This document shows positions 1 to 64,000 of a DNA stretch of 64,000 nt, piece after piece; positions within the stretch are counted from its first letter, which is position 1, and every line of letters begins with the position of its first letter. Position numbers and translations under genes: made by a program. The notes beneath the pieces were generated by a model. The model worked only from the letters and a program-made list of their open reading frames with translations. It had not been told where the DNA came from and made no database searches. The DNA comes from Phycisphaera sp. (GTDB lineage: Bacteria; Planctomycetota; Phycisphaerae; Phycisphaerales; SM1A02): NCBI GenBank assembly GCA_016124975.1, contig WGMP01000020.1, forward strand, positions 1 through 64,000. Reading direction: 5' to 3'.

Positions 1-898
1 CGGCAGCTTCAACGCCGTCAACGAGCAGACGAACTACGTCGAGACCGTTGGCAGCGGGTCGACGGGATCGGTGCCTGGGACCTTCGCCATCACCCACGAC
101 GCCGCCGGCAACGTCCGCACCCGCGAGACCGTCGCGGGCGGGAACCGCCTCGCCTACCGCCACGACCGCTGGGGGCGGCTGACGGAGGTCAACTTCGAGA
201 TCAAGAACACGGCGGGATACGAGGCGAAGCCCCGCGCCCGCTACCGCTACAACGCCCTCGGCATGCGCGCGCTCGTCGAGCGCGACGCGGACACCACCGA
301 CGGCAACAACACGATCAACGAGCGCCGCTACCTCTACTACAACGCAGCGTGGCAGATCGTCGAGGAGCACGTCGACGCGGGGTTCGCCTCCGCCTCCGAC
401 CCCGTCTCCATCGACCGCATCGTCCAGAACATCTGGGGCCTCCGCTACATCGACGACCTCGTCCTCCGCCGCGTCGACGCGAACTACCCCGGCTCCGGCC
501 CCCCGAGCTTCGCCGACACCACCGCCGGCGACATCGACTGGGAGCAGTACCTCACGGACCACCAGTTCAGCGTGGTGGCGGCCGTCGGCCGCACCGGCAC
601 CCTCGCCTTCCGCATCGCCTACGACGCCTTCGGCGAGGCCCGCCACCGCCTGGGGTGCCGGGTCGCTACCGGGTACTTGCGGGTACCAGCGGGTAGTTTC
701 CTGGCACCGCGTGATAGCGCGGCGCTCCGTTCGGGAAACTGCACACAGCGCGAGAACTCCCGGGTCGCGCCACTCGACTCCCTCCTCTCTCCGTGGTGCC
801 GGGTACCTCGCGGGTTCCAACGGGTACCGCGCGGTCGCTGCGCGGCACCGCTTCCGCGGCCGAAAGAAAGACCCCGCCGTTGGGCGGGGTCGTTCTGA
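1..898 (+). CDS. RHS/YD-repeat protein, 3' end only
   Basis: The reading frame enters from upstream (codons in phase with base 2), so only the C-terminal part is visible. Residues up to about base 655 show typical RHS/YD spacing: YRYNALGMRALVERD, RRYLYYNAAWQIVEEHVD and finally IAYDAFGEARHR. RHS proteins are large secreted or surface proteins whose beta-strand repeats form a shell, often around a toxin tip. The usual sequence after a YDAFG core motif is absent. From about base 656 the frame runs through GGTACC-type short repeats and then through a copy of the tRNA terminator, so the last 80 or so residues look non-native. The gene may be truncated or a remnant. The family call is good for the first 650 bases; the true C-terminus is uncertain. 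Confidence 0.7.
   Translation, partial: GSFNAVNEQTNYVETVGSGSTGSVPGTFAITHDAAGNVRTRETVAGGNRLAYRHDRWGRLTEVNFEIKNTAGYEAKPRARYRYNALGMRALVERDADTTDGNNTINERRYLYYNAAWQIVEEHVDAGFASASDPVSIDRIVQNIWGLRYIDDLVLRRVDANYPGSGPPSFADTTAGDIDWEQYLTDHQFSVVAAVGRTGTLAFRIAYDAFGEARHRLGCRVATGYLRVPAGSFLAPRDSAALRSGNCTQRENSRVAPLDSLLSPWCRVPRGFQRVPRGRCAAPLPRPKERPRRWAGSF
655..850. repeat. Cluster of short CGGGTACC-like repeats
   Basis: Units close to CGGGTACC or CGGGTTCC recur at about 674, 681, 804, 815 and 823, in two blocks that both begin GTGCCGGGT. They separate a recognisable RHS sequence from the tRNA 3'-end duplication. No function is assigned. Confidence 0.5.
870..891 (-). terminator. Second copy of tRNA-Cys intrinsic terminator
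   Basis: A perfect 9-bp stem with a GTTG loop, followed on the minus strand by TTTCTTTC. It is identical to the copy at 963-984 and probably backs it up. Confidence 0.75.
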
Positions 899-962
899 AG
901 GTCGCGGTGGGATTTGAACCCCGCGAGCGAAGCGAGCTCAATCCCACCGCGGCCGAAAGAAA

Positions 963-984
963 GACCCCGCCGTTGGGCGGGGTC
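963..984 (-). terminator. Intrinsic terminator of tRNA-Cys
   Basis: A 9-bp GC stem (GACCCCGCC paired with GGCGGGGTC) with a 4-base loop lies 8 bases after the tRNA 3' end. It is followed on the minus strand by TTTCTTTC. Confidence 0.85.
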
Positions 985-992
985 GTTCTGAA

Positions 993-1065
993 GGTCGCGG
1001 TGGGATTTGAACCCACGAATCACGGATTTGCAATCCGTTCCCTTAGGCCACTTGGGTACGCGACC
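993..1065 (-). tRNA. tRNA-Cys (GCA)
   Basis: The 73-base minus-strand sequence folds into a full cloverleaf. It has a 7-bp acceptor stem (GGTCGCG with CGCGACC), a D-arm closed by CCC/GGG, an anticodon stem ACGGA/TCCGT with loop TTGCAAA, and a T-arm GTGGG-TTCAAAT-CCCAC. The anticodon is GCA, which reads cysteine codons UGC/UGU. CCA is not encoded. It delivers cysteine to the ribosome. A strong terminator follows directly, so it is a single-gene transcript. Confidence 0.95.
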
Positions 1066-1081
1066 GTGGCTTGGACGCGGA

Positions 1082-1113
1082 ATCATACTCGCTCCGATCG
1101 GAGGCCGCGTCAA
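1082..1113 (-). promoter_or_regulatory. Possible tRNA-Cys promoter with palindromic spacer
   Basis: Reading the minus strand, TTGACG (1108-1113) and TATGAT (1082-1087) lie upstream of the tRNA, but the 20-base spacer is longer than the usual 16-18. The spacer contains the perfect 12-base palindrome CTCCGATCGGAG (1092-1103), which could be an operator. Confidence 0.4.
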
Positions 1114-1243
1114 TGCAAACCCGCCGCTCGGAGGGAAGAACCGTGGACGGACCCGTTCCTACAGTCGGCGTAGGCCGATTTTCCGTGCCTTCCGTGGCTT
1201 GCGCGCTGCGGGTCTCGGGAAGAAACTGCCGAAGACACCTCTG

Positions 1244-2260
1244 ATGAAGCCGCACGCGCACACACCCACCTTGCTCGCCGCAGCCGCAACGGCGCTCGCC
1301 TTGGTTCTCGTCCCCGTCGGGGCGGTTCGCGCGCAGGGCACCTCGCAGCCTGGGACACCGCCTCCTGCTGCGGCGCCTGGCGCGGGATCGGGCGCCGCGA
1401 AGGGCGCCGGCTCGGGCACCGCACCGTCGGCTCCCTCGGGCACGGAGGTCCTCGGCTTCCGCCTTCCGCTGCTCCGCGAGGGCAGCATGGTGAACCGCGT
1501 CCACGGCGACATCACGCTCGACCCTGGCGAGCGGCACTGGCTCTTCCGCCCGCTCAAGCCGGAGGCGGGCAACCTGCGACGCGAGTTCGTCTTGCTTCCC
1601 TCGCCGACGCTCGAGGAGATGCTGCGGACGATGCAGCTCTCTCCCTCGCCCGTTGAGTTCGAGGTGTCTGGGCGCGTCTTCATTTACAAGGGCCGCAACT
1701 ACCTGCTGCCCGAGTTCGCGCCGCCGATCGTGCGGTTCGATGTGAAGCCCGGCGAGACGCCTCCCGCGAACGCGGCCGTCGAGACGGCGCCGAACGGAGC
1801 ATCGAAGTTCGTTCCCGCTGCGGGGGCTGCGGGCGATGGTGGCGCTGCAGACGCGGATGATGCAGCCGTGATCGACCTTGAGAAGCGGCTCGTCGAGCGC
1901 GTTGGCCGCGCGCCCGCGGAGCGGCTCACCGAGAGCCTCGAGTCGCGCGAGGCGCGGCTCGCCAAGGAGCGCGAGCTTCCGGCGCCCGGCGCGCGCATCG
2001 TGCTGCGTGCGGGCAAGATCTCGCGCGACCCTCAGACGGGCTCGTGGCGCTTCGTGCCAGAGCAGGCCTCGGGCGTGGGCGATGGGTCGGTCGAGATCCT
2101 TCCGTGCCTGATGCTCGAGCGGCTCGAGTTGGCGACCCGCGAGTCGGACGCGCCGCCGATGGTGCTCCTCTCGGGCACGCTCACGGTCTTCGAAGGGCGG
2201 ACCTACCTGCTTCCCACGAGCTTCCGACGCGCCCGCGAGGGCCGTGGGATCGGGCCTTGA
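1244..2260 (+). CDS. Exported hypothetical protein with duplicated YLLP motif
   Basis: This 338-residue protein has an N-terminal signal peptide ending near AVRAQG (about residue 31). A Gly/Ala/Pro-rich linker follows, to about residue 66. Two related segments follow: VSGRVFIYKGRNYLLPEF near residue 141 and LSGTLTVFEGRTYLLPTSF near residue 308. This suggests an internal duplication of a small beta-rich unit. Between them lies a charged, probably helical stretch rich in Arg and Glu. The ATG at 1244 is chosen because it begins the hydrophobic signal; the open frame upstream crosses the tRNA gene. I do not recognise the family. The likely location is the periplasm. Confidence 0.75.
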   Translation: MKPHAHTPTLLAAAATALALVLVPVGAVRAQGTSQPGTPPPAAAPGAGSGAAKGAGSGTAPSAPSGTEVLGFRLPLLREGSMVNRVHGDITLDPGERHWLFRPLKPEAGNLRREFVLLPSPTLEEMLRTMQLSPSPVEFEVSGRVFIYKGRNYLLPEFAPPIVRFDVKPGETPPANAAVETAPNGASKFVPAAGAAGDGGAADADDAAVIDLEKRLVERVGRAPAERLTESLESREARLAKERELPAPGARIVLRAGKISRDPQTGSWRFVPEQASGVGDGSVEILPCLMLERLELATRESDAPPMVLLSGTLTVFEGRTYLLPTSFRRAREGRGIGP

Positions 2261-2291
2261 CGAGGACTGTCGTTCGCGGCGCGTGAGCGAT

Positions 2292-2398
2292 CACGCGCGG
2301 CGACCTGCATCACGCGCGGCGATCTGCATCACGCGCGGCGATCTGCATCACGCGCGGCGACCTGCATCACGCGCGGCGACCTGCATCACGCGCGGCGT
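2292..2398. repeat. 19-bp tandem repeat array
   Basis: Five full copies of CACGCGCGGCGACCTGCAT (with C/T at one position) and a partial sixth fill the gap. They end at base 2398, one base before the end of the minus-strand gene 2399-3955. Confidence 0.9.
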
Positions 2399-3955
2399 TC
2401 AGCTCCACGCACCGAGCAGAATGGCGAGGTCCGCGGCGCCGACCGAGCCGTCGCCGTCAAGGTCGCCCGTTCCGCCCTTCGCGCCCCACTGGCCGAGCAG
2501 GTCGGCGAGGTCGGCTGCGTCGACGATGCCGTCGCCGTTCAGGTCGCCCGTCACACCGCCACCAGGGCCTCCGAGCGTGCCGTCCGCGCCGACGCGCGCC
2601 GCGAAGACATCGCTGGCACCCGTGGTGACGCCACCCTGCCAGACCAGCGCGCAGCCGTCGCCGTCCGCGGGCGCGCTTGCGAGGCGGTACTTCACGCCCG
2701 AGCTCACGGCGACATCGGCCGACCACTCGACCGCGCCCGCGCCCGAGAGGCGCTTCACGCGGATGTTGTCCTGGATGGCGCTCGACGAATCGGCATAGAA
2801 GCAGACGACGCCGTCGCCCGCGCGGCCTGCGGTGGCCCAGGCGCGCGAATAGGTGCTCGACATGGGCTCGACCGCGACGCCGCTGGCGCCCCACTGCCGC
2901 ACGCCCTTCGCGAAGCACTGGCCGAAGACACCGTAGATCGAGGTGTTCGGCGTCTGCTGCGACCAGAACACATAGAGGCGGTCGTCGGCACCGAGCACCA
3001 TCGAGGGCGAGACACGGTTGTCGGTCGTGGTCGTGGTGACGGAGACGCCGCTGGTGCCGTAGAGCGCGGCGCCCGACGCGTTCACGCGTTGGACATGGCT
3101 CTGGAGCGGGCTCGTCGAGTACCACGAGAAGTAGGCGCCGCCCGCGCCATCGGGGATGAAGCTCGGGAAGCTGCCGAACTGGAGCGAGCCCGTCGTGAAG
3201 ACGGCCGTTCCGATCGCGGCCCACGGGCGCGAGCCGTCGGCGTTGATGCGGTGGGCGCGCAGGACCTTCGCGCCGGTGAAGGTGGTGTAGCGCACGCACG
3301 AGACGATGACCGCGCCGTCGACAGACGGCTGGATGTCGGCGGGGATCTGCGTGGCGCCCGACTCGGTGATGGTGACGGGCGTGGCGAGGGTGGGCGCACC
3401 CGTCGCTGCGTCGAAGCGCTGGATGCGCGGCGTGGCGTTGAGCGCGTGCGCGACCCACACGGCGCCGTCGCTTGCGACCGTGACACGGCCGACATTGACG
3501 CCCGACGCGGCCGTGACGACCTGCGCCCAGCGCGCGGCGCCCGACGCGTCGAGCGACTTCACGCGGATCGCAGGCGTGCCTGCGCTCGGGTGGTCGTAGG
3601 CGAGGTAGACATTGCCAGCGGCGTCGGACGCGAGGCCGTAGTCGGTGGTCGACGACTGCGCACGGTCCTCGACGACGACGGGCGCGGCCCACACCGCGTT
3701 GCCGTCGCGGTCGATGCGGGTGACCATCACGTCGTAGCCTGACCCCGAGAGGAAGCTGATGTAGTGGCCGCCGTTCGGCGCGGGCGCGAATTTGGGCTGG
3801 ACATCGTCGCTTGCCGTCGCCTGGACGGCGAGCGGGGCCGACGCGTCCGACGAGAACTGCGCGGAGGCGAGGCTGGTGACGGCGAGGGCCGTGGCACAGG
3901 CCGTGGCGACGACGGAGCGGCGCGCGGCGCCACGGGGGGAGGCGGCAATCTGCAT
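2399..3955 (-). CDS. Secreted protein with dockerin-like C-terminus
   Basis: This 518-residue protein starts with a signal peptide (Arg-rich N-terminus, hydrophobic core, cut near LASAQF). The central 400 residues are repetitive beta-type sequence of propeller character, with recurring VWVAHA/AWAA-like strands and GxxAW segments as in secreted planctomycete proteins that describe no known enzyme. Residues near the C-terminus carry two Ca-binding-loop-like repeats, GDLNGDGIVDAADLADLLGQ and GDLDGDGSVGAADLAILLGA. Such dockerin-like tails are known in Planctomycetes as C-terminal tags of exported proteins; cohesin binding has not been shown for them. The central function is unknown. A 19-bp repeat array abuts its 3' end. 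Confidence 0.85.
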   Translation of the reverse strand: MQIAASPRGAARRSVVATACATALAVTSLASAQFSSDASAPLAVQATASDDVQPKFAPAPNGGHYISFLSGSGYDVMVTRIDRDGNAVWAAPVVVEDRAQSSTTDYGLASDAAGNVYLAYDHPSAGTPAIRVKSLDASGAARWAQVVTAASGVNVGRVTVASDGAVWVAHALNATPRIQRFDAATGAPTLATPVTITESGATQIPADIQPSVDGAVIVSCVRYTTFTGAKVLRAHRINADGSRPWAAIGTAVFTTGSLQFGSFPSFIPDGAGGAYFSWYSTSPLQSHVQRVNASGAALYGTSGVSVTTTTTDNRVSPSMVLGADDRLYVFWSQQTPNTSIYGVFGQCFAKGVRQWGASGVAVEPMSSTYSRAWATAGRAGDGVVCFYADSSSAIQDNIRVKRLSGAGAVEWSADVAVSSGVKYRLASAPADGDGCALVWQGGVTTGASDVFAARVGADGTLGGPGGGVTGDLNGDGIVDAADLADLLGQWGAKGGTGDLDGDGSVGAADLAILLGAWS

Positions 3956-4175
3956 CGGGGCAGCATGACCGCGCCCGCACCTTCAGCCAAGGGGGCGGAC
4001 GCAGCAGGCGGGAGAAATCGCACGGATTCCCTGCCGCGATTCGGCTCTCGGACGCGATGATGGAATCTTCCCGCGTCGGGGCGCCTCTTTCGGCGCTCCC
4101 CGACGCGAGCACCCGTTGCCGCGCTCGCGTGTCGCCGTTGTCTTCGGTCGTTCCTCCGCTGTCCAGGAGTTCCGC

Positions 4176-6395
4176 ATGCAGCCCTTGCAGTCGATCTCGC
4201 GCCAGGCACGCACCACGACATTGGCGACGCTTGTCGGCGCGGCGCTGCTCTTCGCCGCGGCAACCGCGGATGCAAGCGCGCAGGACAAGAAGGGCGCGGA
4301 GCCGCCCGTGCGCGTGGCACCGTCGCAGCCTGCGGCGGCGCCGCCGATGCCGCGTGATGTCGCCCCCCCGCCGCCATCGATGAAGCCGACGCCAGCGCCG
4401 CCGATTCGGGCGACGCCATCGCGCCCGACGACGCCGCCCCCTGCGGCGCAGCCGCCTGCGAAGCGCGTGGACCCTGCACCCGCGCCGAAGCGCGTCGACC
4501 CTTTCCCGCCGGTGAAGCGAACGGACCCAGCACCCGCGCCGAAGCGGATCGACCCTGTGCCGCCCGCGAAGCGCGTCGATCCGGCGCCTGCGCCGAGGCG
4601 CGTCGACCCTGTGCCGCCTGCGAAGCGTGCGGACCCAGCACCCGCGCCGAAGCGCGTCGACCCTGTGCCGCCTGCGAAGCGTGCGGACCCAGCACCCGCG
4701 CCGAAGCGCGTCGACCCTGTGCCGCCAGCGAAGCGCGTCGATCCGGCGCCTGCGCCGAAGCGCGTCGAACCTGTGCCGCCAGCGAAGCGCGTCGATCCGG
4801 CGCCTGCACCGAAGCGCGTCGACCCTGTGCCGCCTGCGAAGCGCGTGGACCCTGCGCCTGTGCCGAAGCGCGTCGACCCTGTGCCGCCCGCGAAGCGCGT
4901 GGACCCTGCGCCCGCACCGAAACGCGTCGACCCTGTGCCGCCTGCGAAGCGCGTCGACCCGGCGCCTGCGCCGAAGCGCGATGACCCTGCGCCGCCTGCG
5001 AAGCGGGTTCCGCCCTCGCGGCCTTCCGTGCTCGATGACGATGCGCGGATTCCGACGACGCCGCCGCCAGCGCGCGACGGCCGCGGCAGCGTGACTCCTA
5101 CGACGGACGACCGCAGCAAGGCCCGCGATCTCCCGAAGATCGATGACCGCAGCAAGACCCGCGATCTCCCCAAGGTCGACGATCGCACCAGGACGAACGA
5201 CCTGCCGCGAGTCGGCGGAGGCGACGACGCGCGCCGCGCGCGGCCGATCGGCGTCGACCCCGTGGCACCGACGCCGCGCGCGGACACGACCCGCATCGTC
5301 GACACCATCGCACGCAAGCAGGACCGCTTCGTTTCATCGACCGTGGGCGGCGTGCCGATCTCGCTTGCGGACCCGCTGCGGGCGCCTTCATCGCCGTCCG
5401 CATCGCCATCCTCGTCGCGCACCGAACCCGCCGCAGCGACCTACACCGCCTATGTCACGGGCGTCTCGCACGCGAACGGATGGCACCCGTCCTCGCGCTG
5501 GTCGAGCTGCGGCCCCGCGCATGTGTGGCAGCCCTATGTCTGTCGTCGCGGGCTCTCGATCTCCGTCGGCTTTGGAAGCGGCTTCAGCTTCGGCTTCTTC
5601 TACGGCACGAGCTGCGCGCCGCTCGTCTCGAGCTGGTGCAACCCGTGGTGGGACGGCTACGCGTCGTACTGGACCTGCGCGCCGCGGCACTGCGCGTGGG
5701 GCGATGTGTGGTGGAGCAACTGGTGCAGGCCCGCGTGGAGCGCGCCGTACTGCTGGAGCCCGCATCGCCCGTGGTGGTGGTCGAGCTATGCCTGCGGCCC
5801 GTGCCCGTGGCCGGCGTGGACGCCAAGCTATGCCTACGCGCCCATCGTGTGCGCAACGGTGATCCCCTCGTACACGGTGACGACGGTGGTCTCGACCCTG
5901 CCCCCGGCACCCGCCGTCGTCGTGCAGCCCGTCGCGCCGCCGAATCCGCAGGCCCTCTGGTCTGCGCTCGCGGCGGGATACGACGACAACGCAGAGGACG
6001 GCTTCGCGATCCTCGCGGCGGAAGATCCGCTCGAGCGCGCGTGGTTCGTCGGCCAGGGCTTCGCGCGCGCCTTCCGCGGTGAGACTGCGTGGGCGGCCGT
6101 CATCCTCGAGCAGGCGTTCGCGATCGACCCGTCGAGCGTCGAGCGCGTGTCGCGCGACCCGCTGCTCGTGGCGCGCCTCGAGGCGCTCGAGCGGTCGCTT
6201 GCGCCGCTCACCTCGGGCGCGGCGCCGTCGCTCGACGCGATGCTTGTGACCGCGGCCAGCCAGGCCGCGCGCGGCGACCTGAACGCGGCCTACTTCACCG
6301 CCACCTCCGCGGAGGCAGAGGGCGACCGACGGGCGGGCACCGCCACGCTGATCGACTGGCTGCGTCGCGAGATCAGGCTGCGCGGGACGCCGTGA
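4176..6395 (+). CDS. Proline-repeat exported protein with Trp/Cys-rich core
   Basis: The ATG at 4176 follows an AGGAG Shine-Dalgarno and opens a signal peptide (cut near ADASAQ), giving 739 residues. Residues from about 90 to 280 are an imperfect repeat of the type KRVDPAPAPKRVDPVPPA, a basic proline-rich rod that could span the cell wall or periplasm. The region from about residue 430 to 570 is extraordinarily rich in Trp, Cys, Tyr and Pro (for example WWSNWCRPAW) and may be disulfide-stabilised. The final 150 residues look helical and TPR-like (AWAAVILEQAFAIDP). No enzymatic motif is seen. Function unknown; a surface or envelope role is inferred. Confidence 0.8.
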   Translation: MQPLQSISRQARTTTLATLVGAALLFAAATADASAQDKKGAEPPVRVAPSQPAAAPPMPRDVAPPPPSMKPTPAPPIRATPSRPTTPPPAAQPPAKRVDPAPAPKRVDPFPPVKRTDPAPAPKRIDPVPPAKRVDPAPAPRRVDPVPPAKRADPAPAPKRVDPVPPAKRADPAPAPKRVDPVPPAKRVDPAPAPKRVEPVPPAKRVDPAPAPKRVDPVPPAKRVDPAPVPKRVDPVPPAKRVDPAPAPKRVDPVPPAKRVDPAPAPKRDDPAPPAKRVPPSRPSVLDDDARIPTTPPPARDGRGSVTPTTDDRSKARDLPKIDDRSKTRDLPKVDDRTRTNDLPRVGGGDDARRARPIGVDPVAPTPRADTTRIVDTIARKQDRFVSSTVGGVPISLADPLRAPSSPSASPSSSRTEPAAATYTAYVTGVSHANGWHPSSRWSSCGPAHVWQPYVCRRGLSISVGFGSGFSFGFFYGTSCAPLVSSWCNPWWDGYASYWTCAPRHCAWGDVWWSNWCRPAWSAPYCWSPHRPWWWSSYACGPCPWPAWTPSYAYAPIVCATVIPSYTVTTVVSTLPPAPAVVVQPVAPPNPQALWSALAAGYDDNAEDGFAILAAEDPLERAWFVGQGFARAFRGETAWAAVILEQAFAIDPSSVERVSRDPLLVARLEALERSLAPLTSGAAPSLDAMLVTAASQAARGDLNAAYFTATSAEAEGDRRAGTATLIDWLRREIRLRGTP
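4459..5008 (+). repeat. Tandem repeat encoding KRVDP(A/V)P(A/P) units
   Basis: Imperfect tandem units of about 27 to 30 bases alternate GCGAAGCGCGTCGACCC with CGCCTGCGCCGAAG-like sequence inside the preceding gene. The encoded Lys-Arg/Pro pattern is kept while synonymous positions vary. Confidence 0.8.
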
Positions 6396-6416
6396 CGGCG
6401 CGCCGCGTGCGCCGCA

Positions 6417-7304
6417 TCACACGCCGGTCCACGCGCCGAGGAGCGCCGCGAGGTCGGCCGCGTTGACGGTGCCGTTTCCGTCGATGTCGCCAGGGCCTGC
6501 CGTGCCCCACGCGCCGAGGAGAAGCGCGAGATCGACCGCGTTCACGGCGTTGTCGTTGTTGAGGTCGGCTGGGTTCGACGGCGGAAGCGTGTAGACGACG
6601 GTGAGCTGCGGCCGCGTCGCGGCGCCCGCCTCGCGGCTGTCGAAGCGCTTGACGCTCTGCATGGTCCCCTCGTTGCCCTGCACGCACCAACCGAAGTTCG
6701 TGGCGGGCGCGTTCACCCAGCCCTGCACATCGGCGACGAGGCCAGGGGTGCTCGCCCAGGTGTAGAAGCCCATCCCCGTGACATTGCGCGTGGCGCTCGC
6801 CGTGGCCACGAACTGCCCGCCCGGCGTGGCCCACGCGGTGCCGGGGTAGAAGCGGTGCTGCCAAGTGACATCGTTCGACTGCGCCGCCGCGCCGCCGCCG
6901 CCGAAGGCGACGCTCGCGCCCTCGCCCCACGAGGCGGTGAAGCGCTTGAACGAGATCGGCTGCGAGGTCGAGTTGCCCGCGGCGGAGCAGTAGAGCCGCA
7001 GCGAGACACTGGTGATGGTCGAGCCCGCGGGGATCGAGGTGAGGTCGAAGCGCAGCGCGCCGCGGCGGAGCGTTCCGCCGCCGTTCACATTCACGCGGCC
7101 TGCGAAGAAGTACTGCGCAGCGCCCGCGCTGAAGGCGCCCGTCGGGTCCTCGATGATCGTGTTGTCGGCGACGCTGACGAGCACCTTCTGGTCGGCGTCG
7201 GCGGCATGGGACGCGGCGAGCGCGAGGGCCGACACAGCGGCCGCCATCAGGCGCGCTGCGGGGCGATTTGCGGGGGATCGTGTCGCTTGCGTGGAGAGTC
7301 GCAT
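6417..7304 (-). CDS. DNRLRE-domain secreted protein with dockerin-like tail
   Basis: This 295-residue protein has a signal peptide (residues 1 to about 37, cut near AADAD). The domain after it matches the DNRLRE pattern of secreted carbohydrate-associated proteins: VSVADNTIIED, then a RGALRFDLTSIPAGSTI strand pair and VSLRLYC. The C-terminus holds two dockerin-like repeats, ADLNNDNAVNAVDLALLLGA and GDIDGNGTVNAADLAALLGA. It sits between two other dockerin-tailed genes, suggesting a block of co-exported proteins. The substrate is unknown. The start is the first ATG before the signal peptide. Confidence 0.85.
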   Translation of the reverse strand: MRLSTQATRSPANRPAARLMAAAVSALALAASHAADADQKVLVSVADNTIIEDPTGAFSAGAAQYFFAGRVNVNGGGTLRRGALRFDLTSIPAGSTITSVSLRLYCSAAGNSTSQPISFKRFTASWGEGASVAFGGGGAAAQSNDVTWQHRFYPGTAWATPGGQFVATASATRNVTGMGFYTWASTPGLVADVQGWVNAPATNFGWCVQGNEGTMQSVKRFDSREAGAATRPQLTVVYTLPPSNPADLNNDNAVNAVDLALLLGAWGTAGPGDIDGNGTVNAADLAALLGAWTGV

Positions 7305-7410
7305 GGTCGTGTGTGCCTTACGGTTCGGTTCGTCGTCGCGTGCCTGACTGACTCACTGACTGCCTGCGTCGCGCGCCGCGCGTTCGCGCCCCCGGGCCCG
7401 CGCGATTCGC

Positions 7411-9300
7411 TCAGCCCCAGTTCGCGAGGAGAAGCGCGAGGTCGGAGCCGCCGACCACGCCGTCGCCGTCGATGTCGGCCGCGCCCGATGTCCCCCACTG
7501 CGCGAGGAGGATCGACAGGTCCGAGGCGTCGACGACGCCGTCACCGTTTAGGTCGCCCGGTCGCGAAGGCTCCGTCACCTCGACGGAGAAGGAGAGCGAG
7601 AGCGGCCGCGCCGTTGCTCCGGGAAGATTCTCGTCGCTCGTCCAAACGGTGATCGTGCGCGTGTAGAGCCCCGCGGCGAGGCCGTTCGTGTTGATCGAGA
7701 AGCGCAGCGTCGTGGGCGTCGCGCCGATGTTCGGCTCGGACGAGTCGATGACGCCGAAGGGCGCGCCGAGGCCCGTCGCGCCGTCGACATCGAGTCGCGC
7801 CATCGCGGCGGTGTAGCCGCGGTTGTAGACGGGGAGCGAGAGCTCCTGCACGCCGCTGTCGCGCGGGAACGACGCCGAGAGCGTCGTCGCGGTCTGGTTC
7901 GACTTCGCGCTCCACGACGGGTTCGATGGCAGGAGGACCGTGACGCTGACAGAGCGCGAGTAGCTCGGGTTCTGCGCGCCTTCGACGCTCGTGACGACCG
8001 AGACGGTGCCGTTGAAGGTGCCCGCCGTGGCCGTGTTCACGGGCACCGCCACCGTCGACGCGTTCGGTGCGAGCGCCGCGGTGACCGCCTGCGAGCCGCT
8101 GAGGACGCCCGAGCCCGACACCGTGGCGACAAGCGGCGCGGTGCCCGCGGCCGCGACCACCGCGGCGGCGTTCGAGACGGTCACGGAGACGGCCGCGCCC
8201 GAGGCACCGCGGATCACGGGGCCGTAGGACGCGGGCGCCGAAGCCTGCATGATGGGCGGAACGCGGTAGTCGGCGACGACGGGAATGTGGTCGCTTGCGC
8301 TGAAGAGCGCGTTCGCGAGCGCGTTCGACCGCGCGGACTGGCCTGGGAAATAGCTGTTTCCGCCCGCGTTGATCGAGGTGTCGTAGTGAAGGCCGTCGTT
8401 TCCGAGCGCGCGATAGCTCGTGAATATGACCGAGAGGCCCTCGTCGTCCTGCATCTCGGTCGACTGGAGCTGGAAGTCGAAGCGGTCGTTGAGGCCGCCG
8501 CCGACGAGCCCGCCGCTTGCGGTGACGCGCGGCGACTGCGTGTGCTTGAAGGCGTTTGCAGAGCCCGCCCACGAGCCCGTGCCGAGCGGGTCGAAGGCGC
8601 GGCCGTTCCCGAGCGACAGGAACTGTTCGTAGCCGTCCTCGGTGTTCGAGTAGAAGTTGAGGTCGCCGAGATAGATGATGTGGCGCCCCGCGCCGAGAGC
8701 GTCGGCGTTCTGGCGGATGGCGATCACGCCCGCGAGACGCTCGGCGCGGTCTGCGGAGGTGTCGCTTGCCTTGAGGTGCGAGCTGTAGACATAGAAGCGC
8801 GTCGCGTTCGATGCCGTGTAGCCGACGAGCTGGAAGAGCCAGCGGTCGGTGTTGCGGCCGCCGCCCGTCGAGATGTCGACATGCGCCGACGCGACCTCGG
8901 CGAGGAGGTCGGTGCGGTAGTAGAGGCACTGGGCGCCGCCTGCGCCGTCCTCGCCTGAAGCGGTGGTGTAGGTCGCGCGCGCGTAGGTGACGCCTGGATA
9001 GGCCGCGACCACATGCGAGTCGAGCGCAGCGACATCGACCGCGCGCACCTCCTGGAAGGCGAGGATCGCGGGGGCGACCGCGAAGCCCTCTGTGTCGTCG
9101 GCTGCGATCTCCGCGAGCACCGCGCGGAAGCCGGCGGCGTCGCCGAGGAGCTTCGCGATGTTGTAGTTCGCGACCCTGAGCTGGGCCTGCGCGGTGCCCG
9201 CGATGCACGCCGCGAGGGCGACCGCGACCGCGAAGAGGGCGCGCAGGCTGGCGCCGCCCGGGGTTCGTGGGGCGATGGGCGAGATCGGGCTCGTTCGCAT
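7411..9300 (-). CDS. Secreted endonuclease/exonuclease/phosphatase-family protein, dockerin-tailed
   Basis: This 629-residue protein starts at ATG 9300 with a signal peptide cut near TAQAQL. Residues from about 32 to 310 carry the metal-phosphoesterase fold: [11 protein letters not shown], the Mg ligand in AFQEVRA, the catalytic His in YSSHLKA, the Asp-Asn pair in YLGDLNFY and the closing SDH in [12 protein letters not shown]. Extracellular nucleases and phosphodiesterases have this fold. It is followed by an Ig-like beta region and then two dockerin-like repeats ([20 protein letters not shown] and [14 protein letters not shown]). The minus-strand frame stays open far beyond 9300, opposite the M16 genes; that extension is spurious. 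Confidence 0.88.
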
Positions 9301-9479
9301 GCGTTCGCTCGGAGAGGCGGCACGGCGTCGGAATGGACGCCGCCGAAGACCTGAATGTACGCCCAAAGAAGGGCTTGGGAAGCATGGAAGCGCTCGATCG
9401 GAGGGATTGCGCGCGCCGTCTCCCTTGCGCGCGGCGCGCGGACCGTCCCAAAAGCGGCCGCACCTGTTCGCGGACGCAC

Positions 9480-9485
9480 TACCAT
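9480..9485 (+). promoter_or_regulatory. Possible -10 element of the M16 gene
   Basis: TACCAT lies 22 bases before ATG 9508 in the 207-base divergent gap between two exported-protein genes. No clear -35 is seen. The same hexamer precedes the gene at 28283. Confidence 0.3.
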
Positions 9486-9507
9486 CCGCGTCCTCGGAGA
9501 CGCCACC

Positions 9508-11439
9508 ATGCATCACGCCAGCAGCCGAATCGCCACATCCGTCCTCGCGCCCGTCCTTTCCTCCATCCGCTCGGTCGCGGCGGGCTCGCTGCTCGCGCTC
9601 GCGGTCTCCGCGCCGCTCGCGGCGCAGCAGGTCGAGCCCGAGGTCTTCACCCTCGACAACGGGATGAAGTTCCTGCTCCTGCCCCGCACCGACCAGCCCA
9701 ATGTGATCGCGGCGGGATGGGTGGCGAAGGTCGGCTCGGTGAACGAGCGGCCCGGAATCACGGGCATCAGCCACTTCTTCGAGCACATGATGTTCAAGGG
9801 GACCGACACGATCGGCACGAGCTCGCCCGAGGCCGACGCGGCCTACCGCGACGCGCAGAAGGCCGTGCGCGACCGCATGAACGCGATCGCGTGGAACGAG
9901 CAGTACCGCCGCTTCTTCGACGGCGAGATCGACGACCCATGGGACCCCGTGAACGACACGCCCGAGCTGGCGAAGCTCCGCGCCGAGCTGAAGACGCTCA
10001 TGGACGCGCAGCAGGGCCGCCTCGGCGCCGACCGCATCGCGGCGCTCACGACGGAGGTCGCGTCCGCCGCGCCCGCGGACAAGGCGCGGCTCGAGACGGA
10101 GCTCGCGCTTCTCAAGGCCGACCAAGACAAGGCGCGCTCGATCGTGAAGGACGAGTTCGACAAGGTCTACACGGGCCAGGGCGGCTCGGGCATGAACGCC
10201 TTCACCTCGAACGACCTCACCTTCTACTTCATCAATGTCCCGTCGAACAAGTTCGAGCTGTGGGCGTGGATGGAGTCGGACCGCCTGCACGACTCGGTGT
10301 TCCGCGAGTTCTACTCCGAGCGCGATGTGGTGCACGAGGAGCGGCGCCTCCGCACCGAGAGCACGCCGACGGGCATCTTCCAGGAGCAGTTCGAGGCCAT
10401 GTTCTGGTCGTCGAGCGGCTACTCGTGGCCCGTCATCGGCTGGTCGAGCGACCTCAACAGCTACACGATGGAAGAGGCGATGCGGTACTGGAACATCTAC
10501 TACCGCCCGAACAACCTCGTCGGCGTCGTGGTGGGCGACTTCGATGCGGGAGAGGTGAAGTCGACGATCAAGCGCTACTTCTCGCGGCTGACGGCAGGCA
10601 CCGAGGCGCCACCGCCCGTGGTGACGCTCGAGGTCGGGCAGATCGCCGAGATGCGCATGAACGCAGAGTGCGACTGCCAGCCGTCGGTCGAGGTGCGCTA
10701 CCACACGGTGCCGTTCCGCCACAAGGACGCGTATGCGCTCGATGTGCTCGCCGCCGTGCTGAACGGCCGCACGGGGCGTCTCTACAAGGCGATGGTCGAC
10801 GGCAGCGAGATCGCCTCCGACGCGGGCGCGCGCCAGGACAGCCGCAAGTACGCGGGCGCCTTCAGCTTCAGCGCCGAGGTGAAGGGCGACGCGACGCCCG
10901 CCGAGCTCGAGGCCGCGTGGTACGCCGAGATCGAGCGGCTTCAGAACGAGCCTGTGCCCGCGCTCGAGCTGCAGAAGGTGAAGAACCAGTTCGCGGCGTC
11001 GAACTACCGCCGGCTCAAGACGAACTTCTTCCTCCTGCTCCAGCTCGGCTACTACGAGGGCCTCGGCACCTGGGAGGAGATCAACGAGTCGCCGAAGCGC
11101 ATCGAGGCCGTGACCGCCGACGACATCCAGCGCGTGGCGAAGACCTACTTCGCGCGCGAGAACCGCTCGGTCGCGACCTATCTGCGCAAGGCGGGCGCCG
11201 CGGCCGCGGTCGACGACCCCGCGCTGGCGGCGCTGCCCGCGCCGATGCAGGCGCAGGCGCGGCAGATGGCGATGCAGATCGCGAAGGAGACCGACGCGTC
11301 GCGCCTGCGCATGGCGCTCGAGCAGATGGGCGCGCAGGCCGCGCAGGTTCCGCCGCAGATGAAGCCGCTCCTCGACTACATGGTCTCGAAGATCGAGGCG
11401 CGCCTCGCGGAGCTCGAGGCAGCGGCCCCCGCGAACTGA
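9508..11439 (+). CDS. M16 zinc metallopeptidase, catalytic subunit
   Basis: This 643-residue exported protein starts at ATG 9508 after a GGAG site. Its signal peptide is cut near LAAQQV. The zinc site HxxEH is present as HFFEH at residues 89-93 within [14 protein letters not shown]. About 100 residues of helical, charged sequence are inserted after it before the segment [12 protein letters not shown], which should supply the third zinc ligand. The C-terminal M16 domain follows, with [18 protein letters not shown]. Pitrilysin-like proteases degrade peptides in a clam-shell chamber. The next gene encodes the likely non-catalytic partner, 25 bases downstream, so the pair is probably an operon acting in the periplasm. 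Confidence 0.93.
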
Positions 11440-11464
11440 CGCGACGCGCGAACACCACGCAGCG

Positions 11465-13021
11465 ATGAACCACATCCACATGAAGCACACGCCCATGACA
11501 CATCCGAGCATGAAGCAAACGACCACCATCCTCTCGTCGCTCCTCGTCGCCTCCGCGCTCGCGGCCTCGGCGTTCGCGGCCGCGGCGCCCGCGCATGCGC
11601 AGGATCTTCCTGCGCGCCCCGAGAACCTCGCCTTCCGTCCGCTCGTCTTCAACCCGCCGAAGGCCTCCGACCATCGCCACCAGCTCTCGAACGGCGTCGT
11701 GGTGTTCCTCGCGCCGAGCAAGGAGCTGCCGCTCGTCGAGCTGTCGATGACCTTCCGCGGCGGCGCGTATCTCGAGCCCGCCGACAAGACGGGACTCGCC
11801 TCGATGACGGCCTCGCTCCTCCGCACGGGCGGCACCGAGAGCCTCGCCCCGAGCGAGCTCGACGAGAAGCTCGACTTCCTCGCGACCGAGATCGGCGTCG
11901 GCGCGACGGGCACCGTGTGCTCCGCGTCGATCGACTCGCTCAAGTCGAACTTCGACGAGAGCCTCGCGCTCCTGATGGACATGCTCACGAAGCCGCGCTT
12001 CGACGAGGCGAAGACGAAGATCGCCGTCGACGCCGCGATCGAGGGCATGAAGCAGCGCAACGACGACGCCGACCCGATCCTCGCGCGCGAGTGGCGGATG
12101 CTCCTCTTCGGCGCCGACCACTTCGAGGGTCGCGTGCCGACGGAGGCGTCGATCCGCGGCATCACCGCCGACGACATGCGCGCCTTCGCGAAGAAGGTCT
12201 TCAACCCTGCGAACGTGGTGGTCGCCGTCACGGGCGACTTCGAGGTGCCCGAGATGCTGTCGAAGCTTGAGAGGGCCTTCGCGGCGTGGCCGACGGGCGA
12301 GCGCATGCCCGTGCCGCCCGCGCCGACGGCGACCTTCACGCCCGGCGTCTACCACGTCGGGAAGGACATCCCGCAGGGCAAGGTCAACATCGGCTCGCGC
12401 GGCATCACCCGCGACGACCCCGACTACTTCGCGGCGCTCGTGATGAACGAGATCCTCGGCGGCGGCGGCTTCACGAGCCGCATCATGAAGACCGTGCGCT
12501 CGGACGAGGGCCTCGCCTACTCGGCGGGCAGCGGCCTCGATGCGGGCGTGTGGTATCCAGGCCAGTTCCGCGCCAGCTTCCAGTCGAAGAACGCGACCGT
12601 GGCGCTCGCGATCAAGCTCATCAAGGGCGAGTTCGAGAAGATGCGCGGCGCGCCCGTCTCGGCCGAGGAGCTCGAGGTCGCGAAGCAGTCGTTCATCGAG
12701 ACCTTCCCGCGATCGTTCGAGTCGAAGGACGCGATGCTCGGGATCTTCGTGTCGGACGAATGGACGGGCCGGGACGACGCGTACTGGCAGACCTACCGCG
12801 ACAACATCGCCAAGGTGACCGCGGAGGACGTGCAGCGCGTGGCGCAGCGCCTGCTCGACTTCGACCAGATGGCGGTGTTCGTCGTCGGCGACTGGGAGGC
12901 GATCGCCGCGGGCGACGCGCTTCCCGGGAAGCCCGCGCGCGCAACCATGGCCGAGTTCTTCGACGAGAAGGTCGAGCACCTGCCGCTGCGCGACCCGATG
13001 ACCATGCAGCCGTTGCGCTGA
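11465..13021 (+). CDS. M16 peptidase family protein, non-catalytic partner
   Basis: This protein has 518 residues from ATG 11465. An in-frame ATG at 11510 directly before the hydrophobic signal (cut near AHAQDL) would give 503 and is equally credible. It has the two-domain M16 fold: [16 protein letters not shown] in place of the zinc motif, and the substrate-site arginine region [21 protein letters not shown] typical of inactive subunits. HxxEH is absent, so the chain should be catalytically dead and supply substrate-binding residues to the preceding subunit, as in heterodimeric M16B enzymes. The 25-base gap to the upstream gene supports co-transcription, and a hairpin terminator follows. Confidence 0.92.
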
Positions 13022-13070
13022 GCAGCGCCGAGGCCGCGCGAACGCGCGATGGCGCCGCAGGCGGCGCGAA

Positions 13071-13106
13071 AAAGAACGACGCCGTCCGATTGGACGGCGT
13101 CTGTTC
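13071..13106. terminator. Bidirectional intrinsic terminator
   Basis: A perfect 10-bp stem (GACGCCGTCC, 13078-13087, with GGACGGCGTC, 13092-13101) has a GATT loop. Read on the minus strand it is followed by GTTCTTTTT; on the plus strand by TGTTCT. It lies between convergent genes and can serve both. Confidence 0.85.
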
Positions 13107-13139
13107 TATCAAGCAACCCCCATGGTCACTACCCCGCCA

Positions 13140-13511
13140 TCAGGCGGCGCGTGGCCCTTCCTCGTCATGCGAGGACTCCATGGCGTCGCGAAGCTTCTCG
13201 ATCGAGAAGTTCACGCGCTTCAAGGCTTCCATCGCCCGTGCCCCCGCACAGGCTCCGCGGCCTCCCGTCGGGAAGTCGCGAACGCAGGTGGGAAAGGGAA
13301 GAGGCTCGGGAAGGTCGTCCGTCCCACACTCCTCGACACCATCGACGGGTGCCGTTCCAACAAGCCTGAACCGTGCGAATCCGTGCATGGCAAACCCCTT
13401 TCCGCGGAGCCATTCCATGGCATCCTGCGTCACTGTTGGGATCGGCTCGATCTGCGGGCGACTTCCCAATGAGGTGCGGAATCGCGCGAAGAATCGGGGC
13501 CGCAACGCCAC
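13140..13511 (-). CDS. Small hypothetical protein
   Basis: This is a 123-residue frame between a terminator on its 3' side and the coiled-coil gene upstream. It is soluble, with a basic N-terminus, a segment DAMEWLRGKGFAMHGFARFRLVG, three cysteines, and a C-terminal helix RAMEALKRVNFSIEKLRDAM. Codon third positions are less GC-biased than in the neighbours, which could mean recent transfer or a non-coding frame. The well-placed minus-strand T-tract terminator 40 bases downstream supports a real transcript. No family recognised. Confidence 0.45.
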   Translation of the reverse strand: MALRPRFFARFRTSLGSRPQIEPIPTVTQDAMEWLRGKGFAMHGFARFRLVGTAPVDGVEECGTDDLPEPLPFPTCVRDFPTGGRGACAGARAMEALKRVNFSIEKLRDAMESSHDEEGPRAA

Positions 13512-13568
13512 GCCCCGACTGGGGCGCCCGTTTCCAGCATGTTCTTGGCGTGTTCGATAAAGCCGCGC

Positions 13569-15206
13569 TCAGTGGGCGGCCGCGGGCGAGGTTCCCGCGC
13601 CCGTCGCGACGGCTGCGTCGCGCTTCGTGCGGAGCATGCGCGCGACGAGATAGACGGCGCCCGCCGCTGCGGTGAGCGCCATGCCGAAGAGGATGCCCGC
13701 GCGCAGGAGCCGCGTCGTGTCTTCGAGCACCATGGCGCGCGAGACGACCGTGCGGCCGACCTCCTGCTCGCTGCCGACGACAGCGAGACGGATCTGGTCG
13801 CTCTTCCGCTCAGGCTGCCGCGCGGCCTCGCTGACGGCCGCTGCGACGACGGCGTCGAGAAGCGCGACGGTGCGGTCTGGGTCGCCGCCGCGGAGCGTGA
13901 GCCGGACGGTCGGGCCAGAGCTCTCGAGCTGGAGCGCCGTCGCAAGCTCCTTGACGGCGAGATCGGCCTCCGTGCGCTGGTGGCCCCGGTCGACGAGCTT
14001 CGCCGCGACGACACCTGCGAACGCCTCGCCCGCGCGGGCCGTCTGGAGCCAGGTCGCGATGGGGGTTGAGTCAGGAATGGCCGCGCCCGTGAGACGGTTG
14101 GTCGTCTCCAGCTCGACCGATGCCACGGAGTGGACGGGCGCGACGATGCCCGCGACATGCCAGCTTGTCCACGCAGACCCCGCGACGGCGGCCATGGCGA
14201 GGGCCGCGAACGCAAAGACGCGCGCGAACGACACGCGGCTGCGGGCCTTCGCGACGGCGCGCTCGGCCTCCACGCGAAGTTCGGTGAGCTTCTTCCGCTC
14301 TGCGACGACCTCGAGGCGCTCGGCCTCGACGGCCGCGCGCTCGGTGGCGATCGCCTCGGCCTCGGCCTGGAGGATCGCGGGCTGCGCGGAGTAGATCTGC
14401 TGGAGGACGCGCATCGCCTTCGTGCGCCGCTTCAGCGTGTTGCGGATTGCGTTGAGGCGCTCGCGGCGGATGCGCAGGAACTCGGCGGCAGCCTCGAGCT
14501 GCGGCATCAGCGTCTGCTGGACATGCTCCTCGGCGCTCGCGACCGCCGCGATATCCGACGCGCGGATGCCGTGGCGTTCGATCTTCCGCGCGGCCTCGAC
14601 CTCGGCGCGGAGCGTCTCGACCTCTGTCTCGAGCTCGTTCTCGCGGATCGCGTGGCGCTCGGTGACCTTGATGACCGCGGTCAGCTTCGAGACGGCGACG
14701 GCCACCTCGTGCTGCGCCTCGTTGCGCTCGCGTTCGAGCTCGCGTGCACGGGCCTGCGCATCGTCGAGCTTCGCCTCGAGCGACTTGATCGCGTCGGTCT
14801 CGCGCTGGATCTGGCTGCGGATTCCAGCGGTCTCAACCTGCTGGCGCGCCTCTTCGGCGCGACGCGCGCGCTCCTCGGCCACGGCGCACGCGGCGCGGAG
14901 GTCGGCGAGCTCGGACTCGATCTTCGACTGGTTGGCGAGCAGCTTCTCGCGCTCGGAGCCAAGGCGCTCGGCCTCGCGCTTGAGGCGGTCGACCTCCTCG
15001 GCGAGCGCCTCGCGCAGCGCGGCCTGGCGCGACTCCGCGGCGGCTGCGTCCTGCGAGGACCTGTCGCCCGCGGACTTCCCCGCCTGGGCGCGCAGCGCAC
15101 CAAGCGAACGCTCGACCTCGGCGATGATCCGCAGCACGTCGCCGTGCTCGGGACCCTTCGCGTCCGTCGTCGATTGCTGGGTTGCGCCCGCTTCTTCCGC
15201 GGCCAT
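13569..15206 (-). CDS. Coiled-coil inner-membrane protein with two TM helices
   Basis: This 545-residue protein starts at an ATG preceded by GGAGG. Residues from about 20 to 330 are almost continuous heptad-type helix rich in Glu, Arg and Ala, all on the N-terminal side of the first membrane helix (around FARVFAFAALAMAAVAGSAW, residue 335). A soluble domain of about 130 residues follows, and then a second membrane helix (AGILFGMALTAAAGAVYLV). Two TM segments bracketing a periplasmic domain resemble polysaccharide co-polymerases of the Wzz type, but the long cytoplasmic coiled coil at the N-terminus is unlike them. It lies just downstream of murJ on the same strand, so an envelope role is plausible. 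Function not known. Confidence 0.8.
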   Translation of the reverse strand: MAAEEAGATQQSTTDAKGPEHGDVLRIIAEVERSLGALRAQAGKSAGDRSSQDAAAAESRQAALREALAEEVDRLKREAERLGSEREKLLANQSKIESELADLRAACAVAEERARRAEEARQQVETAGIRSQIQRETDAIKSLEAKLDDAQARARELERERNEAQHEVAVAVSKLTAVIKVTERHAIRENELETEVETLRAEVEAARKIERHGIRASDIAAVASAEEHVQQTLMPQLEAAAEFLRIRRERLNAIRNTLKRRTKAMRVLQQIYSAQPAILQAEAEAIATERAAVEAERLEVVAERKKLTELRVEAERAVAKARSRVSFARVFAFAALAMAAVAGSAWTSWHVAGIVAPVHSVASVELETTNRLTGAAIPDSTPIATWLQTARAGEAFAGVVAAKLVDRGHQRTEADLAVKELATALQLESSGPTVRLTLRGGDPDRTVALLDAVVAAAVSEAARQPERKSDQIRLAVVGSEQEVGRTVVSRAMVLEDTTRLLRAGILFGMALTAAAGAVYLVARMLRTKRDAAVATGAGTSPAAAH

Positions 15207-15305
15207 TCGGAAAGCCTCCGTGTCCCCCGCATCGGCGTTTCCCTGCGGACACTAAAGGCGGTGCGCCAAGAACCGCGTGACCCGAACGGGGGATTCCGAT
15301 AGCCC

Positions 15306-16955
15306 TCAGGCCTTCGGGGGCGTTCGCCTGAGGACATCGGCGATTTCTGCCATGCCGAGGAGCCGGGCGATCAGGAAGTAGGTCGCGGCGCCCGTCGCGA
15401 CGCCGACGGCGAGGCGGAGGGTGTACTGCGCCCAGCGCTCGGGATCGGGGAAGAACGCGAGCACCCCCACCACGGCCAGCGTCATCGCCGCCGTGGCCAA
15501 CGCCGAGCGGAGCCAGCTGCGCCAGACGCCGCCGTCGACGATTCCAGGCGTACGGCGCGCGAGGAGCCGCGCGAGCACGATGCACTGGATCGTCGCGCAG
15601 CCCGCCGTCGACCACGCGAGGCCCGCCTCGCGGAGCGGAGTGAAGATGAGCGTGATGTTCCCGACGATGTTGAGGGCGACCATCGCGACGGCGACCTTCA
15701 CGGGCACCATCGCCTCCTTGCGCGCATAGAAGGCGCGCGTGAGCACATGGTTCGCCTGATAAGCCCAGATCGCGGGCGCGAACCCGAGCACGACGAACGC
15801 CACGCGGCGAACCTCGTCGTTGCCGAAGGCGCCGCCGCGGAAGAAGGCGCCCACAGCGTCGTGCGCGAGCGCGAGGAGCCCCGCGCTGGCGGGAAGGCCG
15901 ACGAAGACGGTGAGGCGCAGGGCGCGGCGCACCGTCTCGGTGAACGCGGGAATGTCGTTGTTCTGCCGCGCGAGGAGCGGAAAGACCGCCGTCGCGATCG
16001 AGATCCCGAAGACGCCGAGCGGGAACTCGTAGAGCCGCTGGGCGTTCGCGATCGCGCTCATCGCGCCCGCTTGAAGCGGATAGTCGATGCCGAGGATCGT
16101 CGGCCCGACGAGCGTGGGCCAGCTTGCGATCAGTCCGTCGATCGCCGTGTTGAGCTGGAGAACGCCGAGGCCGAGCATCATGGGCGCGACCTGGACGAGC
16201 GTCGCGCGCACGCTCACCCATGCGGTCGTGTCGCGCAGCGTGAAGACGGGGCCGACGGAGCGGAGGATCCACAGCGTCCACGCGAGCTGCACGAGTCCCG
16301 CGGCGACGACCGAGCCCGCGACGATGCGGAGGTGCCAGTCGGGCGAGAGGTCGCCCGCGCGGACGAGCGGCACCACGCCGAGCGTGGCCGCGACGAGGGC
16401 GATGTTGAGGATGATCGGCGCGCCCGCCGTCGGACCGAATCGCCCGTGGACCTGCAGCGCCGACCCTGCGATCGCCGTCAGGCAGACGAGCGGCATGTAG
16501 GGCAGCATGAGCGCGGCAAGCTCGTAGCCGAGTCGCACCGAGCGGACGCCGACGGTCTCTGTCGCAATGCCGCCGATCGTCTGGACGCCGAGCCGCGTGA
16601 CCTCGAACTCCGACGCAGACCACATCCGCGAGAGGAGGAAGACCTCGCCGACCGCGACGATTCCCCAGAGCAGGATTGCGAGGAGGACGAGGAGAAGCCC
16701 CGCGAAGCGACGCGACGCCTCGCGGTCGTCGCGCACGAGCTCGGCGTAGCGCGGCACGAACGCGGCGGAGATCGCGCCCTCGCCGAAGAGCCTGCGGAAG
16801 AGGTTTGGGATGAGGAACGCGAAGTTGAACGCGTCCATGAACGGCCCGACGCCGAAGACGCGCGCGAGCGCTGCGTCGCGCGCAAGCCCGGTGACGCGGC
16901 TCACGAAGGTGAGCACCGTCATCAGGCGCGCGTGGTGCTCGAAGCGTTCAGCCAT
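15306..16955 (-). CDS. murJ: MurJ lipid II flippase
   Basis: This is a 549-residue polytopic membrane protein of the MOP/MVF exporter superfamily. The N-terminus RVTGLARDAALARVFGVG followed by FLIPNLFRRLFGEGAIS is the family signature. About 14 hydrophobic segments follow, consistent with the usual length of 500-550. MurJ flips the peptidoglycan precursor lipid II across the inner membrane for cell-wall assembly. Its presence indicates that the organism makes peptidoglycan. The basic cavity arginines of the N-terminal helices are present. It lies 99 bases upstream of the coiled-coil gene on the same strand and may share its transcript. Confidence 0.95.
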   Translation of the reverse strand: MAERFEHHARLMTVLTFVSRVTGLARDAALARVFGVGPFMDAFNFAFLIPNLFRRLFGEGAISAAFVPRYAELVRDDREASRRFAGLLLVLLAILLWGIVAVGEVFLLSRMWSASEFEVTRLGVQTIGGIATETVGVRSVRLGYELAALMLPYMPLVCLTAIAGSALQVHGRFGPTAGAPIILNIALVAATLGVVPLVRAGDLSPDWHLRIVAGSVVAAGLVQLAWTLWILRSVGPVFTLRDTTAWVSVRATLVQVAPMMLGLGVLQLNTAIDGLIASWPTLVGPTILGIDYPLQAGAMSAIANAQRLYEFPLGVFGISIATAVFPLLARQNNDIPAFTETVRRALRLTVFVGLPASAGLLALAHDAVGAFFRGGAFGNDEVRRVAFVVLGFAPAIWAYQANHVLTRAFYARKEAMVPVKVAVAMVALNIVGNITLIFTPLREAGLAWSTAGCATIQCIVLARLLARRTPGIVDGGVWRSWLRSALATAAMTLAVVGVLAFFPDPERWAQYTLRLAVGVATGAATYFLIARLLGMAEIADVLRRTPPKA

Positions 16956-17017
16956 GGAAGTCCATTCACGGGAGTCCGTTCCTCGCGGCAGGCGGGAGTT
17001 GGCGGCGCAGACGCGCG

Positions 17018-17422
17018 TCAGCCACCCTGCGCGGATGCGACCGAGCTCACCTCGAGCATGCCGCTCGACATGTCGGGCTCGAGCGCACGGCGGTGGATCG
17101 TCAGCTCGGCGCGACGCGCGCCCTTCTCGAGCCGCGCGGAGGCGAGGTCAAGCCCTCCGCGCGAGTCGACGACCGTCCAGCCGCCAGACTCGAAGCGCGC
17201 GATCGTGTCGGAGAGAAGTTCGCCCGCATCGCGCACGCCGCCCGCAAGGAGGAAGCGCCCCCCGGTGACAGTGCCAGCGTCGCGCCGAAGGTCGGCGCTG
17301 CGCACGACGGTCATGCCGTCGGGAAGCGGGACATCGCTCTCAAGAAGCATCGTCGAGCTTGAGCAGGCGTGGAGCACCACGGAAAGCGCGGCGAAGGCGA
17401 CGGCGCGGAGGCGAAGGGACAT
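17018..17422 (-). CDS. Small lipoprotein, hypothetical
   Basis: This 134-residue protein has a type II signal peptide: the hydrophobic AVAFAALSVVLHAC ends in the lipobox LHAC, so Cys20 is the likely lipidated residue. The mature part is about 115 residues of alternating beta and helix (PLPDGMTVVRSADLRRDAGT, GGWTVVDSRGG). This is reminiscent of small periplasmic beta-sandwich or BON-like domains, but no family is recognised. It ends in SSVASAQGG. It stands between murJ and the oxidoreductase operon. The start is the only ATG giving a signal peptide. Confidence 0.75.
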   Translation of the reverse strand: MSLRLRAVAFAALSVVLHACSSSTMLLESDVPLPDGMTVVRSADLRRDAGTVTGGRFLLAGGVRDAGELLSDTIARFESGGWTVVDSRGGLDLASARLEKGARRAELTIHRRALEPDMSSGMLEVSSVASAQGG

Positions 17423-17494
17423 GCGCGAAGAATACCGCGCCTCGTCCGCGGCGGAGGGCGCGGCGGAGGGCGCGGATTGCCTGGCTCGTCCTCG

Positions 17495-18769
17495 TCACGC
17501 GAGCGACTTCAGGCACGCCTCGGCTGCGCGGCGGCCCGATCGCAGTGCGCCGTTGATCGACGCGTCCTCCATGACATCGCCTGCGAGAAAGAACCCCCGC
17601 GGGGCCAAAAGGCGCGCCCTCGCGGCGAGATCCTCGGGCCATTGCCTCGGCAGCGCGCGCGAGATCCGCTGCACGGCGAGCAGCTCCCACCCTTCGGTCG
17701 AGCGCGCGCCGAGAATCTGCCGCAGCGTGCGGCGCATGTCCTCTGCGGTGTCGCGGTCGTTGCCCGGGTCCTTCGGAAGAAGGGTCGTGTTCGCCACGAA
17801 GAGCCCGCGGCCCGAGGGCGCATACTCGGGCGCGATCGAACTCATCGCGGCGCCATGGTTGAAGGCGCCTTGCCGCGAACCGTTCAGAACGAGCCACTTC
17901 GGGAGAAGCGATGCGTCGGGGGTCGCGAACCAGGCCGCGAGCGTGCCGCACCATGCGGTGCGCGGCCGCGGCGGATTGCCGTCTGCCGCGAGGAGCGTCT
18001 CGAGCGAGCTCGCGTCGGTCGCGAGGATCGCGGCGTCGGCCTCGACCACCTCGCCCGAGCGGAGCGTGACGGCCGCACCGCGCGCGCTCGTCGCAATGCG
18101 CGCCACGGGCGCGTTCAGGCGCAGCGTCGCGCCTTCCGCCGCACGCACGAGCTGCGCCGCGATCTCGCCCATCCCGCGCGCGGGCACGCAGGCAAAGCCG
18201 TCTGCGAACATCCGCAGCAGGAACTCAAGCCTTCCCGCATCGGTCGCGAGCGAGCGGTCGAGGAACACGCCTCCGAAGAAGCTGCGGAAGAAGCCGTCGA
18301 TGGTCTTCTCCGAGATGCCGAGCGTGCGCAGCCGCGCAAGCGCCGTCTGGCCGCGCACGGAAGGCTCGGTCGCAGGCCCGCGCGCGGCTGCGAGCGCGAA
18401 GGGCACCATTCGGAGCGCGTCGCCGAACGGCACGGTGCCACGCAATGCGCCGGCGACGGCCGCGAGCGGCTCGCGGAGCGGGTGCGCGACCGTCGCAGCG
18501 CGCGCGCCGTTCCACACGAGCGCACCGGGCATGAACGGGCGGAGCTCGAGCGCCTTCAGATCGAGGAAGCGCGGGCCCTCCGGATAGCTGCTCAGGTAAA
18601 CCTGGTAGCCGCGGTCGACGGTGAACCCGTCGATCGTGTCGCTCGCGACGCGCCCACCCGCCTGCGACGACGCCTCGAGAAGCGTGATGGCGTGGCCCTG
18701 TTCGCGAAGAATGCGCGCTGCGGCGAGCCCCGCGACTCCTGCACCGACGATGACGATCGATCGACCCAT
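17495..18769 (-). CDS. FAD-dependent amine-oxidase-like oxidoreductase
   Basis: This 424-residue flavoprotein has the Rossmann dinucleotide fold at its very start (IVIVGAGVAGLAAARIL, then an acidic residue in LLEASSQAGGRVAS), the hallmark of the amine oxidase/phytoene desaturase/protoporphyrinogen oxidase superfamily. The C-terminal FAD segment is RGFFLAGDVMEDASINGALR. The substrate cannot be named. It lacks the length of phytoene desaturases (about 500), and the neighbours are not carotenoid genes. It is the last gene of a four-gene minus-strand run (exported protein, ParA-like, VanZ-like, this gene), 22 bases after the VanZ-like gene, so it is probably co-transcribed. Confidence 0.85.
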   Translation of the reverse strand: MGRSIVIVGAGVAGLAAARILREQGHAITLLEASSQAGGRVASDTIDGFTVDRGYQVYLSSYPEGPRFLDLKALELRPFMPGALVWNGARAATVAHPLREPLAAVAGALRGTVPFGDALRMVPFALAAARGPATEPSVRGQTALARLRTLGISEKTIDGFFRSFFGGVFLDRSLATDAGRLEFLLRMFADGFACVPARGMGEIAAQLVRAAEGATLRLNAPVARIATSARGAAVTLRSGEVVEADAAILATDASSLETLLAADGNPPRPRTAWCGTLAAWFATPDASLLPKWLVLNGSRQGAFNHGAAMSSIAPEYAPSGRGLFVANTTLLPKDPGNDRDTAEDMRRTLRQILGARSTEGWELLAVQRISRALPRQWPEDLAARARLLAPRGFFLAGDVMEDASINGALRSGRRAAEACLKSLA

Positions 18770-18791
18770 GGCGCGGAGAGCGTAGCGGCGT

Positions 18792-19721
18792 TCACGCCGC
18801 CGCGCGGGCTCGGCGGACGAGCGCCGTGCGGAGGAACTCGAACATGCACGCGGCCGCGACGAGCATGAACGCGGGGCGCATCACCATGAAGCCCTCTTGA
18901 TCGATCGCGTGATCCGCCGAAGGCTCGGCGCCGAAGAGCGCGCGAACGAGGAGCCAGTGCAAGGCCCACGCGAGCGGAATCGCGGCGAGGAGCGCGATCG
19001 GCCCGACCAGCCGCGAGCGCACGCCGCGGTGCGGGATTTCGCGTGCGGAGAGCCCGTCGATCGCAAGCGCGCGGCGCGCCAGCACCCGCCCCTCGACAAG
19101 CAAGGTCGCGCCGACGAGCCCACAGAGGAACCCCATCGCGAGCGGATGGATCACGCTGCCGAACGACGGTTCCACGCCGCCCTGCGCGCGCCACGCGACG
19201 ATCGCGCCGCCGATCACGAGCGTGGCCGCGAGGATGAACCCCGCGGCAAATGTCCAGTTTCGGCTGTCGGAGTAGACGATGGACTCGAGGGGATCGCGGG
19301 CATCGAGCACGCCGCGCGGCCGCCGCGCGGCGCGCGCGAGGTAGATCGCGCCCGCAAGCGCCACGCCCACCCAGCCCGCGATCATGTCGTAGCCGCTGAA
19401 GGTGCGGCCGAGGATCGGAATCGCCTGCGTGACCTCGTCGATGTAGACCCACGCGACCGCGAAGAGGAAGCCGAGCGATGCGCGTCCGAACGGGCGCGCG
19501 TGCAAGGCGAGCCACGCGATCACGCCGAAGCCGAGGAAATGCGCGAACTTGTCGACCGCGCCGGAGCCCGCGAAGCCGAGGCGGGGCCAGTGCGTCACCA
19601 CGGTCACGGGGACGAGATAGACGATGAGCGCGATGCGCCAGAACCGCCGCGCGCGGGCCGCGGCCGCAGCGTCGAAGGCGCCGTCCGTGGCGGCGGTGGC
19701 TGCGTCACGCGCCTCGTCCAC
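18792..19721 (-). CDS. VanZ-like membrane protein
   Basis: This 309-residue protein with several hydrophobic helices starts at GTG 19721. That codon abuts the TGA stop of the upstream parA-like gene with no base between them, so translation is probably coupled. The VanZ-type core is at the N-terminus: THWPRLGFAGSGAVDKFAHFLGFGVIAWL followed by VAWVYIDEVTQAIPILGRTFSGYD, which keeps the DK-x-H-F and DE-x-Q motifs of the family. Additional membrane helices make it longer than VanZ of vancomycin operons (about 160). The family function outside teicoplanin resistance is unknown. Confidence 0.85.
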   Translation of the reverse strand: MDEARDAATAATDGAFDAAAAARARRFWRIALIVYLVPVTVVTHWPRLGFAGSGAVDKFAHFLGFGVIAWLALHARPFGRASLGFLFAVAWVYIDEVTQAIPILGRTFSGYDMIAGWVGVALAGAIYLARAARRPRGVLDARDPLESIVYSDSRNWTFAAGFILAATLVIGGAIVAWRAQGGVEPSFGSVIHPLAMGFLCGLVGATLLVEGRVLARRALAIDGLSAREIPHRGVRSRLVGPIALLAAIPLAWALHWLLVRALFGAEPSADHAIDQEGFMVMRPAFMLVAAACMFEFLRTALVRRARAAA

Positions 19722-21074
19722 TCAGCCGCCTCGCTGGCGAAGCGCCGCGCGGAACGGGTGCGAGGGGTCGATTGGCTCGGCCTCTGGCTCTGCGCGCGTC
19801 GGCTCAGGCTGCGGCGCAGACGCGAGGGTTGACTTCGCGGGCTTGGCGGCGTGGGCGGAGGCTGGTGCCGAGGCCGTCGCAGGCACGGGCGTTGCGGCCG
19901 ACTTCTCCTTCTCGACCGCGCTGCGCCGCGGGCCTGCCGAAGCGGGCTTCGGCTTGACCTCGGCCTGGGCCGCCGCTGCGGGGCGCGATTCCGCCGCAGG
20001 GCGCGCTGCCTTCGCCTGCGCCGGCGGCGGCTGCTGCGCAGCTTCCTGCTGCGGCTTCAGCTCTCGCACACGGGTCGTGGCCACGGTCTTCTTCTCGGTG
20101 CGCGTGCGCTGTGCCGCACGCGCCGCGGCCGCAGTCTCGGGTGTGAATCGGCTCGACGAAACGGCCGCCGCCGCCGCTGCAGCCGCTGCAGCCGCTGCCG
20201 CCGCCGCCGCTGCAGCCGCGGCGGGTGTCGGCTTTCCTGCGACGGCCTCGCTTGCGCCGTGCGCAAGCTCCCACTCGCGCACGAAGCGCTCCGCGAGCGC
20301 GCGATAGTCGATCGCGCCAGGGCACCACGGCGCGTAGTCGAAGATGGTCTGCCCGAAGCTCGGTGCCTCGGCCAGCTTGATGTTGCGGCGGATCGCGGGC
20401 ATCAGCACCTTCGCACCGTCCCACGGAAGGCCGCTTCCCGCGCTTTCGTCGAAGAAGTTCGAGAGTTCCTGCACGACCTCGCGCGCGTGCGCGGTCTGCG
20501 TCTCGTGCATGCAGAGCACGACGCCGCCGATCCTGAGCGTGGGGTTCAGCCCCTGCGCAAGGAGCTGCACCGTCTCGACGAGCTTCGTGAGCCCCTGCAT
20601 GGCGAGGAACTGCGCCTGCATGGGCACGAGCACCTCGTCGGCGAGGCAGAGGCCGTTCAGCGTGAGCACGCCGAGGCTCGGCGGGCAATCGATGAGGACG
20701 AAGTCGAACTCGCCCGCGACCTCCTCGAAGCGCTGGCGGAGGATGCGGTTTCGGTCGGGGTGCGAGGCGAGCTCGGTCTCGGCGCCCGCGAGGTCGGTCG
20801 TCGACGGCATCAGCCACAGGTTGTCGCGGACCTGCACGATCGAGTCGCGCACGGAGCATTCGGGGTCGACGAGCGCCTCGTAGACCGTCTGCCCGACCGA
20901 CGAGCCGTCGACACCGAGGTGGAGCGAGAGGTGCGACTGCGGGTCGAGGTCGATCAGGAGCGTGCGGCGGCCAAGGAGCGCGATCGCAGCGCCGATGTTG
21001 ACCGTCGAAGTCGTCTTGCCGACGCCGCCCTTCTGGTTGAGCAGCGCCGTGATCCGCGGCGGGATGGGCGTCAT
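19722..21074 (-). CDS. ParA/Soj-family ATPase with long Ala-rich tail
   Basis: This 450-residue protein has residues 1 to about 250 as a classic ParA/MinD ATPase. Walker A is NQKGGVGKTTSTVN, then LLIDLDPQSHLSLHLG and the switch segment FVLIDCPPSLGVLTLN; the RRNIKLAEAPSFGQTIFDY motif is also as in Soj. These ATPases position chromosomes, plasmids or protein cargo. The last 200 residues are low complexity: a pure Ala run of more than 20 residues and then Pro/Ala/Lys-rich sequence, probably disordered. No parB or origin is nearby. The ATG overlaps the stop of the upstream exported-protein gene (ATGA). An orphan cargo-positioning role is inferred. Confidence 0.9.
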   Translation of the reverse strand: MTPIPPRITALLNQKGGVGKTTSTVNIGAAIALLGRRTLLIDLDPQSHLSLHLGVDGSSVGQTVYEALVDPECSVRDSIVQVRDNLWLMPSTTDLAGAETELASHPDRNRILRQRFEEVAGEFDFVLIDCPPSLGVLTLNGLCLADEVLVPMQAQFLAMQGLTKLVETVQLLAQGLNPTLRIGGVVLCMHETQTAHAREVVQELSNFFDESAGSGLPWDGAKVLMPAIRRNIKLAEAPSFGQTIFDYAPWCPGAIDYRALAERFVREWELAHGASEAVAGKPTPAAAAAAAAAAAAAAAAAAAAVSSSRFTPETAAAARAAQRTRTEKKTVATTRVRELKPQQEAAQQPPPAQAKAARPAAESRPAAAAQAEVKPKPASAGPRRSAVEKEKSAATPVPATASAPASAHAAKPAKSTLASAPQPEPTRAEPEAEPIDPSHPFRAALRQRGG

Positions 21075-22852
21075 GGCGCCGAGTATAGGGTTTCGCCCAC
21101 ACGCGCCCCGCCGCCGAGGAGATCGACGCCGAGAAGCCGCGGCGTCGCCCGCCACGGCACGGCGGCAAACGGCGCATCGGCCACGCCCTCGGGCCCTGTG
21201 CGGCGAAGCCCGAGCATGACCACCGCGTCGCCCTCGATGCGATCGATCCACGCGGGCGGCAGCACGAAGCCGACGCGGAAGCGGTCGGCGTAGGCGCGGA
21301 ACTCGAGCGTTCCAGAGGCGTTGGGGTCGGCCGAGACGAGTCCCGCGGGGTCGTCGACGGCTCCATTCCCGCGAACCGTGATGGCCGTGCCTCCCGCGCC
21401 CACGAGGACGATCGCGTCGTCGGCGGTCGGTGCACGGCCCGTGCGCACCTCTGCAAAGACCTCCCACGAGCCGAGCCGCGGCCGCAGCGATGCGACGGCC
21501 GCGAGTTCGGTCGGCGCGTCTGCGCTGGTTCCCATGGAGACGCTCACGAGGTCGAGCGGCGCGACGAAGCGCGAGAGGACGACGCCCGCGAGACCAGCGC
21601 GCACCACGGGCGGCGTGACCACCAGCATGCGTACCTCGCCGCGATGCTCGATGCGCAGCGTCGCGCGTCCGTCGTCTTGCGGAATCCGCGCGCCATCGAT
21701 CTCGGCGCGACGCGGCCTCGGGACGCGCACGCGCGTGACCTCTCCCGGCATCGCAAGCGCCGCAAGCGGCGGGTCGTCGACATCGAGCCACACGCTGTCG
21801 AGCCACGAGAGCCGCACGACCTCCTCGCTCGTCGTCGGGTTCGCAAGCGCCAGCACCACCTCGTCGCGCGTCTCGTCCTCGACCCAGATCTGGATCGAAG
21901 ACCGCACGCGCAGCCACGACAGCATGGCCTCGACCAGCGTCTCGCCCGTGCGCGACGCGTCGAGCGCGAGCGCGAGCATCGAGCTGAGCGCGGCGGGATC
22001 GGCGATCCACGCAGCGATCGGAGCGGGCGCCGTGTCGTCGCGGCAGGTCGCGACCAGCATCTCCGCGCACTCGACGGCGACGCCTTCGCTCGTCGACGCG
22101 AGGCGCGAGAGCGCCGCGAGCCACAGCGCCGTGGTGGCGCGCGCCGCGAGATCGTCGGGCGAACCCGCCTCGAATGCAGGTGGCGCAGCCCACCCGCGGA
22201 GCGCTCGGCCGATCTCCCAGCGGAACCGCTCGAACGGCGCAGCAGGGTCGGGCAGCGAGAGCCCCGCATCGGGCGCGCCGACGGGCGTGAACGCGCTCGC
22301 ACGGCGCGCAAGCCGCGCGAGCAGTCCGTCGAGTGCATCAAGGTTTGCGGCCTCGAACCAGCGCGGCGCGATGCGGACTGCGCCCAGTTCGAAGCGCTCG
22401 ACGCGCGGCAGCTCTCGCGGCGGATCGAGCGCGAGATACGCATCGGTCGCCCCCGCTTGACGCTCGCGCGAGAGCCGAAGCTCGTTCGAGGCGCGTGCCC
22501 AGCGCAGCGGCTCCACCTCGCCCACGCGCGGGCGGCGCGGCCAGAGGATCTGGGCCTCGAATCCCAGCGCGGAGCCGTCGCCTGCGATCGCCCGCACCGA
22601 GACGGTTGCGGGCGCGGCGCCAGCGATGCGTACGGGAACGAGGATCGGCGCGTCGCGCACGGCGATCGGCCGATCGACGAGCACCTCGACGGAGGGTGCG
22701 AACGACGGCTCGGGCGACGGCGACGGGAACGGCGACGCCTCCGCGACGCGCGCCGACAGGATCGCCAGGAGCGAGGCCACCGCCACCGACCCCACGCGAA
22801 GCGCGACGGTCGCAAGAAGCGCGGCGGGCGTTGGAAGGACGCGGAACGACAC
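21071..22852 (-). CDS. Exported hypothetical protein, first gene of ParA operon
   Basis: This protein has 593 residues from a GTG at 22852. The open frame continues upstream through the divergent lipoprotein gene, so an internal start is needed, and this codon precedes the only signal-like segment (VALRVGSVAVASLLAILSAR). The mature part begins with a Pro/Ser stretch and a beta-type domain (SVEVLVDRPIAVRDAPILVP). A helical middle follows, then beta strands with recurring ARIPQDDGRATLRIEHRGEV-type segments. No catalytic motif is seen. Its stop overlaps the ATG of parA by four bases, so the two are translationally coupled. Function unknown; it acts outside the cytoplasmic membrane. Confidence 0.7.
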   Translation of the reverse strand: MSFRVLPTPAALLATVALRVGSVAVASLLAILSARVAEASPFPSPSPEPSFAPSVEVLVDRPIAVRDAPILVPVRIAGAAPATVSVRAIAGDGSALGFEAQILWPRRPRVGEVEPLRWARASNELRLSRERQAGATDAYLALDPPRELPRVERFELGAVRIAPRWFEAANLDALDGLLARLARRASAFTPVGAPDAGLSLPDPAAPFERFRWEIGRALRGWAAPPAFEAGSPDDLAARATTALWLAALSRLASTSEGVAVECAEMLVATCRDDTAPAPIAAWIADPAALSSMLALALDASRTGETLVEAMLSWLRVRSSIQIWVEDETRDEVVLALANPTTSEEVVRLSWLDSVWLDVDDPPLAALAMPGEVTRVRVPRPRRAEIDGARIPQDDGRATLRIEHRGEVRMLVVTPPVVRAGLAGVVLSRFVAPLDLVSVSMGTSADAPTELAAVASLRPRLGSWEVFAEVRTGRAPTADDAIVLVGAGGTAITVRGNGAVDDPAGLVSADPNASGTLEFRAYADRFRVGFVLPPAWIDRIEGDAVVMLGLRRTGPEGVADAPFAAVPWRATPRLLGVDLLGGGARVGETLYSAP

Positions 22853-22917
22853 CGATGCGCGATCGTACGGGTTTCCGCCGATTTCGCCTATCGTGCGCCG
22901 CAAGGAGCACGCTTCCC

Positions 22918-23337
22918 ATGCCGTCGAAGGCCGCCATCGAGTCCCTTTCCGACAGCCGAGCTGCGCGCGCCCTGCGCGTGCTCGCGCTGGTCGTCGCCGC
23001 TCCCCTGTCCTCCTGCGGGAAACCTGCGGAGCCTCCAGTGGCACAACGCGAGGCACCTGCCGCGCCCGCCGCTCCTGCGGACGCGAAGGGCGAGCAGGCC
23101 GACCCGAATCTCCGCGTCAGCAAGGAACTCTGGCCGAACGGCAAGGTGAAGTACACCTACGAGATGCGCAAGGGCGCAGACGGGAAGTGGGCGCGCAACG
23201 GCACAGGCCGCGCGTACTACGAGAGCGGCCCGCTCGAGCGCGAAGGCCTCTACAGGAACAATGTGCGCGTCGGGAAGTGGACCTACTACGCGCCCGATGG
23301 GTCCGTGCTGCGCGTCGAGGAGCGCGGCGACGGCTGA
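22918..23337 (+). CDS. Lipoprotein with MORN-like repeats
   Basis: This protein has 139 residues from ATG 22918, preceded by AAGGAG. The lipobox is PLSSC (Cys37). A Pro/Ala linker follows, then MORN-variant repeats: ELWPNGKVKYTYEM, GRAYYESGPLEREGLYRNN and RVGKWTYYAPDGSVLRVEE. This repeat type is found in bacterial antitoxin-like and envelope proteins and forms beta-hairpin ladders. Membrane-anchored, periplasm-facing. The gene is divergent from the ParA operon with only 65 bases between them, so the promoters face each other. No toxin partner is seen. Function unknown. Confidence 0.8.
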   Translation: MPSKAAIESLSDSRAARALRVLALVVAAPLSSCGKPAEPPVAQREAPAAPAAPADAKGEQADPNLRVSKELWPNGKVKYTYEMRKGADGKWARNGTGRAYYESGPLEREGLYRNNVRVGKWTYYAPDGSVLRVEERGDG

Positions 23338-23414
23338 ACCTGAGCGGTCGCGGCTGCGGCGGAACCTGAGCGTTCGCGGCTGCGGCGGAACCTGAGCGTT
23401 CGCGGCTGCGGCCG
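23337..23414. repeat. 26-bp tandem repeat carrying the recurrent 3' element
   Basis: Three copies of AACCTGAGCGTTCGCGGCTGCGGCGG (first copy GCGGTC) run from the last base of the stop codon. The core CGCGGCTGCGG(CCGCTC) recurs at 28178 and in the array at 44101-44272. Confidence 0.9.
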
Positions 23415-23496
23415 CTCTCTCTGGGGCTCAAATCGCCACAGCCGCCCTGGTGCTCAGATCACCGAAGCGCGCATTTGGCGAGCCGCTTGCGGGCGC

Positions 23497-24588
23497 TCAG
23501 TTCACGACGCGTGCGTCGCCCTTGCCCTTCGCGACTACGCCGATCGGGAACGGGTTCTCGCCGAGCTTGCGCAGGATCTTCATCACCTTCGCGGCCGCGT
23601 TCGGGCGCACGATGATCGTGTAGCCGACGCCCATGTTGAAGACGCGGTACATCTCGTTCGTCTCGACGCCGCCGTGCTTCTGGAGGAACGGGAAGATCGC
23701 GGGCGGCTGCCATGCGTTCGCGCTGATGAGGGCGTCAACCGTGGGGCCGAGCGCGCGGCAGACATTGCCGGGGAGGCCGCCGCCCGTGATGTGCGCCATG
23801 CCCGAGATCGCCTGCTCGCTGCCGAGCGCGTCGAGCAGGCCGACGACCGCCTTCGCGTAGATGCGCGTCGGCTCGAGGAGGACATCGATGAGGCGCTTGC
23901 CGCCGAGCTCGGCGTAGCGCTTCGTGTACGAAAGCTTCGCGTCCTTCACGATGCGGCGGACGAGCGTATAGCCGTTCGAGTGGACGCCGCTCGAGGGGAG
24001 CGCGATCACGATGTCGCCAGCCTTCGCCTTCAGCTGCTTCTTGAGCCGCGCGTGCTCGACGACGCCGACGCAGAAGCCCGCGACATCGAAGTCGCCAGGC
24101 GCGTAGATGTCGGGCATCTCGGCGCACTCGCCGCCGATGAGGGCGCAACCCGCGATCTCGCAGCCCTTCGCCACGCCCGCGATCATCGCGGTCGTGTTCG
24201 CGGGGTCGAGCTTCGACAGGCCGAGGTAGTCGAGGAAGAACAACGGCTCCGCGCCTTGGACGATGAGATCGTTCACATTCATCGCCACGCAGTCGATCCC
24301 GACCGAGTCGTAGATCTTGAACTCGGCCGCGAGCTTGACCTTCGTGCCGACGCCATCGGTGCAGCCGACGAGGACGGGGTCCTTGTACTTCTTGCCGGCG
24401 CCGTTCAGCTTGAACATCCCCGCGAACGCGCCATGCAGCCCAAGGACGCGCGGCGAATAGGTGCGCCGCACGATCGGCTTGATGCGGTCGACGACCTCGT
24501 CGCCCGCGTCGATGTCGACCCCCGCCGCGGCGTAGGTGAGGGGCTTCTTCTTCGGCGAACGCTTCTTCGATGTGGCGGTGGCGGCCAT
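23497..24588 (-). CDS. purM: Phosphoribosylformylglycinamidine cyclo-ligase
   Basis: This 363-residue enzyme of purine synthesis converts FGAM and ATP to aminoimidazole ribotide in the cytoplasm. Family motifs are clear: TYAAAGVDIDAGDEVVDRIK, VGCTDGVGTKVKLA, MNVNDLIVQGAEPLFFLDYL, IGGECAEMPDIY, SSGVHSNGYTLVR and HITGGGLPGNV. The ATG at 24588 is followed by a short Lys/Ser-rich leader (KKRSPKKK) before the conserved start; length is close to the usual 345. It stands alone without purN, as is common outside Proteobacteria. It converges with the MORN lipoprotein gene across a 26-bp repeat array. Confidence 0.96.
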   Translation of the reverse strand: MAATATSKKRSPKKKPLTYAAAGVDIDAGDEVVDRIKPIVRRTYSPRVLGLHGAFAGMFKLNGAGKKYKDPVLVGCTDGVGTKVKLAAEFKIYDSVGIDCVAMNVNDLIVQGAEPLFFLDYLGLSKLDPANTTAMIAGVAKGCEIAGCALIGGECAEMPDIYAPGDFDVAGFCVGVVEHARLKKQLKAKAGDIVIALPSSGVHSNGYTLVRRIVKDAKLSYTKRYAELGGKRLIDVLLEPTRIYAKAVVGLLDALGSEQAISGMAHITGGGLPGNVCRALGPTVDALISANAWQPPAIFPFLQKHGGVETNEMYRVFNMGVGYTIIVRPNAAAKVMKILRKLGENPFPIGVVAKGKGDARVVN

Positions 24589-24664
24589 AAGGCGCGCGAG
24601 TGTAGCGGAGGCGGTGCGGCGGGCGGGGGCGGCGAGCGTGGAGCGCAACAGGCCCGAACTTCGG

Positions 24665-25087
24665 TCACTCGGGGGTGCAGGTTCTAGGCAGATTCCCCTG
24701 GACTTCCTCGAGTACTCGCGCCGCCAACTCGATCGACTGTACCGCGTCGCTCTCCGACACCGACGCCTGATCCCCGGGATAGCGGAAGCGCCACGCAAAC
24801 TCCGTCATGAGCGACGCCTCGCGCATGAGTTCGGAAAGCGCAGGCTCGACCTTGGCAACGGCCCCACCGAGCTCGGTGAGGTTGTGGGTCTTGCGAAACG
24901 GCCGTTCGTGGTAGACGAGGAAGGCCTTCATCGCCTTCTCAGCGCACTGCTGCGCATGGAACGCGACATCGTTGCAGAGCGGCGGCCGCGCGGTCAGGTC
25001 GTGCCGTCCCGCGCGCAGATCTTCCGACGCCCGTAGAAGCCACCCGCGAACCTCGAGCGTGCGGACATCAGGTTCATCGGCTGCCAT
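24665..25087 (-). CDS. HEPN-domain protein, probable toxin half of HEPN-MNT
   Basis: This 140-residue helical protein starts at ATG 25087, inside the end of the upstream nucleotidyltransferase gene (14-base overlap). The HEPN pattern is visible: WLLRASEDLRAGRH at the start, then DVAFHAQQCAEKAMKAFLVY and RPFRKTHNLTEL. The Arg and His of R-PFRKT-H fit the Rx4-6H RNase motif of HEPN toxins, although the position should be checked by alignment. In HEPN-MNT modules the HEPN RNase is silenced by its partner through nucleotide transfer. The pair could act in defence or stress. Confidence 0.88.
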   Translation of the reverse strand: MAADEPDVRTLEVRGWLLRASEDLRAGRHDLTARPPLCNDVAFHAQQCAEKAMKAFLVYHERPFRKTHNLTELGGAVAKVEPALSELMREASLMTEFAWRFRYPGDQASVSESDAVQSIELAARVLEEVQGNLPRTCTPE

Positions 25088-25400
25088 AGAGCAACCGTCC
25101 CTCTCGGCGAATCGTCCACGGAAGCGACGCCACCACCGCGCAGCGCGCCGCGAACTCGCTCTCGCGGAAGACGACCACATCGGCACCGCGGTCGAGGCCC
25201 CAAAGCGCCTCGGCAGCCGCGCGCGGGCTGGCCCGCTCGGGCGGCGCATCGTCAGGGACGATCACCGCGAGATCGATGTCGCTGTCCTCCCCCGCATCGC
25301 CGCGCGCCTCGGAACCGAAGAGATAGACCCCGACCGGGCGATACGCGTCGACGACGCGCCGCAGGACTTCAGGAAGGATGGACGCGTTGCCCGAGGTCAC
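25074..25400 (-). CDS. Minimal nucleotidyltransferase (MNT), probable antitoxin
   Basis: This 108-residue protein starts with GTG at 25400. The signature of DNA polymerase beta-like minimal nucleotidyltransferases is intact: GSEARGDAGEDSDIDL fits GSx10DxD, with two metal-binding Asp and a third acidic position in ADVVVFRE. In known HEPN-MNT pairs this enzyme adds AMP groups to a Tyr of the HEPN RNase and blocks it. It precedes and overlaps the HEPN gene by 14 bases, the standard two-gene arrangement. The nearest upstream gene is more than 200 bases away, so the pair forms its own transcript. Confidence 0.9.
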   Translation of the reverse strand: MTSGNASILPEVLRRVVDAYRPVGVYLFGSEARGDAGEDSDIDLAVIVPDDAPPERASPRAAAEALWGLDRGADVVVFRESEFAARCAVVASLPWTIRREGRLLYGSR

Positions 25401-25612
25401 GGGTTCGGATGGTATGCGAAGATCGCGTGCGCACGACGCGCGCCCCGTCGCTTGCGATCGCTGCCCTCTCTGGACTTCGGCGCCTCGCGCTGACGCGCCC
25501 GGCGTTTGGGTTCCTGAGTACCCGGGTGTGTGCGGAGAAGGTTCGTGATCGCCACGGTCTGCGAGAAAAGAACGAGAGCGGAAGAGGGGAAAGGGTCAAG
25601 AGGGAGAGAGGG

Positions 25613-26836
25613 TTAGCCGGGAGTCCTCGCGACGCGGAACCCGACGTCGTAGTGCGCGTCTCCAAGGGCGTCGCGGGCGCGGAAGGCGGCGCGGCAGTTG
25701 GACGCGCCGTCGCCCCAGCCGCCGCCGCGCAAGACGCGCGCCCCGCCTTCGGCGCGTGCGGCCTCCTCTGTCCCGCCACCCTTCGGGTACTCGGCGTGCG
25801 AATCCTCGACCCACTCCCAGACGTTGCCATGCATGTCGTAGAGCCCCCATGCGTTCGGCTTGCGCTGACGAACAGGGCGCGACTGGCAGCCGTTGTCGAG
25901 AACGGTCTTCTCATAGTTGACCACATCCCTCTTCCAAAGCGCCTCGGCATCGAGCGGCTTCCTTCCGCTGTTGTCCGCAAACCACGCCATCGACGCGAGG
26001 TCGCCCGCATACGCGCCCGTGGTCCCCGCCCTGCACGCGTACTCCCACTCCGCTTCGCTGGGCAGGCGAAGCCCCGCCGACGCGCAGAACCGCACGCAGT
26101 CGTTCCACGACACCTGCTCGACCGGGTTCGCCGCGCCCTTGAAGCATGACGGGCTCCCGCCCATCAGCTTCTCCCACGCCTCCTGCGTGACCTCTGTTTC
26201 AGAGAGGTAGAACGCCTGGCGGATCACCCGCCTGTGCTGCAGCTCAACGCCGTAACGATCAGCCTCCGACGCGGGCGACCCCATCGTGAACTCGCCCGGC
26301 GGGCAGAGGAGCATCACGATCCCCGTCTTGTTGTCGCGCACCTTCCACGGGAGTCCCGTCGCCGCCATGCGCGCGCGGGCCGCCGCATCGGTGACCACCG
26401 CGGGATCCGGGTCGCGGGCGACGACGGTCGCCCAGCTCGGGCCGGCGCCCGCCGACGGCTTCGACTCGCCGCGATCCGCAGGCGAAGGCTCGCCGACGAG
26501 GATCCTGAGGCCGTCGCGCAGCTTCTCGACTTCAGGGTCGGGCCGCAGCGTCAAGGACGAGTCGAGCAGCTCGATCGCCCTGCGGAGGTTTGCGTCGCCG
26601 CCCTCCCGAGCGAGGGCTCGGGCCTCGTCGAAGAGGACGCCGGCGGCGTCTTTCGTCGCGTCCGACGACGACTGCTGCGCACCCGCGTGGCACACCAGTG
26701 GCGACGGCCCGCCGAAGAACGCGAGGCAGACGAGGACCGACGAAAGGAAGCGTCGCGCGCCGCGGGATGCCGATTGCCCCGCGCAGCGCACCCGGAGTGA
26801 AAACGCGCGGACCGAAGGCCTTGGGGGAGGCGACAT
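25613..26836 (-). CDS. SUMF1/formylglycine-generating-enzyme-like exported protein
   Basis: This 407-residue protein has an N-terminal hydrophobic segment (FLSSVLVCLAFFGGPSPLVC) suggesting export. A helical TPR-like stretch (ANLRRAIELLDSSLTLRPDP) follows, and then the SUMF1 domain from about residue 160: PPGEFTMGS, ETEVTQEAWEKLMG, NPVEQVSWNDCVRFC, LRLPSEAEWEYACRAGT, WGLYDMHGNVWEWVED and RGGGWGDGASNCRAAFRAR. The paired cysteines used by true formylglycine-generating enzymes near the end of the domain are not evident, so sulfatase activation is doubtful. A binding or other role is likelier, as for many planctomycete members. No sulfatase gene is adjacent. Confidence 0.88.
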   Translation of the reverse strand: MSPPPRPSVRAFSLRVRCAGQSASRGARRFLSSVLVCLAFFGGPSPLVCHAGAQQSSSDATKDAAGVLFDEARALAREGGDANLRRAIELLDSSLTLRPDPEVEKLRDGLRILVGEPSPADRGESKPSAGAGPSWATVVARDPDPAVVTDAAARARMAATGLPWKVRDNKTGIVMLLCPPGEFTMGSPASEADRYGVELQHRRVIRQAFYLSETEVTQEAWEKLMGGSPSCFKGAANPVEQVSWNDCVRFCASAGLRLPSEAEWEYACRAGTTGAYAGDLASMAWFADNSGRKPLDAEALWKRDVVNYEKTVLDNGCQSRPVRQRKPNAWGLYDMHGNVWEWVEDSHAEYPKGGGTEEAARAEGGARVLRGGGWGDGASNCRAAFRARDALGDAHYDVGFRVARTPG

Positions 26837-27118
26837 GCCTGAACCTCTCGCGGAAAGGTGCTGATTGAACCGTCGACGACTTGCCTGACTCTACCAGCGC
26901 CGTCCTCAGGTCAGCGGGCGCGCGGGAGCTTGCGCGGCGCCGCGTCACGCTCGCGGCCGTGCTCGACCGCCGGACCCGCCAGATGTCCGACGCCGTTCCG
27001 ACTTCGCTGCGCTCCGTCGTCGTGAGCAAAGTCGGCGCCGCGCGGCGAACGCCTCGACCCCGCATACGCCCGCGGCAGACCCCGTACCGACCGGGTGGAC
27101 TTGGCGGACGCGGCAGAT

Positions 27119-27158
27119 TCCACCATCGTCTGGTGGATTGTCCACCACTCTCTGGCGG
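27119..27158. repeat. Two adjacent short hairpins upstream of sucD
   Basis: TCCACCA-TCGTC-TGGTGGA (27119-27137) is a perfect 7-bp hairpin. TCCACCA-CTCTC-TGGCGGA (27140-27158) repeats it with one mismatch. The pair lies 79 bases before sucD, in a 400-base gap otherwise without recognised content. Confidence 0.6.
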
Positions 27159-27220
27159 ATTTCCCACCAGCAGCCGCCCCCCGCCACGCGATGCCGAAAC
27201 CGCCCTCCCCCGCGGTCGTG

Positions 27221-27226
27221 TATCCT
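27221..27226 (+). promoter_or_regulatory. Possible sucD promoter -10, suggesting leaderless mRNA
   Basis: TATCCT ends 10 bases before ATG 27237 and no Shine-Dalgarno is present in the pyrimidine-rich stretch between. Transcription would begin at or next to the start codon. Confidence 0.45.
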
Positions 27227-27236
27227 CCCTCCCCCT

Positions 27237-28178
27237 ATGGCCATTCTTGTCGACGGAAACACCAAAGTCATCTGCCAGGGCATCACCGGCAGCGCGGGCG
27301 CCTCGCACACCAAGGGTTGCTTTGAGTACGGCACCAAGATGGTCGGCGGCGTCACGCCCGGCAAGGGTGGCCTGAAGGACCCGAACGGGCTGCCGATCTT
27401 CGACACGGTTTCTCAGGCCGTCGCTGCAACGGGCGCGGATGCGACGATGATCTTCGTGCCGCCCGCGGGCGCGGCCGACGCGATCATGGAGGCGGCCGAC
27501 GCGGGGATCCGCGTGATCTGCGCGATCACCGAGGGCGTGCCCGTCGCAGACATGGTGCGCGTCAAGGAAGCGCTGAAGGCGTACCCGAAGTCGACGCTCA
27601 TCGGGCCGAACTGCCCGGGCATCATCACCCCCGCGCGCCGCGTCTCGGGCGAAGGCCCGACCGCGAAGTTCGAGGGCGGCTGCAAGATCGGCATCATGCC
27701 GGGCTACATCCACACGCATCGGGTCGACGCGAAGACGGGCAAGGCCGTCGGCATCGTCAGCCGTTCCGGCACGCTCACCTATGAAGCGGTGTGGCAGACC
27801 TCGCAGCGCGGCATCGGCCAGTCGACCTGCGTCGGCATCGGCGGCGACCCCGTGCGCGGCCTCGGCTTCATCGAGGCGCTCGAGCTCTTCAACGCCGACA
27901 AGGACACCGACGGCGTCGTGATGATCGGCGAGATCGGCGGTACCGACGAGATCGAGGCCGCGAAGTGGATCAAGGCGAACATGAAGAAGCCGGTCGCCGG
28001 CTTCATCGCGGGCCGCACCGCCCCGAAGGGGAAGCGCATGGGCCACGCGGGCGCGATCATCGGCGGCGCCGACGACACCGCGCAGGCGAAGATCGAGGCG
28101 CTGAAGGCCTGCGGCGTCGCCGTCGCCGAGAGCCCGGCCGACCTCGGCTCGACGATGGCGAAGGCGATGCGCCTTTAG
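27237..28178 (+). CDS. sucD: Succinyl-CoA ligase, alpha subunit
   Basis: This 313-residue CoA-binding subunit of the TCA-cycle enzyme interconverts succinyl-CoA and succinate with formation of ATP or GTP. N-terminal [20 protein letters not shown] and TPGKGG form the CoA-binding Rossmann fold. [11 protein letters not shown] is diagnostic, and the phospho-histidine lies in [11 protein letters not shown]. Length is slightly above the usual 290-300. The ATG at 27237 fits homologues, but no ribosome-binding site precedes it. The beta-subunit gene sucC, normally just upstream, is not in the window. Confidence 0.96.
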
Positions 28179-28205
28179 CGGTCGCGGCTGCGGCCGCTCC
28201 CTTTG
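28178..28205 (+). other. GC-rich imperfect palindrome after sucD
   Basis: GCGGTCGCGGCTGCGGCCGCTC followed by CCTTTG begins at the last base of the sucD stop codon. It can pair with itself and resembles sequences after the genes at 23337 and 44295. It may be a terminator, an mRNA-end stabiliser or a REP-like element. Confidence 0.6.
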
Positions 28206-28270
28206 CCGCGGGTCACGTTCGCTTGGAGTCGGGCTCCGATGCGTGAGTCACGATCTTCGGAGTCGACGGC

Positions 28271-28276
28271 TACCAT
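28271..28276 (+). promoter_or_regulatory. Possible -10 of SGNH gene, leaderless start
   Basis: TACCAT ends 6 bases before ATG 28283. With usual spacing, transcription would start at the first codon. Confidence 0.35.
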
Positions 28277-28282
28277 CGCGCC

Positions 28283-29254
28283 ATGCGCCTCGCACTCCGC
28301 ACGCTCGCCGTCGCCCTCGCCATCGCGGCTCCATCAGTGGCGCAGGTCGCGCCTGCGACGGCCCCTGCTTCCGCATCCGCCCCCGCTTCCTCGCCGACAG
28401 CCGCGGCGAAGCCCCATCGCGTCGCCATCATCGGAGCGAGCGCGTCCGCGGGCTTCGGCTGCGTGCTGCGCGAGACCCGCGACGACGGCGAGTATGCGCT
28501 CGGGTTCCGCCTCGGCGACATGATCCGCCTCGCCTGCCCCGAGCTCGAGCTCGTGACGAGCGACCTCGCGAGCGGGTTCTTCTTCCTTGCGCCCGTCAAG
28601 AACGGCGCGGCCTCCGCGAGGCGCGCAGCGGAGTTCAACCCCGACTGCGTGCTCGCCCTCGATTTCCTCTTCTGGTACTGCTACGGCGACGATGCGCCCG
28701 AGGGAGGCGCGGTCACCGACGAATCGCAGCGCCTCGCGAAGCTCGAGCTCGGCCTCAAGGAGCTTGAGAAGTTCGCGGTGCCCGTCCTCGTCGGCGACAT
28801 TCCCGACATGTCGCCCGCGGTCGGCCGCATGCTCTCGCCCGCGCAGATGCCCGCGAAGGACACGCTCGCGAAGGCGAACGCGCGCTTCGCGGAGTGGGCG
28901 GCCGCGCGCGCGAACATCGTCGTCGTCCCGCTCGCCGCGATGCAGCGGCAGCTCATGGAGGAGCGCGCGCTCGAGATCCGCGGCGTGCGCCTCGAGGGAA
29001 CCGCCGAGACGCCGCTTCTCCAGCGAGATCAGCTTCATCCCGCGCCGCTCGGCCTCGCGGGGCTCGCGTCTGCGATCGCGGCGGACCTGAAGGACGCGCT
29101 CGCCTCTGCGAAGAAGACGCCCGTCGCCGACGACTGCGACCCCGAGCCGAAGGCGACCTTCGAGCGCGCACGCGCGGGGCTCAAGCCCTCGCGCCGCGCA
29201 CCGCAGCCCACACCCGCTGCACCCGCTGCACGCACCGCACCCGCTGCACCATGA
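28283..29254 (+). CDS. Exported SGNH/GDSL-like hydrolase
   Basis: This 323-residue protein has a signal peptide (cut near PSVAQV) and an Ala/Pro/Ser linker to about residue 45. The SGNH fold is suggested by block I at VAIIGASASAGFG (nucleophile Ser in GASAS instead of GDS) and block V at QRDQLHPAPLGLAGLA (Asp and His three apart). The middle has DCVLALDFLFWYCYGDD and a region NIVVVPL. Such enzymes are esterases or acetyl hydrolases acting on lipids or polysaccharides. The C-terminus is Pro/Ala-rich and probably disordered. Blocks II and III are not obvious, so activity is inferred only. Confidence 0.75.
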   Translation: MRLALRTLAVALAIAAPSVAQVAPATAPASASAPASSPTAAAKPHRVAIIGASASAGFGCVLRETRDDGEYALGFRLGDMIRLACPELELVTSDLASGFFFLAPVKNGAASARRAAEFNPDCVLALDFLFWYCYGDDAPEGGAVTDESQRLAKLELGLKELEKFAVPVLVGDIPDMSPAVGRMLSPAQMPAKDTLAKANARFAEWAAARANIVVVPLAAMQRQLMEERALEIRGVRLEGTAETPLLQRDQLHPAPLGLAGLASAIAADLKDALASAKKTPVADDCDPEPKATFERARAGLKPSRRAPQPTPAAPAARTAPAAP

Positions 29255-29260
29255 CGCGCC

Positions 29261-31276
29261 TCAACGCAGCGACATGATTCGCGCGCGCACCGAGTCGCTC
29301 GCGGCCTCGCGCGCGACCTCAGACACGGTGCGGCCCCACGCCTCGCGCCCCATCAGGCGCACGGCGGCGGTGCGGATCGCCTCGAGGTCGACGCTTTGGT
29401 CTGGTCCGCGCGGATGCGCCGCCAGAACCGACGCAAGCCGCGCGTCCGAAAGCGACGCGAGCCTCGGCTGCGCGAGATGCCACAGCATGTCGCGCGCGGC
29501 AGGCGCCTTCGCGCCGCCCGCCGCAAAGGCCGCGGTAAACGCCTCGAGGTCGCGCGCGCGGAAGATCGCGCCGAGGGCGTGCGGCGCGGCCTCGCCCGCC
29601 ACCGCGAGATCCTTCGCGAGCGCCCACGCCTGCAGCGTGCGCGCATCGTCGCCGACGAGCGCAAGCGCGCGGACCGCCGGCACGATCGCTGCGTCGTCGC
29701 GCTCGTCACGGAAGCGCTTGAGCGCGGCGACCGCCTCGTCGCGGAGCGTCGCCACGCCATCCGCGGGCGGCGCCACACGCTGAAGGCCGATCCGCTCGGG
29801 CGGCGCGAGAAGCGTGAGCGGGTCTCCGAAGGTCGCCGTGCGCCATGGCCGCGCGAAGCCGCCTTCATAGACGCGCGCCGCGACCGCGAACGGAACGAGG
29901 AAACCCGTGCGCTCGGCAAGCATCTCGGGCGTCACGAACGCCTGCAGCAAGGGCTCGTAGACGGAGCCGTGGTAGGCGTAGGCTCCGTTCGCGAGGAAGC
30001 GGCCGCCGATCGTCTGCGGATCGGCGGGCGACTGCAGCGAGAACGAGTGGAGGAAGTGCACCACCGACGGCCGGTCGAAGATCGGCACATCCTCGACGCG
30101 CGCGGTGCCTCCGCCGTAGAGGCCGAACTGCGTGGACACGCCGTGCGAGTTCGCGATGAGCGCATCGCAGTCGAATCCGCCCATCAGGATGCGGCGCCAC
30201 CCATCAAGCGAGTTCTGCTCGCGCGTCCACGACTGGCTGCGGAAGCCCTGCTTCTCGAAGGCGCGTTGCGCGGGCGGCGCGTCGTAGGCGACCCAGCCAG
30301 GGCCCGCGTCGTAGGCGTTCGTGAGCCACACGCTGCGGCGCGGCGCGAACAGCGCGCTCATCGCGACATACGCCGCGCGCGTCTCGCTTCCGAAGATCCC
30401 AGAGCCGATCGACCACCACACGCCGTCGGCGTGACGGCCGAGATAGTCGAGCGTCGAGATGGGCTGGCCGGGGCCTGTCGGAAACGGTCCGCTCGGAATC
30501 TCGATCCTCAGCTGCGCGGGAAGGTCGGGCACGCACTTCCAGCCGAAGTCGTGGCAGAGGACGAACGCATCGATCGCATCGCCGAGGCCCTTCCACGGAA
30601 GCGCCGTGCGCTCGGCGGCCCGCTCGAGCTCGAGCCTCAGCGCGGCGACCGTCTTCGCGTCGAGCGTGTCGTTCGGAGCGCCAAACGAACCATCGACGAA
30701 GTGGATCGGTGCATGGCGGCCCGCTGCGAGCGCGGCGGCGGCGGTCCACGCGGGGTCGTCTGCGCGGGCAAGCACGACCATCGACGGCGCGATGCCGCGC
30801 GCGGCGGCCGCGGCCACGATGTCGACGGCGCCTGGCGAGATCGCGGCGGCGGCGCTCGACGCGATCAACTTCTCGCGGTCCGCACGCGCCTCGGGCATCG
30901 CGCCGACGGACGCGCGGCGGATCACCCGCGCTGGTTCGAAGGCTCGCACGAAGCGCGGGGCGTGGAAGTCGTCCTCGATGAGCACGGGCCAGCGCCCCTC
31001 GGGCCCCCACTTCGCGATCTCGGCGAGATAGGTCCGCCCGTCGGGGACGAGCACGACCTGGTCGACGATCGGGACCGCGCGTTCGAGGGCCGCGGTGCGC
31101 TGGCCGAGCACGACGGGCCACGGCGTCGGCTCCGCGGCGGGCGAGCGCGGACCTGCGGTGGGCGTAGGCGTGGGCGGAGTCGGCGCGGCGGGCGACTGCG
31201 CTGCGCCGAGCGAGAGCAGCGAGCACAGCGCGACGGTGGTGGCCTCGACTCGACGCTGCGGATTCGGCTCGTGCAT
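29261..31276 (-). CDS. Exported protein with C25-like (caspase-fold) domain, probably inactive
   Basis: This protein has 671 residues from ATG 31276, with a hydrophobic N-terminus (VALCSLLSLGAAQS) and a Pro/Thr linker. From about residue 350 the arrangement resembles C25/gingipain-like folds: FDCDALIANSHGVSTQFGL provides the His-Gly element, and 30 residues later comes the strand VVHFLHSFSLQSP, where the catalytic Cys would be expected. GGRFLANGAYAYHGSVYEPLL follows, as in that family. Cys is absent, so proteolysis is unlikely. The last 170 residues look helical, HEAT-like. I treat this as a remote, uncertain resemblance. The gene ends 6 bases from the convergent SGNH gene. Confidence 0.6.
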   Translation of the reverse strand: MHEPNPQRRVEATTVALCSLLSLGAAQSPAAPTPPTPTPTAGPRSPAAEPTPWPVVLGQRTAALERAVPIVDQVVLVPDGRTYLAEIAKWGPEGRWPVLIEDDFHAPRFVRAFEPARVIRRASVGAMPEARADREKLIASSAAAAISPGAVDIVAAAAARGIAPSMVVLARADDPAWTAAAALAAGRHAPIHFVDGSFGAPNDTLDAKTVAALRLELERAAERTALPWKGLGDAIDAFVLCHDFGWKCVPDLPAQLRIEIPSGPFPTGPGQPISTLDYLGRHADGVWWSIGSGIFGSETRAAYVAMSALFAPRRSVWLTNAYDAGPGWVAYDAPPAQRAFEKQGFRSQSWTREQNSLDGWRRILMGGFDCDALIANSHGVSTQFGLYGGGTARVEDVPIFDRPSVVHFLHSFSLQSPADPQTIGGRFLANGAYAYHGSVYEPLLQAFVTPEMLAERTGFLVPFAVAARVYEGGFARPWRTATFGDPLTLLAPPERIGLQRVAPPADGVATLRDEAVAALKRFRDERDDAAIVPAVRALALVGDDARTLQAWALAKDLAVAGEAAPHALGAIFRARDLEAFTAAFAAGGAKAPAARDMLWHLAQPRLASLSDARLASVLAAHPRGPDQSVDLEAIRTAAVRLMGREAWGRTVSEVAREAASDSVRARIMSLR

Positions 31277-31299
31277 GTCCCGAGGGTAGCGCGGGCAGG

Positions 31300-32885
31300 T
31301 CACGCGGGGATGTACCCGCGCGCGATCTCGACGAACTCCGACACGCTCTTCTCCGCCTCGGCGTCGGTCCAGCCGAGCTCGCGCGCCATCAGGCGCGCGG
31401 TCTCGGGCGCGACCTCGATCGCAGCGCGCGCGTCGAGGATGAGCGAGCGCGTGCGGCGCGACAGCACATCCTCCACGCTCCGCGCCATCTCGTGCCGCGC
31501 GGCGTGGATCACCTCGGACGGGGTCAGGGGAAGACTCACATGCATCGGGGCCGCGTGGAAGCGGTCCGCACGCTCGATCATCTCGAGCTGCACGCGCTCG
31601 CTTCCATAGTGGCGGCGCGCGTCGGCGAGCCCCGCGTCGCTCTCGATGTTCGGATCGAAGCCGAAGAGCGGAAGGTCCTCTGTGATGCACTGCCTCGGCT
31701 CGAGTCCGACGGTCTCCATCGCGACATCGACCACCTGCTCGGCCATGCGCCGGTAGGTCGTCCACTTGCCGCCCGTGATCGTGACGAGCCCGCTCGACGA
31801 GACCTCGATGGCGTGCTCGCGGGAGACTTTCTTCGACTCCGCCTCGCCGACCGCCTCGTCGGTGGGCCGCGCCAGGGGACGAAGTCCCGCGTAGACGCTC
31901 AGGATGTCCTCGCGCTTCGGCTCGCGCGCGAGATAGCGCGCAGCGTTGCGGAGGATGAAGCCGATGTCCTCGTCGCTTGCGCGCGGCTCGATGTCGGTGT
32001 GCACGACCTCGGTGTCGGTCGTGCCGACGAGCGTGCGCCCGTGCCACGGAATGACGAAGAGCACGCGCCCGTCGTCCGTGTGCGGCACCATGATCGCGTG
32101 GTCCGACGGGAGGAACTCGCGCGGCAGAACGAGGTGCACGCCGCGCGAGGCGCGGATGCCCGCGGCGCAGCGCGGGTCGTCGACGCGGCGGAGTTCGTCG
32201 GCGAACACGCCCGTCGCGTTGATGACGACCGATGCGCGCGTCCTGAAGACGCGGCCGCGCTCCTCGTCACGGAGCTCGGCGCCGATCACCTGCCCGCCTT
32301 CCTTGACGAGGCCGACGCAGCGCACGCGGTTCGAGATGCTCGCTCCATGGGCCGCTGCGGTGCGCGCGAGCGAGATCGCCATGCGCGCGTCGTCGAACTG
32401 CGCGTCGTGGTACTCGATGCCGCCGAGGAGGCCCTCCTCCTTCACATTCGGGATCGCTGCGAGCGTCTCCTCGCGCGAGAGCGAGCGGCTGCGGCCCGCG
32501 CTGCGCTTGCCCGCGAGCGCGTCGTAGAGCTTCAGGCCCATCCCGTAGAACGGGCCTTCCCACCAGTGGTAGCGCGGCACCACGAAGGCGAGGTCGTGCA
32601 CGAGGTGCGGCGCGTTGCGCGAGAGGATCGCGCGCTCCTCGAGCGCCTCCGACACGAGCGCGAACTGCCACTCCGCGAGGTAGCGCACGCCGCCGTGGAC
32701 GAGCTTCGTGCTGCGCGAACTCGTCGCCTTGGCGAAGTCGTGCGCCTCGACGAGCGCGGTGCGGTATCCGCGGCTCGCGGCATCGACCGCCGCTCCGAGG
32801 CCCGTGGCGCCTCCGCCGACGACGAGGACATCGAACTCGAGGCTCTCGAGCGAGGCAAGCTGCGCGGGTCGTTCAAAGGGTCGCT

Positions 32886-32889
<4 letters not shown>
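31300..32889 (-). CDS. glpD: Glycerol-3-phosphate dehydrogenase (FAD)
   Basis: This 529-residue flavoenzyme oxidises sn-glycerol 3-phosphate to dihydroxyacetone phosphate and passes electrons to the quinone pool at the inner membrane. The FAD fold is [49 protein letters not shown] and [16 protein letters not shown] are family signatures. The C-terminal DAO_C domain ([16 protein letters not shown]) is complete. The ATG at 32889 overlaps the glpK stop by four bases (ATGA), giving coupled translation. It completes the glycerol pathway begun by GlpK. A glpF or regulator is not seen nearby. Confidence 0.97.
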
Positions 32890-34424
<1,535 letters not shown>

Positions 34425-34451
34425 GCGCGCAGGATACGCGCGCGGCCAAGC

Positions 34452-37166
34452 TCAATCGTCGTCCTCCGCAAACGGATCGAACCCGCGCTCCCGTCGCGCG
34501 CGCGCCGCGGCGTCCTCGTCGGGCACGAGCCCGCGGATGCGCGCCGCGCGCTCATCGCCGAGAATGCGGCGAACCTCCGCGCGGGCCTTCTCGGTGCGCT
34601 CGTTGCGCTGGAACCGCGCGTTGTTGGCCTCCTCCGCGACCCGCTGGTACTCGCGCCAGTCGGTCTCGCCCGTCCCTGGCGCGGGAAGCGCGAGCGCGAC
34701 GATCTGCTCGGAGAACGCGTCGTACGCGGCCGCATAGTCTGCGGCGAGCGCCTCGAGGCGCGCGCGCTCGGAGTCGGCAAGGTCCTCGATGCCCAGCGCG
34801 GCCTCGATTTGGTGCGAGGCGTTGTCGCTCTTGCGGTAGATCTCGGGATGCGAAAGCTCGAGGCGCGCGCGACGAAGCTGCGCGCGAACCGTCTCGCTCT
34901 CGGTCGCGGCTGCGATCGCGGCGTCGAGCGTCTCGGTGACACGCGTGGCGTTCTCGGCCGAGGCCCGCGCGCTCTCGCGCATCAGCTCGCCGTATCTCTC
35001 TCCTGCGCGCCGGGCCTTCTCCCAGTCGATGTCGTCGGAGTCCGAAGCGGACGCGGTAGAGACTCGCGACAGCTCGTCGAACTCGCGTTGACGCTCGATC
35101 TCCCGCTCGAGCCACGAAGGGAGCTCCGCGAGCAGCGCGCTCCATGCATCGGCCGATTTCCTGAAGACATCCGCCGCCACCGACGGCTCGACGCGCGCCA
35201 AGGCGACGACCCGAGCGGGGTTGGTCACCCGTGCCCCGTCCATTGCCCCGAAGCCCTGCATGGGCTTGAGCGATGCAAGGCGCACGAGCCTGACCGCGGT
35301 CATCTCGGGACCCTCCACGGTGAAGCCGAGGGCAGGCGCGAGATCCGCGCACAGCGCGGAGTCCGCGGCGAGGATGGCGGACGCGAGCTCGCGGCGGGCG
35401 GCATGGATCGCGCCCCACGTGGACGGGTCGACGTTCGAGTCAAAGGCCTTGGACCATGCCGCCTCGAGACGCTCGCCGATCGCCGCCACACGGGCGTTCC
35501 ATTCGCGCTCCCGCCAGTCTTCGACGATGACGCGGACGAGTTCCGACTGCGCCTCGTCGACCCCGAAGGGCGCGAGCACGGCCAGGATCTCGCCCGCCGT
35601 AGGTGCAGGCGGCGCGCTGGCGGTGGCCGCGAGGCTCACGCTGTTGATCGCGGTCGGATCAGCCTCGGCGGGCGCTTCTCCCGGTTCGCTCGAGTCGACC
35701 ACGAGGTAGCGCCTTGTTCCGCCTCCGCCCGCCGCACCTTGCTCGCCGCCCATTTCATAGGACTGGAGATAGCGCGACGCGTCCTCGCCGAGAAGCTGCG
35801 CGATCTCGGCGAAGACTCGCTGGTTGGACGACTCGGCCTTCTCGCCGGTCGACCTGAGCTCCTCGATCTTGGCCTGGGTGGCCGCGTCAGGCGCGGCCAT
35901 CCCTGGTGCGAAGCTCATGAGGGCCGATGGATCGAGATCGAGCGAGAGCTCGGCGCCTCGCTCGGTCAGCGCAGCCTGCTCGCGCCGCCAGCGATCGATG
36001 AGTTCGGGCAGCGCCGCACGCGCTTCGGCGGAGATCGACTCGTCGCGCCGCAGACGCCGCGCAAGCGCGCGCGGGTCGGCGCCGAGGTCGACGCCGATCG
36101 CGCCCATCATGAGGCGCGACATGCCCGCCGATCGCGTGGCGAGGTCGATGCGGAGATCGAGCAGCGCCGTCTCGGGAACGATCTCCGAGAACTGCGAGAG
36201 CGCCGACTTGTTGGCCGCGAAGTTCGCGGCGATCTGCCTGCGCGGCGTGGCCCCATGCTTGCGCTGGACCTCCATCATCCGCTGCATGGCGCCAATGGAC
36301 GCAGCCTGCGCGGCCTCGGCGGCCTTCTCGGCGTCGCCCTCGCCTCCGCCCGCGCCCGCGCCCTCCGACGCGGCGCGCATGCTCTCCATCATCTCGTTCT
36401 GCAGCGCGACCATCTCCTCAAGGAAGTCGCCCATCGACTTGCGCACGGCCTCGCCGTAGCCCCGCGCCTGCGCGAGCGTGCGGATCTCCTGCTGGCGGAG
36501 CAGCGCGTCGAACTCCGCGCGTCGCTCGGGCGGCACGCTGCCTGTGACCGCGTCGCGCGCGAGGAGATCGGCGATGTCGACGAAGCTTCCACCGCCGCCG
36601 AACATCATCGGCGCCATGCGCGCAAGGCCCGAGAGCGCACGCTGTCGCTCGCGCGCCTCGCGGATCCGCTCGAACCCGGCTCGGCGCGACTCAGGGACCG
36701 CGGCCTCCGCGGCCGCGAGGAACGCCGCATCGGCCTCCCCGACCTTCGCGCCAAGCCGCGCCGACTCCCGCAGGAAGCGGTCGAGTTCCTGCCGCGACGG
36801 CATGCCGCCGCCCATGGAGCCGGAAAGCGCACGGATCTCGGGCTCGAGCTCCGTACGGAAGCGCTCGAGATAGCTCGCGTGCGCGGCGTCGATCGCAGAC
36901 GCCTCGTCAGCCGAAGGACTGACATAGAGCTTGAGAAGCCGCTCGAGCCGCTTGGTCGTGAGCGGCCCCGGAACCATCTGCGGGCCGCCCTGCGCGCCTG
37001 CGACGGCGGTGAACGATGCGGGCGCGAGGATGGCCAGGCCCAGGACGAGCGCGCGCAGAAACGCGAGAAGCGCGCGCGTCGCGCTCACCCCGAGGCCTGG
37101 CAGAGAGGTGCGTCGATGGGCCGGGGAACTCGCGACTGAACGGGCGTGGGCGGGCCGAGCGGGCAT
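34452..37166 (-). CDS. Large exported helical protein, hypothetical
   Basis: This 904-residue protein has an Arg/Ser-rich N-terminus. A hydrophobic signal segment (ALLAFLRALVLGLAILAPAS) ends near AVAGAQ. The rest is mostly charged helix with long coiled-coil stretches (LDLRIDLATRSAG, RWRREQAALTERGAEL) and few cysteines. Short Gly-rich loops interrupt it (GAGAGGGEGDAEK). No enzyme or binding motif is recognised. It ends in RGFDPFAEDDD. It lies just upstream of glpK in the same direction, although no functional link is apparent. Possible envelope scaffold; function unknown. Confidence 0.7.
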   Translation of the reverse strand: MPARPAHARSVASSPAHRRTSLPGLGVSATRALLAFLRALVLGLAILAPASFTAVAGAQGGPQMVPGPLTTKRLERLLKLYVSPSADEASAIDAAHASYLERFRTELEPEIRALSGSMGGGMPSRQELDRFLRESARLGAKVGEADAAFLAAAEAAVPESRRAGFERIREARERQRALSGLARMAPMMFGGGGSFVDIADLLARDAVTGSVPPERRAEFDALLRQQEIRTLAQARGYGEAVRKSMGDFLEEMVALQNEMMESMRAASEGAGAGGGEGDAEKAAEAAQAASIGAMQRMMEVQRKHGATPRRQIAANFAANKSALSQFSEIVPETALLDLRIDLATRSAGMSRLMMGAIGVDLGADPRALARRLRRDESISAEARAALPELIDRWRREQAALTERGAELSLDLDPSALMSFAPGMAAPDAATQAKIEELRSTGEKAESSNQRVFAEIAQLLGEDASRYLQSYEMGGEQGAAGGGGTRRYLVVDSSEPGEAPAEADPTAINSVSLAATASAPPAPTAGEILAVLAPFGVDEAQSELVRVIVEDWREREWNARVAAIGERLEAAWSKAFDSNVDPSTWGAIHAARRELASAILAADSALCADLAPALGFTVEGPEMTAVRLVRLASLKPMQGFGAMDGARVTNPARVVALARVEPSVAADVFRKSADAWSALLAELPSWLEREIERQREFDELSRVSTASASDSDDIDWEKARRAGERYGELMRESARASAENATRVTETLDAAIAAATESETVRAQLRRARLELSHPEIYRKSDNASHQIEAALGIEDLADSERARLEALAADYAAAYDAFSEQIVALALPAPGTGETDWREYQRVAEEANNARFQRNERTEKARAEVRRILGDERAARIRGLVPDEDAAARARRERGFDPFAEDDD

Positions 37167-37363
37167 GTCGGGACTCCTGCAGAGGCGGGCGCCGCGCCAC
37201 GGGCTGCGGCTTCGTCAGGGCATGAAGATACGCGTGGCGCGCGAGGTCGCGACCTTTGAAAGCGGCTTTCCGGAGATTTCACAGTCAGCGCGTCGCACGC
37301 CGCTCGCCGTCGGTGAAGGCGATGGCGCGCAGAGTTCACGAAGGAACACGCGCTCGGACCGCG

Positions 37364-37885
37364 TCAGTGCACCGAACCGAGGCCCGCCGCGCGGCGCCAG
37401 GTGGAGATCTGCCCGAGGTGCATCATGTTGTGGCCGCCCGCGAGGAAGTTCACGGCGCCGCCCACGGTCGGGAACATCTCCTTGAAGCGGCCTTCCGCGG
37501 GGTTCTCGCGGGTGAAGACGGCGTCGTCGACGGACGGGAGGGCGGCGAGCACGGTGCGCCAGCCCTTGAAGAAGGTGTCGCAGATCACTTCCTTCGACGG
37601 GTAGCGGCCGTCCTGCGCCACGCACGGGGCGCCGTTCTTGAAGTGCTCGTCGCCGAAAGGCATGGCGATCTTGAGGTCAGCGCGGCCGATCATCTCGAGG
37701 ACGCGGTTCGCGTAGATCGCGAGGTGACCGACGCAAAACGCAGGGTGGTTCATGTCCTTCGTCGGCATCTCGCAGAAGCGCTCGGCGGGAATCGTCTGGA
37801 CGAGGTCCTCTGCGTAGCGAAGGGTGAGTGCGAGGCTCGAGGCGATGAGTGCGCCGGTTCCGGCGGAGGTGGCTGTGGTCGTCAT
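37364..37885 (-). CDS. DinB-like metal-binding protein
   Basis: This 173-residue four-helix protein resembles the DinB/YfiT superfamily. Metal-ligand histidines are placed as expected: HLAIYANRVLEM in helix 2 and the paired HNMMHLGQ in helix 4. Members are stress-related or act as thiol-dependent S-transferases; the cofactor and substrate are unknown here. The ATG at 37885 begins a 13-residue Thr/Ser/Ala leader before helix 1 (SLALTLRYAEDLVQTIP). It is the last of three or four small genes on the minus strand and starts 39 bases after the membrane peptide gene. Confidence 0.8.
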   Translation of the reverse strand: MTTTATSAGTGALIASSLALTLRYAEDLVQTIPAERFCEMPTKDMNHPAFCVGHLAIYANRVLEMIGRADLKIAMPFGDEHFKNGAPCVAQDGRYPSKEVICDTFFKGWRTVLAALPSVDDAVFTRENPAEGRFKEMFPTVGGAVNFLAGGHNMMHLGQISTWRRAAGLGSVH

Positions 37886-37923
37886 GGCGGCGAGTGTAGC
37901 CAGCATGCGGGGGACCGACTCCG

Positions 37924-38115
37924 TCACGGCCGCGAGATCAGCCAGACCGCGATCGAGATGATCCCGAGGAGCACGAGCGCGCCCCCGACGATCCAGCGGT
38001 TGCGGCGGTAATCCGCCAGCCCGCGCGGCGACTCGCCGAGCCCGCCGCGGTGCATCCTGTTGAAGCCGTTCCAGCACTCGCCGAGGAGATCGATGATGGG
38101 ATCGAAGAGGCTCAT
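37924..38115 (-). CDS. Small single-pass membrane protein
   Basis: This 63-residue protein has a soluble N-terminus (MSLFDPIIDLLGECWNGFNR), a basic stretch (YRRNRW) and one C-terminal membrane helix (IVGGALVLLGIISIAVWLI). It lies between the YbjN-like and DinB-like genes, 9 bases after the former, so it is probably in the same operon. No family is recognised. The clear amphipathic-plus-TM design and tight spacing argue for a real gene. Confidence 0.7.
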   Translation of the reverse strand: MSLFDPIIDLLGECWNGFNRMHRGGLGESPRGLADYRRNRWIVGGALVLLGIISIAVWLISRP

Positions 38116-38124
38116 CGCAGGAAC

Positions 38125-38730
38125 CTAGAGCCCGTGCTCCTCGAGCAGCTTGCGAAGCCCCTCGACGCCGCCCGCCGCCTTGATGAGGTCGGCGAGCTCG
38201 CGGCGCTCGCGGCGGGAGCGGCTCTTGCGACGCCGCGGTTCGGGCGACTCCTGGCGGACGCGCTCGTCGATCTCGCGGAAGTCGACCGCACCGTCGGCAC
38301 CCGCCTTGCGGATGACGGGGTCGAACTGGTCGACCGTCCACGCGACGAGGGTGAGCATGCGCGACATCTGCGCGCTCGAGACGACGCCATCCTCGAGCGG
38401 CACATCGCACACGACGCGCACCTCGCCGTCCGACTCGTCGAGCACATAGCTCGCCACGCGCACGCGCCAGTTCGCGGCGAGCATGGCCTCGCACATCGCC
38501 CCCTTGTGCGCGAACTCGCCGACCGCGTAGACCTCGGGAACGCAGATCCTGAGCATGCGCCCCTCCTCCTGCAGCATCACATGGAGGAGCATGCTCTTCT
38601 CGCCGTCGTGGGGGTCGATGTAGTGCTGCGTCGGCACGGCCACCACGACCTCGTTGTGGTCGCGCGACGCGCGGAAGTCGACGCCGATTTCGGCGATCCG
38701 TCCCACAAGTTCGGCGAAAGTCATGGCCAT
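38125..38730 (-). CDS. YbjN-domain protein
   Basis: This 201-residue protein starts at ATG 38730 after AGGAG. Residues from about 5 to 140 match the YbjN/sensory-transduction-regulator fold: LRICVPEVYAV, LAANWRVRVASYVLDESDGE and VRVVCDVPLEDGVVSSAQ. In E. coli YbjN affects motility and stress, but the molecular role is unknown. Related folds act as type III secretion chaperones. A basic, disordered C-terminus (RRRKSRSRRERRELADLI) ends with a short helix, unusual for the family and perhaps nucleic-acid binding. Confidence 0.82.
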   Translation of the reverse strand: MAMTFAELVGRIAEIGVDFRASRDHNEVVVAVPTQHYIDPHDGEKSMLLHVMLQEEGRMLRICVPEVYAVGEFAHKGAMCEAMLAANWRVRVASYVLDESDGEVRVVCDVPLEDGVVSSAQMSRMLTLVAWTVDQFDPVIRKAGADGAVDFREIDERVRQESPEPRRRKSRSRRERRELADLIKAAGGVEGLRKLLEEHGL

Positions 38731-38933
38731 GGCGATCTCCTGCGGCGCTCTCCCCGCGAAGCCCCTGCCGCACGCGCGCCGTCGAGTCGCACGCCGGTTC
38801 GGCGCTTCCCCGCGGCGCATCCACACGCCGCCTGTCGAAGTGTAGCGTTCACCTGCGGACCTCCAAGCGGGAAGGCCGCGGGAAAGCCAAGAGCGACGAG
38901 ATCGCGGACGGGCGCCGCGGTGCAGCCGAACCG

Positions 38934-40085
38934 CTACATGCCAAGCACGCGCGCGATGATCATGCGCGCACGCTCGGGGTCGGTGGTGCCCTCGACGATG
39001 GCGAGGGTCGCGGCCTCCCCCGCGAGGACGGTGATTGATGTCGTGGTGTCCGTGTCGATCTGCACGCTCGCCTGGACCGACGCCGTCGCTCCATGCGACC
39101 GGCGGACGATCTCCCCCGCGGCGCGGCCGAACGACGCAAGCCTCTGCGCGATCCGCTCGAGGCCGGTCTCGTCGAGCACGCCGTCGATCGACAGTTCGAC
39201 CGCGTTCCTGCCGCACAGGACTCGCGCGCGTGGCGATCCGACGGAATCGAGGTGCGTGAACACGAGCTGCGCACAGCACGGGCACGCGTCATCGATCGCC
39301 GACGCGAGCGACGACGCATCGAAGCGCATCGAACCGAGATCGAAGCGAACCAGCGCCGCCGGCACCTCGAGCGGCCCCTCCGCCAGAAGTCTCAGCGCGA
39401 ACGCCGCCTCCAGCGAGCCAACGATGCCGCACGCCGACGCCAGCACGCCCGCCGTCTCGCAGGTCTCGAGTTCGCCTGCGGCGGGCGACTCGGGCATGAG
39501 GCAGCGAAGGCACGGCGTCGCGAGCGATGCAGGCCAGCGCACGAGGCGCTCGCGCCCGTCGGCGTGGGCGTCCTCGCGGTCGGCGCCCGTGCGCGGCAAG
39601 AGCGCCGCAGCCATTCCGCGAAGCGAGATCGCGCCGCCGTAGACGAGGGGTAGCCCGAGCTTCACGGCGCACTCGTTCAACACGAACCGGGTCTCGAAGT
39701 TGTCGAGGCAGTCGACGATCAGGTCGGCCCCCGAGGCGTACCGCGGCGCATTCGCACCGCAGAGATCGTCGACGAACGCTCGGACCACGGTGCCGCCGTG
39801 GACCTGCGCGAGCCTCGCCTTCGCGGCCTCCGCCTTCGGCACGCAACGCCGCGCATCGGCTTCGGTGAAGAGGGTCTGACGCTGGAGGTTCGACCACTCC
39901 ACGAGATCGCGATCGACGACCACGAGCGTCCCGACGCCCGCGCGCGCAAGCTGCTCCGCGACGACCGTTCCGAGCGCCCCGCAGCCTGCGACCAGCACGC
40001 GCGCGCGCCCGAGGCGCCCCTGCCCCTCGGCGCCGAACCGAGGAAGCTGCATCTGCCGCTGAAACCGAGCCGCGTCGACCGTCAT
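38934..40085 (-). CDS. ThiF/MoeB-family E1-like adenylyltransferase
   Basis: This 383-residue enzyme activates the C-terminus of a ubiquitin-like sulfur carrier (ThiS, MoaD or similar) by adenylation. Evidence: nucleotide-binding VLVAGCGALGTVVAEQLARAG; VVVDRDLVEWSNLQRQTLF; VDCLDNFETRFVLNE; a zinc site made of CLRC and CPCC; and a candidate catalytic Cys in ETCETAGV. The last 120 residues carry a beta-rich extension (ARVLCGRNAVELSIDG) that may be a degenerate sulfur-carrier-like domain rather than a rhodanese. Which pathway (thiamine, molybdopterin, other) is not decided by the context. Confidence 0.88.
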   Translation of the reverse strand: MTVDAARFQRQMQLPRFGAEGQGRLGRARVLVAGCGALGTVVAEQLARAGVGTLVVVDRDLVEWSNLQRQTLFTEADARRCVPKAEAAKARLAQVHGGTVVRAFVDDLCGANAPRYASGADLIVDCLDNFETRFVLNECAVKLGLPLVYGGAISLRGMAAALLPRTGADREDAHADGRERLVRWPASLATPCLRCLMPESPAAGELETCETAGVLASACGIVGSLEAAFALRLLAEGPLEVPAALVRFDLGSMRFDASSLASAIDDACPCCAQLVFTHLDSVGSPRARVLCGRNAVELSIDGVLDETGLERIAQRLASFGRAAGEIVRRSHGATASVQASVQIDTDTTTSITVLAGEAATLAIVEGTTDPERARMIIARVLGM

Positions 40086-40109
40086 GGGAGTGAGGGTAGC
40101 GCCGCGATC

Positions 40110-41507
40110 TCAGAGCGGTTTGAAGCCGAGCGGGGCATCGCGGATGCGGGGCGGGCGCGGGCGTGACCTCGCGGGCATGCCGGTCCAACCGATGGCGGTC
40201 TTCACGAGGCCGGCCGCACGACGCCAGTCGTCGATCGATTCCTCGGAGAGGAGCGCGTCGCTGCGCCCGACGCGCAGCCGACCGTCGCCGCCGAGCACCA
40301 TCGAATCGATGCGGCCGACCCGGATCGGACGCAGGGAGACCAAGGTTTCGGCGAGCGCATGCCCCCCGCAACCGTCGCGGACCGACTGACGGATGCTGCG
40401 CACGATCGGATCGGTCTGCCGCGCGGCGGTCGAAACGCGCCCGCTCGGGGTGCGCGGCGACGGCGGCGGCCACCCCGACTGCGCCGCCATCACGCGCATC
40501 GCGACCGCCACGAGCGCGCGGCCATCCTCGCCGTCGGCGCGCGAGGCGATTCGATCGAGAAGCAGCTCGTGCCGCTCTCGCCATGGCTCGATCTGGCGAA
40601 TCGCGCTCTCGAACTCCGCCACCAGCCGCTGCCCCGCCACGCGCGCCGCGGCGCTCGCCGTTCCGCCGCGCTCGAACGACCGCACGCGCGAGAGAAGCGC
40701 GCCATCTGCGCCAGGATGCATCGGAGGCCTCGGTATGACGGCGAGGATGTCTCGCACCGCGTCCGCGGGCAGCCTCGCATCGTCGCCGAGCCGCGCGAGA
40801 AGCGCCTCGAGGACGAGCACGCGCGACAGCCGCTCGAGATCCGCTTCGGCGCTCGGATGGAACCCTGCGGCGGCCGACGCGCGCGGCGCCTCGCCACCAT
40901 CTGCCGACGAAGCCGGCGGTTCCGTCATCATGCGCCAGACCGAACGATTCGGCCGCGGAAGTTCGGCGAGGAGGAGTTCAAGCGCCGTCGCGCGGTCGAG
41001 CGCCTCCTCGAGCGCGGGGTCGACGACGAGGGTCGGTGAGAGGACGGCGCCTCCGTCGGGGTCGCCGATGCGCAACCCACCCGCCGCAAACGACGCGATC
41101 GACTCCGCCGCGGAATCGACGAGCCGTTGCGCGAGCCGCACGCGCGACGCGTCGGCGGCCCCACCCGCACCCGTGAGCGCCGCAGCAGCCTGCCCCACGG
41201 CAACGAACGCAGCGAACAGCGCGAGCAGCGGCCACGACAGCCGGCGCACCTCGATGCCCTCGGCCGAACCTCCGCCGCCGCGGGCACCAAGGCCCGACGG
41301 GGTGCTTTCCCTTGCTTCCCTTACTTCCCTTGCTCTCTTTGCGTCCCTCGCCCCCCTTGCGTCCCTCGTCTCCCTTGCGTCCCTCGTCCCCTTTGCGTCC
41401 CTCGTCTCCCTTGCGTCCCTCGTCCCCTTTGCGTCCCTCGTCCCCTTTGCGTCCCTCGTCTCCTTTGCGTCCCTCGTCTCCCTCGTCTCCCGTAACCCAG
41501 CAGCCAT
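40110..41507 (-). CDS. Membrane protein with N-terminal TRDA(K/R) repeat
   Basis: This protein has 465 residues from ATG 41507, preceded by GGAGGA. Residues 8 to 60 are a charged hexapeptide repeat (TRDAKE, TRDAKG, TRDARE) encoded by an 18-bp tandem repeat. One membrane helix follows (LSWPLLALFAAFVAVGQAAAAL), then about 350 helical residues presumably outside the membrane. No known domain is seen. The ThiF-like gene lies 24 bases downstream, so they may be co-transcribed. The repeat number is likely to vary between strains. Confidence 0.65.
   Translation of the reverse strand: MAAGLRETRETRDAKETRDAKGTRDAKGTRDARETRDAKGTRDARETRDARGARDAKRAREVREARESTPSGLGARGGGGSAEGIEVRRLSWPLLALFAAFVAVGQAAAALTGAGGAADASRVRLAQRLVDSAAESIASFAAGGLRIGDPDGGAVLSPTLVVDPALEEALDRATALELLLAELPRPNRSVWRMMTEPPASSADGGEAPRASAAAGFHPSAEADLERLSRVLVLEALLARLGDDARLPADAVRDILAVIPRPPMHPGADGALLSRVRSFERGGTASAAARVAGQRLVAEFESAIRQIEPWRERHELLLDRIASRADGEDGRALVAVAMRVMAAQSGWPPPSPRTPSGRVSTAARQTDPIVRSIRQSVRDGCGGHALAETLVSLRPIRVGRIDSMVLGGDGRLRVGRSDALLSEESIDDWRRAAGLVKTAIGWTGMPARSRPRPPRIRDAPLGFKPL
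41310..41486 (-). repeat. 18-bp tandem repeat encoding a charged hexapeptide
   Basis: On the plus strand, units close to GTCTCCTTTGCGTCCCTC are repeated about nine times with C/T changes. They lie at the 5' end of the gene 40110-41507, code for TRDA(K/R)(E/G), and decay toward the membrane helix. Confidence 0.85.
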
Positions 41508-41635
41508 CGTTCCTCCTCCACCCAAGTCCACGCCGCGAACATACCAGCCGCCTCGCGCGACTCCTGAATCCACCGCAGTTCTGCAGGAGCGATTTTCACA
41601 CACGCGCGGCCGAACGCGCCACGCGCACCTCCGCG

Positions 41636-41777
41636 AGGTTCTGTCTGACGGATCACCGAAGCCCAAGGTCTAAGGCTTTGGGATTCGCGCGGCGCCCGGC
41701 TGGCAAGGAGTCGAAGCCGACGCGGCCAGCCGGGATGCCGCGTGGATCGACGGCCGGGGATCCGTCAGACAGAACCT
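41636..41777. mobile_element. MITE-like or structured element with 19-bp inverted ends
   Basis: AGGTTCTGTCTGACGGATC (41636-41654) and its exact reverse complement (41759-41777) bound a 142-base unit with no coding capacity. Inside are a 10-bp stem CCCGGCTGGC (41695-41704) with GCCAGCCGGG (41725-41734) and a smaller CCCAA/TTGGG hairpin near 41662-41682. The right end overlaps the histidine kinase stop codon (41776-41778). Perfect terminal repeats and small size fit a non-autonomous transposon. A structured RNA or recombination site is an alternative. No transposase or clear target duplication is seen. Confidence 0.65.
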
Positions 41778-43458
41778 AGCGCAGGTCGCGCGTCGACTCG
41801 ATGAGCTCGCGAACGAGCGAGAGCAACGCCGTCGGCGCGAACGGCTTCGACATGAACCGCTGTTCGCGGCGAAGCCTGCCGCTCGTCACGGTCTCGTCGT
41901 CGGTGTGGCCCGACATGAAGACGGTGGCGATCGGGCCGCGTAGCGCCGTGATCCGCTGCATGAGCTCGGGCCCCGTCATCTGGGACATCACGACATCGGT
42001 GACGACGAGATCGATCGGCTGCGGGCGCTGCACCCGCGCGAGCGCCTCGCTTGGGTCGGCCGCCGCCGTCACCTCGTATCCCGCGCGCACGAGGAGCTGC
42101 TCGAGCAGCCTGCGAACGAGGGGCTCGTCCTCGACAAGCAGGATGCGCTCGCCGCGTCCTCCGACCGCTCCGGTCTCGGCCACCGTGCGGGTCACCGCGG
42201 CCTCCGCGTCCGACAGCGGCAGCGACACTCGGAACGTCGATCCGCGGCCCGGCTCCGACTCGACCTCGATCGATCCACCGCACTGCTGGACCAGGCCATA
42301 GACCGTGGCGAGCCCGAGGCCGCTTCCCTTGCCGACATCCTTCGTCGTGAAGAACGGCTCGAAGATCCGCGCCTTCGTGGCCTCGTCCATGCCCGTGCCC
42401 GTGTCGCGCACGGCGATCTCGGCGAAGCGACCCGCGCCATCGTGTCCCGCGGTCGCTGGCCCGACGCGCACCTCGAGCACGCCGCCGAGCGGCATGGCGT
42501 CGCGCGCGTTGAGGCACAGGTTCATCACGATCTGCTGGATCGCCGTCGCATCGGCCCACACCGGGCCGAGCGGTCCCGTCTCGACGACGCGCACATCGAT
42601 CCGCTCGCCGATCAGCGGCCGAAGCAGCGCCTCGAGCTCGCGCACCTCGCGCACGAGATCAAGCGCCATCGGACGCAGCACCTGTCTTCGGCTGAAGGCC
42701 AGCAGCTGGCGCGTGAGCGATGCGGCACGGTCTGCGGCCTTGCGCATCTCCTCGACCCATCCTCGCACGGGGTCGTCCGCCGCGAGGCGCGACAGCGACA
42801 GCGTTGCGTATCCCTGGATCGCCATCAGGATGTTGTTGAAGTCATGTGCCACGCCGCCCGCGAGCCGACCAACCGCCTCCATCTTCTGGCTCTGCCGCAG
42901 CTCTGACTCGAGCTTCGCCCGCAGGTCGAGCTCGCGCGCCATCTCGTTGTTGCGGACCTCGAGCGCCTCGGCGGTGGCGCGCAGCCGCTGCGTCAGGAGA
43001 TGAAGGTCGGCAAGCGTCGACTCCTGCGACTGGAGCAGGATCAGGAAGTCGCCGCGCGAGTCGTGCGGCGGAAAGTCGGCGAGCGACAGACCGAAGCGCG
43101 CAAGATCCGCGATGCGCGTCATCCACGGCCCGCCGACGAAGAGGAGGCGCGCGCCGTCCGCGGTCGGGTGCGACACGAACTGTCCGCGAAGCCTGAAGTC
43201 GCGCCGTGACCGCAGCGCGACGAGGAAGACATCGTTCGGGCGCGTCCGCAGTTCATCGAGGCTGGTCGCGGCCGCTGGGCGCTCGACCTCGATCACCTCG
43301 AGCAGTCGCGCACCGACTGTGACCTCTGGCGCCAGCGAACTCCAGCGTGCCCCGGCGGCGACGATGCATCCGTCGGAATCCGCCTCGAGGAAGAACGGAA
43401 AGAGCGCGCGCAGCATCTCGGCGCCTCTCGCGTGCTCGCCTGCGGCTCCACCGCTCAT
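41776..43458 (-). CDS. HNOBA-type hybrid histidine kinase, partner of H-NOX
   Basis: This 560-residue protein starts at ATG 43458, overlapping the H-NOX stop (ATGA). Residues from about 15 to 130 resemble the HNOBA/PAS-like domain that pairs with H-NOX (FPFFLEADSDGCIVAAG, then GARLLEVIEVERPAAA). A coiled coil and the phospho-acceptor His205 in GGVAHDFNN follow. The ATPase motifs are MNLCLNARDAM, DTGTGMD and GKGSGLGLATVYG. A receiver domain follows (LVEDEPLVRRLL, acceptor Asp in VVTDVVM, Lys in FMSKPF). No membrane segment, so it is cytoplasmic. It should respond to nitric oxide through the adjacent H-NOX protein and relay phosphate to its own receiver; the output is unknown. Confidence 0.93.
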   Translation of the reverse strand: MSGGAAGEHARGAEMLRALFPFFLEADSDGCIVAAGARWSSLAPEVTVGARLLEVIEVERPAAATSLDELRTRPNDVFLVALRSRRDFRLRGQFVSHPTADGARLLFVGGPWMTRIADLARFGLSLADFPPHDSRGDFLILLQSQESTLADLHLLTQRLRATAEALEVRNNEMARELDLRAKLESELRQSQKMEAVGRLAGGVAHDFNNILMAIQGYATLSLSRLAADDPVRGWVEEMRKAADRAASLTRQLLAFSRRQVLRPMALDLVREVRELEALLRPLIGERIDVRVVETGPLGPVWADATAIQQIVMNLCLNARDAMPLGGVLEVRVGPATAGHDGAGRFAEIAVRDTGTGMDEATKARIFEPFFTTKDVGKGSGLGLATVYGLVQQCGGSIEVESEPGRGSTFRVSLPLSDAEAAVTRTVAETGAVGGRGERILLVEDEPLVRRLLEQLLVRAGYEVTAAADPSEALARVQRPQPIDLVVTDVVMSQMTGPELMQRITALRGPIATVFMSGHTDDETVTSGRLRREQRFMSKPFAPTALLSLVRELIESTRDLR

Positions 43459-44009
43459 GCGGATGCCTTCTTCCAACGCACATCGAAGGCGTCGTGCGGA
43501 CGGCCGTCTTCGACGCGGCGGACCGTGATCTCGAGCGCAAGCCCGAAACGCTCGCCGAGGCCCTTCAGAAGCCCGACCACGAGCGGTGCGAGGCCCGCGC
43601 GCTCCGAGTAGTAGTGCAGCTCGAGGCTGTCGTCCGTGGCGTTGCGCACCGTGAAGCTCGGAGGACGAAGATTCGGGAACGACAGTTGCACGCGCGTGTG
43701 CATCTGGTCGAGGTTCGCGAGGAACTCGGGCAGCGTGCGCCCCGCTGTCTTCATCAGTTCGCCGTAGCCGGCGTCGGCCGTGTATCGAACCCAGTAGACG
43801 CCGAACTCCTCGAGGATCGCCTCGGCGGGCACGCCCAGCTCCTCGCTCGCCGCGGCGACAAGTCCGTAGGTCATCTCGTCTCCGTACTGCTCCATCGAGA
43901 CGAACGGCTCATCCTTGAGCCCCGCGCGCATGCGGATGCGGTGCCAGGTCTCCGCGCCGAACCGGCTGCGGACAAGCCCCTCGACGGCCTTGTTGATCAG
44001 CCCGTACAT
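43455..44009 (-). CDS. H-NOX heme nitric-oxide sensor
   Basis: This 184-residue stand-alone H-NOX domain of normal length starts with MYGLINKAVEGLV. The proximal heme ligand is His104 in FLANLDQMHTRVQLSFPNL. The heme-propionate clamp YxSxR is present at residues 133-137 (YYSER). These proteins bind heme with picomolar affinity for NO, lose the iron-His bond and inhibit a partner kinase or cyclase. The kinase gene follows with a 4-base overlap. The 49-bp repeat array lies upstream. Oxygen binding was not judged because the distal tyrosine position was not aligned. Confidence 0.95.
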   Translation of the reverse strand: MYGLINKAVEGLVRSRFGAETWHRIRMRAGLKDEPFVSMEQYGDEMTYGLVAAASEELGVPAEAILEEFGVYWVRYTADAGYGELMKTAGRTLPEFLANLDQMHTRVQLSFPNLRPPSFTVRNATDDSLELHYYSERAGLAPLVVGLLKGLGERFGLALEITVRRVEDGRPHDAFDVRWKKASA

Positions 44010-44100
44010 GCGCGGAAGGGTAGCGGACGGAAGGACGCCGCCAAGCGAGACAGCGCCCCATCTGCCGCAGCGGAGCACGCGCAAACACGCGCGCAAACCC

Positions 44101-44272
44101 CACAGCCGCAAGCGCTCAAACACGCAACATCCGCGCCAAAGCGAGCGGCCACAGCCGCGAGCGCTCAAACACGCAACATTCACGCCAAAGCGAGCGGCCG
44201 CAGCCGCGAGCGCTCAAACACGCAACATCCGCGCCAAAGCGAGCGGCCGCAGCCGCGAGCGCTCAAACACGC
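44101..44272. repeat. 49-bp tandem repeat array
   Basis: Copies of GCGCTCAAACACGCAACAT start at 44112, 44161 and 44210 and a truncated one at 44259, exactly 49 bases apart. The other half of each unit is AGCGAGCGGCCGCAGCCGC, the complement of the palindrome after sucD. There are about 3.5 copies with few changes and no unique spacers, so this is not CRISPR. It fills the gap between rpsG and the H-NOX gene. Confidence 0.92.
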
Positions 44273-44294
44273 GATCAATCACGATGACCTTCGG

Positions 44295-44813
44295 TCACCA
44301 AGCAAAGTGCGCGAAGGCCTTGTTCGCATCCGCCATGCGGTGCGTGTTTTCCTTCGTCGTGACGGCCTTGCCTTCGTTGCGGGCGGCATCCCACAGTTCC
44401 TTCGCGAGGCGCAGGTGCATGGGCTTGCCCTTCTCCTCGCGCGCGGCGTCGATGACCCAGCGGAACGACAGCGACTGCTGACGCCGACGGTTCAGCTGCA
44501 TGGGAACCTGGTAGTTGGCGCCGCCGACGCGCTTCGAGCGGACTTCGACCGCGGGGCGCACATTCTCGAGGGCGAGGTGGAAGAGCTCGATCGCCGAACG
44601 CGGCATCGCCTCGGCCTTCTCCTTGTCGGCGCCGCTGCGCTCCTTGTCGAGGCGCGACTGGATCGCGTCGAGCGCGCCGTAGACGACGCGCTGCGCGGTG
44701 GCCTTCTCGCCGCCGATCATGACGCAGTTGATGAACTTCGACAGGATCTTGTCCTGGAAGCGGGGATCGGGCTTCAGCCACACATCGTCGGGACGCTTGA
44801 AATGACGGGCCAT
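44295..44813 (-). CDS. rpsG: 30S ribosomal protein S7
   Basis: This 172-residue primary 16S rRNA-binding protein organises the 30S head. Motifs: LSKFINCVMIGGEKATAQRV, LENVRPAVEVRSKRVGGANY, FRWVIDAAREEKGKPMHLRL and the C-terminal ENTHRMADANKAFAHFAW. About 15 extra residues (DKERSGADKEKAEAMP) are inserted before the conserved helix, compared with the usual 156. The ATG at 44813 follows GAGGAG. It lies downstream of rpsL with a 212-base gap, while fusA and tuf, usual partners of the str operon, are absent. Confidence 0.97.
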   Translation of the reverse strand: MARHFKRPDDVWLKPDPRFQDKILSKFINCVMIGGEKATAQRVVYGALDAIQSRLDKERSGADKEKAEAMPRSAIELFHLALENVRPAVEVRSKRVGGANYQVPMQLNRRRQQSLSFRWVIDAAREEKGKPMHLRLAKELWDAARNEGKAVTTKENTHRMADANKAFAHFAW

Positions 44814-45025
44814 GGTGAACTCCTCTGTGGCTGTTGGCCTTGAGCCGAATGGCTCGCGGCCGCTCTTCACCGCGGACGGGAGATGGACATTCCCGAAGGT
44901 TCGAATCCGCGATTACTCAGTCGCCCGGCTCCTCCGTCGGAAATCCGCGAGGGCCACTTCCGGGCTATGTCGTCTCGATCACGCCGCGTCGGCGCGGAGA
45001 TCCGCGCCTGACCGCAGCGGGTTCA

Positions 45026-45418
45026 TTACTTCTTCTTCGCGGCTGCGGCGGCCTTCTTCTTGACGCCGTACTGCGAGCGGCCCTTCTTGCGGCCATCGAC
45101 GCCGAGGCAGTCGAGCGCGCCGCGCACCACGTGGTAGCGCACGCCGGGAAGGTCGCGAACACGGCCGCCGCGCACGAGCACGATCGAGTGCTCCTGCAGG
45201 TTGTGGCCTTCGCCACCGATGTAGGCCGTGACTTCCTTGCCGTTCGTGAGACGCACGCGGCAGACCTTGCGAAGCGCCGAGTTCGGCTTCTTCGGGGTGA
45301 CGGTGCGAACCTGCAGGCAGACGCCGCGGCGCTGCGGGCATGCTGCGAGGTCCTTGACCTTCGACTTGGAGGCCTGGACGACGCGGGGCTTACGGACGAG
45401 CTGGTTGATCGTGGGCAT
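45026..45418 (-). CDS. rpsL: 30S ribosomal protein S12
   Basis: This 130-residue decoding-centre protein has the N-terminus [11 protein letters not shown], the [12 protein letters not shown] loop with Lys43, and [20 protein letters not shown]. Position 88 is Arg (codon CGC) in [13 protein letters not shown], where E. coli has Lys; Lys-to-Arg at this site gives streptomycin resistance in other species. The C-terminus is extended with Lys/Ala ([11 protein letters not shown]), longer than usual. ATG 45418 begins the conserved PTINQL. It precedes rpsG on the same strand. Confidence 0.97.
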
Positions 45419-45510
45419 CGGTGACTCTTGAAGTGGGATCGACAAGCGTATCCGAGCCGCGCGATGCATGCAAGACGGCTCCGACGCTCCGACGCCCGAG
45501 TTCGCGTTGA

Positions 45511-45987
45511 TCAGCGGAATTGGTCAATAACCGCAACCGCAAGTCGATCGCATCGCTCGTTCTCTGGGTGGCCCACATGCCCGCGCACCCATTCGGCGTG
45601 GATCGTGTGCACAAGTCGCAGTCGGTCGAGTTCCTGCCACAGCTCGACATTGAGGACGGGGCCCTCCTTGCGGCGCCAGCCCCGCTTCTTCCAGCCTTCG
45701 ATCCACTCGTTCAGACCCTTCACGAGATATTGCGAGTCGCTCACGAGCCGCACGCGGCTCGGGCGATCGAGCAGCTTCAGCCCCTCGATGGCGCCAAGAA
45801 GCTCCATGCGGTTGTTCGTCGTGCGCGACTCGCCGCCCGAACCCTCTCGCTCGATGCCGCCGCTGCGCAGGATGAATCCCCAGCCCCCGGGGCCGGGGTT
45901 GCCGGAACAGGCGCCATCGGTGAAGAGTTCCGCGTCGAACGCGGCGGCGGGGCGGGAAGTCGATGGCGAGGCTTGGCGGACGGGCAT
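45511..45987 (-). CDS. rnhA: Ribonuclease HI
   Basis: This 158-residue enzyme degrades the RNA strand of RNA-DNA hybrids, clearing R-loops and primers. The four catalytic acidic residues are in [38 protein letters not shown] and ENERCDRLA, with the flexible-loop His in [10 protein letters not shown]. The basic helix [16 protein letters not shown] is the hybrid-binding protrusion. Start chosen at ATG 45987; an in-frame ATG at 46005 adds six residues and cannot be excluded. It is upstream of rpsL by 92 bases and divergent from rpmF. Confidence 0.94.
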
Positions 45988-46121
45988 CGTGCGCAGCGTA
46001 TCCATGCATCCGTGGCGCGGCGATCGGACTCCTCTCTCGCGGGGAGTCCCGCGCAACCTGTTATCTGGCCCTTTCCCCGCGAAATCAGCGCCTTGGGCTT
46101 CTCGCGAGTCGCGCCGCAACC

Positions 46122-46149
46122 TTGACACCTCCCGCGGTTTCCGTAGACT
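46122..46149 (+). promoter_or_regulatory. Sigma-70-type promoter of rpmF
   Basis: TTGACA (46122-46127) and TAGACT (46144-46149) are 16 bases apart, 61 bases before the rpmF start. The TAGACT hexamer recurs upstream of plsX, fabG and the gene at 57868. Confidence 0.75.
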
Positions 46150-46209
46150 ATCCCGTCTCTCCGCACCTTGCCACGCGCGTGCGCGGCCCGTTTCAACACG
46201 AGATCGACC

Positions 46210-46395
46210 ATGGTTCCTCCGTTCCGCTGCTCTCCCGGCCGTACCCGCCGTCGTCGCGCCCACCAGGCGATCAAGGCCTCGCACACCACGCTCTGCCCGA
46301 ACTGCGGCGCCGCCAAGCGCTCGCACACCGCGTGCTCGAGCTGCGGCTATGTGCGCCCTGGCCTTCAGATCAAGGTCAACAAGGATTCCAACTAA
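46210..46395 (+). CDS. rpmF: 50S ribosomal protein L32
   Basis: This 61-residue zinc-ribbon ribosomal protein starts at ATG 46210. The N-terminal basic arm is [16 protein letters not shown] and the two CxxC knuckles are [18 protein letters not shown]. It binds near the peptide exit tunnel. It is followed by the fatty-acid cluster starting with plsX, an rpmF-plsX-fab order found in many bacteria. A hairpin at 46500 and a separate plsX -10 suggest that the two genes are also transcribed separately. AGATCGACC precedes the ATG with no strong Shine-Dalgarno. Confidence 0.95.
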
Positions 46396-46499
46396 GGATT
46401 CCAACGAAGGACTCCGACGAGAGTCACCAACGCCTGACATCCGCCTGACTCGCGCGTGCCTGCACGCGCCGCACACAGCGGACCACGCCCAATCGACCC

Positions 46500-46523
46500 G
46501 CGGCGCGCCATTCGGCGCGCCGC
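46500..46523 (+). terminator. Hairpin terminator after rpmF
   Basis: A perfect 10-bp stem GCGGCGCGCC-ATTC-GGCGCGCCGC is followed by TGTCGTTC. It is the same style as the hairpin at 50696. Confidence 0.65.
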
Positions 46524-46609
46524 TGTCGTTCAGGAAGCGCCCTGCCCGCGGGGTCGGGCGGTCGTGCAGCGACCCGCCGTGAATGTCGGCACGGTCGCGG
46601 AGGAATCCC

Positions 46610-46615
46610 TAGACT
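46610..46615 (+). promoter_or_regulatory. Possible -10 element of plsX
   Basis: TAGACT lies 66 bases before the plsX ATG and matches the rpmF -10. No clear -35 is seen. Confidence 0.4.
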
Positions 46616-46681
46616 GTGTTCCCTCTGTTCAGGCACCCGCCGTTCGGATCCTCCCCCTTCGTCTTCAGGAAGCCACACGCA

Positions 46682-47710
46682 ATGCGAATCGGCATCGATG
46701 TCATGGGCGGCGACAACGCTCCCGACGAGATCCTCAAGGGCTGCTTCGCCGCGCTCGGCAAGGTCCCCGCCGAGGACACCCTTGTCCTCTTCGGGAAGGG
46801 CGACATCATCGAGGAGGCCATCAAGGACCGCGGCCTCTCGAAGGACGGCCCTGCCGCCAAGCTCGAGGTGGTCCATTGCAGCGAAGTGATCGAGATGGAC
46901 GACCCGCCCGTCGAGGCGGTGCGGTCGAAGCGCGACAGCTCGATCTCGCGTGCCGCCGAGTACGCGGGGCCGAAGCACCCGAACCGCTGCGACGCGTGGA
47001 TCAGCGCGGGCAACACGGGCGCGTGCGTCACCGCGAGCCAGATGTACATGCGGCGCCTGCCGAACGTGATCCGTCCGGGCATCGCCGTCACCGTCCCGAC
47101 TTTCGCGGGTCCGATCGTCCTCATCGACGTGGGCGCCAACATCGAGCCGAAGCCCGTCCACCTTGCCCAGTACGGCGTCATGGGCGACGCCTATGCGCGC
47201 GGCATCCTCGGCATCAAGAACCCGCGCGTCGCGCTGATGAACGTGGGCGGCGAGGAGCAGAAGGGCACGAGCGAGATGAAGGTCGCGCGCGACCTCCTGC
47301 GCGGCGCTGAGAACCTCAACTTCATCGGCTACGTCGAGGGCCGCGGCGTCTTCGACGGCGATGCGGATGTCGTCATCACCGACGGCGTCGTCGGCAACGT
47401 CATGCTCAAGCTCGCGGAGGGCCTTTCGAAGGGCCTGTTCCAGGCGATCGCGCAGCAGGTGCTCGAGACCGATCCCGAGCTCGCGGTACGGCTCGAGCCC
47501 GTCGTCAAGGCGATCTACGCGAAGCACGACTACCACGAGTACGGCGGCGCGCCGCTCCTCGGTGTGAACGGCACCTGCCTCATCTCGCACGGATCGAGCG
47601 TGTCGCGCACCATGATGAACGCGATTCTGCGCGCGCGCCAGTTCGTCCTCAGCGGCATGAACGAGATCATCAACGCGCGGCTCGAGACGATTCAAGAGCC
47701 GGCTCAATGA
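46682..47710 (+). CDS. plsX: Phosphate acyltransferase PlsX
   Basis: This 342-residue peripheral membrane enzyme makes acyl-phosphate from acyl-ACP and phosphate, feeding PlsY for phospholipid synthesis. Motifs: IGIDVMGGDNAPDEIL at the start, CDAWISAGNTGACV, PVHLAQYGVMGDAYARG, ALMNVGGEEQKGT, GYVEGRGVFDGDADVVITDG and GTCLISHGSS. Full length. It opens the fatty-acid cluster; fabH follows 85 bases later after a short 18-bp tandem repeat. The first ATG fits the family's N-terminus. Confidence 0.97.
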   Translation: MRIGIDVMGGDNAPDEILKGCFAALGKVPAEDTLVLFGKGDIIEEAIKDRGLSKDGPAAKLEVVHCSEVIEMDDPPVEAVRSKRDSSISRAAEYAGPKHPNRCDAWISAGNTGACVTASQMYMRRLPNVIRPGIAVTVPTFAGPIVLIDVGANIEPKPVHLAQYGVMGDAYARGILGIKNPRVALMNVGGEEQKGTSEMKVARDLLRGAENLNFIGYVEGRGVFDGDADVVITDGVVGNVMLKLAEGLSKGLFQAIAQQVLETDPELAVRLEPVVKAIYAKHDYHEYGGAPLLGVNGTCLISHGSSVSRTMMNAILRARQFVLSGMNEIINARLETIQEPAQ

Positions 47711-47734
47711 CGCGAGGCCGCGCGATGTCACGGG

Positions 47735-47780
47735 GCTGCGCAACGACACCGGGCCGCGCAACGACACGAGTCCGCGCAAC
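47735..47780. repeat. 18-bp tandem repeat between plsX and fabH
   Basis: GCTGCGCAACGACACCGG, GCCGCGCAACGACACGAG and TCCGCGCAAC, two and a half imperfect copies. Confidence 0.7.
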
Positions 47781-47795
47781 AAGGGGATTCCTCCC

Positions 47796-48806
47796 ATGAT
47801 GGGACCACTTCCAGGCGGCGTCTGCGGCGTGCGAATCCTCGGCACGGGTTCCGCCGTGCCCGAGCGGCGTCTCACCAACGCCGACTTCGCGCGCATGATG
47901 GACACGAGCGACGAGTGGATCACGCAGCGCACGGGGATCAGGGAGCGCCGCGTCCTCGACCTCCGCACCGAAGGCTGCTCGACGCTTGCGCAGCGCGCGC
48001 TTGAGCGCGCGATCGAAAGCGCTGGAATCAAGGCCGAGGAGCTCGACCTCGTCATCGTGGCCACCGTGACGATGGAGATGACCTGCCCCTCGGTCGCCTG
48101 CCGCATCGCCTCGGCCGTCGGCGCCAGCAAGGCCGCCGCGTTCGACCTCGTCGCGGCGTGCAGCGGCTTCGTCTACGGACTCAACATGGCCGAGGGCATG
48201 ATCCGCGCCGGGCGCGTCCGCACCGCGGCCGTCATCGGCGCGGAGGCGATGAGCTCGATCCTCGACTACACAGACCGCAGCGTGTCGATCCTCTTCGGCG
48301 ACGCCGCGGGATGCGCGGTCATCCAGGCCGACGCGGACTCCTCGAAGGGCTGCATCTACCAGCACATGGGCGCCGATGGCTCGGGCTCGCATGCGCTCTA
48401 CATCCCGCGCAGCGAGCGCGACGTGCCCGCCGAGGACGCGGAGAACCCGATTCGAATCGGATGCCTGCGCATGAACGGGAAGGAAGTCTTCCGCTTCGCC
48501 GTGACGAAGTTCAAGGAAGTCATGGAGGACGCCTTCGCGAAAACGGGCCTCACGCCCGACGACGTGAGCCAGGTGATCTGCCACCAGTCGAATGTGCGCA
48601 TCATCGATGCCGCGCGCGAGAAGCTGAACATCGATCCGTCGAAGATTTACGTGAACATCGACCGCTACGGCAACTCGAGCGCGGGCAGCGTGCCGCTGTG
48701 CCTCGACGAGCTGTGGCGCGCCGGCAGGATCACGAAGGGGAAGCCCTTCATGATGGTGGCGTTCGGCGGCGGACTCACGTGGGCGTCGTCGGTGTGGAAC
48801 ACCTGA
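47796..48806 (+). CDS. fabH: 3-oxoacyl-ACP synthase III
   Basis: This 336-residue enzyme condenses acetyl-CoA with malonyl-ACP to start fatty-acid synthesis. The catalytic Cys122 is in FDLVAACSGFVYGL, His in VSQVICHQSNVRIID and Asn in DRYGNSSAGSVPL. DTSDEWITQRTGIRERR is diagnostic. The last codons before the TGA are the first unit of a 27-bp tandem repeat, so the normal C-terminus (GGGLTWASSVW) is followed only by NT. First of two adjacent ATGs used. Cytoplasmic, with fabD downstream. Confidence 0.97.
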   Translation: MMGPLPGGVCGVRILGTGSAVPERRLTNADFARMMDTSDEWITQRTGIRERRVLDLRTEGCSTLAQRALERAIESAGIKAEELDLVIVATVTMEMTCPSVACRIASAVGASKAAAFDLVAACSGFVYGLNMAEGMIRAGRVRTAAVIGAEAMSSILDYTDRSVSILFGDAAGCAVIQADADSSKGCIYQHMGADGSGSHALYIPRSERDVPAEDAENPIRIGCLRMNGKEVFRFAVTKFKEVMEDAFAKTGLTPDDVSQVICHQSNVRIIDAAREKLNIDPSKIYVNIDRYGNSSAGSVPLCLDELWRAGRITKGKPFMMVAFGGGLTWASSVWNT

Positions 48807-48861
48807 CGGGCGTCGGCGGCGTGGAACACCTCACGGGCGTCGTCGGTGTGGAACACCTCAC
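48781..48861. repeat. 27-bp tandem repeat at the fabH-fabD junction
   Basis: Three copies of GGGCGTCGTCGGTGTGGAAC plus ACCTCAC. The first is the end of fabH including its stop region, and the next two are intergenic. The unit is nine codons long and stays open in the fabD frame (GVVGVEHLT). Confidence 0.9.
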
Positions 48862-48889
48862 GGACGCCATCGGAGCGGGACTCTCCAAC

Positions 48890-49837
48890 ATGAGCAGCAT
48901 CGTCTATCTCTGCCCCGGACAAGGCGCACAGGCCGTCGGCATGGCGAAGGCCTGGCGCGACGCAAGCCCCAGGGCGAAGGCCATCGTCGACGAGGCCGAT
49001 CGCATCTTCGGCACGACGCCCGATGGGCGCACGCTCTCCGACATCGCCTTCAACGGGCCGCAGGAGACTCTGAACCGCACCGATCTCTCGCAGCCTGCGC
49101 TCTTCACGGCCGCGGTCGCGTGCTTCCATGCGCTGCCCGACGATCTGAGGGCGCGCCCGACCCGCGCGGTCGCAGGGCTCTCGCTCGGCGAGTACACGGC
49201 ACTCCACCTCGCGGGTGCCTTCACCTTCGAGGATGGGCTTCGGCTCGTCATGCGCCGCGGCCAACTGATGCAACAGGCCGCGGAGAGCTCCAAGGGAGGC
49301 ATGGTTGCGCTTATCGGAGCCGACGAGGCCCAGGCGAACGATGTGTGCGCGCGCGCCACGGCGGAGGGCGGAGTCCTCGTCCCCGCGAACTTCAACGCCC
49401 CCGGCCAGATCGTGCTCTCGGGCTCGATCGAGGCCTGCGACCGCGCGGTCGCCGTCTCGGGAGATGTCGGGGTGCGCGCCACCAAGCTGCAGGTCGCGGG
49501 AGCCTTCCACAGCCCCCTCATGCAGCCCGCGGCGGACAAGATGGGGGATGTCCTCTCCAAGGTCGCCCTCGCGCCGCTCGCCGCCGAGGTCTGGTCGAAT
49601 GTGACGGCGAGGCCGCACGAGACCTCGAATCCTGAACTTCTTCGGCGACTTCTGGTCGAGCAGCTGGTGTCGCCTGTACGATGGAGCCAGAGTTGCGCGG
49701 CGCTCCTCGCCGCGATGGAGTCAGACGGCACGCGCGGCTCGGCCGCGTTCCACGAGCTCGCCCCCGGCAGCGTGCTCAAGGGCCTGATGCGCCGGATCGA
49801 CAAGACTTGCGAGGTCATCCCACATGATGCACCGTAG
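48890..49837 (+). CDS. fabD: Malonyl-CoA:ACP transacylase
   Basis: This 315-residue enzyme transfers malonyl from CoA to ACP. Motifs: YLCPGQGAQAVGM at the start, the nucleophile Ser98 in VAGLSLGEYTAL, and the catalytic His in VAGAFHSPLMQPA. RRGQLMQQA holds the substrate Arg, and the C-terminal ELAPGSVLKGLMRRI is complete. ATG 48890 begins the conserved segment. The frame is open upstream through the 27-bp repeats, so an N-terminal extension is possible but unlikely. The next gene overlaps its end by 14 bases. Confidence 0.96.
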   Translation: MSSIVYLCPGQGAQAVGMAKAWRDASPRAKAIVDEADRIFGTTPDGRTLSDIAFNGPQETLNRTDLSQPALFTAAVACFHALPDDLRARPTRAVAGLSLGEYTALHLAGAFTFEDGLRLVMRRGQLMQQAAESSKGGMVALIGADEAQANDVCARATAEGGVLVPANFNAPGQIVLSGSIEACDRAVAVSGDVGVRATKLQVAGAFHSPLMQPAADKMGDVLSKVALAPLAAEVWSNVTARPHETSNPELLRRLLVEQLVSPVRWSQSCAALLAAMESDGTRGSAAFHELAPGSVLKGLMRRIDKTCEVIPHDAP

Positions 49838-50618
49838 GAACACAGCCCGACTCGCCCTCTCCGCGGCTCTCGCCGCGTCGACCTTCGTGCTCGCCGTGTC
49901 GACGGGATGCGAACCCCCGCCGCCGCCGCCGCCGCCCGTCGTGGTCACGCCGAAGTACGAGCCGCCGCCACCGCCGCCGGTCACCTCGATCAAGGACCTG
50001 ATGGCGCAGTACGACATCGATCCGCGCGTGAACCTCCCCGAGGACCGCGCGCCGTCGACCGATGTGCAGCGCGTCGCGGTGCTCCGCTTCTTCGACGCCT
50101 TCGCGCGCGGCAACGCCGATGCGCTGAAGCCGATGCTCTCCGCTCCCGACCAGTTCCAGCTTGAGAGCATGGTCGAGCGCGGCGTCTTTGCGAACACGAC
50201 GAAGGAGATCACGCGCATCGACGTCCGCTGCGGCCGCCAGGACGGCAGCGACTGCGCGCTTGCGGTCTTCCATGTGGGCGAGGACTTCGAGCCTCAGCTC
50301 TGGGTGTACGCCACAGGCTCGAGCGTCGACGACGCCGCCGAGTTCGACTCGGTCGCAACGCCGCCGGGCATCATGGAGAAGCTGAGCGGCGACAACTGGA
50401 TCGCGGCGTGGTACGAGGTGCTTCGCCTCGAGCTTGCCAAGGCCGACGAGCCCGACGCGGTCATCGAGATCCCGCAGACCGATTTCACGAGCGAACAGAA
50501 CGTCAAGGAAGAGTCGCCTGGCGTGAGCCAGCCGAGCGCTCCGGGCGGTCTGCCTGGACGCCGTCTCCCGGGTGCGCCGATCGATCGTCCGCGCGCGCCT
50601 GGCTTCGGCAACAGGTGA
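49824..50618 (+). CDS. Lipoprotein with Pro-rich stem, within fab cluster
   Basis: This 264-residue protein starts at ATG 49824, inside the last 14 bases of fabD, so it is translationally coupled. The signal peptide ends in the lipobox VSTGC (Cys29), followed by two proline runs in EPPPPPPPPVVV and YEPPPPPPVTS. The folded part (about residues 55 to 215) includes RVAVLRFFDAFARGNADALKPML, typical of SnoaL/NTF2-like or DUF4440-like cones, and two cysteines. The C-terminus is Gly/Pro-rich. A periplasm-facing protein in a lipid-synthesis operon is unusual. Function unknown. Confidence 0.8.
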   Translation: MMHRRNTARLALSAALAASTFVLAVSTGCEPPPPPPPPVVVTPKYEPPPPPPVTSIKDLMAQYDIDPRVNLPEDRAPSTDVQRVAVLRFFDAFARGNADALKPMLSAPDQFQLESMVERGVFANTTKEITRIDVRCGRQDGSDCALAVFHVGEDFEPQLWVYATGSSVDDAAEFDSVATPPGIMEKLSGDNWIAAWYEVLRLELAKADEPDAVIEIPQTDFTSEQNVKEESPGVSQPSAPGGLPGRRLPGAPIDRPRAPGFGNR

Positions 50619-50695
50619 TGTGTTCGTGATGGCGCGCCGCGGCGTCCGCTCGAAGGCCCGCCACGACCTAGACTCCCGCCACACCCTGCCCCTCC

Positions 50696-50724
50696 ACGCG
50701 GCGCTCCACTTCGGAGCGCCGCGT
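50696..50724 (+). terminator. Strong hairpin terminator after the lipoprotein gene
   Basis: A perfect 12-bp stem (ACGCGGCGCTCC with GGAGCGCCGCGT) with an ACTTC loop is followed by TTCGTT. It separates plsX-fabH-fabD-lipoprotein from fabG. Confidence 0.8.
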
Positions 50725-50754
50725 TTCGTTGCGGGCAGCATCTGCTCACTTCTG

Positions 50755-50760
50755 TAGAAT
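50755..50760 (+). promoter_or_regulatory. Possible fabG -10 element
   Basis: TAGAAT (preceded by TG) lies just after the terminator, 37 bases before ATG 50798. TTGCGG at 50729 would be a -35 at an overlong 20-base spacing. A TAGACT further up (50669) would give a leader containing the hairpin. Confidence 0.4.
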
Positions 50761-50797
50761 CCCGCGACGCCATGGTTTCGTGGCGCGAGGGAACACC

Positions 50798-51550
50798 ATG
50801 GTTCAAGCAGAGCAGAAGCAGAAGCGCGTCGCCATCGTCACGGGAGCGAGCCGCGGCATCGGCCGCGCCATCGCGGAGCGCCTGGCGCGCGATGGACGCC
50901 ATGTCGTGCTCGTGGCCCGCAGCGCAGAGGGCCTTGCGGCGGCCGATGCGGCCATCAAGGCCGCAGGGGGGTCGTGCGAGATCCGGCCGTGCGACATCGC
51001 CGATGGTGCTGCGGTCGCGGCGCTCGTCGATGCCGTGGCCGAGGCGCACGGTCGCCTCGACATCCTCGTCAACAACGCGGGGATCACGCGCGACACCCTT
51101 CTTCTGCGCATGAGCGACGAGCAGTGGGACGAGGTCCTGAATGTGAACCTCCGGTCCGTGTTCGTGGCCGTGCGCGCGGCCATCCGCCCCATGATGCGCG
51201 GCAAGTTCGGCCGCATCGTCAACATCGGCAGCGTCTCGGGCCTCTCGGGCAACGCGGGGCAGGCCAACTACGCCGCCGCCAAGGCCGCGCTGGTCGGCTT
51301 CACGAAGACCGTGGCCAAGGAGATGGGCGCGAAGGGCATCACCGCCAATGTGGTCGCCCCCGGCTTCATCGAGACCGACATGACCGAGGTCCTCGGCGAC
51401 GCCGTGAAGACCGCGGTCCTCCCCAACATCCCCGTGCGCCGCTTCGGCAAGCCCGAGGAGATTGCGGCGGCCGTGGCCTACGCCACGAGCGACGAAGCGG
51501 GATTCCTGACCGCGCAGACGATCGTCGTCGATGGCGGCATGGCCAGCTGA
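50798..51550 (+). CDS. fabG: 3-oxoacyl-ACP reductase
   Basis: This 250-residue short-chain dehydrogenase performs the NADPH-dependent first reduction of fatty-acid elongation. The cofactor motif is VAIVTGASRGIGRAIAERLA, with the conserved LVNNAG. The catalytic Ser, Tyr and Lys are in NIGSVSG and QANYAAAKAAL. PGFIETDMT and the C-terminal TAQTIVVDGGMAS are as in FabG. ATG 50798 follows GCGAGGG. It is separated from fabD by a lipoprotein gene and a terminator, and is followed by two ACP genes and fabF. Confidence 0.96.
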   Translation: MVQAEQKQKRVAIVTGASRGIGRAIAERLARDGRHVVLVARSAEGLAAADAAIKAAGGSCEIRPCDIADGAAVAALVDAVAEAHGRLDILVNNAGITRDTLLLRMSDEQWDEVLNVNLRSVFVAVRAAIRPMMRGKFGRIVNIGSVSGLSGNAGQANYAAAKAALVGFTKTVAKEMGAKGITANVVAPGFIETDMTEVLGDAVKTAVLPNIPVRRFGKPEEIAAAVAYATSDEAGFLTAQTIVVDGGMAS

Positions 51551-51643
51551 GTGCCTCCGGCTCGGCTGCGCGCGGCCCGGCGCCGACACCGCCGCAGCGC
51601 GGTTCTCGGAGCCTTCGACCCGCCACGGCGTGTGCAATTTCGC

Positions 51644-51649
51644 TATAGT
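51644..51649 (+). promoter_or_regulatory. Possible acpP -10 element
   Basis: TATAGT in the 247-base gap before acpP, without a good -35. It would give a leader of about 145 bases containing small GC hairpins. Confidence 0.3.
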
Positions 51650-51797
51650 CCGCCCCCCGAACGGGAACTTGCAGGGGCGTCCCTGCCGCGCGGCGGAAGA
51701 CGCCGTCTGAAGCCCTTTCGGACCCAGTTCCGACGGGTTGGCCCACGAGGCCGATCCGACCTCGACAGAGCCCCGAATCCCCCTGAGGAGTCAGCCA

Positions 51798-52046
51798 GTG
51801 ACCGACGCCGAAATCGAGAAGAAGGTCATCGAGATCGTGGCCCAGCACACCGATGCGGAGCCCGAGACGATCACCCGTGAGACGAGCTTCACCAACGACC
51901 TGAACGCCGACAGCCTCGACATCGTCGAGCTGCTCATGGAGTTCGAGTCGCAGTTCGGCACCAAGATCCCCGACGAGCAGGCCGAGAAGATCCACACGGT
52001 CGGCCAGGCGATCGACTTCATCAAGGCCAACCGCACGCAGGGCTGA
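51798..52046 (+). CDS. acpP: Acyl carrier protein
   Basis: This protein has 82 residues from GTG 51798, preceded by GAGGAG. It is acidic and four-helical. The phosphopantetheine serine is in LNADSLDIVELLMEFES. The C-terminal EKIHTVGQAIDFIKAN is typical. It carries growing acyl chains between the Fab enzymes encoded around it. A GTG start for so highly expressed a gene is notable, but the Shine-Dalgarno spacing supports it. Confidence 0.96.
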   Translation: MTDAEIEKKVIEIVAQHTDAEPETITRETSFTNDLNADSLDIVELLMEFESQFGTKIPDEQAEKIHTVGQAIDFIKANRTQG

Positions 52047-52101
52047 TGCCCCCATGCGGCGCATGCGGGCGGCGCGTGCGCCGCTCGGAATGGCGCGCGG
52101 C

Positions 52102-52168
52102 CGAAGTTTCCCCCTCGAAGTTTTCCCCGTCGAGGTTTCCCCGTCGTGGCTCCCCCGCCGAGGTTTTC
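52102..52168. repeat. 14-15-bp imperfect tandem repeats between the ACP genes
   Basis: Four to five units of the form GAAGTTTTCCCCGTC or GAGGTTTCCCCGTC fill the gap and end one base before the start codon of the second ACP gene. Confidence 0.75.
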
Positions 52169-52169
52169 A

Positions 52170-52424
52170 ATGGCTGAACCCCTGTCAGCATCCGAGATCG
52201 AGGCAAAGATCATCGAAGCGGTCGCGGACCAGCTTGGCATCGCCAAGGAAGAAGTGACCCGCGACAGCGAGTTCGACAAGATCTGCGACAGCCTCGACAA
52301 GGCCGAGCTCATGATGGAGTTCGAAGATCTCTTCGAGATCTCGATCACCGACGAGGCGGCCACCAAGCTCGCGACCGTCGCAGACGCGGTTTCCTACGTG
52401 GAGCGGGCGCTGAAGGGAGCCTGA
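52170..52424 (+). CDS. Second acyl carrier protein
   Basis: This 84-residue ACP paralogue has the prosthetic-group serine in FDKICDSLDKAELMMEFED. It differs from acpP at helix II (KAELMMEFEDLFEISITDEA) and carries a Cys just before the DSL motif. ATG 52170. It sits 123 bases after acpP and 108 before fabF. It may serve fatty-acid synthesis alongside AcpP or a specialised acyl pathway; the choice cannot be made from the sequence. Divergence is large enough that it is not a fresh duplicate. Confidence 0.9.
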   Translation: MAEPLSASEIEAKIIEAVADQLGIAKEEVTRDSEFDKICDSLDKAELMMEFEDLFEISITDEAATKLATVADAVSYVERALKGA

Positions 52425-52532
52425 GGTGGGCGCGGGCCGTGGCCAATCGGCCCGCCGTCAGCCGCCTCGAGTGCGAATCGACCCGACGAAAGACCCGAAG
52501 ATCCCCGGCCCAGCATCGAGGCAGCACCACCG

Positions 52533-53789
52533 ATGAGAACCGTCACGCTTCGTCGAGTCGTCGTCACCGGAATCGGCGCCGTGAGCAATCTCGGCACCTC
52601 CGCCCCCGCGACCTGGGCCGCGATGAAGGAAGGGCGCTCGGGAATCTCGCCCCTCCGCACCTTCCCGCAGAACGAGGACTGGACCGTCCGCTTCGCGGGC
52701 GAGATCCACGACTTCGATCCGTCCTCCGTGGTCGACGGCCGCGAGCAGAAGCGGATCGATCGCGTGGCGCTGCTCGCCATGGTCGCCGCCGACGAGGCCG
52801 TGCGCGATTCGGGCTACGACATCCGCAACGCGGGCGATCCGTACCGCCACGGCACGATCATCGGCTCGGGAATCGGCGGCGTTCTCACCATGGAGGAGGG
52901 CCACAAGAAGCTCCTCGAGACGGGCCCCCGCCGCGTCAGCCCCTTCGTCGTGCCCCGCCTGATGGTGAACGCGGCGCCCGGCAACGTTTCGATCCAGTTC
53001 AACCTGAAGGGGCCGAGCACAGCGGTCGCGAGCGCCTGCGCCTCGAGCGGACACGCCCTCGGGATCGCCATGCAGACGATCCAGCGCGGCGACTGCGACG
53101 TGATGCTCGCGGGCGGCGCGGAGGCTGCGATCACGCCGCTCACGCTTTCCGCGTTTGCGTCGATGAAGGCGCTCTCGACCCGCAACGACGACCCGCAGCG
53201 GGCGTCGCGTCCCTTCGACCGTGACCGCGACGGCTTTGTCCTGAGCGAGGGGTCGGCCGTCCTCATCCTCGAGGAGCTCGAGCACGCCCGCGCGCGCGGC
53301 GCGCGGATCTACGCGGAGCTCGTCGGCTACGGCGCCACGGGCGACGCCCACCACATCGCGGCCCCCGACGAGCAGGGCTCGGGCGCGTTCAAGGCCATGG
53401 AGTTCGCGCTGCGCGACGCGGAGCTCTCCGCCGACAGCGTCGGCTACATCAATGCCCACGGCACCTCGACCCCGCAGGGCGACAAGGCCGAGGTGACGGC
53501 CGTGAAGCGGCTGTTTGGCGCGCACGCCCATCGCCTCTCCATGAGCTCGACCAAGTCGATGACGGGCCACGCCCTCGGCGCGGCGGGCGGGATCGAGTCG
53601 ATCGCCGCCATCATGGCGATCTACGAGGGCGTCCTCGCCCCCACCATCAACCTCGACAATCCCGACGAGGGCTTCGACCTCGACTTCGTGCCGAACACGG
53701 CGCGGGAGCGGAAGGTCGATGTGTCGCTGAACAACACCTTCGGGTTCGGCGGCCACAACGTGTCGCTGGTGTTCAAGCGGTTCGGCTGA
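52533..53789 (+). CDS. fabF: 3-oxoacyl-ACP synthase II
   Basis: This 418-residue condensing enzyme elongates acyl-ACP with malonyl-ACP. The catalytic Cys is in TAVASACASSGHALGIA and the two His are in INAHGTSTPQGD and SMTGHALGAAGG. The N-terminus RRVVVTGIGAVSNLG and the C-terminal NNTFGFGGHNVSLVFKRF are complete. Length is as expected (410-415). It is the last gene of the fab cluster, with a weak hairpin at 53855. Specificity between FabF and FabB cannot be fixed by eye; FabF is favoured by length. Confidence 0.95.
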   Translation: MRTVTLRRVVVTGIGAVSNLGTSAPATWAAMKEGRSGISPLRTFPQNEDWTVRFAGEIHDFDPSSVVDGREQKRIDRVALLAMVAADEAVRDSGYDIRNAGDPYRHGTIIGSGIGGVLTMEEGHKKLLETGPRRVSPFVVPRLMVNAAPGNVSIQFNLKGPSTAVASACASSGHALGIAMQTIQRGDCDVMLAGGAEAAITPLTLSAFASMKALSTRNDDPQRASRPFDRDRDGFVLSEGSAVLILEELEHARARGARIYAELVGYGATGDAHHIAAPDEQGSGAFKAMEFALRDAELSADSVGYINAHGTSTPQGDKAEVTAVKRLFGAHAHRLSMSSTKSMTGHALGAAGGIESIAAIMAIYEGVLAPTINLDNPDEGFDLDFVPNTARERKVDVSLNNTFGFGGHNVSLVFKRFG

Positions 53790-53854
53790 CGCGGCCGATG
53801 GAGGAGCGCCGCGGGTGGCCCCCCCGCGACCAACTCCGCAACCTGTCGAAAGGG

Positions 53855-53875
53855 CGCCCGCAGGGGCGGGGTTTT
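53855..53875 (+). terminator. Weak hairpin terminator after fabF
   Basis: A 5-bp CGCCC/GGGCG stem with GCAG loop is followed by GGGTTTT. Confidence 0.4.
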
Positions 53876-54017
53876 CCTCGTGCGGCGCCTCCGCAGCCTC
53901 CTCACCGCCTGACCCGCCATGGATCCCGATGTTCCCACCCAGGGCGCGCATTCGATGGGCTCTTCATTTCGGGGTTCCTTCGCAAGGCCACCCCGCCTCG
54001 GTGCCGATAGACGAACC

Positions 54018-54284
54018 GTGCCCAAGGATCTTGCCCGTATTCTCAGCCTCGAGGTTCCGCTGATCGTGCAGATCGCGGAGCGCCGCATGGCGCTCTCCGA
54101 GGTCACGGCACTCACCCACGGATCGATCATCGAGCTTCCGAAGTCGATCGAGGAGCCGCTCGATGTCCTCATCAACAACACCCAGATCGGGCACGGCCTC
54201 GCCGTCAAGGTGAGCGAGAACTTCGGAGTGCACCTGACCAAGGTCTCCTCGCTGAAGGATCGGGTCGGTGCGCTCGGCGGTTGA
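54018..54284 (+). CDS. SpoA/FliN-like domain protein
   Basis: This protein has 88 residues from GTG 54018. An ATG at 53955 in the same frame would give 109 residues and is also possible. The sequence ARILSLEVPLIVQIAERRMAL followed by ALTHGSIIELPKSIEEPLDVLINN matches the SpoA fold of flagellar motor switch protein FliN and of type III secretion C-ring proteins. NTQIGHGLAVKVSENFGVHL continues the domain. No flagellar or secretion genes are near, so its role here is unclear; the C-ring of an operon elsewhere is the likeliest use. Confidence 0.8.
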   Translation: MPKDLARILSLEVPLIVQIAERRMALSEVTALTHGSIIELPKSIEEPLDVLINNTQIGHGLAVKVSENFGVHLTKVSSLKDRVGALGG

Positions 54285-54367
54285 GCGCCCCCTGTAGGAA
54301 CCCCGCGGCGGGGTACCTTCCGTTCGCCGCCTCGCCGCTCCAGCTCTCCTACCCCGAAGACCCGCGC

Positions 54368-56380
54368 ATGCCCCGCAACATCCCTGTCGGAAACGGCGAG
54401 ATGCTCGTCGCGTTCGACGACCAGTACCAGATGCGCGACCTCTACTGGCCGCATGTCGGCCAGCCGAACCACACCTGCGGGCATCGGCAGCGCTTCGGCG
54501 TGTGGGCCGACGGCGAGTTCGCGTGGATCGACGACGGCGAGTGGACGCGCGACCTCCGCTACCGCCCCGACACGCTCGTGACCGAGGTCCGCCTCAGGCA
54601 CGAGCGGCTCGGCGTCGAGGTGATCGCCAACGACGCGGTCGACTACTGGAGCCCCGTCTACTTCCGCCGCGTGGTCGTGACCGACCTCCTCGGCCGCGCC
54701 CGCGATGTGCGCGTCTTCTTCCACCACGACATCAGCGTCAACGAGTCGCCCGTCGGCGACACGGTGATGTTCGACCCGTCGTCGGGCGGTCTCGTCCACT
54801 ACAAGGACAGCGTCTACTTCCTCGTGAACGGCTGCGTGTCGGGGCGCTTCGGCATCGACCACTGGGCGACGGGCGCGAAGCGGATCGGCGACGCGGAAGG
54901 CACCTGGCGCGACGCAGAGGACGGGCTTCTGTCGCGGCACGCGATCGCACAAGGCTCGGTCGACTCGACCGTCGGCTTCCAGATCGCGCTGGCGCCGTGG
55001 GGCTCGGGAAGCCTCCACTGCTGGCTCGCCGCGGGCCGCTCGCACGAGGCGGTGCTCGCGCTCAACGAGAAGGTGCGCATCAAGAGCCCGCAGCGCATGA
55101 TGGACCGCACCGAGGCGTACTGGCGGCTCTGGGCGCTGAAGGAGCCGCTCGACCTCTCGCCCCTGCCCGAGCGCCTGCGCGACATGTTCGTGCGCAGCCA
55201 GGTGATCTGCCGCACGCAGATCGACAACAACGGCGCGATCATCGCCGCGAACGACTACGACATCACGCACTTCGCGGGCGACACCTACTCGTACATGTGG
55301 CCGCGCGACGGCGCGCTCGTGTCGCATGCGCTCGTCCTTGCGGGCCACGGCGAGCTCTCGCGCAACTTCTTCCGCTTCTGCGAGAAGGTCATCACCAAGG
55401 ACGGCTACTTCCTCCACAAGTACAACCCGACGGGAACGCTCGCGTCGAGCTGGCATCCGTCGGTGCTCGACGGGCAGCGCGTGCTGCCGATCCAGCAGGA
55501 CGAGACCTCGCTCGTGATCTGGGCGCTCAGGCGGCACTTCCAGGTCTTCCGCGACGTGGAGTTCATCAAGACGACCTACAACACGCTCGTGGTCGAGCCG
55601 GCGAACTGGATCCTCCGCTACCGCGACCACAACGGTCTTCCGCAGCCGTCGTGGGACCTGTGGGAGGAGCGCCGCGGCGTCCATCTCTTCACCGTCGCCT
55701 CGACGATCGGCGCCTTGAAGGCGGCCGCGAGCTTTGCGCAGGACATGGGCGCCTACGACCGCGCCGCCGAGTTCAACGAGGGCGCCGAGCGGATGCGCGG
55801 CGCGATGATCCGCCACATGTGGGAGCCCGACCGCGGCCGCTTCGCGCGCATGGCGACGCCGCTCGCCGACGGCTCCTACCGCCTCGACATGACGATCGAC
55901 GCGTCGGCGTTCGCGCTCTTCGCGTTCGGCGCGATGAGCGCAGGGGACCCAAAGGTGGTCTCGCACATGGAGGCCGTGCGCGAGCGGCTCTGGGTGAAGA
56001 CCCACATCGGCGGGATCGCGCGCTATGAGAACGACTACTACCACCGCGTCGAGCACTCGAACGTGGCGGATGTGCCTGGGAACCCGTGGGTGATCTGCAC
56101 GCTGTGGATCGCGCAGTGGCTCATCGACCGTGCGGACACCCTCGAGGGACTCGAGCAGGCGCTCCCGTACCTGCACTGGACCGCCGACCGCGCGTTCCCG
56201 TCGGGCGTGCTCGCCGAGCAGTTCGACCCCTACACGGGCGGCGCGATCTCGGTGAGCCCGCTGACCTGGTCGCACGCGACGGTGATGATCGTGACGATCA
56301 AGTACCTGCTGAAGCACGCGCAGCTGACGGGGCGGCCCTCGGGAAGCCTCGCGGAGCGCGCGTACCAGCGCACGCGCTGA
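54368..56380 (+). CDS. GH15-family glucoamylase-like glycoside hydrolase
   Basis: This protein has 670 residues from ATG 54368 (frame open upstream to 54281). The N-terminal beta-domain starts PRNIPVGNGEMLVAFDDQYQ. The (alpha/alpha)6 barrel shows SYMWPRDGALVSHALV and the general-acid segment LPQPSWDLWEERRGVHLFT. The second-Glu region is followed by VSPLTWSHATVMI, as in GH15 enzymes related to glucoamylase, glucodextranase and trehalase. No signal peptide, so it probably acts in the cytoplasm on storage glucan or trehalose. The substrate is not decided. Confidence 0.9.
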   Translation: MPRNIPVGNGEMLVAFDDQYQMRDLYWPHVGQPNHTCGHRQRFGVWADGEFAWIDDGEWTRDLRYRPDTLVTEVRLRHERLGVEVIANDAVDYWSPVYFRRVVVTDLLGRARDVRVFFHHDISVNESPVGDTVMFDPSSGGLVHYKDSVYFLVNGCVSGRFGIDHWATGAKRIGDAEGTWRDAEDGLLSRHAIAQGSVDSTVGFQIALAPWGSGSLHCWLAAGRSHEAVLALNEKVRIKSPQRMMDRTEAYWRLWALKEPLDLSPLPERLRDMFVRSQVICRTQIDNNGAIIAANDYDITHFAGDTYSYMWPRDGALVSHALVLAGHGELSRNFFRFCEKVITKDGYFLHKYNPTGTLASSWHPSVLDGQRVLPIQQDETSLVIWALRRHFQVFRDVEFIKTTYNTLVVEPANWILRYRDHNGLPQPSWDLWEERRGVHLFTVASTIGALKAAASFAQDMGAYDRAAEFNEGAERMRGAMIRHMWEPDRGRFARMATPLADGSYRLDMTIDASAFALFAFGAMSAGDPKVVSHMEAVRERLWVKTHIGGIARYENDYYHRVEHSNVADVPGNPWVICTLWIAQWLIDRADTLEGLEQALPYLHWTADRAFPSGVLAEQFDPYTGGAISVSPLTWSHATVMIVTIKYLLKHAQLTGRPSGSLAERAYQRTR

Positions 56381-56526
56381 TAACGGACTTCGATGCATGC
56401 GCGACATGCGCGTTTCCTGTGCGGTCGCGCATCGATTCGCGGCGCGAGTGGTGCTACATTTTCGGCGTCGGTGCGCAGCGTTCGAGCAGGCCGCGCGCCG
56501 ACCCGCTGCCGAAACAGACGCACGCC

Positions 56527-57636
56527 ATGCGCACACTCGACCTTCAGTTCGCAGAATCGATCGACTCCGTCTCCCGCGCGCTCGCGGAGTGGACCGTGGC
56601 CACGATGTACGAGCGCAATCCCGCCCTCGCGGCCCGCTATGGCGCGGAAGGCCGCGCGCTTTGGCGCGGCGAGGTGGCGAACAGGCTGCAGTACCTCGCG
56701 GAGGCCGTCGCCGCGGACCGCGTCGGGCTTCTCGTCGATTCGGTGGCGTGGGCGCGCGCCGCGTTCACCGCGCGCGGGATGGACGAGGACGATCTCGTCG
56801 AGAGCCTCGTCGTCCTCGAGGAGACGCTGCGCAGCGAGCTGCCGAAGCAGATCGGAGAGCGCACCTCGCGCTTCCTCGGCGAGTCGATTCGATGGCTTCG
56901 CCATGCGCAGAGCGCTGCGGCGACGACCGAGGACGACGGCGTGCTGGCGAGCGCGCTCGATGCGCCGGGCGCCGATTCGGTGCGCGCGCGCGACTATCTT
57001 CGGCACCTCCTCGAGCGGCAGCAGTCGCGCGCGGTGGACACGCTTCTCGACGCGGTGCGCTCGGGACGCACGGTCGCCGAGGTCTATGAAGCGGTGATCG
57101 CGCCCGCGCTCGCCGAGGTCGGCCGCATGTGGCACCTCGGCGAGGCGACGGTGGCGGACGAACACTATGTGACGACCGCGACGCAGGCCGCGATCGCCGT
57201 GCTGCGCGGCAAGCTGCCGCAGGCGCCGAGGCACGGGAAGCGCGCGCTCGCGACGAGCGTGGGCGGCGACCTCCACGACATCGGCATCCGCATGGTGGCC
57301 GACCTCCTCGAGAGCGAGGGCTGGCAGGTTGACTGCCTCGGCGCGAACATGCCGACGGCGGACCTCGTCGAGCACGCCGTCGACGAGATGGGGCGACAGC
57401 AGTTCCACCTGATCCTTCTCTCCGCAAGCACGGGCCTCGCCGTGCGCGCGACAGCGGGCGCCATCGCCGCGCTCCGCGCAGCGAGCACCGAGGCGCGCGT
57501 TCCGATCATGGTCGGCGGCGGCGTCTTCACGCGTGTCGACGGGCTGTGGCAGGCGGTCGGCGCCGACGGCTGCGCGAAGAGCGCGTCGGACTCGGTGCGG
57601 CTCGCGCGGGAGCTGACGGGGCTTGTCGCGGTGTGA
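56527..57636 (+). CDS. CarH-like B12-binding sensor without HTH domain
   Basis: This 369-residue protein has an unrecognised helical N-terminus to about residue 150. A four-helix cobalamin-cap domain follows, with MWHLGEATVADEH, exactly the Wx9EH motif (W202, E212, H213) of CarH-type adenosylcobalamin photoreceptors. The Rossmann B12 domain has DLHDIG (D248-H250-G253) with the His that ligates cobalt. LLSASTGLAVR and VGGGVF close it. There is no MerR-type DNA-binding domain; the N-terminal helices may be a new partner or output module. Light or B12 sensing is inferred. A TACATT at about 56454 may be its -10. Confidence 0.85.
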   Translation: MRTLDLQFAESIDSVSRALAEWTVATMYERNPALAARYGAEGRALWRGEVANRLQYLAEAVAADRVGLLVDSVAWARAAFTARGMDEDDLVESLVVLEETLRSELPKQIGERTSRFLGESIRWLRHAQSAAATTEDDGVLASALDAPGADSVRARDYLRHLLERQQSRAVDTLLDAVRSGRTVAEVYEAVIAPALAEVGRMWHLGEATVADEHYVTTATQAAIAVLRGKLPQAPRHGKRALATSVGGDLHDIGIRMVADLLESEGWQVDCLGANMPTADLVEHAVDEMGRQQFHLILLSASTGLAVRATAGAIAALRAASTEARVPIMVGGGVFTRVDGLWQAVGADGCAKSASDSVRLARELTGLVAV

Positions 57637-57759
57637 GGAAAGCGCAGGCGGCGCGAGGGAGGCGAAGGCGGCGCGAGGTCGGCTGCCTCGCCGCACTCCG
57701 TGAGCGTCAAATTTTTCGTGGAGCCTGACTTCGTTCTGGAAGACGGGGCTGAGTGGCTG

Positions 57760-57765
57760 TAGACT
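57760..57765 (+). promoter_or_regulatory. Possible -10 element (TAGACT)
   Basis: TAGACT in the 231-base gap before ATG 57868, in a less GC-rich stretch; no clear -35. Confidence 0.35.
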
Positions 57766-57867
57766 TTTGCTTCCGCGAGGTCGTGCCGCGGAAGATCGCT
57801 GCGTGGCCTCTGATTCGTCGCTCGACGGACTGAGGCTGATTCCGAACTCATTGGGAGAGATGACACC

Positions 57868-59319
57868 ATGTATAGGTCGGGGAATCGAATCGAAGAGAAT
57901 GCGCGCGCGTGCGGCGCGGGTGGTTCTGCGTGCGTGGCGGATTCTGGGAATGCGTTTCGTGCGCGGACTGCGTGGCGTACGGGGACTGCGTGTCTTCGGC
58001 GCGCGTTGGTCGCGTGGCGCGTCGTCTCGTGCGTCGCGGCCTGCGTTCTCGTGGTCGGCTTGGTCTCGCGCGAGGGCGTTGCAGCAGGCGTGGCGACGCG
58101 TGCTGCAGCGCTCGATCGGCAGGATACGGGTTTCGGCGGACTGTCTGGCAGGCGGGGAAACGCCTCCGCGCAGCGCGAGGTCTGGGTCGAGGTCATCGAG
58201 TCGTTCACGCTGCCGGATGATCCGGAGTGGATGGCGGCTGCGCTGGAGGCGGAGGCGCGCGTGCGCGGCACCGTGCCGCGTGGCGCCACTTCCGACAGGG
58301 ACCAGCTCTCCCGGGTCGTGCCCGGCATCGAGGCGATCTCGCCGACCGAGGCCGCGCGGATTGCGAAGCAGATCGAGGATCTCGGCAAGCGCATCGAACG
58401 CGCCAAGTCGAGCAAGTTCGGAAGCAAGCAGACCGAGGAGCAAGGCGTGAAGCGCGTCGTGGACTCCGTTGAGAAGATCGCCGACTCGCTGCGTGCGACG
58501 GCCGATCGCCCTGCTCCGCTGACCGTCGTACGGCTGTGGGACGGCATCGAGCGGCGCGAGATGCTTGTCGCGCTCGGCCGAGGGCAACGGGCGCTGGCAA
58601 ACAGGCTTGTTCCGGGGAAGCCTGTGCTCGCGTCGATCGGGCCGAGCGCCGTCGGCGAGGACTTCCAGGCGAGACGCGAGACCGTCAAGGCGATCCAGTC
58701 TGCTCGTTCGGCGCCGTCCGAGTTCCTGCGCGTGGAGGACGGATCGAGCGTGCTTCTCGAGCGCGGGTTCGGCGAGGTCGACTCGAGGCCGCAGCGCGCG
58801 GCGGTCGTCGTTCGCGCGACGAAGGACCCAGCGCCTGGCAGCGGCGTGCTCACGCTCGAGCTTCCTGCGCCGCCCGAAGAGCTCGGGATCGACGCGGCGT
58901 ATCCGTGGTATGCGGAGTTCAAGCTGTTCGAGCTCGGGAAGGACGGCGCGCGGGCGCGGGAGGTGTCGTTCAAGGGGGTCGATGCGATCGTTGCCGCGCC
59001 GTGGCTGCAAGATGACCCTGGTCGCCCTCGATCCGCCCGGCCGTCGCTCACCGCCCGCGGCCGCGTCGAGGTGAAGTCGCCTGTGCCGTGGGGATATGAA
59101 GCGGTCGTCGTGAAGTGGTACGGGCTCGCTGCGAAGGATCGACTCGTGTCGACCGCCGGGGGGAACCCCTCGGCTGCGTCCCCGCGTGGCGCGGGTGGTG
59201 CGTCCAAGCCTGCCGCGCCTTCGCAGCCGACCGATGTCACGACGCCGCTCGAGGAGCCCGCGCCACCCGCGCTTCCCGAAGAGCCGCAGACGCCAGGTGT
59301 CCCAGAGAGCCACCGATAG
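57868..59319 (+). CDS. Exported hypothetical protein, first of a pair with the VWA lipoprotein
   Basis: This protein has 483 residues from ATG 57868 after GGGAGAG. A long, cysteine-bearing N-terminal region precedes a membrane or signal helix (VSCVAACVLVVGLVSREGVAAG, about residue 55). A coiled coil (IAKQIEDLGKRIERAKSS) and beta-type segments follow. The C-terminus is Pro/Ser/Thr-rich. No family is recognised. The VWA lipoprotein gene begins 13 bases downstream with its own AAGGAG, so the two are probably one operon. Confidence 0.65.
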   Translation: MYRSGNRIEENARACGAGGSACVADSGNAFRARTAWRTGTACLRRALVAWRVVSCVAACVLVVGLVSREGVAAGVATRAAALDRQDTGFGGLSGRRGNASAQREVWVEVIESFTLPDDPEWMAAALEAEARVRGTVPRGATSDRDQLSRVVPGIEAISPTEAARIAKQIEDLGKRIERAKSSKFGSKQTEEQGVKRVVDSVEKIADSLRATADRPAPLTVVRLWDGIERREMLVALGRGQRALANRLVPGKPVLASIGPSAVGEDFQARRETVKAIQSARSAPSEFLRVEDGSSVLLERGFGEVDSRPQRAAVVVRATKDPAPGSGVLTLELPAPPEELGIDAAYPWYAEFKLFELGKDGARAREVSFKGVDAIVAAPWLQDDPGRPRSARPSLTARGRVEVKSPVPWGYEAVVVKWYGLAAKDRLVSTAGGNPSAASPRGAGGASKPAAPSQPTDVTTPLEEPAPPALPEEPQTPGVPESHR

Positions 59320-59332
59320 AAGGAGATCGATC

Positions 59333-61825
59333 ATGCTGGGGAATTGCCTCTCGCGCTCTCAGACCGTGCTGGCCTCGCGCCTCGCGGCGTGCGGTGTGTT
59401 CGCGTTGATTGCCGCGATGCCTTCAGGTTGCTGCACGCCAAAGCCGACTTCACCCGACCCCGAGCCCGAACACAGCCTCATGGGTCGCGAGTCGGAGAGC
59501 GATGAGCTTCGGGTCGCGCACGCGTCGAGTCGCGGCGGAGTCCCTATGGCTGCGACGGGCGCAGCGGCGTCGCGCGCGTCGGGCGGTGGCGGCTCCGGAG
59601 CCACGGGGCGCACGGGCGGACGCGGCGGGTCGTCAGGGAGCGCGTCGGTTGGTGCGTCGGGGGCGTCGGGGGCGTCGGGGGCTTCGGGGGCTTCGAGTGC
59701 GTCGAGTGCGTCCGGCGGCTCCCCCGCCGCGGCTGCGCCGAACGGAGGCCCGTGCACGGGCGGTTCTGGCGGCGCGCAGGGATCGGGCACGGGCTCTGGA
59801 ACGGCGGGCGGTTCCTCCGCGGGAGCAAGTTCTGGCGCGTCCTCAGGAGCGGCCAGCGGAAGCGCGAGCGGCGGAGCGAGTGCAGCGGGAGCTTCGAGTT
59901 CGTCGGGCGCCTCGGGTGCCGCGGGTGCCGCGGGTGCCGCGGGTGCCGCGCAGGGCAGCGCCGCCAGCGGCTCGAGCGGTTCACCCGCTTCTTCAAGCAG
60001 CGGCTCGAGCGGCGCTGCCAGTGGAGGCACCGCGAACAGGCCTCTCGGACAGACGGGCGGTGGCGCCGCTTCGCAGAGCGTTCCGGGTGGCCAAGCAGGT
60101 GGTGCACAGTCCCCCGCGGGTCCGCTCGGGGGTGCGGGAGGTGGCGCAAGCGGCCCCCGCTCGGGCACACAGCCGACGCCTTCCATCGGTGGAAGCGCAG
60201 GCCCAGCGGATGAACGCACGGGTGAGCCCGCGACAGCGAGCGACGGTGGCGGCACAGGTGGCGGTCGCGGCGGCGGCGGTGACGGTAAGGGCGACGCGGC
60301 AAGCGATGTGCGCGAGCCTGCCGTTCCAACTCCCGCTGCGCAAGCCCGCCCGAAGAGCCTCTTCAGCGATGTGCCTCCCGTCGACGAGGACACTTCGAAG
60401 GGTGTCGACACCCCCGCGGCCGCGCCTGCCGAGATCGACGCCGCGAACGATGGCGCGGACGGGAGGGAGCGCGACGAGGCCAGCGGAACGCTGGGAACCG
60501 AGTCGCGCACCGATGCGCGGCAGCCTGAGGTGCCGACCGTCGGCGGTGTCGGCGATCGAGGCGTCGGCGCAGGAGGCGACGACGGAAAGACACCGTCGGA
60601 TTCCTCGCCTCAAGGCGCCGCGATCGGTGCAGACGAGGCCGTTGCCGCAGCGCCTGATGCGTCCGTCGGGCAGCGAGACGGAGATATGGAGGACATTGGC
60701 CGCACCGATGCGGCCGACGCAGCCACGCGCGGCGCCGACCTCGCGCTTCCCGAGCTGGAGATCGAGCGCATCGATGTCGACGGCACGATCCTCGACCGCT
60801 CGGGCGAGATGAGCCGCCGCACCGCGCACCCCGTCGCGGGGATCTGGGAGCAGATCGGCGGCGCAAACGACGCCGACTTCGGCCCCGGCGGATACCAGCG
60901 GTCCGTGCTGATGCTGAACCCGGCGCTGAAGACGGCCGCCGTCTATCGCGTCTACCGCGGCGACATCGCGCTTGTGATCGGCGGCGAGCTTGCGCTCGAC
61001 GCAGCGCCCGTGCGCGCGCGCGTCGCCGAGGGAACGATGTCGATGCGCGAGGATCCCGCGTCGACCTCGAGGTTCAGGCGCACGCCGCTTGCGCTCGGGG
61101 GAAGCCCCGCGGTGACGGTGGCGCCGCCCGCGGGCGACGGCCCGTGGGAGCTCTCGTGGCGCCGCGACGGCATGGAGCTTGTCGTCGGGGAGAAGCGCTA
61201 CGCCGCGATCACCCGCGAGTCGTTCGAGGAGGTGCGCCGAGGCGGCGGCGACATCGCGTCGGAGGCGGACCTCGCAGACCGCGTGGCAGCGCGGCCTGCG
61301 GAGGCGACCACCCAGCGCATCAACGAGACTTCGTTCTTCGGGCTCCGCGGCGGCGGCAAGCGGATCGTGTTCATCGTCGACATCTCGAGCTCGATGATCC
61401 AGGGAGACAAGCTCGGCCGGCTCAAGCAGGAACTGAGCCAGACGATCAAGGCGCTGAAGCCCGACACGCGGTTCTCCGTCGTCTTCTTCGACGACACGGC
61501 GCACATGATCGACTCCGCGTGGATGCACACGGACGCGGACCGCACGCGGGCGCTCACCGTGATTGCGGCCCAGAACACGGGCGGCGGCACGAACCCGACC
61601 CAGGCGTTCGAGTTCGCGTTCAAGACGCTCGACCCGCTTCCCGACTGCATCTACTACATGACCGACGGCATGACGCCCGTCGACATCGCGGGGCTTCTGC
61701 GCGCGCTGAACACGGGGCCGAACAGGACGACCGTGCACGCGATCGCCTTCGGCGACCGCGGGCTCGAGGCCGCGATGCAGCAGATCGCCGCCGAGAACGG
61801 CGGCACCTACCTGTTCGTTCCGTAG
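59333..61825 (+). CDS. VWA-domain lipoprotein with Ser/Gly/Ala linker
   Basis: This protein has 830 residues from ATG 59333 (AAGGAG before it). Lipobox PSGC (Cys33). Residues from about 70 to 350 are a very low-complexity Ser/Gly/Ala linker (runs of GAS), then acidic disordered sequence to about 500. A small beta domain follows. The VWA domain is at the C-terminus: MIDAS Asp683-Ser685-Ser687 in FIVDISSSMIQGD, Thr in NTGGGTNP and Asp in YMTDGMTP. All metal-site residues are kept, so it should bind protein ligands through a divalent ion at the cell surface. It is convergent with the ExbB/ExbD-like operon. Confidence 0.88.
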   Translation: MLGNCLSRSQTVLASRLAACGVFALIAAMPSGCCTPKPTSPDPEPEHSLMGRESESDELRVAHASSRGGVPMAATGAAASRASGGGGSGATGRTGGRGGSSGSASVGASGASGASGASGASSASSASGGSPAAAAPNGGPCTGGSGGAQGSGTGSGTAGGSSAGASSGASSGAASGSASGGASAAGASSSSGASGAAGAAGAAGAAQGSAASGSSGSPASSSSGSSGAASGGTANRPLGQTGGGAASQSVPGGQAGGAQSPAGPLGGAGGGASGPRSGTQPTPSIGGSAGPADERTGEPATASDGGGTGGGRGGGGDGKGDAASDVREPAVPTPAAQARPKSLFSDVPPVDEDTSKGVDTPAAAPAEIDAANDGADGRERDEASGTLGTESRTDARQPEVPTVGGVGDRGVGAGGDDGKTPSDSSPQGAAIGADEAVAAAPDASVGQRDGDMEDIGRTDAADAATRGADLALPELEIERIDVDGTILDRSGEMSRRTAHPVAGIWEQIGGANDADFGPGGYQRSVLMLNPALKTAAVYRVYRGDIALVIGGELALDAAPVRARVAEGTMSMREDPASTSRFRRTPLALGGSPAVTVAPPAGDGPWELSWRRDGMELVVGEKRYAAITRESFEEVRRGGGDIASEADLADRVAARPAEATTQRINETSFFGLRGGGKRIVFIVDISSSMIQGDKLGRLKQELSQTIKALKPDTRFSVVFFDDTAHMIDSAWMHTDADRTRALTVIAAQNTGGGTNPTQAFEFAFKTLDPLPDCIYYMTDGMTPVDIAGLLRALNTGPNRTTVHAIAFGDRGLEAAMQQIAAENGGTYLFVP

Positions 61826-61843
61826 CGACCGCGATCGCAGAGG

Positions 61844-62773
61844 TCACAGGCCACGCGGGGTGCCCGGGATCCAGCGGTCGCGATAGCGCGGCAGCGGCGC
61901 CGTGCAGGCGGAGAGCGTGTAGTTGAAGCCAGCGCCGAGAAGCGCTTCCTTGACGGCGTTGAAGGAGTCGAAGGAGTCGGGCGCGACATCGAGGAGCACC
62001 ATGTCCTCGGAAGGGTCGAGCGCCGCGAGCAACTCCTGGAAGCGCGGATCGGCCAGCAGCGACGGCGTGTCGGTGATCGGTATGCCCGCGCCCTGCCGCA
62101 GCGGGATCGTGCGCGTGAAGCCCGTGGCGTTCATGCCGCGGCAGTCCCCGTCGAGGCTCGAGCCCGCGGCGACCACATAGCGGTCGTCCCACTGCTCGAA
62201 GCGCGCGCAGGTGTCGGGCGTGCCGTTCGACCAGTCGCAGACGGGATAGAGACGATCCTCCCAGACGACGACCGTGTAGATCCGCAGCTCGAGCGCGCGC
62301 TCGAGGGGCGTGCGCATGGTGCGGTCCTTGGCACGACGCGCTCCATCGAGCGAGGACTCGAGCCGCGCGACCTCCTCGCGCAGCGGCGCGACCTGCGCGC
62401 CGATGTCCGCAAGGTCGTCGGTGACGGCGGCGACGGCCTCGCTGTAGCGGTCGATCAGCTCTTCTCGTCGGGCGATCTCGCCGAGCGCCTCCGCCACCCG
62501 CTCGGCGGCGTCGGAGTCCTCCGTCACCTCGGCGGCGGCCGGAAGCGCGGAGAGCTCGCGCTCGAGCTCCTCTGCGCGCGCGGCGAGGAGCGCCATCTGC
62601 CGCTCGCCGTCGGGGTCACCCGCGACGAGGCTTGGCTCGGGCGAACCCTTGGTCGAGGTGAGCGCGAGCAGTGCCGCGATGAGCGCCACGAAGATGATCG
62701 TGCCGAACATGTTGCAGATCGTGTCGAGCAAGAGGTCGAGGCTGTCGTCCGAGTCGCTGCGTCGCCCTTTCAT
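61844..62773 (-). CDS. ExbD/TolR-like single-pass protein, second copy
   Basis: This 309-residue protein starts at ATG 62773, overlapping the upstream gene's stop (ATGA). N-terminal Asp-rich sequence DSLDLLLDTICNMFG leads into one membrane helix (TIIFVALIAALLAL). The Asp at the helix entrance fits the proton-conducting Asp of ExbD/TolR/MotB. Then come an acidic coiled coil (MALLAARAEELERELSAL) and a periplasmic domain with four Cys. It likely partners the ExbB-like protein. No peptidoglycan-binding OmpA motif is seen. Confidence 0.75.
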   Translation of the reverse strand: MKGRRSDSDDSLDLLLDTICNMFGTIIFVALIAALLALTSTKGSPEPSLVAGDPDGERQMALLAARAEELERELSALPAAAEVTEDSDAAERVAEALGEIARREELIDRYSEAVAAVTDDLADIGAQVAPLREEVARLESSLDGARRAKDRTMRTPLERALELRIYTVVVWEDRLYPVCDWSNGTPDTCARFEQWDDRYVVAAGSSLDGDCRGMNATGFTRTIPLRQGAGIPITDTPSLLADPRFQELLAALDPSEDMVLLDVAPDSFDSFNAVKEALLGAGFNYTLSACTAPLPRYRDRWIPGTPRGL

Positions 62774-63612
62774 GGCGCATCCTCCGCCTCGTCGGCGCGC
62801 ACGCCCGGAAAGACAGGTGACACGAACGAACCCTCGGGAATGAAGTCGAGGCCGAGCCGCGGCCGCTCGGCGTCCGGCAAGGCCGCGATCGCATCGAGCA
62901 GCGTCTCGTAGAGCGGCAGGCCCGACGGCGTGACCACGAGCAGGATGTACGACGGCCGCTCCTGCGCGAGCACCTTGAAGAGCGCGAGCGCGTCGAGCGC
63001 CTGCGCCGCGTGCGTGCCTGCCGCGATCCGCGAGGCGGCGCCGTTCTCCGCGTCCGTCACCACGATGCGGGACGCCGAGACCTCGAAGACGATCGGGCGA
63101 AGCGGCTCCGCGCTGTCGACGATGAAGGTGATGCGCTTGCGGCGCTCGACCCGCTGGAGCTCCTCCGCGAGCCGGTCGCGCGTCTGGGTCAGCTCGAGCA
63201 CCTCGCGCAGGCCGGCCGCCTCGGGGTGCGCGACGAGCAGTTCGCGCAGCTGCGCCTCGAGCTCGCGCGTCCGCTCCGAAAGCGCGTCGAGCTCCGCGGC
63301 GCTTGCGAGGAGCTCCTGCCGCAGCGACGCGCGCCTCGCGAGGGGGTCGGTGTCGGGCCGCGCGCTCGCCGCGCGCACGGCGTGCTCGAGCGCGGCGATC
63401 CGGTCGCGCAGCGCGCGCTCGCGCTCGTCGAGCGGCACGCCGCCCTCGATCGAGACGCGCCGCCCGCCCGTCGCCTCCGTCGTGATCTCGGTCACCTGGA
63501 TGAGCAGGATCATGGTGATCACGATGGTGATGCCGATGACGCACACCATCACATCCTGGAAGGAGAAGAACGAGACGGGGGCGCCCGCGCCCGCGCGGCG
63601 GCGCATGGTCAC
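62770..63612 (-). CDS. ExbD/TolR-like single-pass protein, first copy
   Basis: This protein has 280 residues from GTG 63612, which overlaps the ExbB-like stop (GTGA); an ATG at 63606 is the alternative. The N-terminal SFFSFQDVMVCVIGITIVIT places an Asp directly before a single membrane helix, closely like TolR/ExbD. A long coiled coil follows (ALRDRIAALEHAV, LAEELQRVERRK), then a beta-alpha domain (ITFIVDSAEPLRPIVFEVSA). Middle gene of a stator-like operon, in the inner membrane with the domain in the periplasm. Confidence 0.78.
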   Translation of the reverse strand: MTMRRRAGAGAPVSFFSFQDVMVCVIGITIVITMILLIQVTEITTEATGGRRVSIEGGVPLDERERALRDRIAALEHAVRAASARPDTDPLARRASLRQELLASAAELDALSERTRELEAQLRELLVAHPEAAGLREVLELTQTRDRLAEELQRVERRKRITFIVDSAEPLRPIVFEVSASRIVVTDAENGAASRIAAGTHAAQALDALALFKVLAQERPSYILLVVTPSGLPLYETLLDAIAALPDAERPRLGLDFIPEGSFVSPVFPGVRADEAEDAP

Positions 63613-64000
63613 GGCTCCTTGCGCGCAATGCGCACGCGCGCGACGACGGCGTTCGAGCAGGCCGCGCGGATGTCGTCGCAGAGTGCCTCGTCGGCGCGCC
63701 GCACCGCGGTCTGGAGGAGGTGGATGACGAGCACGGCGATGAGCGCCTCCGCCGTCGTGATGAACGCCGTGTCGAGGCCCTCGAGGACCGTGCGCAGCTT
63801 CTCGGTGATCTGCCCCACATCGGTGCCCGCGACCTTCATCACATCGCCGAAGCGGCCCATCGCCTGCGTAAGGCCGATCACGGTGCCGATGAAGCCGAGC
63901 ACGGGAATCGCCCACACGAAGCCGCGCAGCAGCGTGTAGCCCGAGTCCATGCTCGACTCGTCCTGGTCGCCGCGGCTCGACAGCACCTCGTCGACATCGG
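63609..64000 (-). CDS. MotA/TolQ/ExbB-like proton channel, C-terminal part
   Basis: The frame runs off the window, leaving about 129 residues. It shows the family signature VLGFIGTVIGLTQAMGRFGD in a membrane helix and a second helix LDTAFITTAEALIAVLVIHLL, the two pore-lining helices of MotA/TolQ/ExbB. Downstream lie two TolR/ExbD-like genes with 4-base overlaps, so a proton-driven inner-membrane motor is inferred. The N-terminus and any upstream genes are outside the window. Confidence 0.82.
   Translation of the reverse strand, partial: DVDEVLSSRGDQDESSMDSGYTLLRGFVWAIPVLGFIGTVIGLTQAMGRFGDVMKVAGTDVGQITEKLRTVLEGLDTAFITTAEALIAVLVIHLLQTAVRRADEALCDDIRAACSNAVVARVRIARKEP

What the first reader, a model, noticed from the sequence alone, without database searches (positions are those of the whole stretch)
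854..1065. Duplicated tRNA-Cys 3' end and terminator with a self-palindromic scar
A perfect 68-bp direct repeat carries the last 22 bases of tRNA-Cys and its terminator. The first copy ends inside the T-loop and folds back on itself. tRNA 3' ends are standard integration sites, and an RHS remnant lies next to it. This could be an attL/attR-like scar of a lost element or a hotspot for accessory genes.
Basis: partly seen in the sequence, partly recalled or inferred. Interest (0 to 1): 0.6.

Follow-up and report, generated by a model that had tools for sequence, protein, structure and literature searches.

The report
tRNA-Cys tail-and-terminator hairpin repeat
Behind this bacterium's cysteine tRNA gene, the gene's own tail and stop signal are copied a second time through a hairpin joint; the same layout follows tRNA genes in close relatives, in E. 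coli and in salt-loving archaea, so it looks like a small recurring DNA module and not a scar of one lost virus.

Summary
In detail: a perfect 68-bp direct repeat (854-921 / 947-1014) carries the last 23 nt of tRNA-Cys(GCA) (992-1065, minus) and its terminator. In tRNA sense the order is tail - terminator - inverted tail - short GA-rich hairpin - tail - terminator. Nine of 16 genomes of the genus show this joint (four lack it, one probable, two undecidable). Copy number varies, up to at least three units; in two genomes a dispersed 167-bp mini-element sits inside the unit. One relative has the same design at tRNA-Ser and tRNA-Gly. E. coli tyrTV (Rfam RtT RNA, 178-bp units) also has tail, inverted tail, GA-type hairpin and tail. 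So do most haloarchaea sampled: 98 of 116 genomes match. There the direct arm copies the local tRNA's tail in 24 of 27 cases (0 of 620 when tRNAs are swapped), and units are present, absent or reordered between species. The integration-scar reading is partly supported: the place is a variable, tail-delimited insertion/duplication site, but I saw no integrase, no lost large element and no RHS cassette between copies. The mechanism is inferred. I file it as a new variant of the tyrT/RtT kind of tRNA-tail repeat.

The parts
992..1065 (-). tRNA-Cys (anticodon GCA)
   Evidence: ARAGORN; Rfam RF00005 64.2 bits
992..1014 (-). tail copy 1 (t): T-loop to discriminator, inside the tRNA gene
   Evidence: 68-bp repeat; sequence
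963..984 (-). terminator hairpin 1, followed by T-rich stretch 955-962
   Evidence: sequence; inverted repeat I2
938..954 (-). inverted tail (t'): complementary to acceptor 3' strand, T-stem and part of T-loop
   Evidence: inverted repeats; swapped-tail controls
922..937 (-). joint hairpin s; 923-937 on the plus strand is GCGAGCGAAGCGAGC (GC-GA-GC-GAA-GC-GA-GC); its 13-nt part GAGCGAAGCGAGC is single in this genome
   Evidence: folds only on the GA strand
899..921 (-). tail copy 2 (t): last 23 nt of tRNA-Cys repeated
870..891 (-). terminator hairpin 2 (identical to terminator 1)
854..861 (-). short stub of a second inverted tail (CCGCGGCC on plus), then unrelated sequence

Best explanation
The feature is a two-copy, tail-delimited hairpin module behind tRNA-Cys: tail - terminator - inverted tail - GA-type mini-hairpin - tail - terminator. 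By architecture it belongs to the kind of repeat known behind E. coli tyrT/tyrV (RtT units). Shown: the anatomy, its variation in copy number among congeners, the same layout in E. coli and haloarchaea, and, in haloarchaea, presence/absence and reordering of units at one tRNA. Inferred mechanism: the tRNA tail is the recombining unit. The terminator and the joint fold in single-stranded DNA, the inverted tail arises or is kept by fold-back copying of the tail during replication, and the direct tail copies then let units be added, lost or exchanged by recombination between tails. A mini-element can jump into such a unit. No product or host function is shown; the module need not do anything for the cell.
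For: Tail copy and inverted tail exceed swapped-tail controls. In the genus the joint is present in 9 of 16 genomes, with 0, 1, 2 or at least 3 units. Identical or near-identical terminators in the copies of G000, G008, G005 and G011 point to tandem duplication. The same layout at two tRNA-Ser genes and a tRNA-Gly gene of G004, with arms following each tRNA. E. coli K-12 tyrV: three further tail copies 178 bp apart, each unit with GGGGAAGGATG, close to the inverted tail, and a GAGCGCCAGCGA hairpin (hairpin tested in one unit). Haloarchaea: 98 of 116 genomes match the palindrome pattern, the pattern read backwards 0; 27 of 32 palindromes read lie within 400 bp downstream of a tRNA; the direct arm matches the local tRNA in 24 of 27, swapped 0 of 620. 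tRNA-Asp in one genus: 22 of 29 loci with tail copies, 7 without, the same flank modules directly behind the tRNA in some species and behind a later tail in others. GA hairpin core in 28 of 44 haloarchaeal joints (shuffles mean 4.5, max 12) and 9 of 10 of the genus (mean 0.45, max 3).
Against: No replication or recombination intermediate is seen; all is inferred from end products. The joint sequence s is not templated by the tRNA, which simple fold-back copying does not explain. In haloarchaea the inverted arm beyond the T-loop is not tRNA-specific (mean 3.1 of 9 against 2.6 swapped), unlike here. My attempt to show which terminator of G001 is the native one failed: the proximal one scored higher with all three empty relatives tested. 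Joints within each group are related sequences, so the GA-core counts are not independent. Likeness to E. coli and haloarchaea may be convergence.
Confidence: 0.55

Rival explanations
1. Scar of site-specific integration: the two tails are attL/attR-like sites left by a lost or non-autonomous element moved by a tyrosine recombinase that uses the tRNA tail.
For: Exact tail boundaries; presence/absence and mixed unit types at one haloarchaeal tRNA and a mixed array in L383; haloarchaeal integrative elements do duplicate the tRNA 3' part (PMC7921747, passages).
Against: No element or integrase seen between copies here or in the congeners read; an inverted tail and GA joint are not parts of ordinary att sites (recalled); the terminator is duplicated too. 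No profile search for integrases was made.
Confidence: 0.25
2. Functional RNA: read-through transcripts fold the inverted tail onto a tail copy (a mimic of the acceptor/T-arm minihelix), serving termination, 3'-end processing or, like RtT RNA, a small RNA.
For: Strong fold (z -8.2; -35.8 kcal/mol for the joint); E. coli units are annotated as RtT RNA.
Against: Absent in 4 of 16 congeners; the GA strand is antisense to the tRNA here but sense in haloarchaea; the joint lies behind a complete terminator; no expression data.
Confidence: 0.12
3. Plain replication slippage without any special module: a chance tandem duplication of tail plus terminator.
For: Only tRNA-Cys is affected in this genome (1 of 46); both terminators identical.
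Against: The inverted tail and GA joint recur in nine congeners and, by architecture, at other tRNAs and in other groups.
Confidence: 0.08

Closest known systems
E. coli tyrT/tyrV 178-bp repeats (RtT RNA, Rfam RF00391; rttR/tpr)
   Same: Units behind a tRNA gene, delimited by direct copies of the tRNA tail; an inverted-tail stretch and a GA-NN-loop-NN-GA hairpin inside; tandem; copy number differs between strains (1-9 places in 4680 of 5426 genomes, no match in 746).
   Different: Different tRNA, unit 93 bp and not 178, terminator inside the unit, inverted tail covers acceptor and T-stem strand, no sequence match to RF00391.
Partial tRNAs next to full tRNAs in haloarchaea (noted for Haloferax gibbonsii, PMC7921747, passages)
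   Same: A tail remnant directly behind the full tRNA; in the haloarchaea read here an inverted T-loop arm and often a GA hairpin lie between them.
   Different: The haloarchaeal inverted arm is mostly the T-loop consensus only; many tRNA types; several joint types; the GA strand is the tRNA sense strand.
tRNA-integrated elements (tyrosine recombinase att sites)
   Same: Direct repeat of the tRNA 3' part at the far end.
   Different: No integrase, no cargo, 25 bp between copies, palindromic joint.

Membership tests
E. coli tyrT/RtT-type tRNA-tail repeat (as a kind) | direct copies of the tRNA's own 3' tail behind the gene | tested here: met
   two copies 93 bp apart here, at least three in G005, 178-bp spacing in K-12
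E. coli tyrT/RtT-type tRNA-tail repeat (as a kind) | inverted-tail stretch and GA-type hairpin within the unit (a feature found in this work, not a published definition) | tested here: met
Rfam RF00391 RtT RNA | match at or above the gathering score | tested here: not met
   four RtT matches in K-12, none in L001, L033, L038, L349, L386; none in window 600-1300 even at E up to 5
Integrative element scar (attL/attR) | an integrase or cargo between the copies in some relative | tested here: inconclusive
   only a 167-bp dispersed mini-element, in G003 and G011; some arrays are cut by contig ends and no integrase profile search was made
Integrative element scar (attL/attR) | recombination of the two sites by a recombinase | not testable with these tools
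   needs an experiment
Integron attC | RYYYAAC/GTTRRRY core sites (motif recalled) | tested here: not met
   joint arms read GTTCAAAT and ATTGAGC; fourth base of GTTRRRY is not a purine
Integron attC | IntI integrase in the genome | not tested
   no search made

The most novel reading that the evidence does not exclude
There is a class of tiny non-coding mobile modules, shared in design by Bacteria and Archaea, that live behind tRNA genes. Each is bounded by copies of the local tRNA's 3' tail and carries a folded single-strand joint (inverted T-loop arm around a GA-NN-loop-NN-GA hairpin). They are gained, lost and reordered like gene-less integron cassettes, with the tRNA tail as landing site; the E. 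coli RtT repeats and the window's tRNA-Cys repeat are members.
Probability: 0.3. Interest if true: 0.85.

Novelty: new variant of a known kind. Interest (0 to 1): 0.6.

Why it matters
tRNA 3' ends are read as integration sites, and partial tRNAs as scars of lost elements. If many of these are instead self-standing tail-delimited hairpin modules, annotation of 'partial tRNAs' and att sites needs revising. The E. coli RtT repeats would gain relatives in design in another bacterial phylum and in Archaea. The haloarchaeal tRNA-Asp arrays, with presence/absence between congeners, make the gain and loss mechanism testable in culturable organisms.

Tried and rejected
Genome-wide repeat: rejected; the joint motif is single in this genome and the 241-bp query hits only this locus of it. 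Wider spread in the order: among 251 Phycisphaerales genomes (listing cut) the rows I read outside this genus looked like tRNAs' own arms or stray matches (judged by eye); only genus rows show the joint. Which terminator of G001 is native: the test went against my guess. In G030 an inverted tRNA-Cys tail repeats behind the tRNA without a direct copy: kept as a lead only. Genome-contig scan: besides this genus and the two haloarchaea, a Deltaproteobacteria MAG (L288) has tRNA-Ser tail copies, not followed. Papers: searches listed nothing on the tyrT repeats in the held library; one search listed eight papers for the joint motifs, by their titles unrelated; some searches gave the haloarchaeal papers, of which I saw passages only (PMC3119063, PMC7921747, PMC8371274, PMC3623002). 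The 1978 description of the E. coli 178-bp repeats, the stable GCGAAGC-type DNA hairpin and sheared G.A pairs are recalled, not read.

Full report
Observation. The 68-bp perfect direct repeat is real. It lies at 854-921 and 947-1014; the second copy contains 992-1014, the last 23 nt of tRNA-Cys(GCA) (992-1065, minus), and the terminator hairpin 963-984. Read in tRNA sense: tail, terminator, inverted tail (938-954), a 16-nt joint (922-937), tail, the same terminator, and an 8-nt stub of inverted tail. In a scan of all 46 tRNAs of the genome, with tails of other tRNAs as control, only tRNA-Cys is flagged. The joint motif occurs once in the genome. Rfam sees only the tRNA above threshold.

Relatives. 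Of 61 genomes searched, 59 have a match to the 241-bp query, mostly the tRNA itself. Reading the 16 genomes of the genus, nine have the joint: G000, G001, G002, G003, G004, G005, G008, G011, G012. In G005 the array contig lacks the tRNA itself, and in G003 the array continues on a contig apart from the tRNA. G006 is probable: one contig ends inside the tRNA tail and another ends in a tail-plus-terminator remnant. G007, G013, G014 and G015 have no tail copy. G009 (no match) and G010 (contig ends 32 bp behind the tRNA) are undecidable. G005 has at least three units. G002 has only the start of the second tail, G004 none of it. In G003 and G011 a 167-bp sequence with inverted ends sits between tail and terminator of a unit; it is a dispersed mini-element with matches in 9 of 16 genomes of the genus. 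Several contigs end in the unit, so copy numbers are lower bounds.

Other tRNAs. In G004, of 32 tRNAs read (of 44 found), tRNA-Ser(GCT), tRNA-Ser(GGA), tRNA-Gly(CCC) and tRNA-Cys have an inverted tail that follows their own tail sequence; the Ser and Gly loci also have a hairpin joint ending in the tRNA's own T-loop. In 251 Phycisphaerales genomes, the rows I read outside the genus do not show the Cys joint (listing cut, judged by eye).

Other groups. Of 31 of their tRNAs read (of 88 found; the sample favours high-scoring tRNAs and includes the two seed loci), 14 were flagged for direct or inverted tail copies. In their family 98 of 116 genomes have GGATTYGAA..TTCRAATCC, with no match of the pattern read backwards. 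Of 32 such palindromes read, 27 lie within 400 bp downstream of a tRNA, of 12 isotypes. The nine bases after the T-loop agree with the local tRNA in at least 8 of 9 positions in 24 of 27, against 0 of 620 swapped pairs. The inverted arm beyond the T-loop is not tRNA-specific (3.1 against 2.6 of 9). This last point differs from the window.

Presence and absence. At tRNA-Asp in one haloarchaeal genus (32 genomes; 30 loci fetched, 29 with the tRNA), 22 have one or two tail copies within 900 bp and 7 have none. Flank modules that follow the tRNA directly in one species follow a later tail copy in another: with a local score of 30 or more, the distal flank matches an empty locus in 12 of 22, the proximal flank in 11 of 22, both in 7 (my count from the table; no shuffled null was run). 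So units are gained or lost and reordered with the tail as boundary. It does not show which enzyme does it.

E. coli. Behind tyrV of K-12 the 19-nt tail recurs three times at 178-bp spacing, and each unit holds GGGGAAGGATG, close to the inverted tail; Rfam RtT matches four times in the region. The unit is found in 4680 of 5426 E. coli genomes with one to nine places. These repeats are thus the nearest known thing; the inverted stretch and hairpin are our reading.

The joint. In the window the plus strand reads GCGAGCGAAGCGAGC, which folds as GC-GA-GC-GAA-GC-GA-GC with two facing G-A steps left unpaired by the energy model; the other strand does not fold. The core GA-NN-loop-NN-GA is in 28 of 44 distinct haloarchaeal joints (dinucleotide shuffles mean 4.5, max 12), 9 of 10 of this genus (mean 0.45, max 3) and one tyrV unit. 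Members are related, so this is a signature and not a set of independent events. In haloarchaea the GA strand is the tRNA sense strand, here it is the antisense strand, which argues for a DNA-level and against an RNA-level common role.

Mechanism. Shown: anatomy, variation, tail-delimited gain or loss in haloarchaea. Inferred: fold-back copying makes or keeps the inverted tail; direct tails recombine. Identical terminators here favour tandem duplication. A tail-targeting recombinase remains a live rival (0.25). No function is shown.

The duplication is right, the hotspot idea is partly right, the lost-element and RHS ideas are not supported.

Noticed in passing
G011:C103:7362-7528 (L038), G003:C138:50-216 and 305-471 (L032): 167-bp dispersed mini-element with inverted ends TGGGTTGGGTC/GACCCAACCCA; 6 matches in the window's own genome, matches in 9 of 16 genomes of the genus.
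   Followed up: partly
window 655-850: GGTACC/GGTGCC-rich repeated stretch between the RHS remnant and the tail copy; the RHS frame runs on through it into the repeated terminator to 898.
   Followed up: no
window about 2288-2398: Short tandem repeat ATCACGCGCGGCGAYCTGC, about six copies, between two convergent frames (seen).
   Followed up: no
G030:C2 around 187,600 (L026): Another genus: three tandem units behind tRNA-Cys each carrying an inverted acceptor tail (GCCGAGGCGG) without a direct tail copy.
   Followed up: partly
L203, L247: Contigs labelled Candidatus Kuenenia stuttgartiensis have the lengths of contigs of two Phycisphaerales congeners (G001, G008); the labels look wrong.
   Followed up: no
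L419:13744-13909: A contig of the viral collection holds a tRNA-Glu followed by a haloarchaeal-type tail unit.
   Followed up: partly
L536 (E. coli SK1144): The second tRNA-Tyr is followed after 16 bases by a desaturase gene, not by an annotated RtT unit; 746 of 5426 E. coli genomes had no match to the unit.
   Followed up: no
haloarchaeal loci L326-L415: The stretch directly behind many tRNAs also seems to contain GA-NN-loop-NN-GA hairpins of recurring types, apart from the joint (seen by eye).
   Followed up: no

Follow-up and report, generated by a model that had tools for sequence, protein, structure and literature searches.

A probable photocobilin-type photoreceptor, with its globin ahead of its B12 module, encoded in a Phycisphaerales-like planctomycete

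A gene at positions 56527..57636 (+) of the window, by which we mean the whole 64-kb stretch of DNA that was analysed, raises the question of what a CarH-type cobalamin-binding core is doing in a protein whose N-terminus bears no family name. The open reading frame runs from an ATG at 56527 to a TGA at 57634-57636 and encodes 369 amino acids. This start codon matches the N-termini of relatives, and the same frame is open upstream as far as 56086. No match to a sigma-70-like promoter was found upstream of the gene, and no cobalamin riboswitch was found within the 64-kb window. Taken together, the Pfam, AF2, fold-match and profile results described below make it very probable (about 0.86) that the gene encodes a stand-alone photoreceptor of the photocobilin type, in which a globin of the bilin-binding type is followed by a CarH-type adenosylcobalamin (AdoCbl) module.

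The C-terminal part of the protein comprises the two domains of a cobalamin-binding module. A four-helix cap (residues 148-227, 56968..57207 (+)) is recognised by Pfam as B12-binding_2 (residues 155-226, E 2.7e-12), in agreement with the AF2 model and the fold matches, and the Rossmann-fold cobalamin-binding domain (residues 234-366, 57226..57624 (+)) is recognised both by fold match and as Pfam B12-binding (residues 239-351, E 1.1e-16). The Wx9EH and DxHxxG motifs, from which the first-pass annotation had proposed a CarH-type B12 photoreceptor core, are both present at that spacing: W202-x9-E212-H213 in the cap, with Glu212-His213 at 57160..57165 (+), and D248-x-H250-x-x-G253 at 57268..57285 (+), the lower axial ligand site (H250). 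Among 49 aligned sequences, this one included, W202, E212, H213 and H250 never vary. A combination of GxxW, EH, GxxH and GxxxP motifs has been described as the light-response signature of cobalamin-binding domains (PMC11796333); it is complete here (G199/W202, E212-H213, G247/H250 and G272/P276) and is retained by nearly all homologues in the 49-sequence alignment. Beside W202, H203 is the equivalent of His132 in CarH and is found in most of the aligned sequences. The equivalence of Trp202-His203 (57130..57135 (+)) to Trp131-His132 of TtCarH was established by comparison with a Thermus MerR/CarH-type protein (L082, AWHRGEIGVAEEH) and from the homologue table. The nearest folds to the B12 module, among the matches listed, are the photocobilins SasPcob (8j2w and 8j2x) and AbDPcob (8j2y), with Z scores of 25.5-26.3. 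The next match is a MerR-type B12 domain of Chloracidobacterium (8jbs, Z 23.8), and corrinoid proteins, MetH, AppA/AerR and CarH follow at Z scores of about 20-24 (CarH about 20). The genome also encodes an adenosyltransferase (PF01923, E 7e-62), an AdoCbl-making enzyme. Signature residues, photocobilin and CarH-type nearest folds and this enzyme together give the proposed CarH-type core good support, and the signature residues predict that the module responds to light. A second B12-binding-type protein is encoded elsewhere in the genome (L002, 1423-2127 (-), contig C57), with GPSETEEL instead of DxHxxG; because this ligand motif is missing, the second protein is unlikely to hold cobalamin in the usual manner.

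Family searches leave the region in front of this module blank. Residues 1-150 match no Pfam family above cut-off, and when the whole protein was searched against Pfam, NCBIfam, PADLOC and PHROGs, none of them assigned the N-terminus to a family above cut-off; a VMAP-M8 match (E 0.12) is weak and was taken as chance. The full-length AF2 model, built from a 25-sequence alignment, has a mean pLDDT of 94. Since the B12 module filled the match list of the full-length fold search, the N-terminus was also predicted and searched separately. The model of the N-terminal 148 residues alone has a pLDDT of 92.6, is mostly at 91-98 within the globin, and places helices at residues 3-14, 16-30, 33-63, 67-82, 87-104 and 107-133. 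The lowest model confidence falls in the linker that joins the globin to the B12 module (residues 134-147, 56926..56967 (+)), where a block of pLDDT 62 spans residues 131-140. Taken alone, the N-terminus can be superposed on phycobiliproteins, allophycocyanins among them (VIA-align, Z 17.9, 1.8 Å for 127 residues), as well as on smURFP (Z 17.6) and the SasPcob globin (8j2x, Z 17.7, 1.8 Å for 122 residues; 8j2w, Z 17.2), the superpositions on phycobiliproteins and the SasPcob globin ranging over Z 17-18 and 1.8-2.1 Å for about 125 residues. Almost all of its fold matches belong to one family, and their Z scores lie above the level common for unrelated helical bundles. The search for homologues of the N-terminus that the first-pass annotation had recommended gave a concordant answer: a profile of N-termini only, compared with PDB chains, found the SasPcob globin (8j2x residues 228-337, E 1.2e-8) as well as allophycocyanin beta (E 7e-4). 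Pfam Phycobilisome is matched by 3 of 14 family N-termini (best E 2e-6), and hhalign aligned the same region with the globins of Streptomyces photocobilin-like proteins (E 1.7e-6), one of which matches SasPcob over almost its full length (5e-81). By predicted structure, superposition, sequence profile and hhalign, residues 1-133 (56527..56925 (+)) are a phycobiliprotein-like globin (photoglobin). From the sequence alone, given the blank in Pfam, it was fair to see the helical N-terminus as unassigned; the description of this region as helical and not MerR stands, with helices predicted at residues 3-133, whereas its "unknown type" gives way to the globin assignment. The same holds for the MerR or other HTH fold that the annotation had named as the outcome that would count against it, as both predicted fold and profile identify a globin instead.

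A CarH-type module with the light-response signature and a phycobiliprotein-like globin are thus present in one chain, as photocobilins are defined, and the protein has no extra output domain. The globin N-terminus and a B12 module nearest to those of photocobilins identify it as a photoglobin-B12 fusion with the globin first. SasPcob and AbDPcob likewise consist of a CarH-type AdoCbl module and a phycobiliprotein-like globin in one chain with the same signature residues, and besides giving the best structural match to the B12 module they are among the best for the globin; their globin, however, is C-terminal to the B12 module, whereas here it is N-terminal. The globin-first order is already reported, as photocobilins have been classed by an N- or C-terminal AdoCbl domain and stand-alone members have been described (PMC10979010). 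The CarH/LitR proteins of Thermus and Myxococcus share the Wx9EH cap motif, the E/DxHxxG site and the His132 equivalent, but have a MerR DNA-binding domain where this protein has its globin. The BBAG-2 bilin-binding globins also belong to the photoglobin lineage and, as here, are linked with B12-binding proteins; globins and partners are encoded there by separate genes in genomes with haem oxygenase (PMC10151467), in contrast to the fusion and the genome without a detected haem oxygenase described here. AerR and AppA, which are SCHIC proteins, have a B12-type fold and, as is expected here, do not themselves bind DNA, but they lack an N-terminal globin and give a lower structural score (Z 20.6-20.7). 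The first-pass suggestion that a B12- or light-controlled output not acting directly on DNA would be new does not hold, since photocobilins act through protein contacts: they exert light-dependent control of a diguanylate cyclase both by fusion and by protein-protein contact (PMC10979010), and AerR is described as binding B12 and regulating jointly with the transcription factor CrtJ (PMC9144470). No cobalamin or light experiments for the clade of this gene were found in the literature. The gene, which is genuine, well conserved and of the photoreceptor type, belongs to a known kind of sensor and does not add a new one.

Whether the globin carries a pigment was addressed through the residues that contact biliverdin in SasPcob and through the enzymes that could supply it. 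In the profile and hhalign alignments (author numbering of SasPcob equals chain index + 6, consistent with W61 and E71-H72), the biliverdin-contacting Asp270 aligns with Glu49 (codon at 56671..56673 (+)), and Trp296, at the biliverdin D ring, aligns with Trp75 (codon at 56749..56751 (+)). The Trp is kept in 48 of the 49 sequences; position 49 is Glu in the genus of the window and Asp, His, Asn, Ala, Tyr or Phe in others. SasPcob further differs in having Gln after the cap Trp, where this protein has His203. No haem oxygenase (PF01126) was found in the window's genome, nor was a canonical one found in 14 of 15 same-genus genomes, and the only genome of the genus that has one (G015) lacks the photocobilin-type gene. 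DUF2470, which occurs in certain haem-degrading enzymes of other types, was not found in the gene's own genome, and neither was a phytochrome PHY domain. Haem oxygenase occurs in 0 of 18 genomes with Glu49-type homologues vs 9 of 19 with another residue, counts that do not represent independent events because a single genus or family supplies most of the Glu genomes, some of which are incomplete. Five homologues from another family of the class (L064, L066, L067, L068 and L070) have His at the Asp270 position, as in the photocobilin AbPcob, and 4 of their 5 genomes contain haem oxygenase.

With Asp270 replaced by Glu49 and haem oxygenase not found, it is doubtful that this member carries biliverdin, and the enzyme and phytochrome searches, together with the residue counts, make a B12-only (green-light) mode plausible. 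A precedent is AbPcob, in which His takes the place of Asp270, biliverdin binding is weak and light control through AdoCbl persists (PMC10979010). Just short of an even chance is therefore given to the reading that bilin binding was lost in the clade, with the globin serving as a structural or partner-contact domain and the protein sensing only green light or the AdoCbl level. Besides the evidence above, G015 included, His203 speaks for this reading, as it would allow a CarH-like bis-His light state. Against it, the Trp296 equivalent is kept, Glu for Asp is a conservative change, a bilin could come from outside or through an unrecognised enzyme, and the link between Glu and missing haem oxygenase is confounded by shared ancestry. 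The same two domains, the retained Trp75 and the acidic residue at position 49 would also suit a dual-chromophore photocobilin like SasPcob, binding both AdoCbl and biliverdin and responding to green and red light; the change from Asp to Glu, and the failure to find haem oxygenase or a DUF2470 protein in the genome, make this reading unlikely, though it deserves serious consideration.

Two further readings would remove the protein from the photocobilins. A non-photic B12 sensor or corrinoid carrier of the MtbC/MtgC type, working with a methyltransferase, is suggested by the best NCBIfam matches by score, which are to MtgC/MtbC, but these reach 64 bits vs cut-offs of 215-370 (350-370 for the MtbC/MtgC assignment), the Wx9EH photoreceptor cap is kept without exception by the protein's own family, and no methyltransferase gene was recognised next to the B12 gene, so that this reading is improbable. 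That the protein might be a CarH-like transcription factor whose DNA-binding N-terminus has escaped recognition could be argued from its CarH-type core and the silence of Pfam; with the N-terminus a globin by predicted fold and profile, we regard the chance of this as minute. An assignment as the CarH transcriptional repressor proper was rejected: the B12 core is present, but a MerR-type N-terminus is not, and the NCBIfam CarH equivalog scores 50 bits vs a cut-off of 400.

For the favoured photocobilin-type protein, a mechanism can be proposed by analogy with SasPcob and CarH. In the dark, AdoCbl would be bound via His250, with its adenosyl group lying under Trp202, and Glu212-His213 would sit at the interface of a head-to-tail dimer. 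On green illumination the Co-C bond would break, the adenosyl group would be released and the Glu-His helix would move; the dimer or the globin/B12 arrangement would then alter, through a loosened dimer or loosened domain packing, and the altered state would be read by a partner protein via direct contact and not by DNA. Once photolysis has occurred, the cobalt may be capped by His203, the part played by His132 in CarH, and since SasPcob has Gln at this position, the light state could here be of the CarH-like bis-His kind. Instead of acting as a second antenna, the globin may have a structural role or serve for protein contact. AdoCbl binding, light response, dimerisation and control of a partner are thus projected from these relatives onto the features in hand, namely the domains, the predicted fold, the signature residues, the homology to photocobilin globins and the adenosyltransferase encoded in the genome. 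A more far-reaching proposal, which we put forward tentatively and consider unlikely as a whole, is that this planctomycete photocobilin branch has lost its pigment (Asp to Glu, without haem oxygenase) and that its globin is only the contact arm of a green-light B12 switch that has a CarH-like bis-His light state and controls a partner.

Within the genus, 13 of 16 genomes have close relatives, which are sparser in the order; across the class, the N-terminal domain is present in 17 of 248 genomes, nearly always, fragments aside, in frames of about 350-415 codons. In one genome (G192), four contig ends (L072, L074, L075 and L076; contigs C40, C20, C28 and C26) all fall within the photoglobin part of this gene family, a pattern that would fit an assembly misled by two near-identical copies. 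Full-length relatives also occur in Azospirillum, Skermanella, Rhodocyclaceae, Hymenobacter and an actinomycete, and more distant ones in Ilyobacter. Outside the planctomycetes, signalling genes are often next to the relatives: a GGDEF gene overlaps the end of the relative in Ilyobacter, histidine kinase genes adjoin those in Azospirillum thermophilum and Rhodocyclaceae, an HWE kinase lies two genes away in Skermanella, and the Streptomyces relatives, which have a C-terminal globin, adjoin SpoIIE/PP2C and STAS genes. A Streptomyces plasmid (L050, 3863-7832) carries a photocobilin-like gene and, directly 3' of it and in the same orientation, gas vesicle genes. The gene's neighbours in the window are metabolic and give no hint of a partner; GH15, FliN-like and fabF do not suggest a signalling one. 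A same-genus relative (L004) shares the order fabF, FliN-like, GH15 and B12 gene, whereas in other genera of the family the gene lies near GH15 (divergent in one), BaxI-like, PhoH-resembling (by eye) or fabF genes; because the order is kept within the genus but varied beyond it, it looks inherited and not like a functional operon. The FliN-like gene, between fabF and GH15 at 53919-54284 (+) as also in L004, encodes a stand-alone FliN/FliM C-terminal (SpoA) domain protein. Elsewhere in the window, 13 kb from the B12 gene, adjacent and slightly overlapping genes for an H-NOX protein (HNOB, E 2e-50; 43455-44183 (-)) and an HNOBA-histidine kinase-receiver protein (41776-43476 (-)) form a nitric-oxide-type sensing pair, and an 879-codon frame at 59186-61825 (+) encodes a long Gly/Ser/Ala-rich low-complexity stretch with a C-terminal VWA domain (E 3e-12).

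The assignment accounts for an N-terminus that Pfam leaves unnamed and gives Phycisphaerales-like planctomycetes a photoreceptor type that has a name and can be tested. With Glu in place of Asp, His beside the cap Trp and a genome without a detected haem oxygenase, this protein offers a natural comparison for the role of the photocobilin globin without a bilin.
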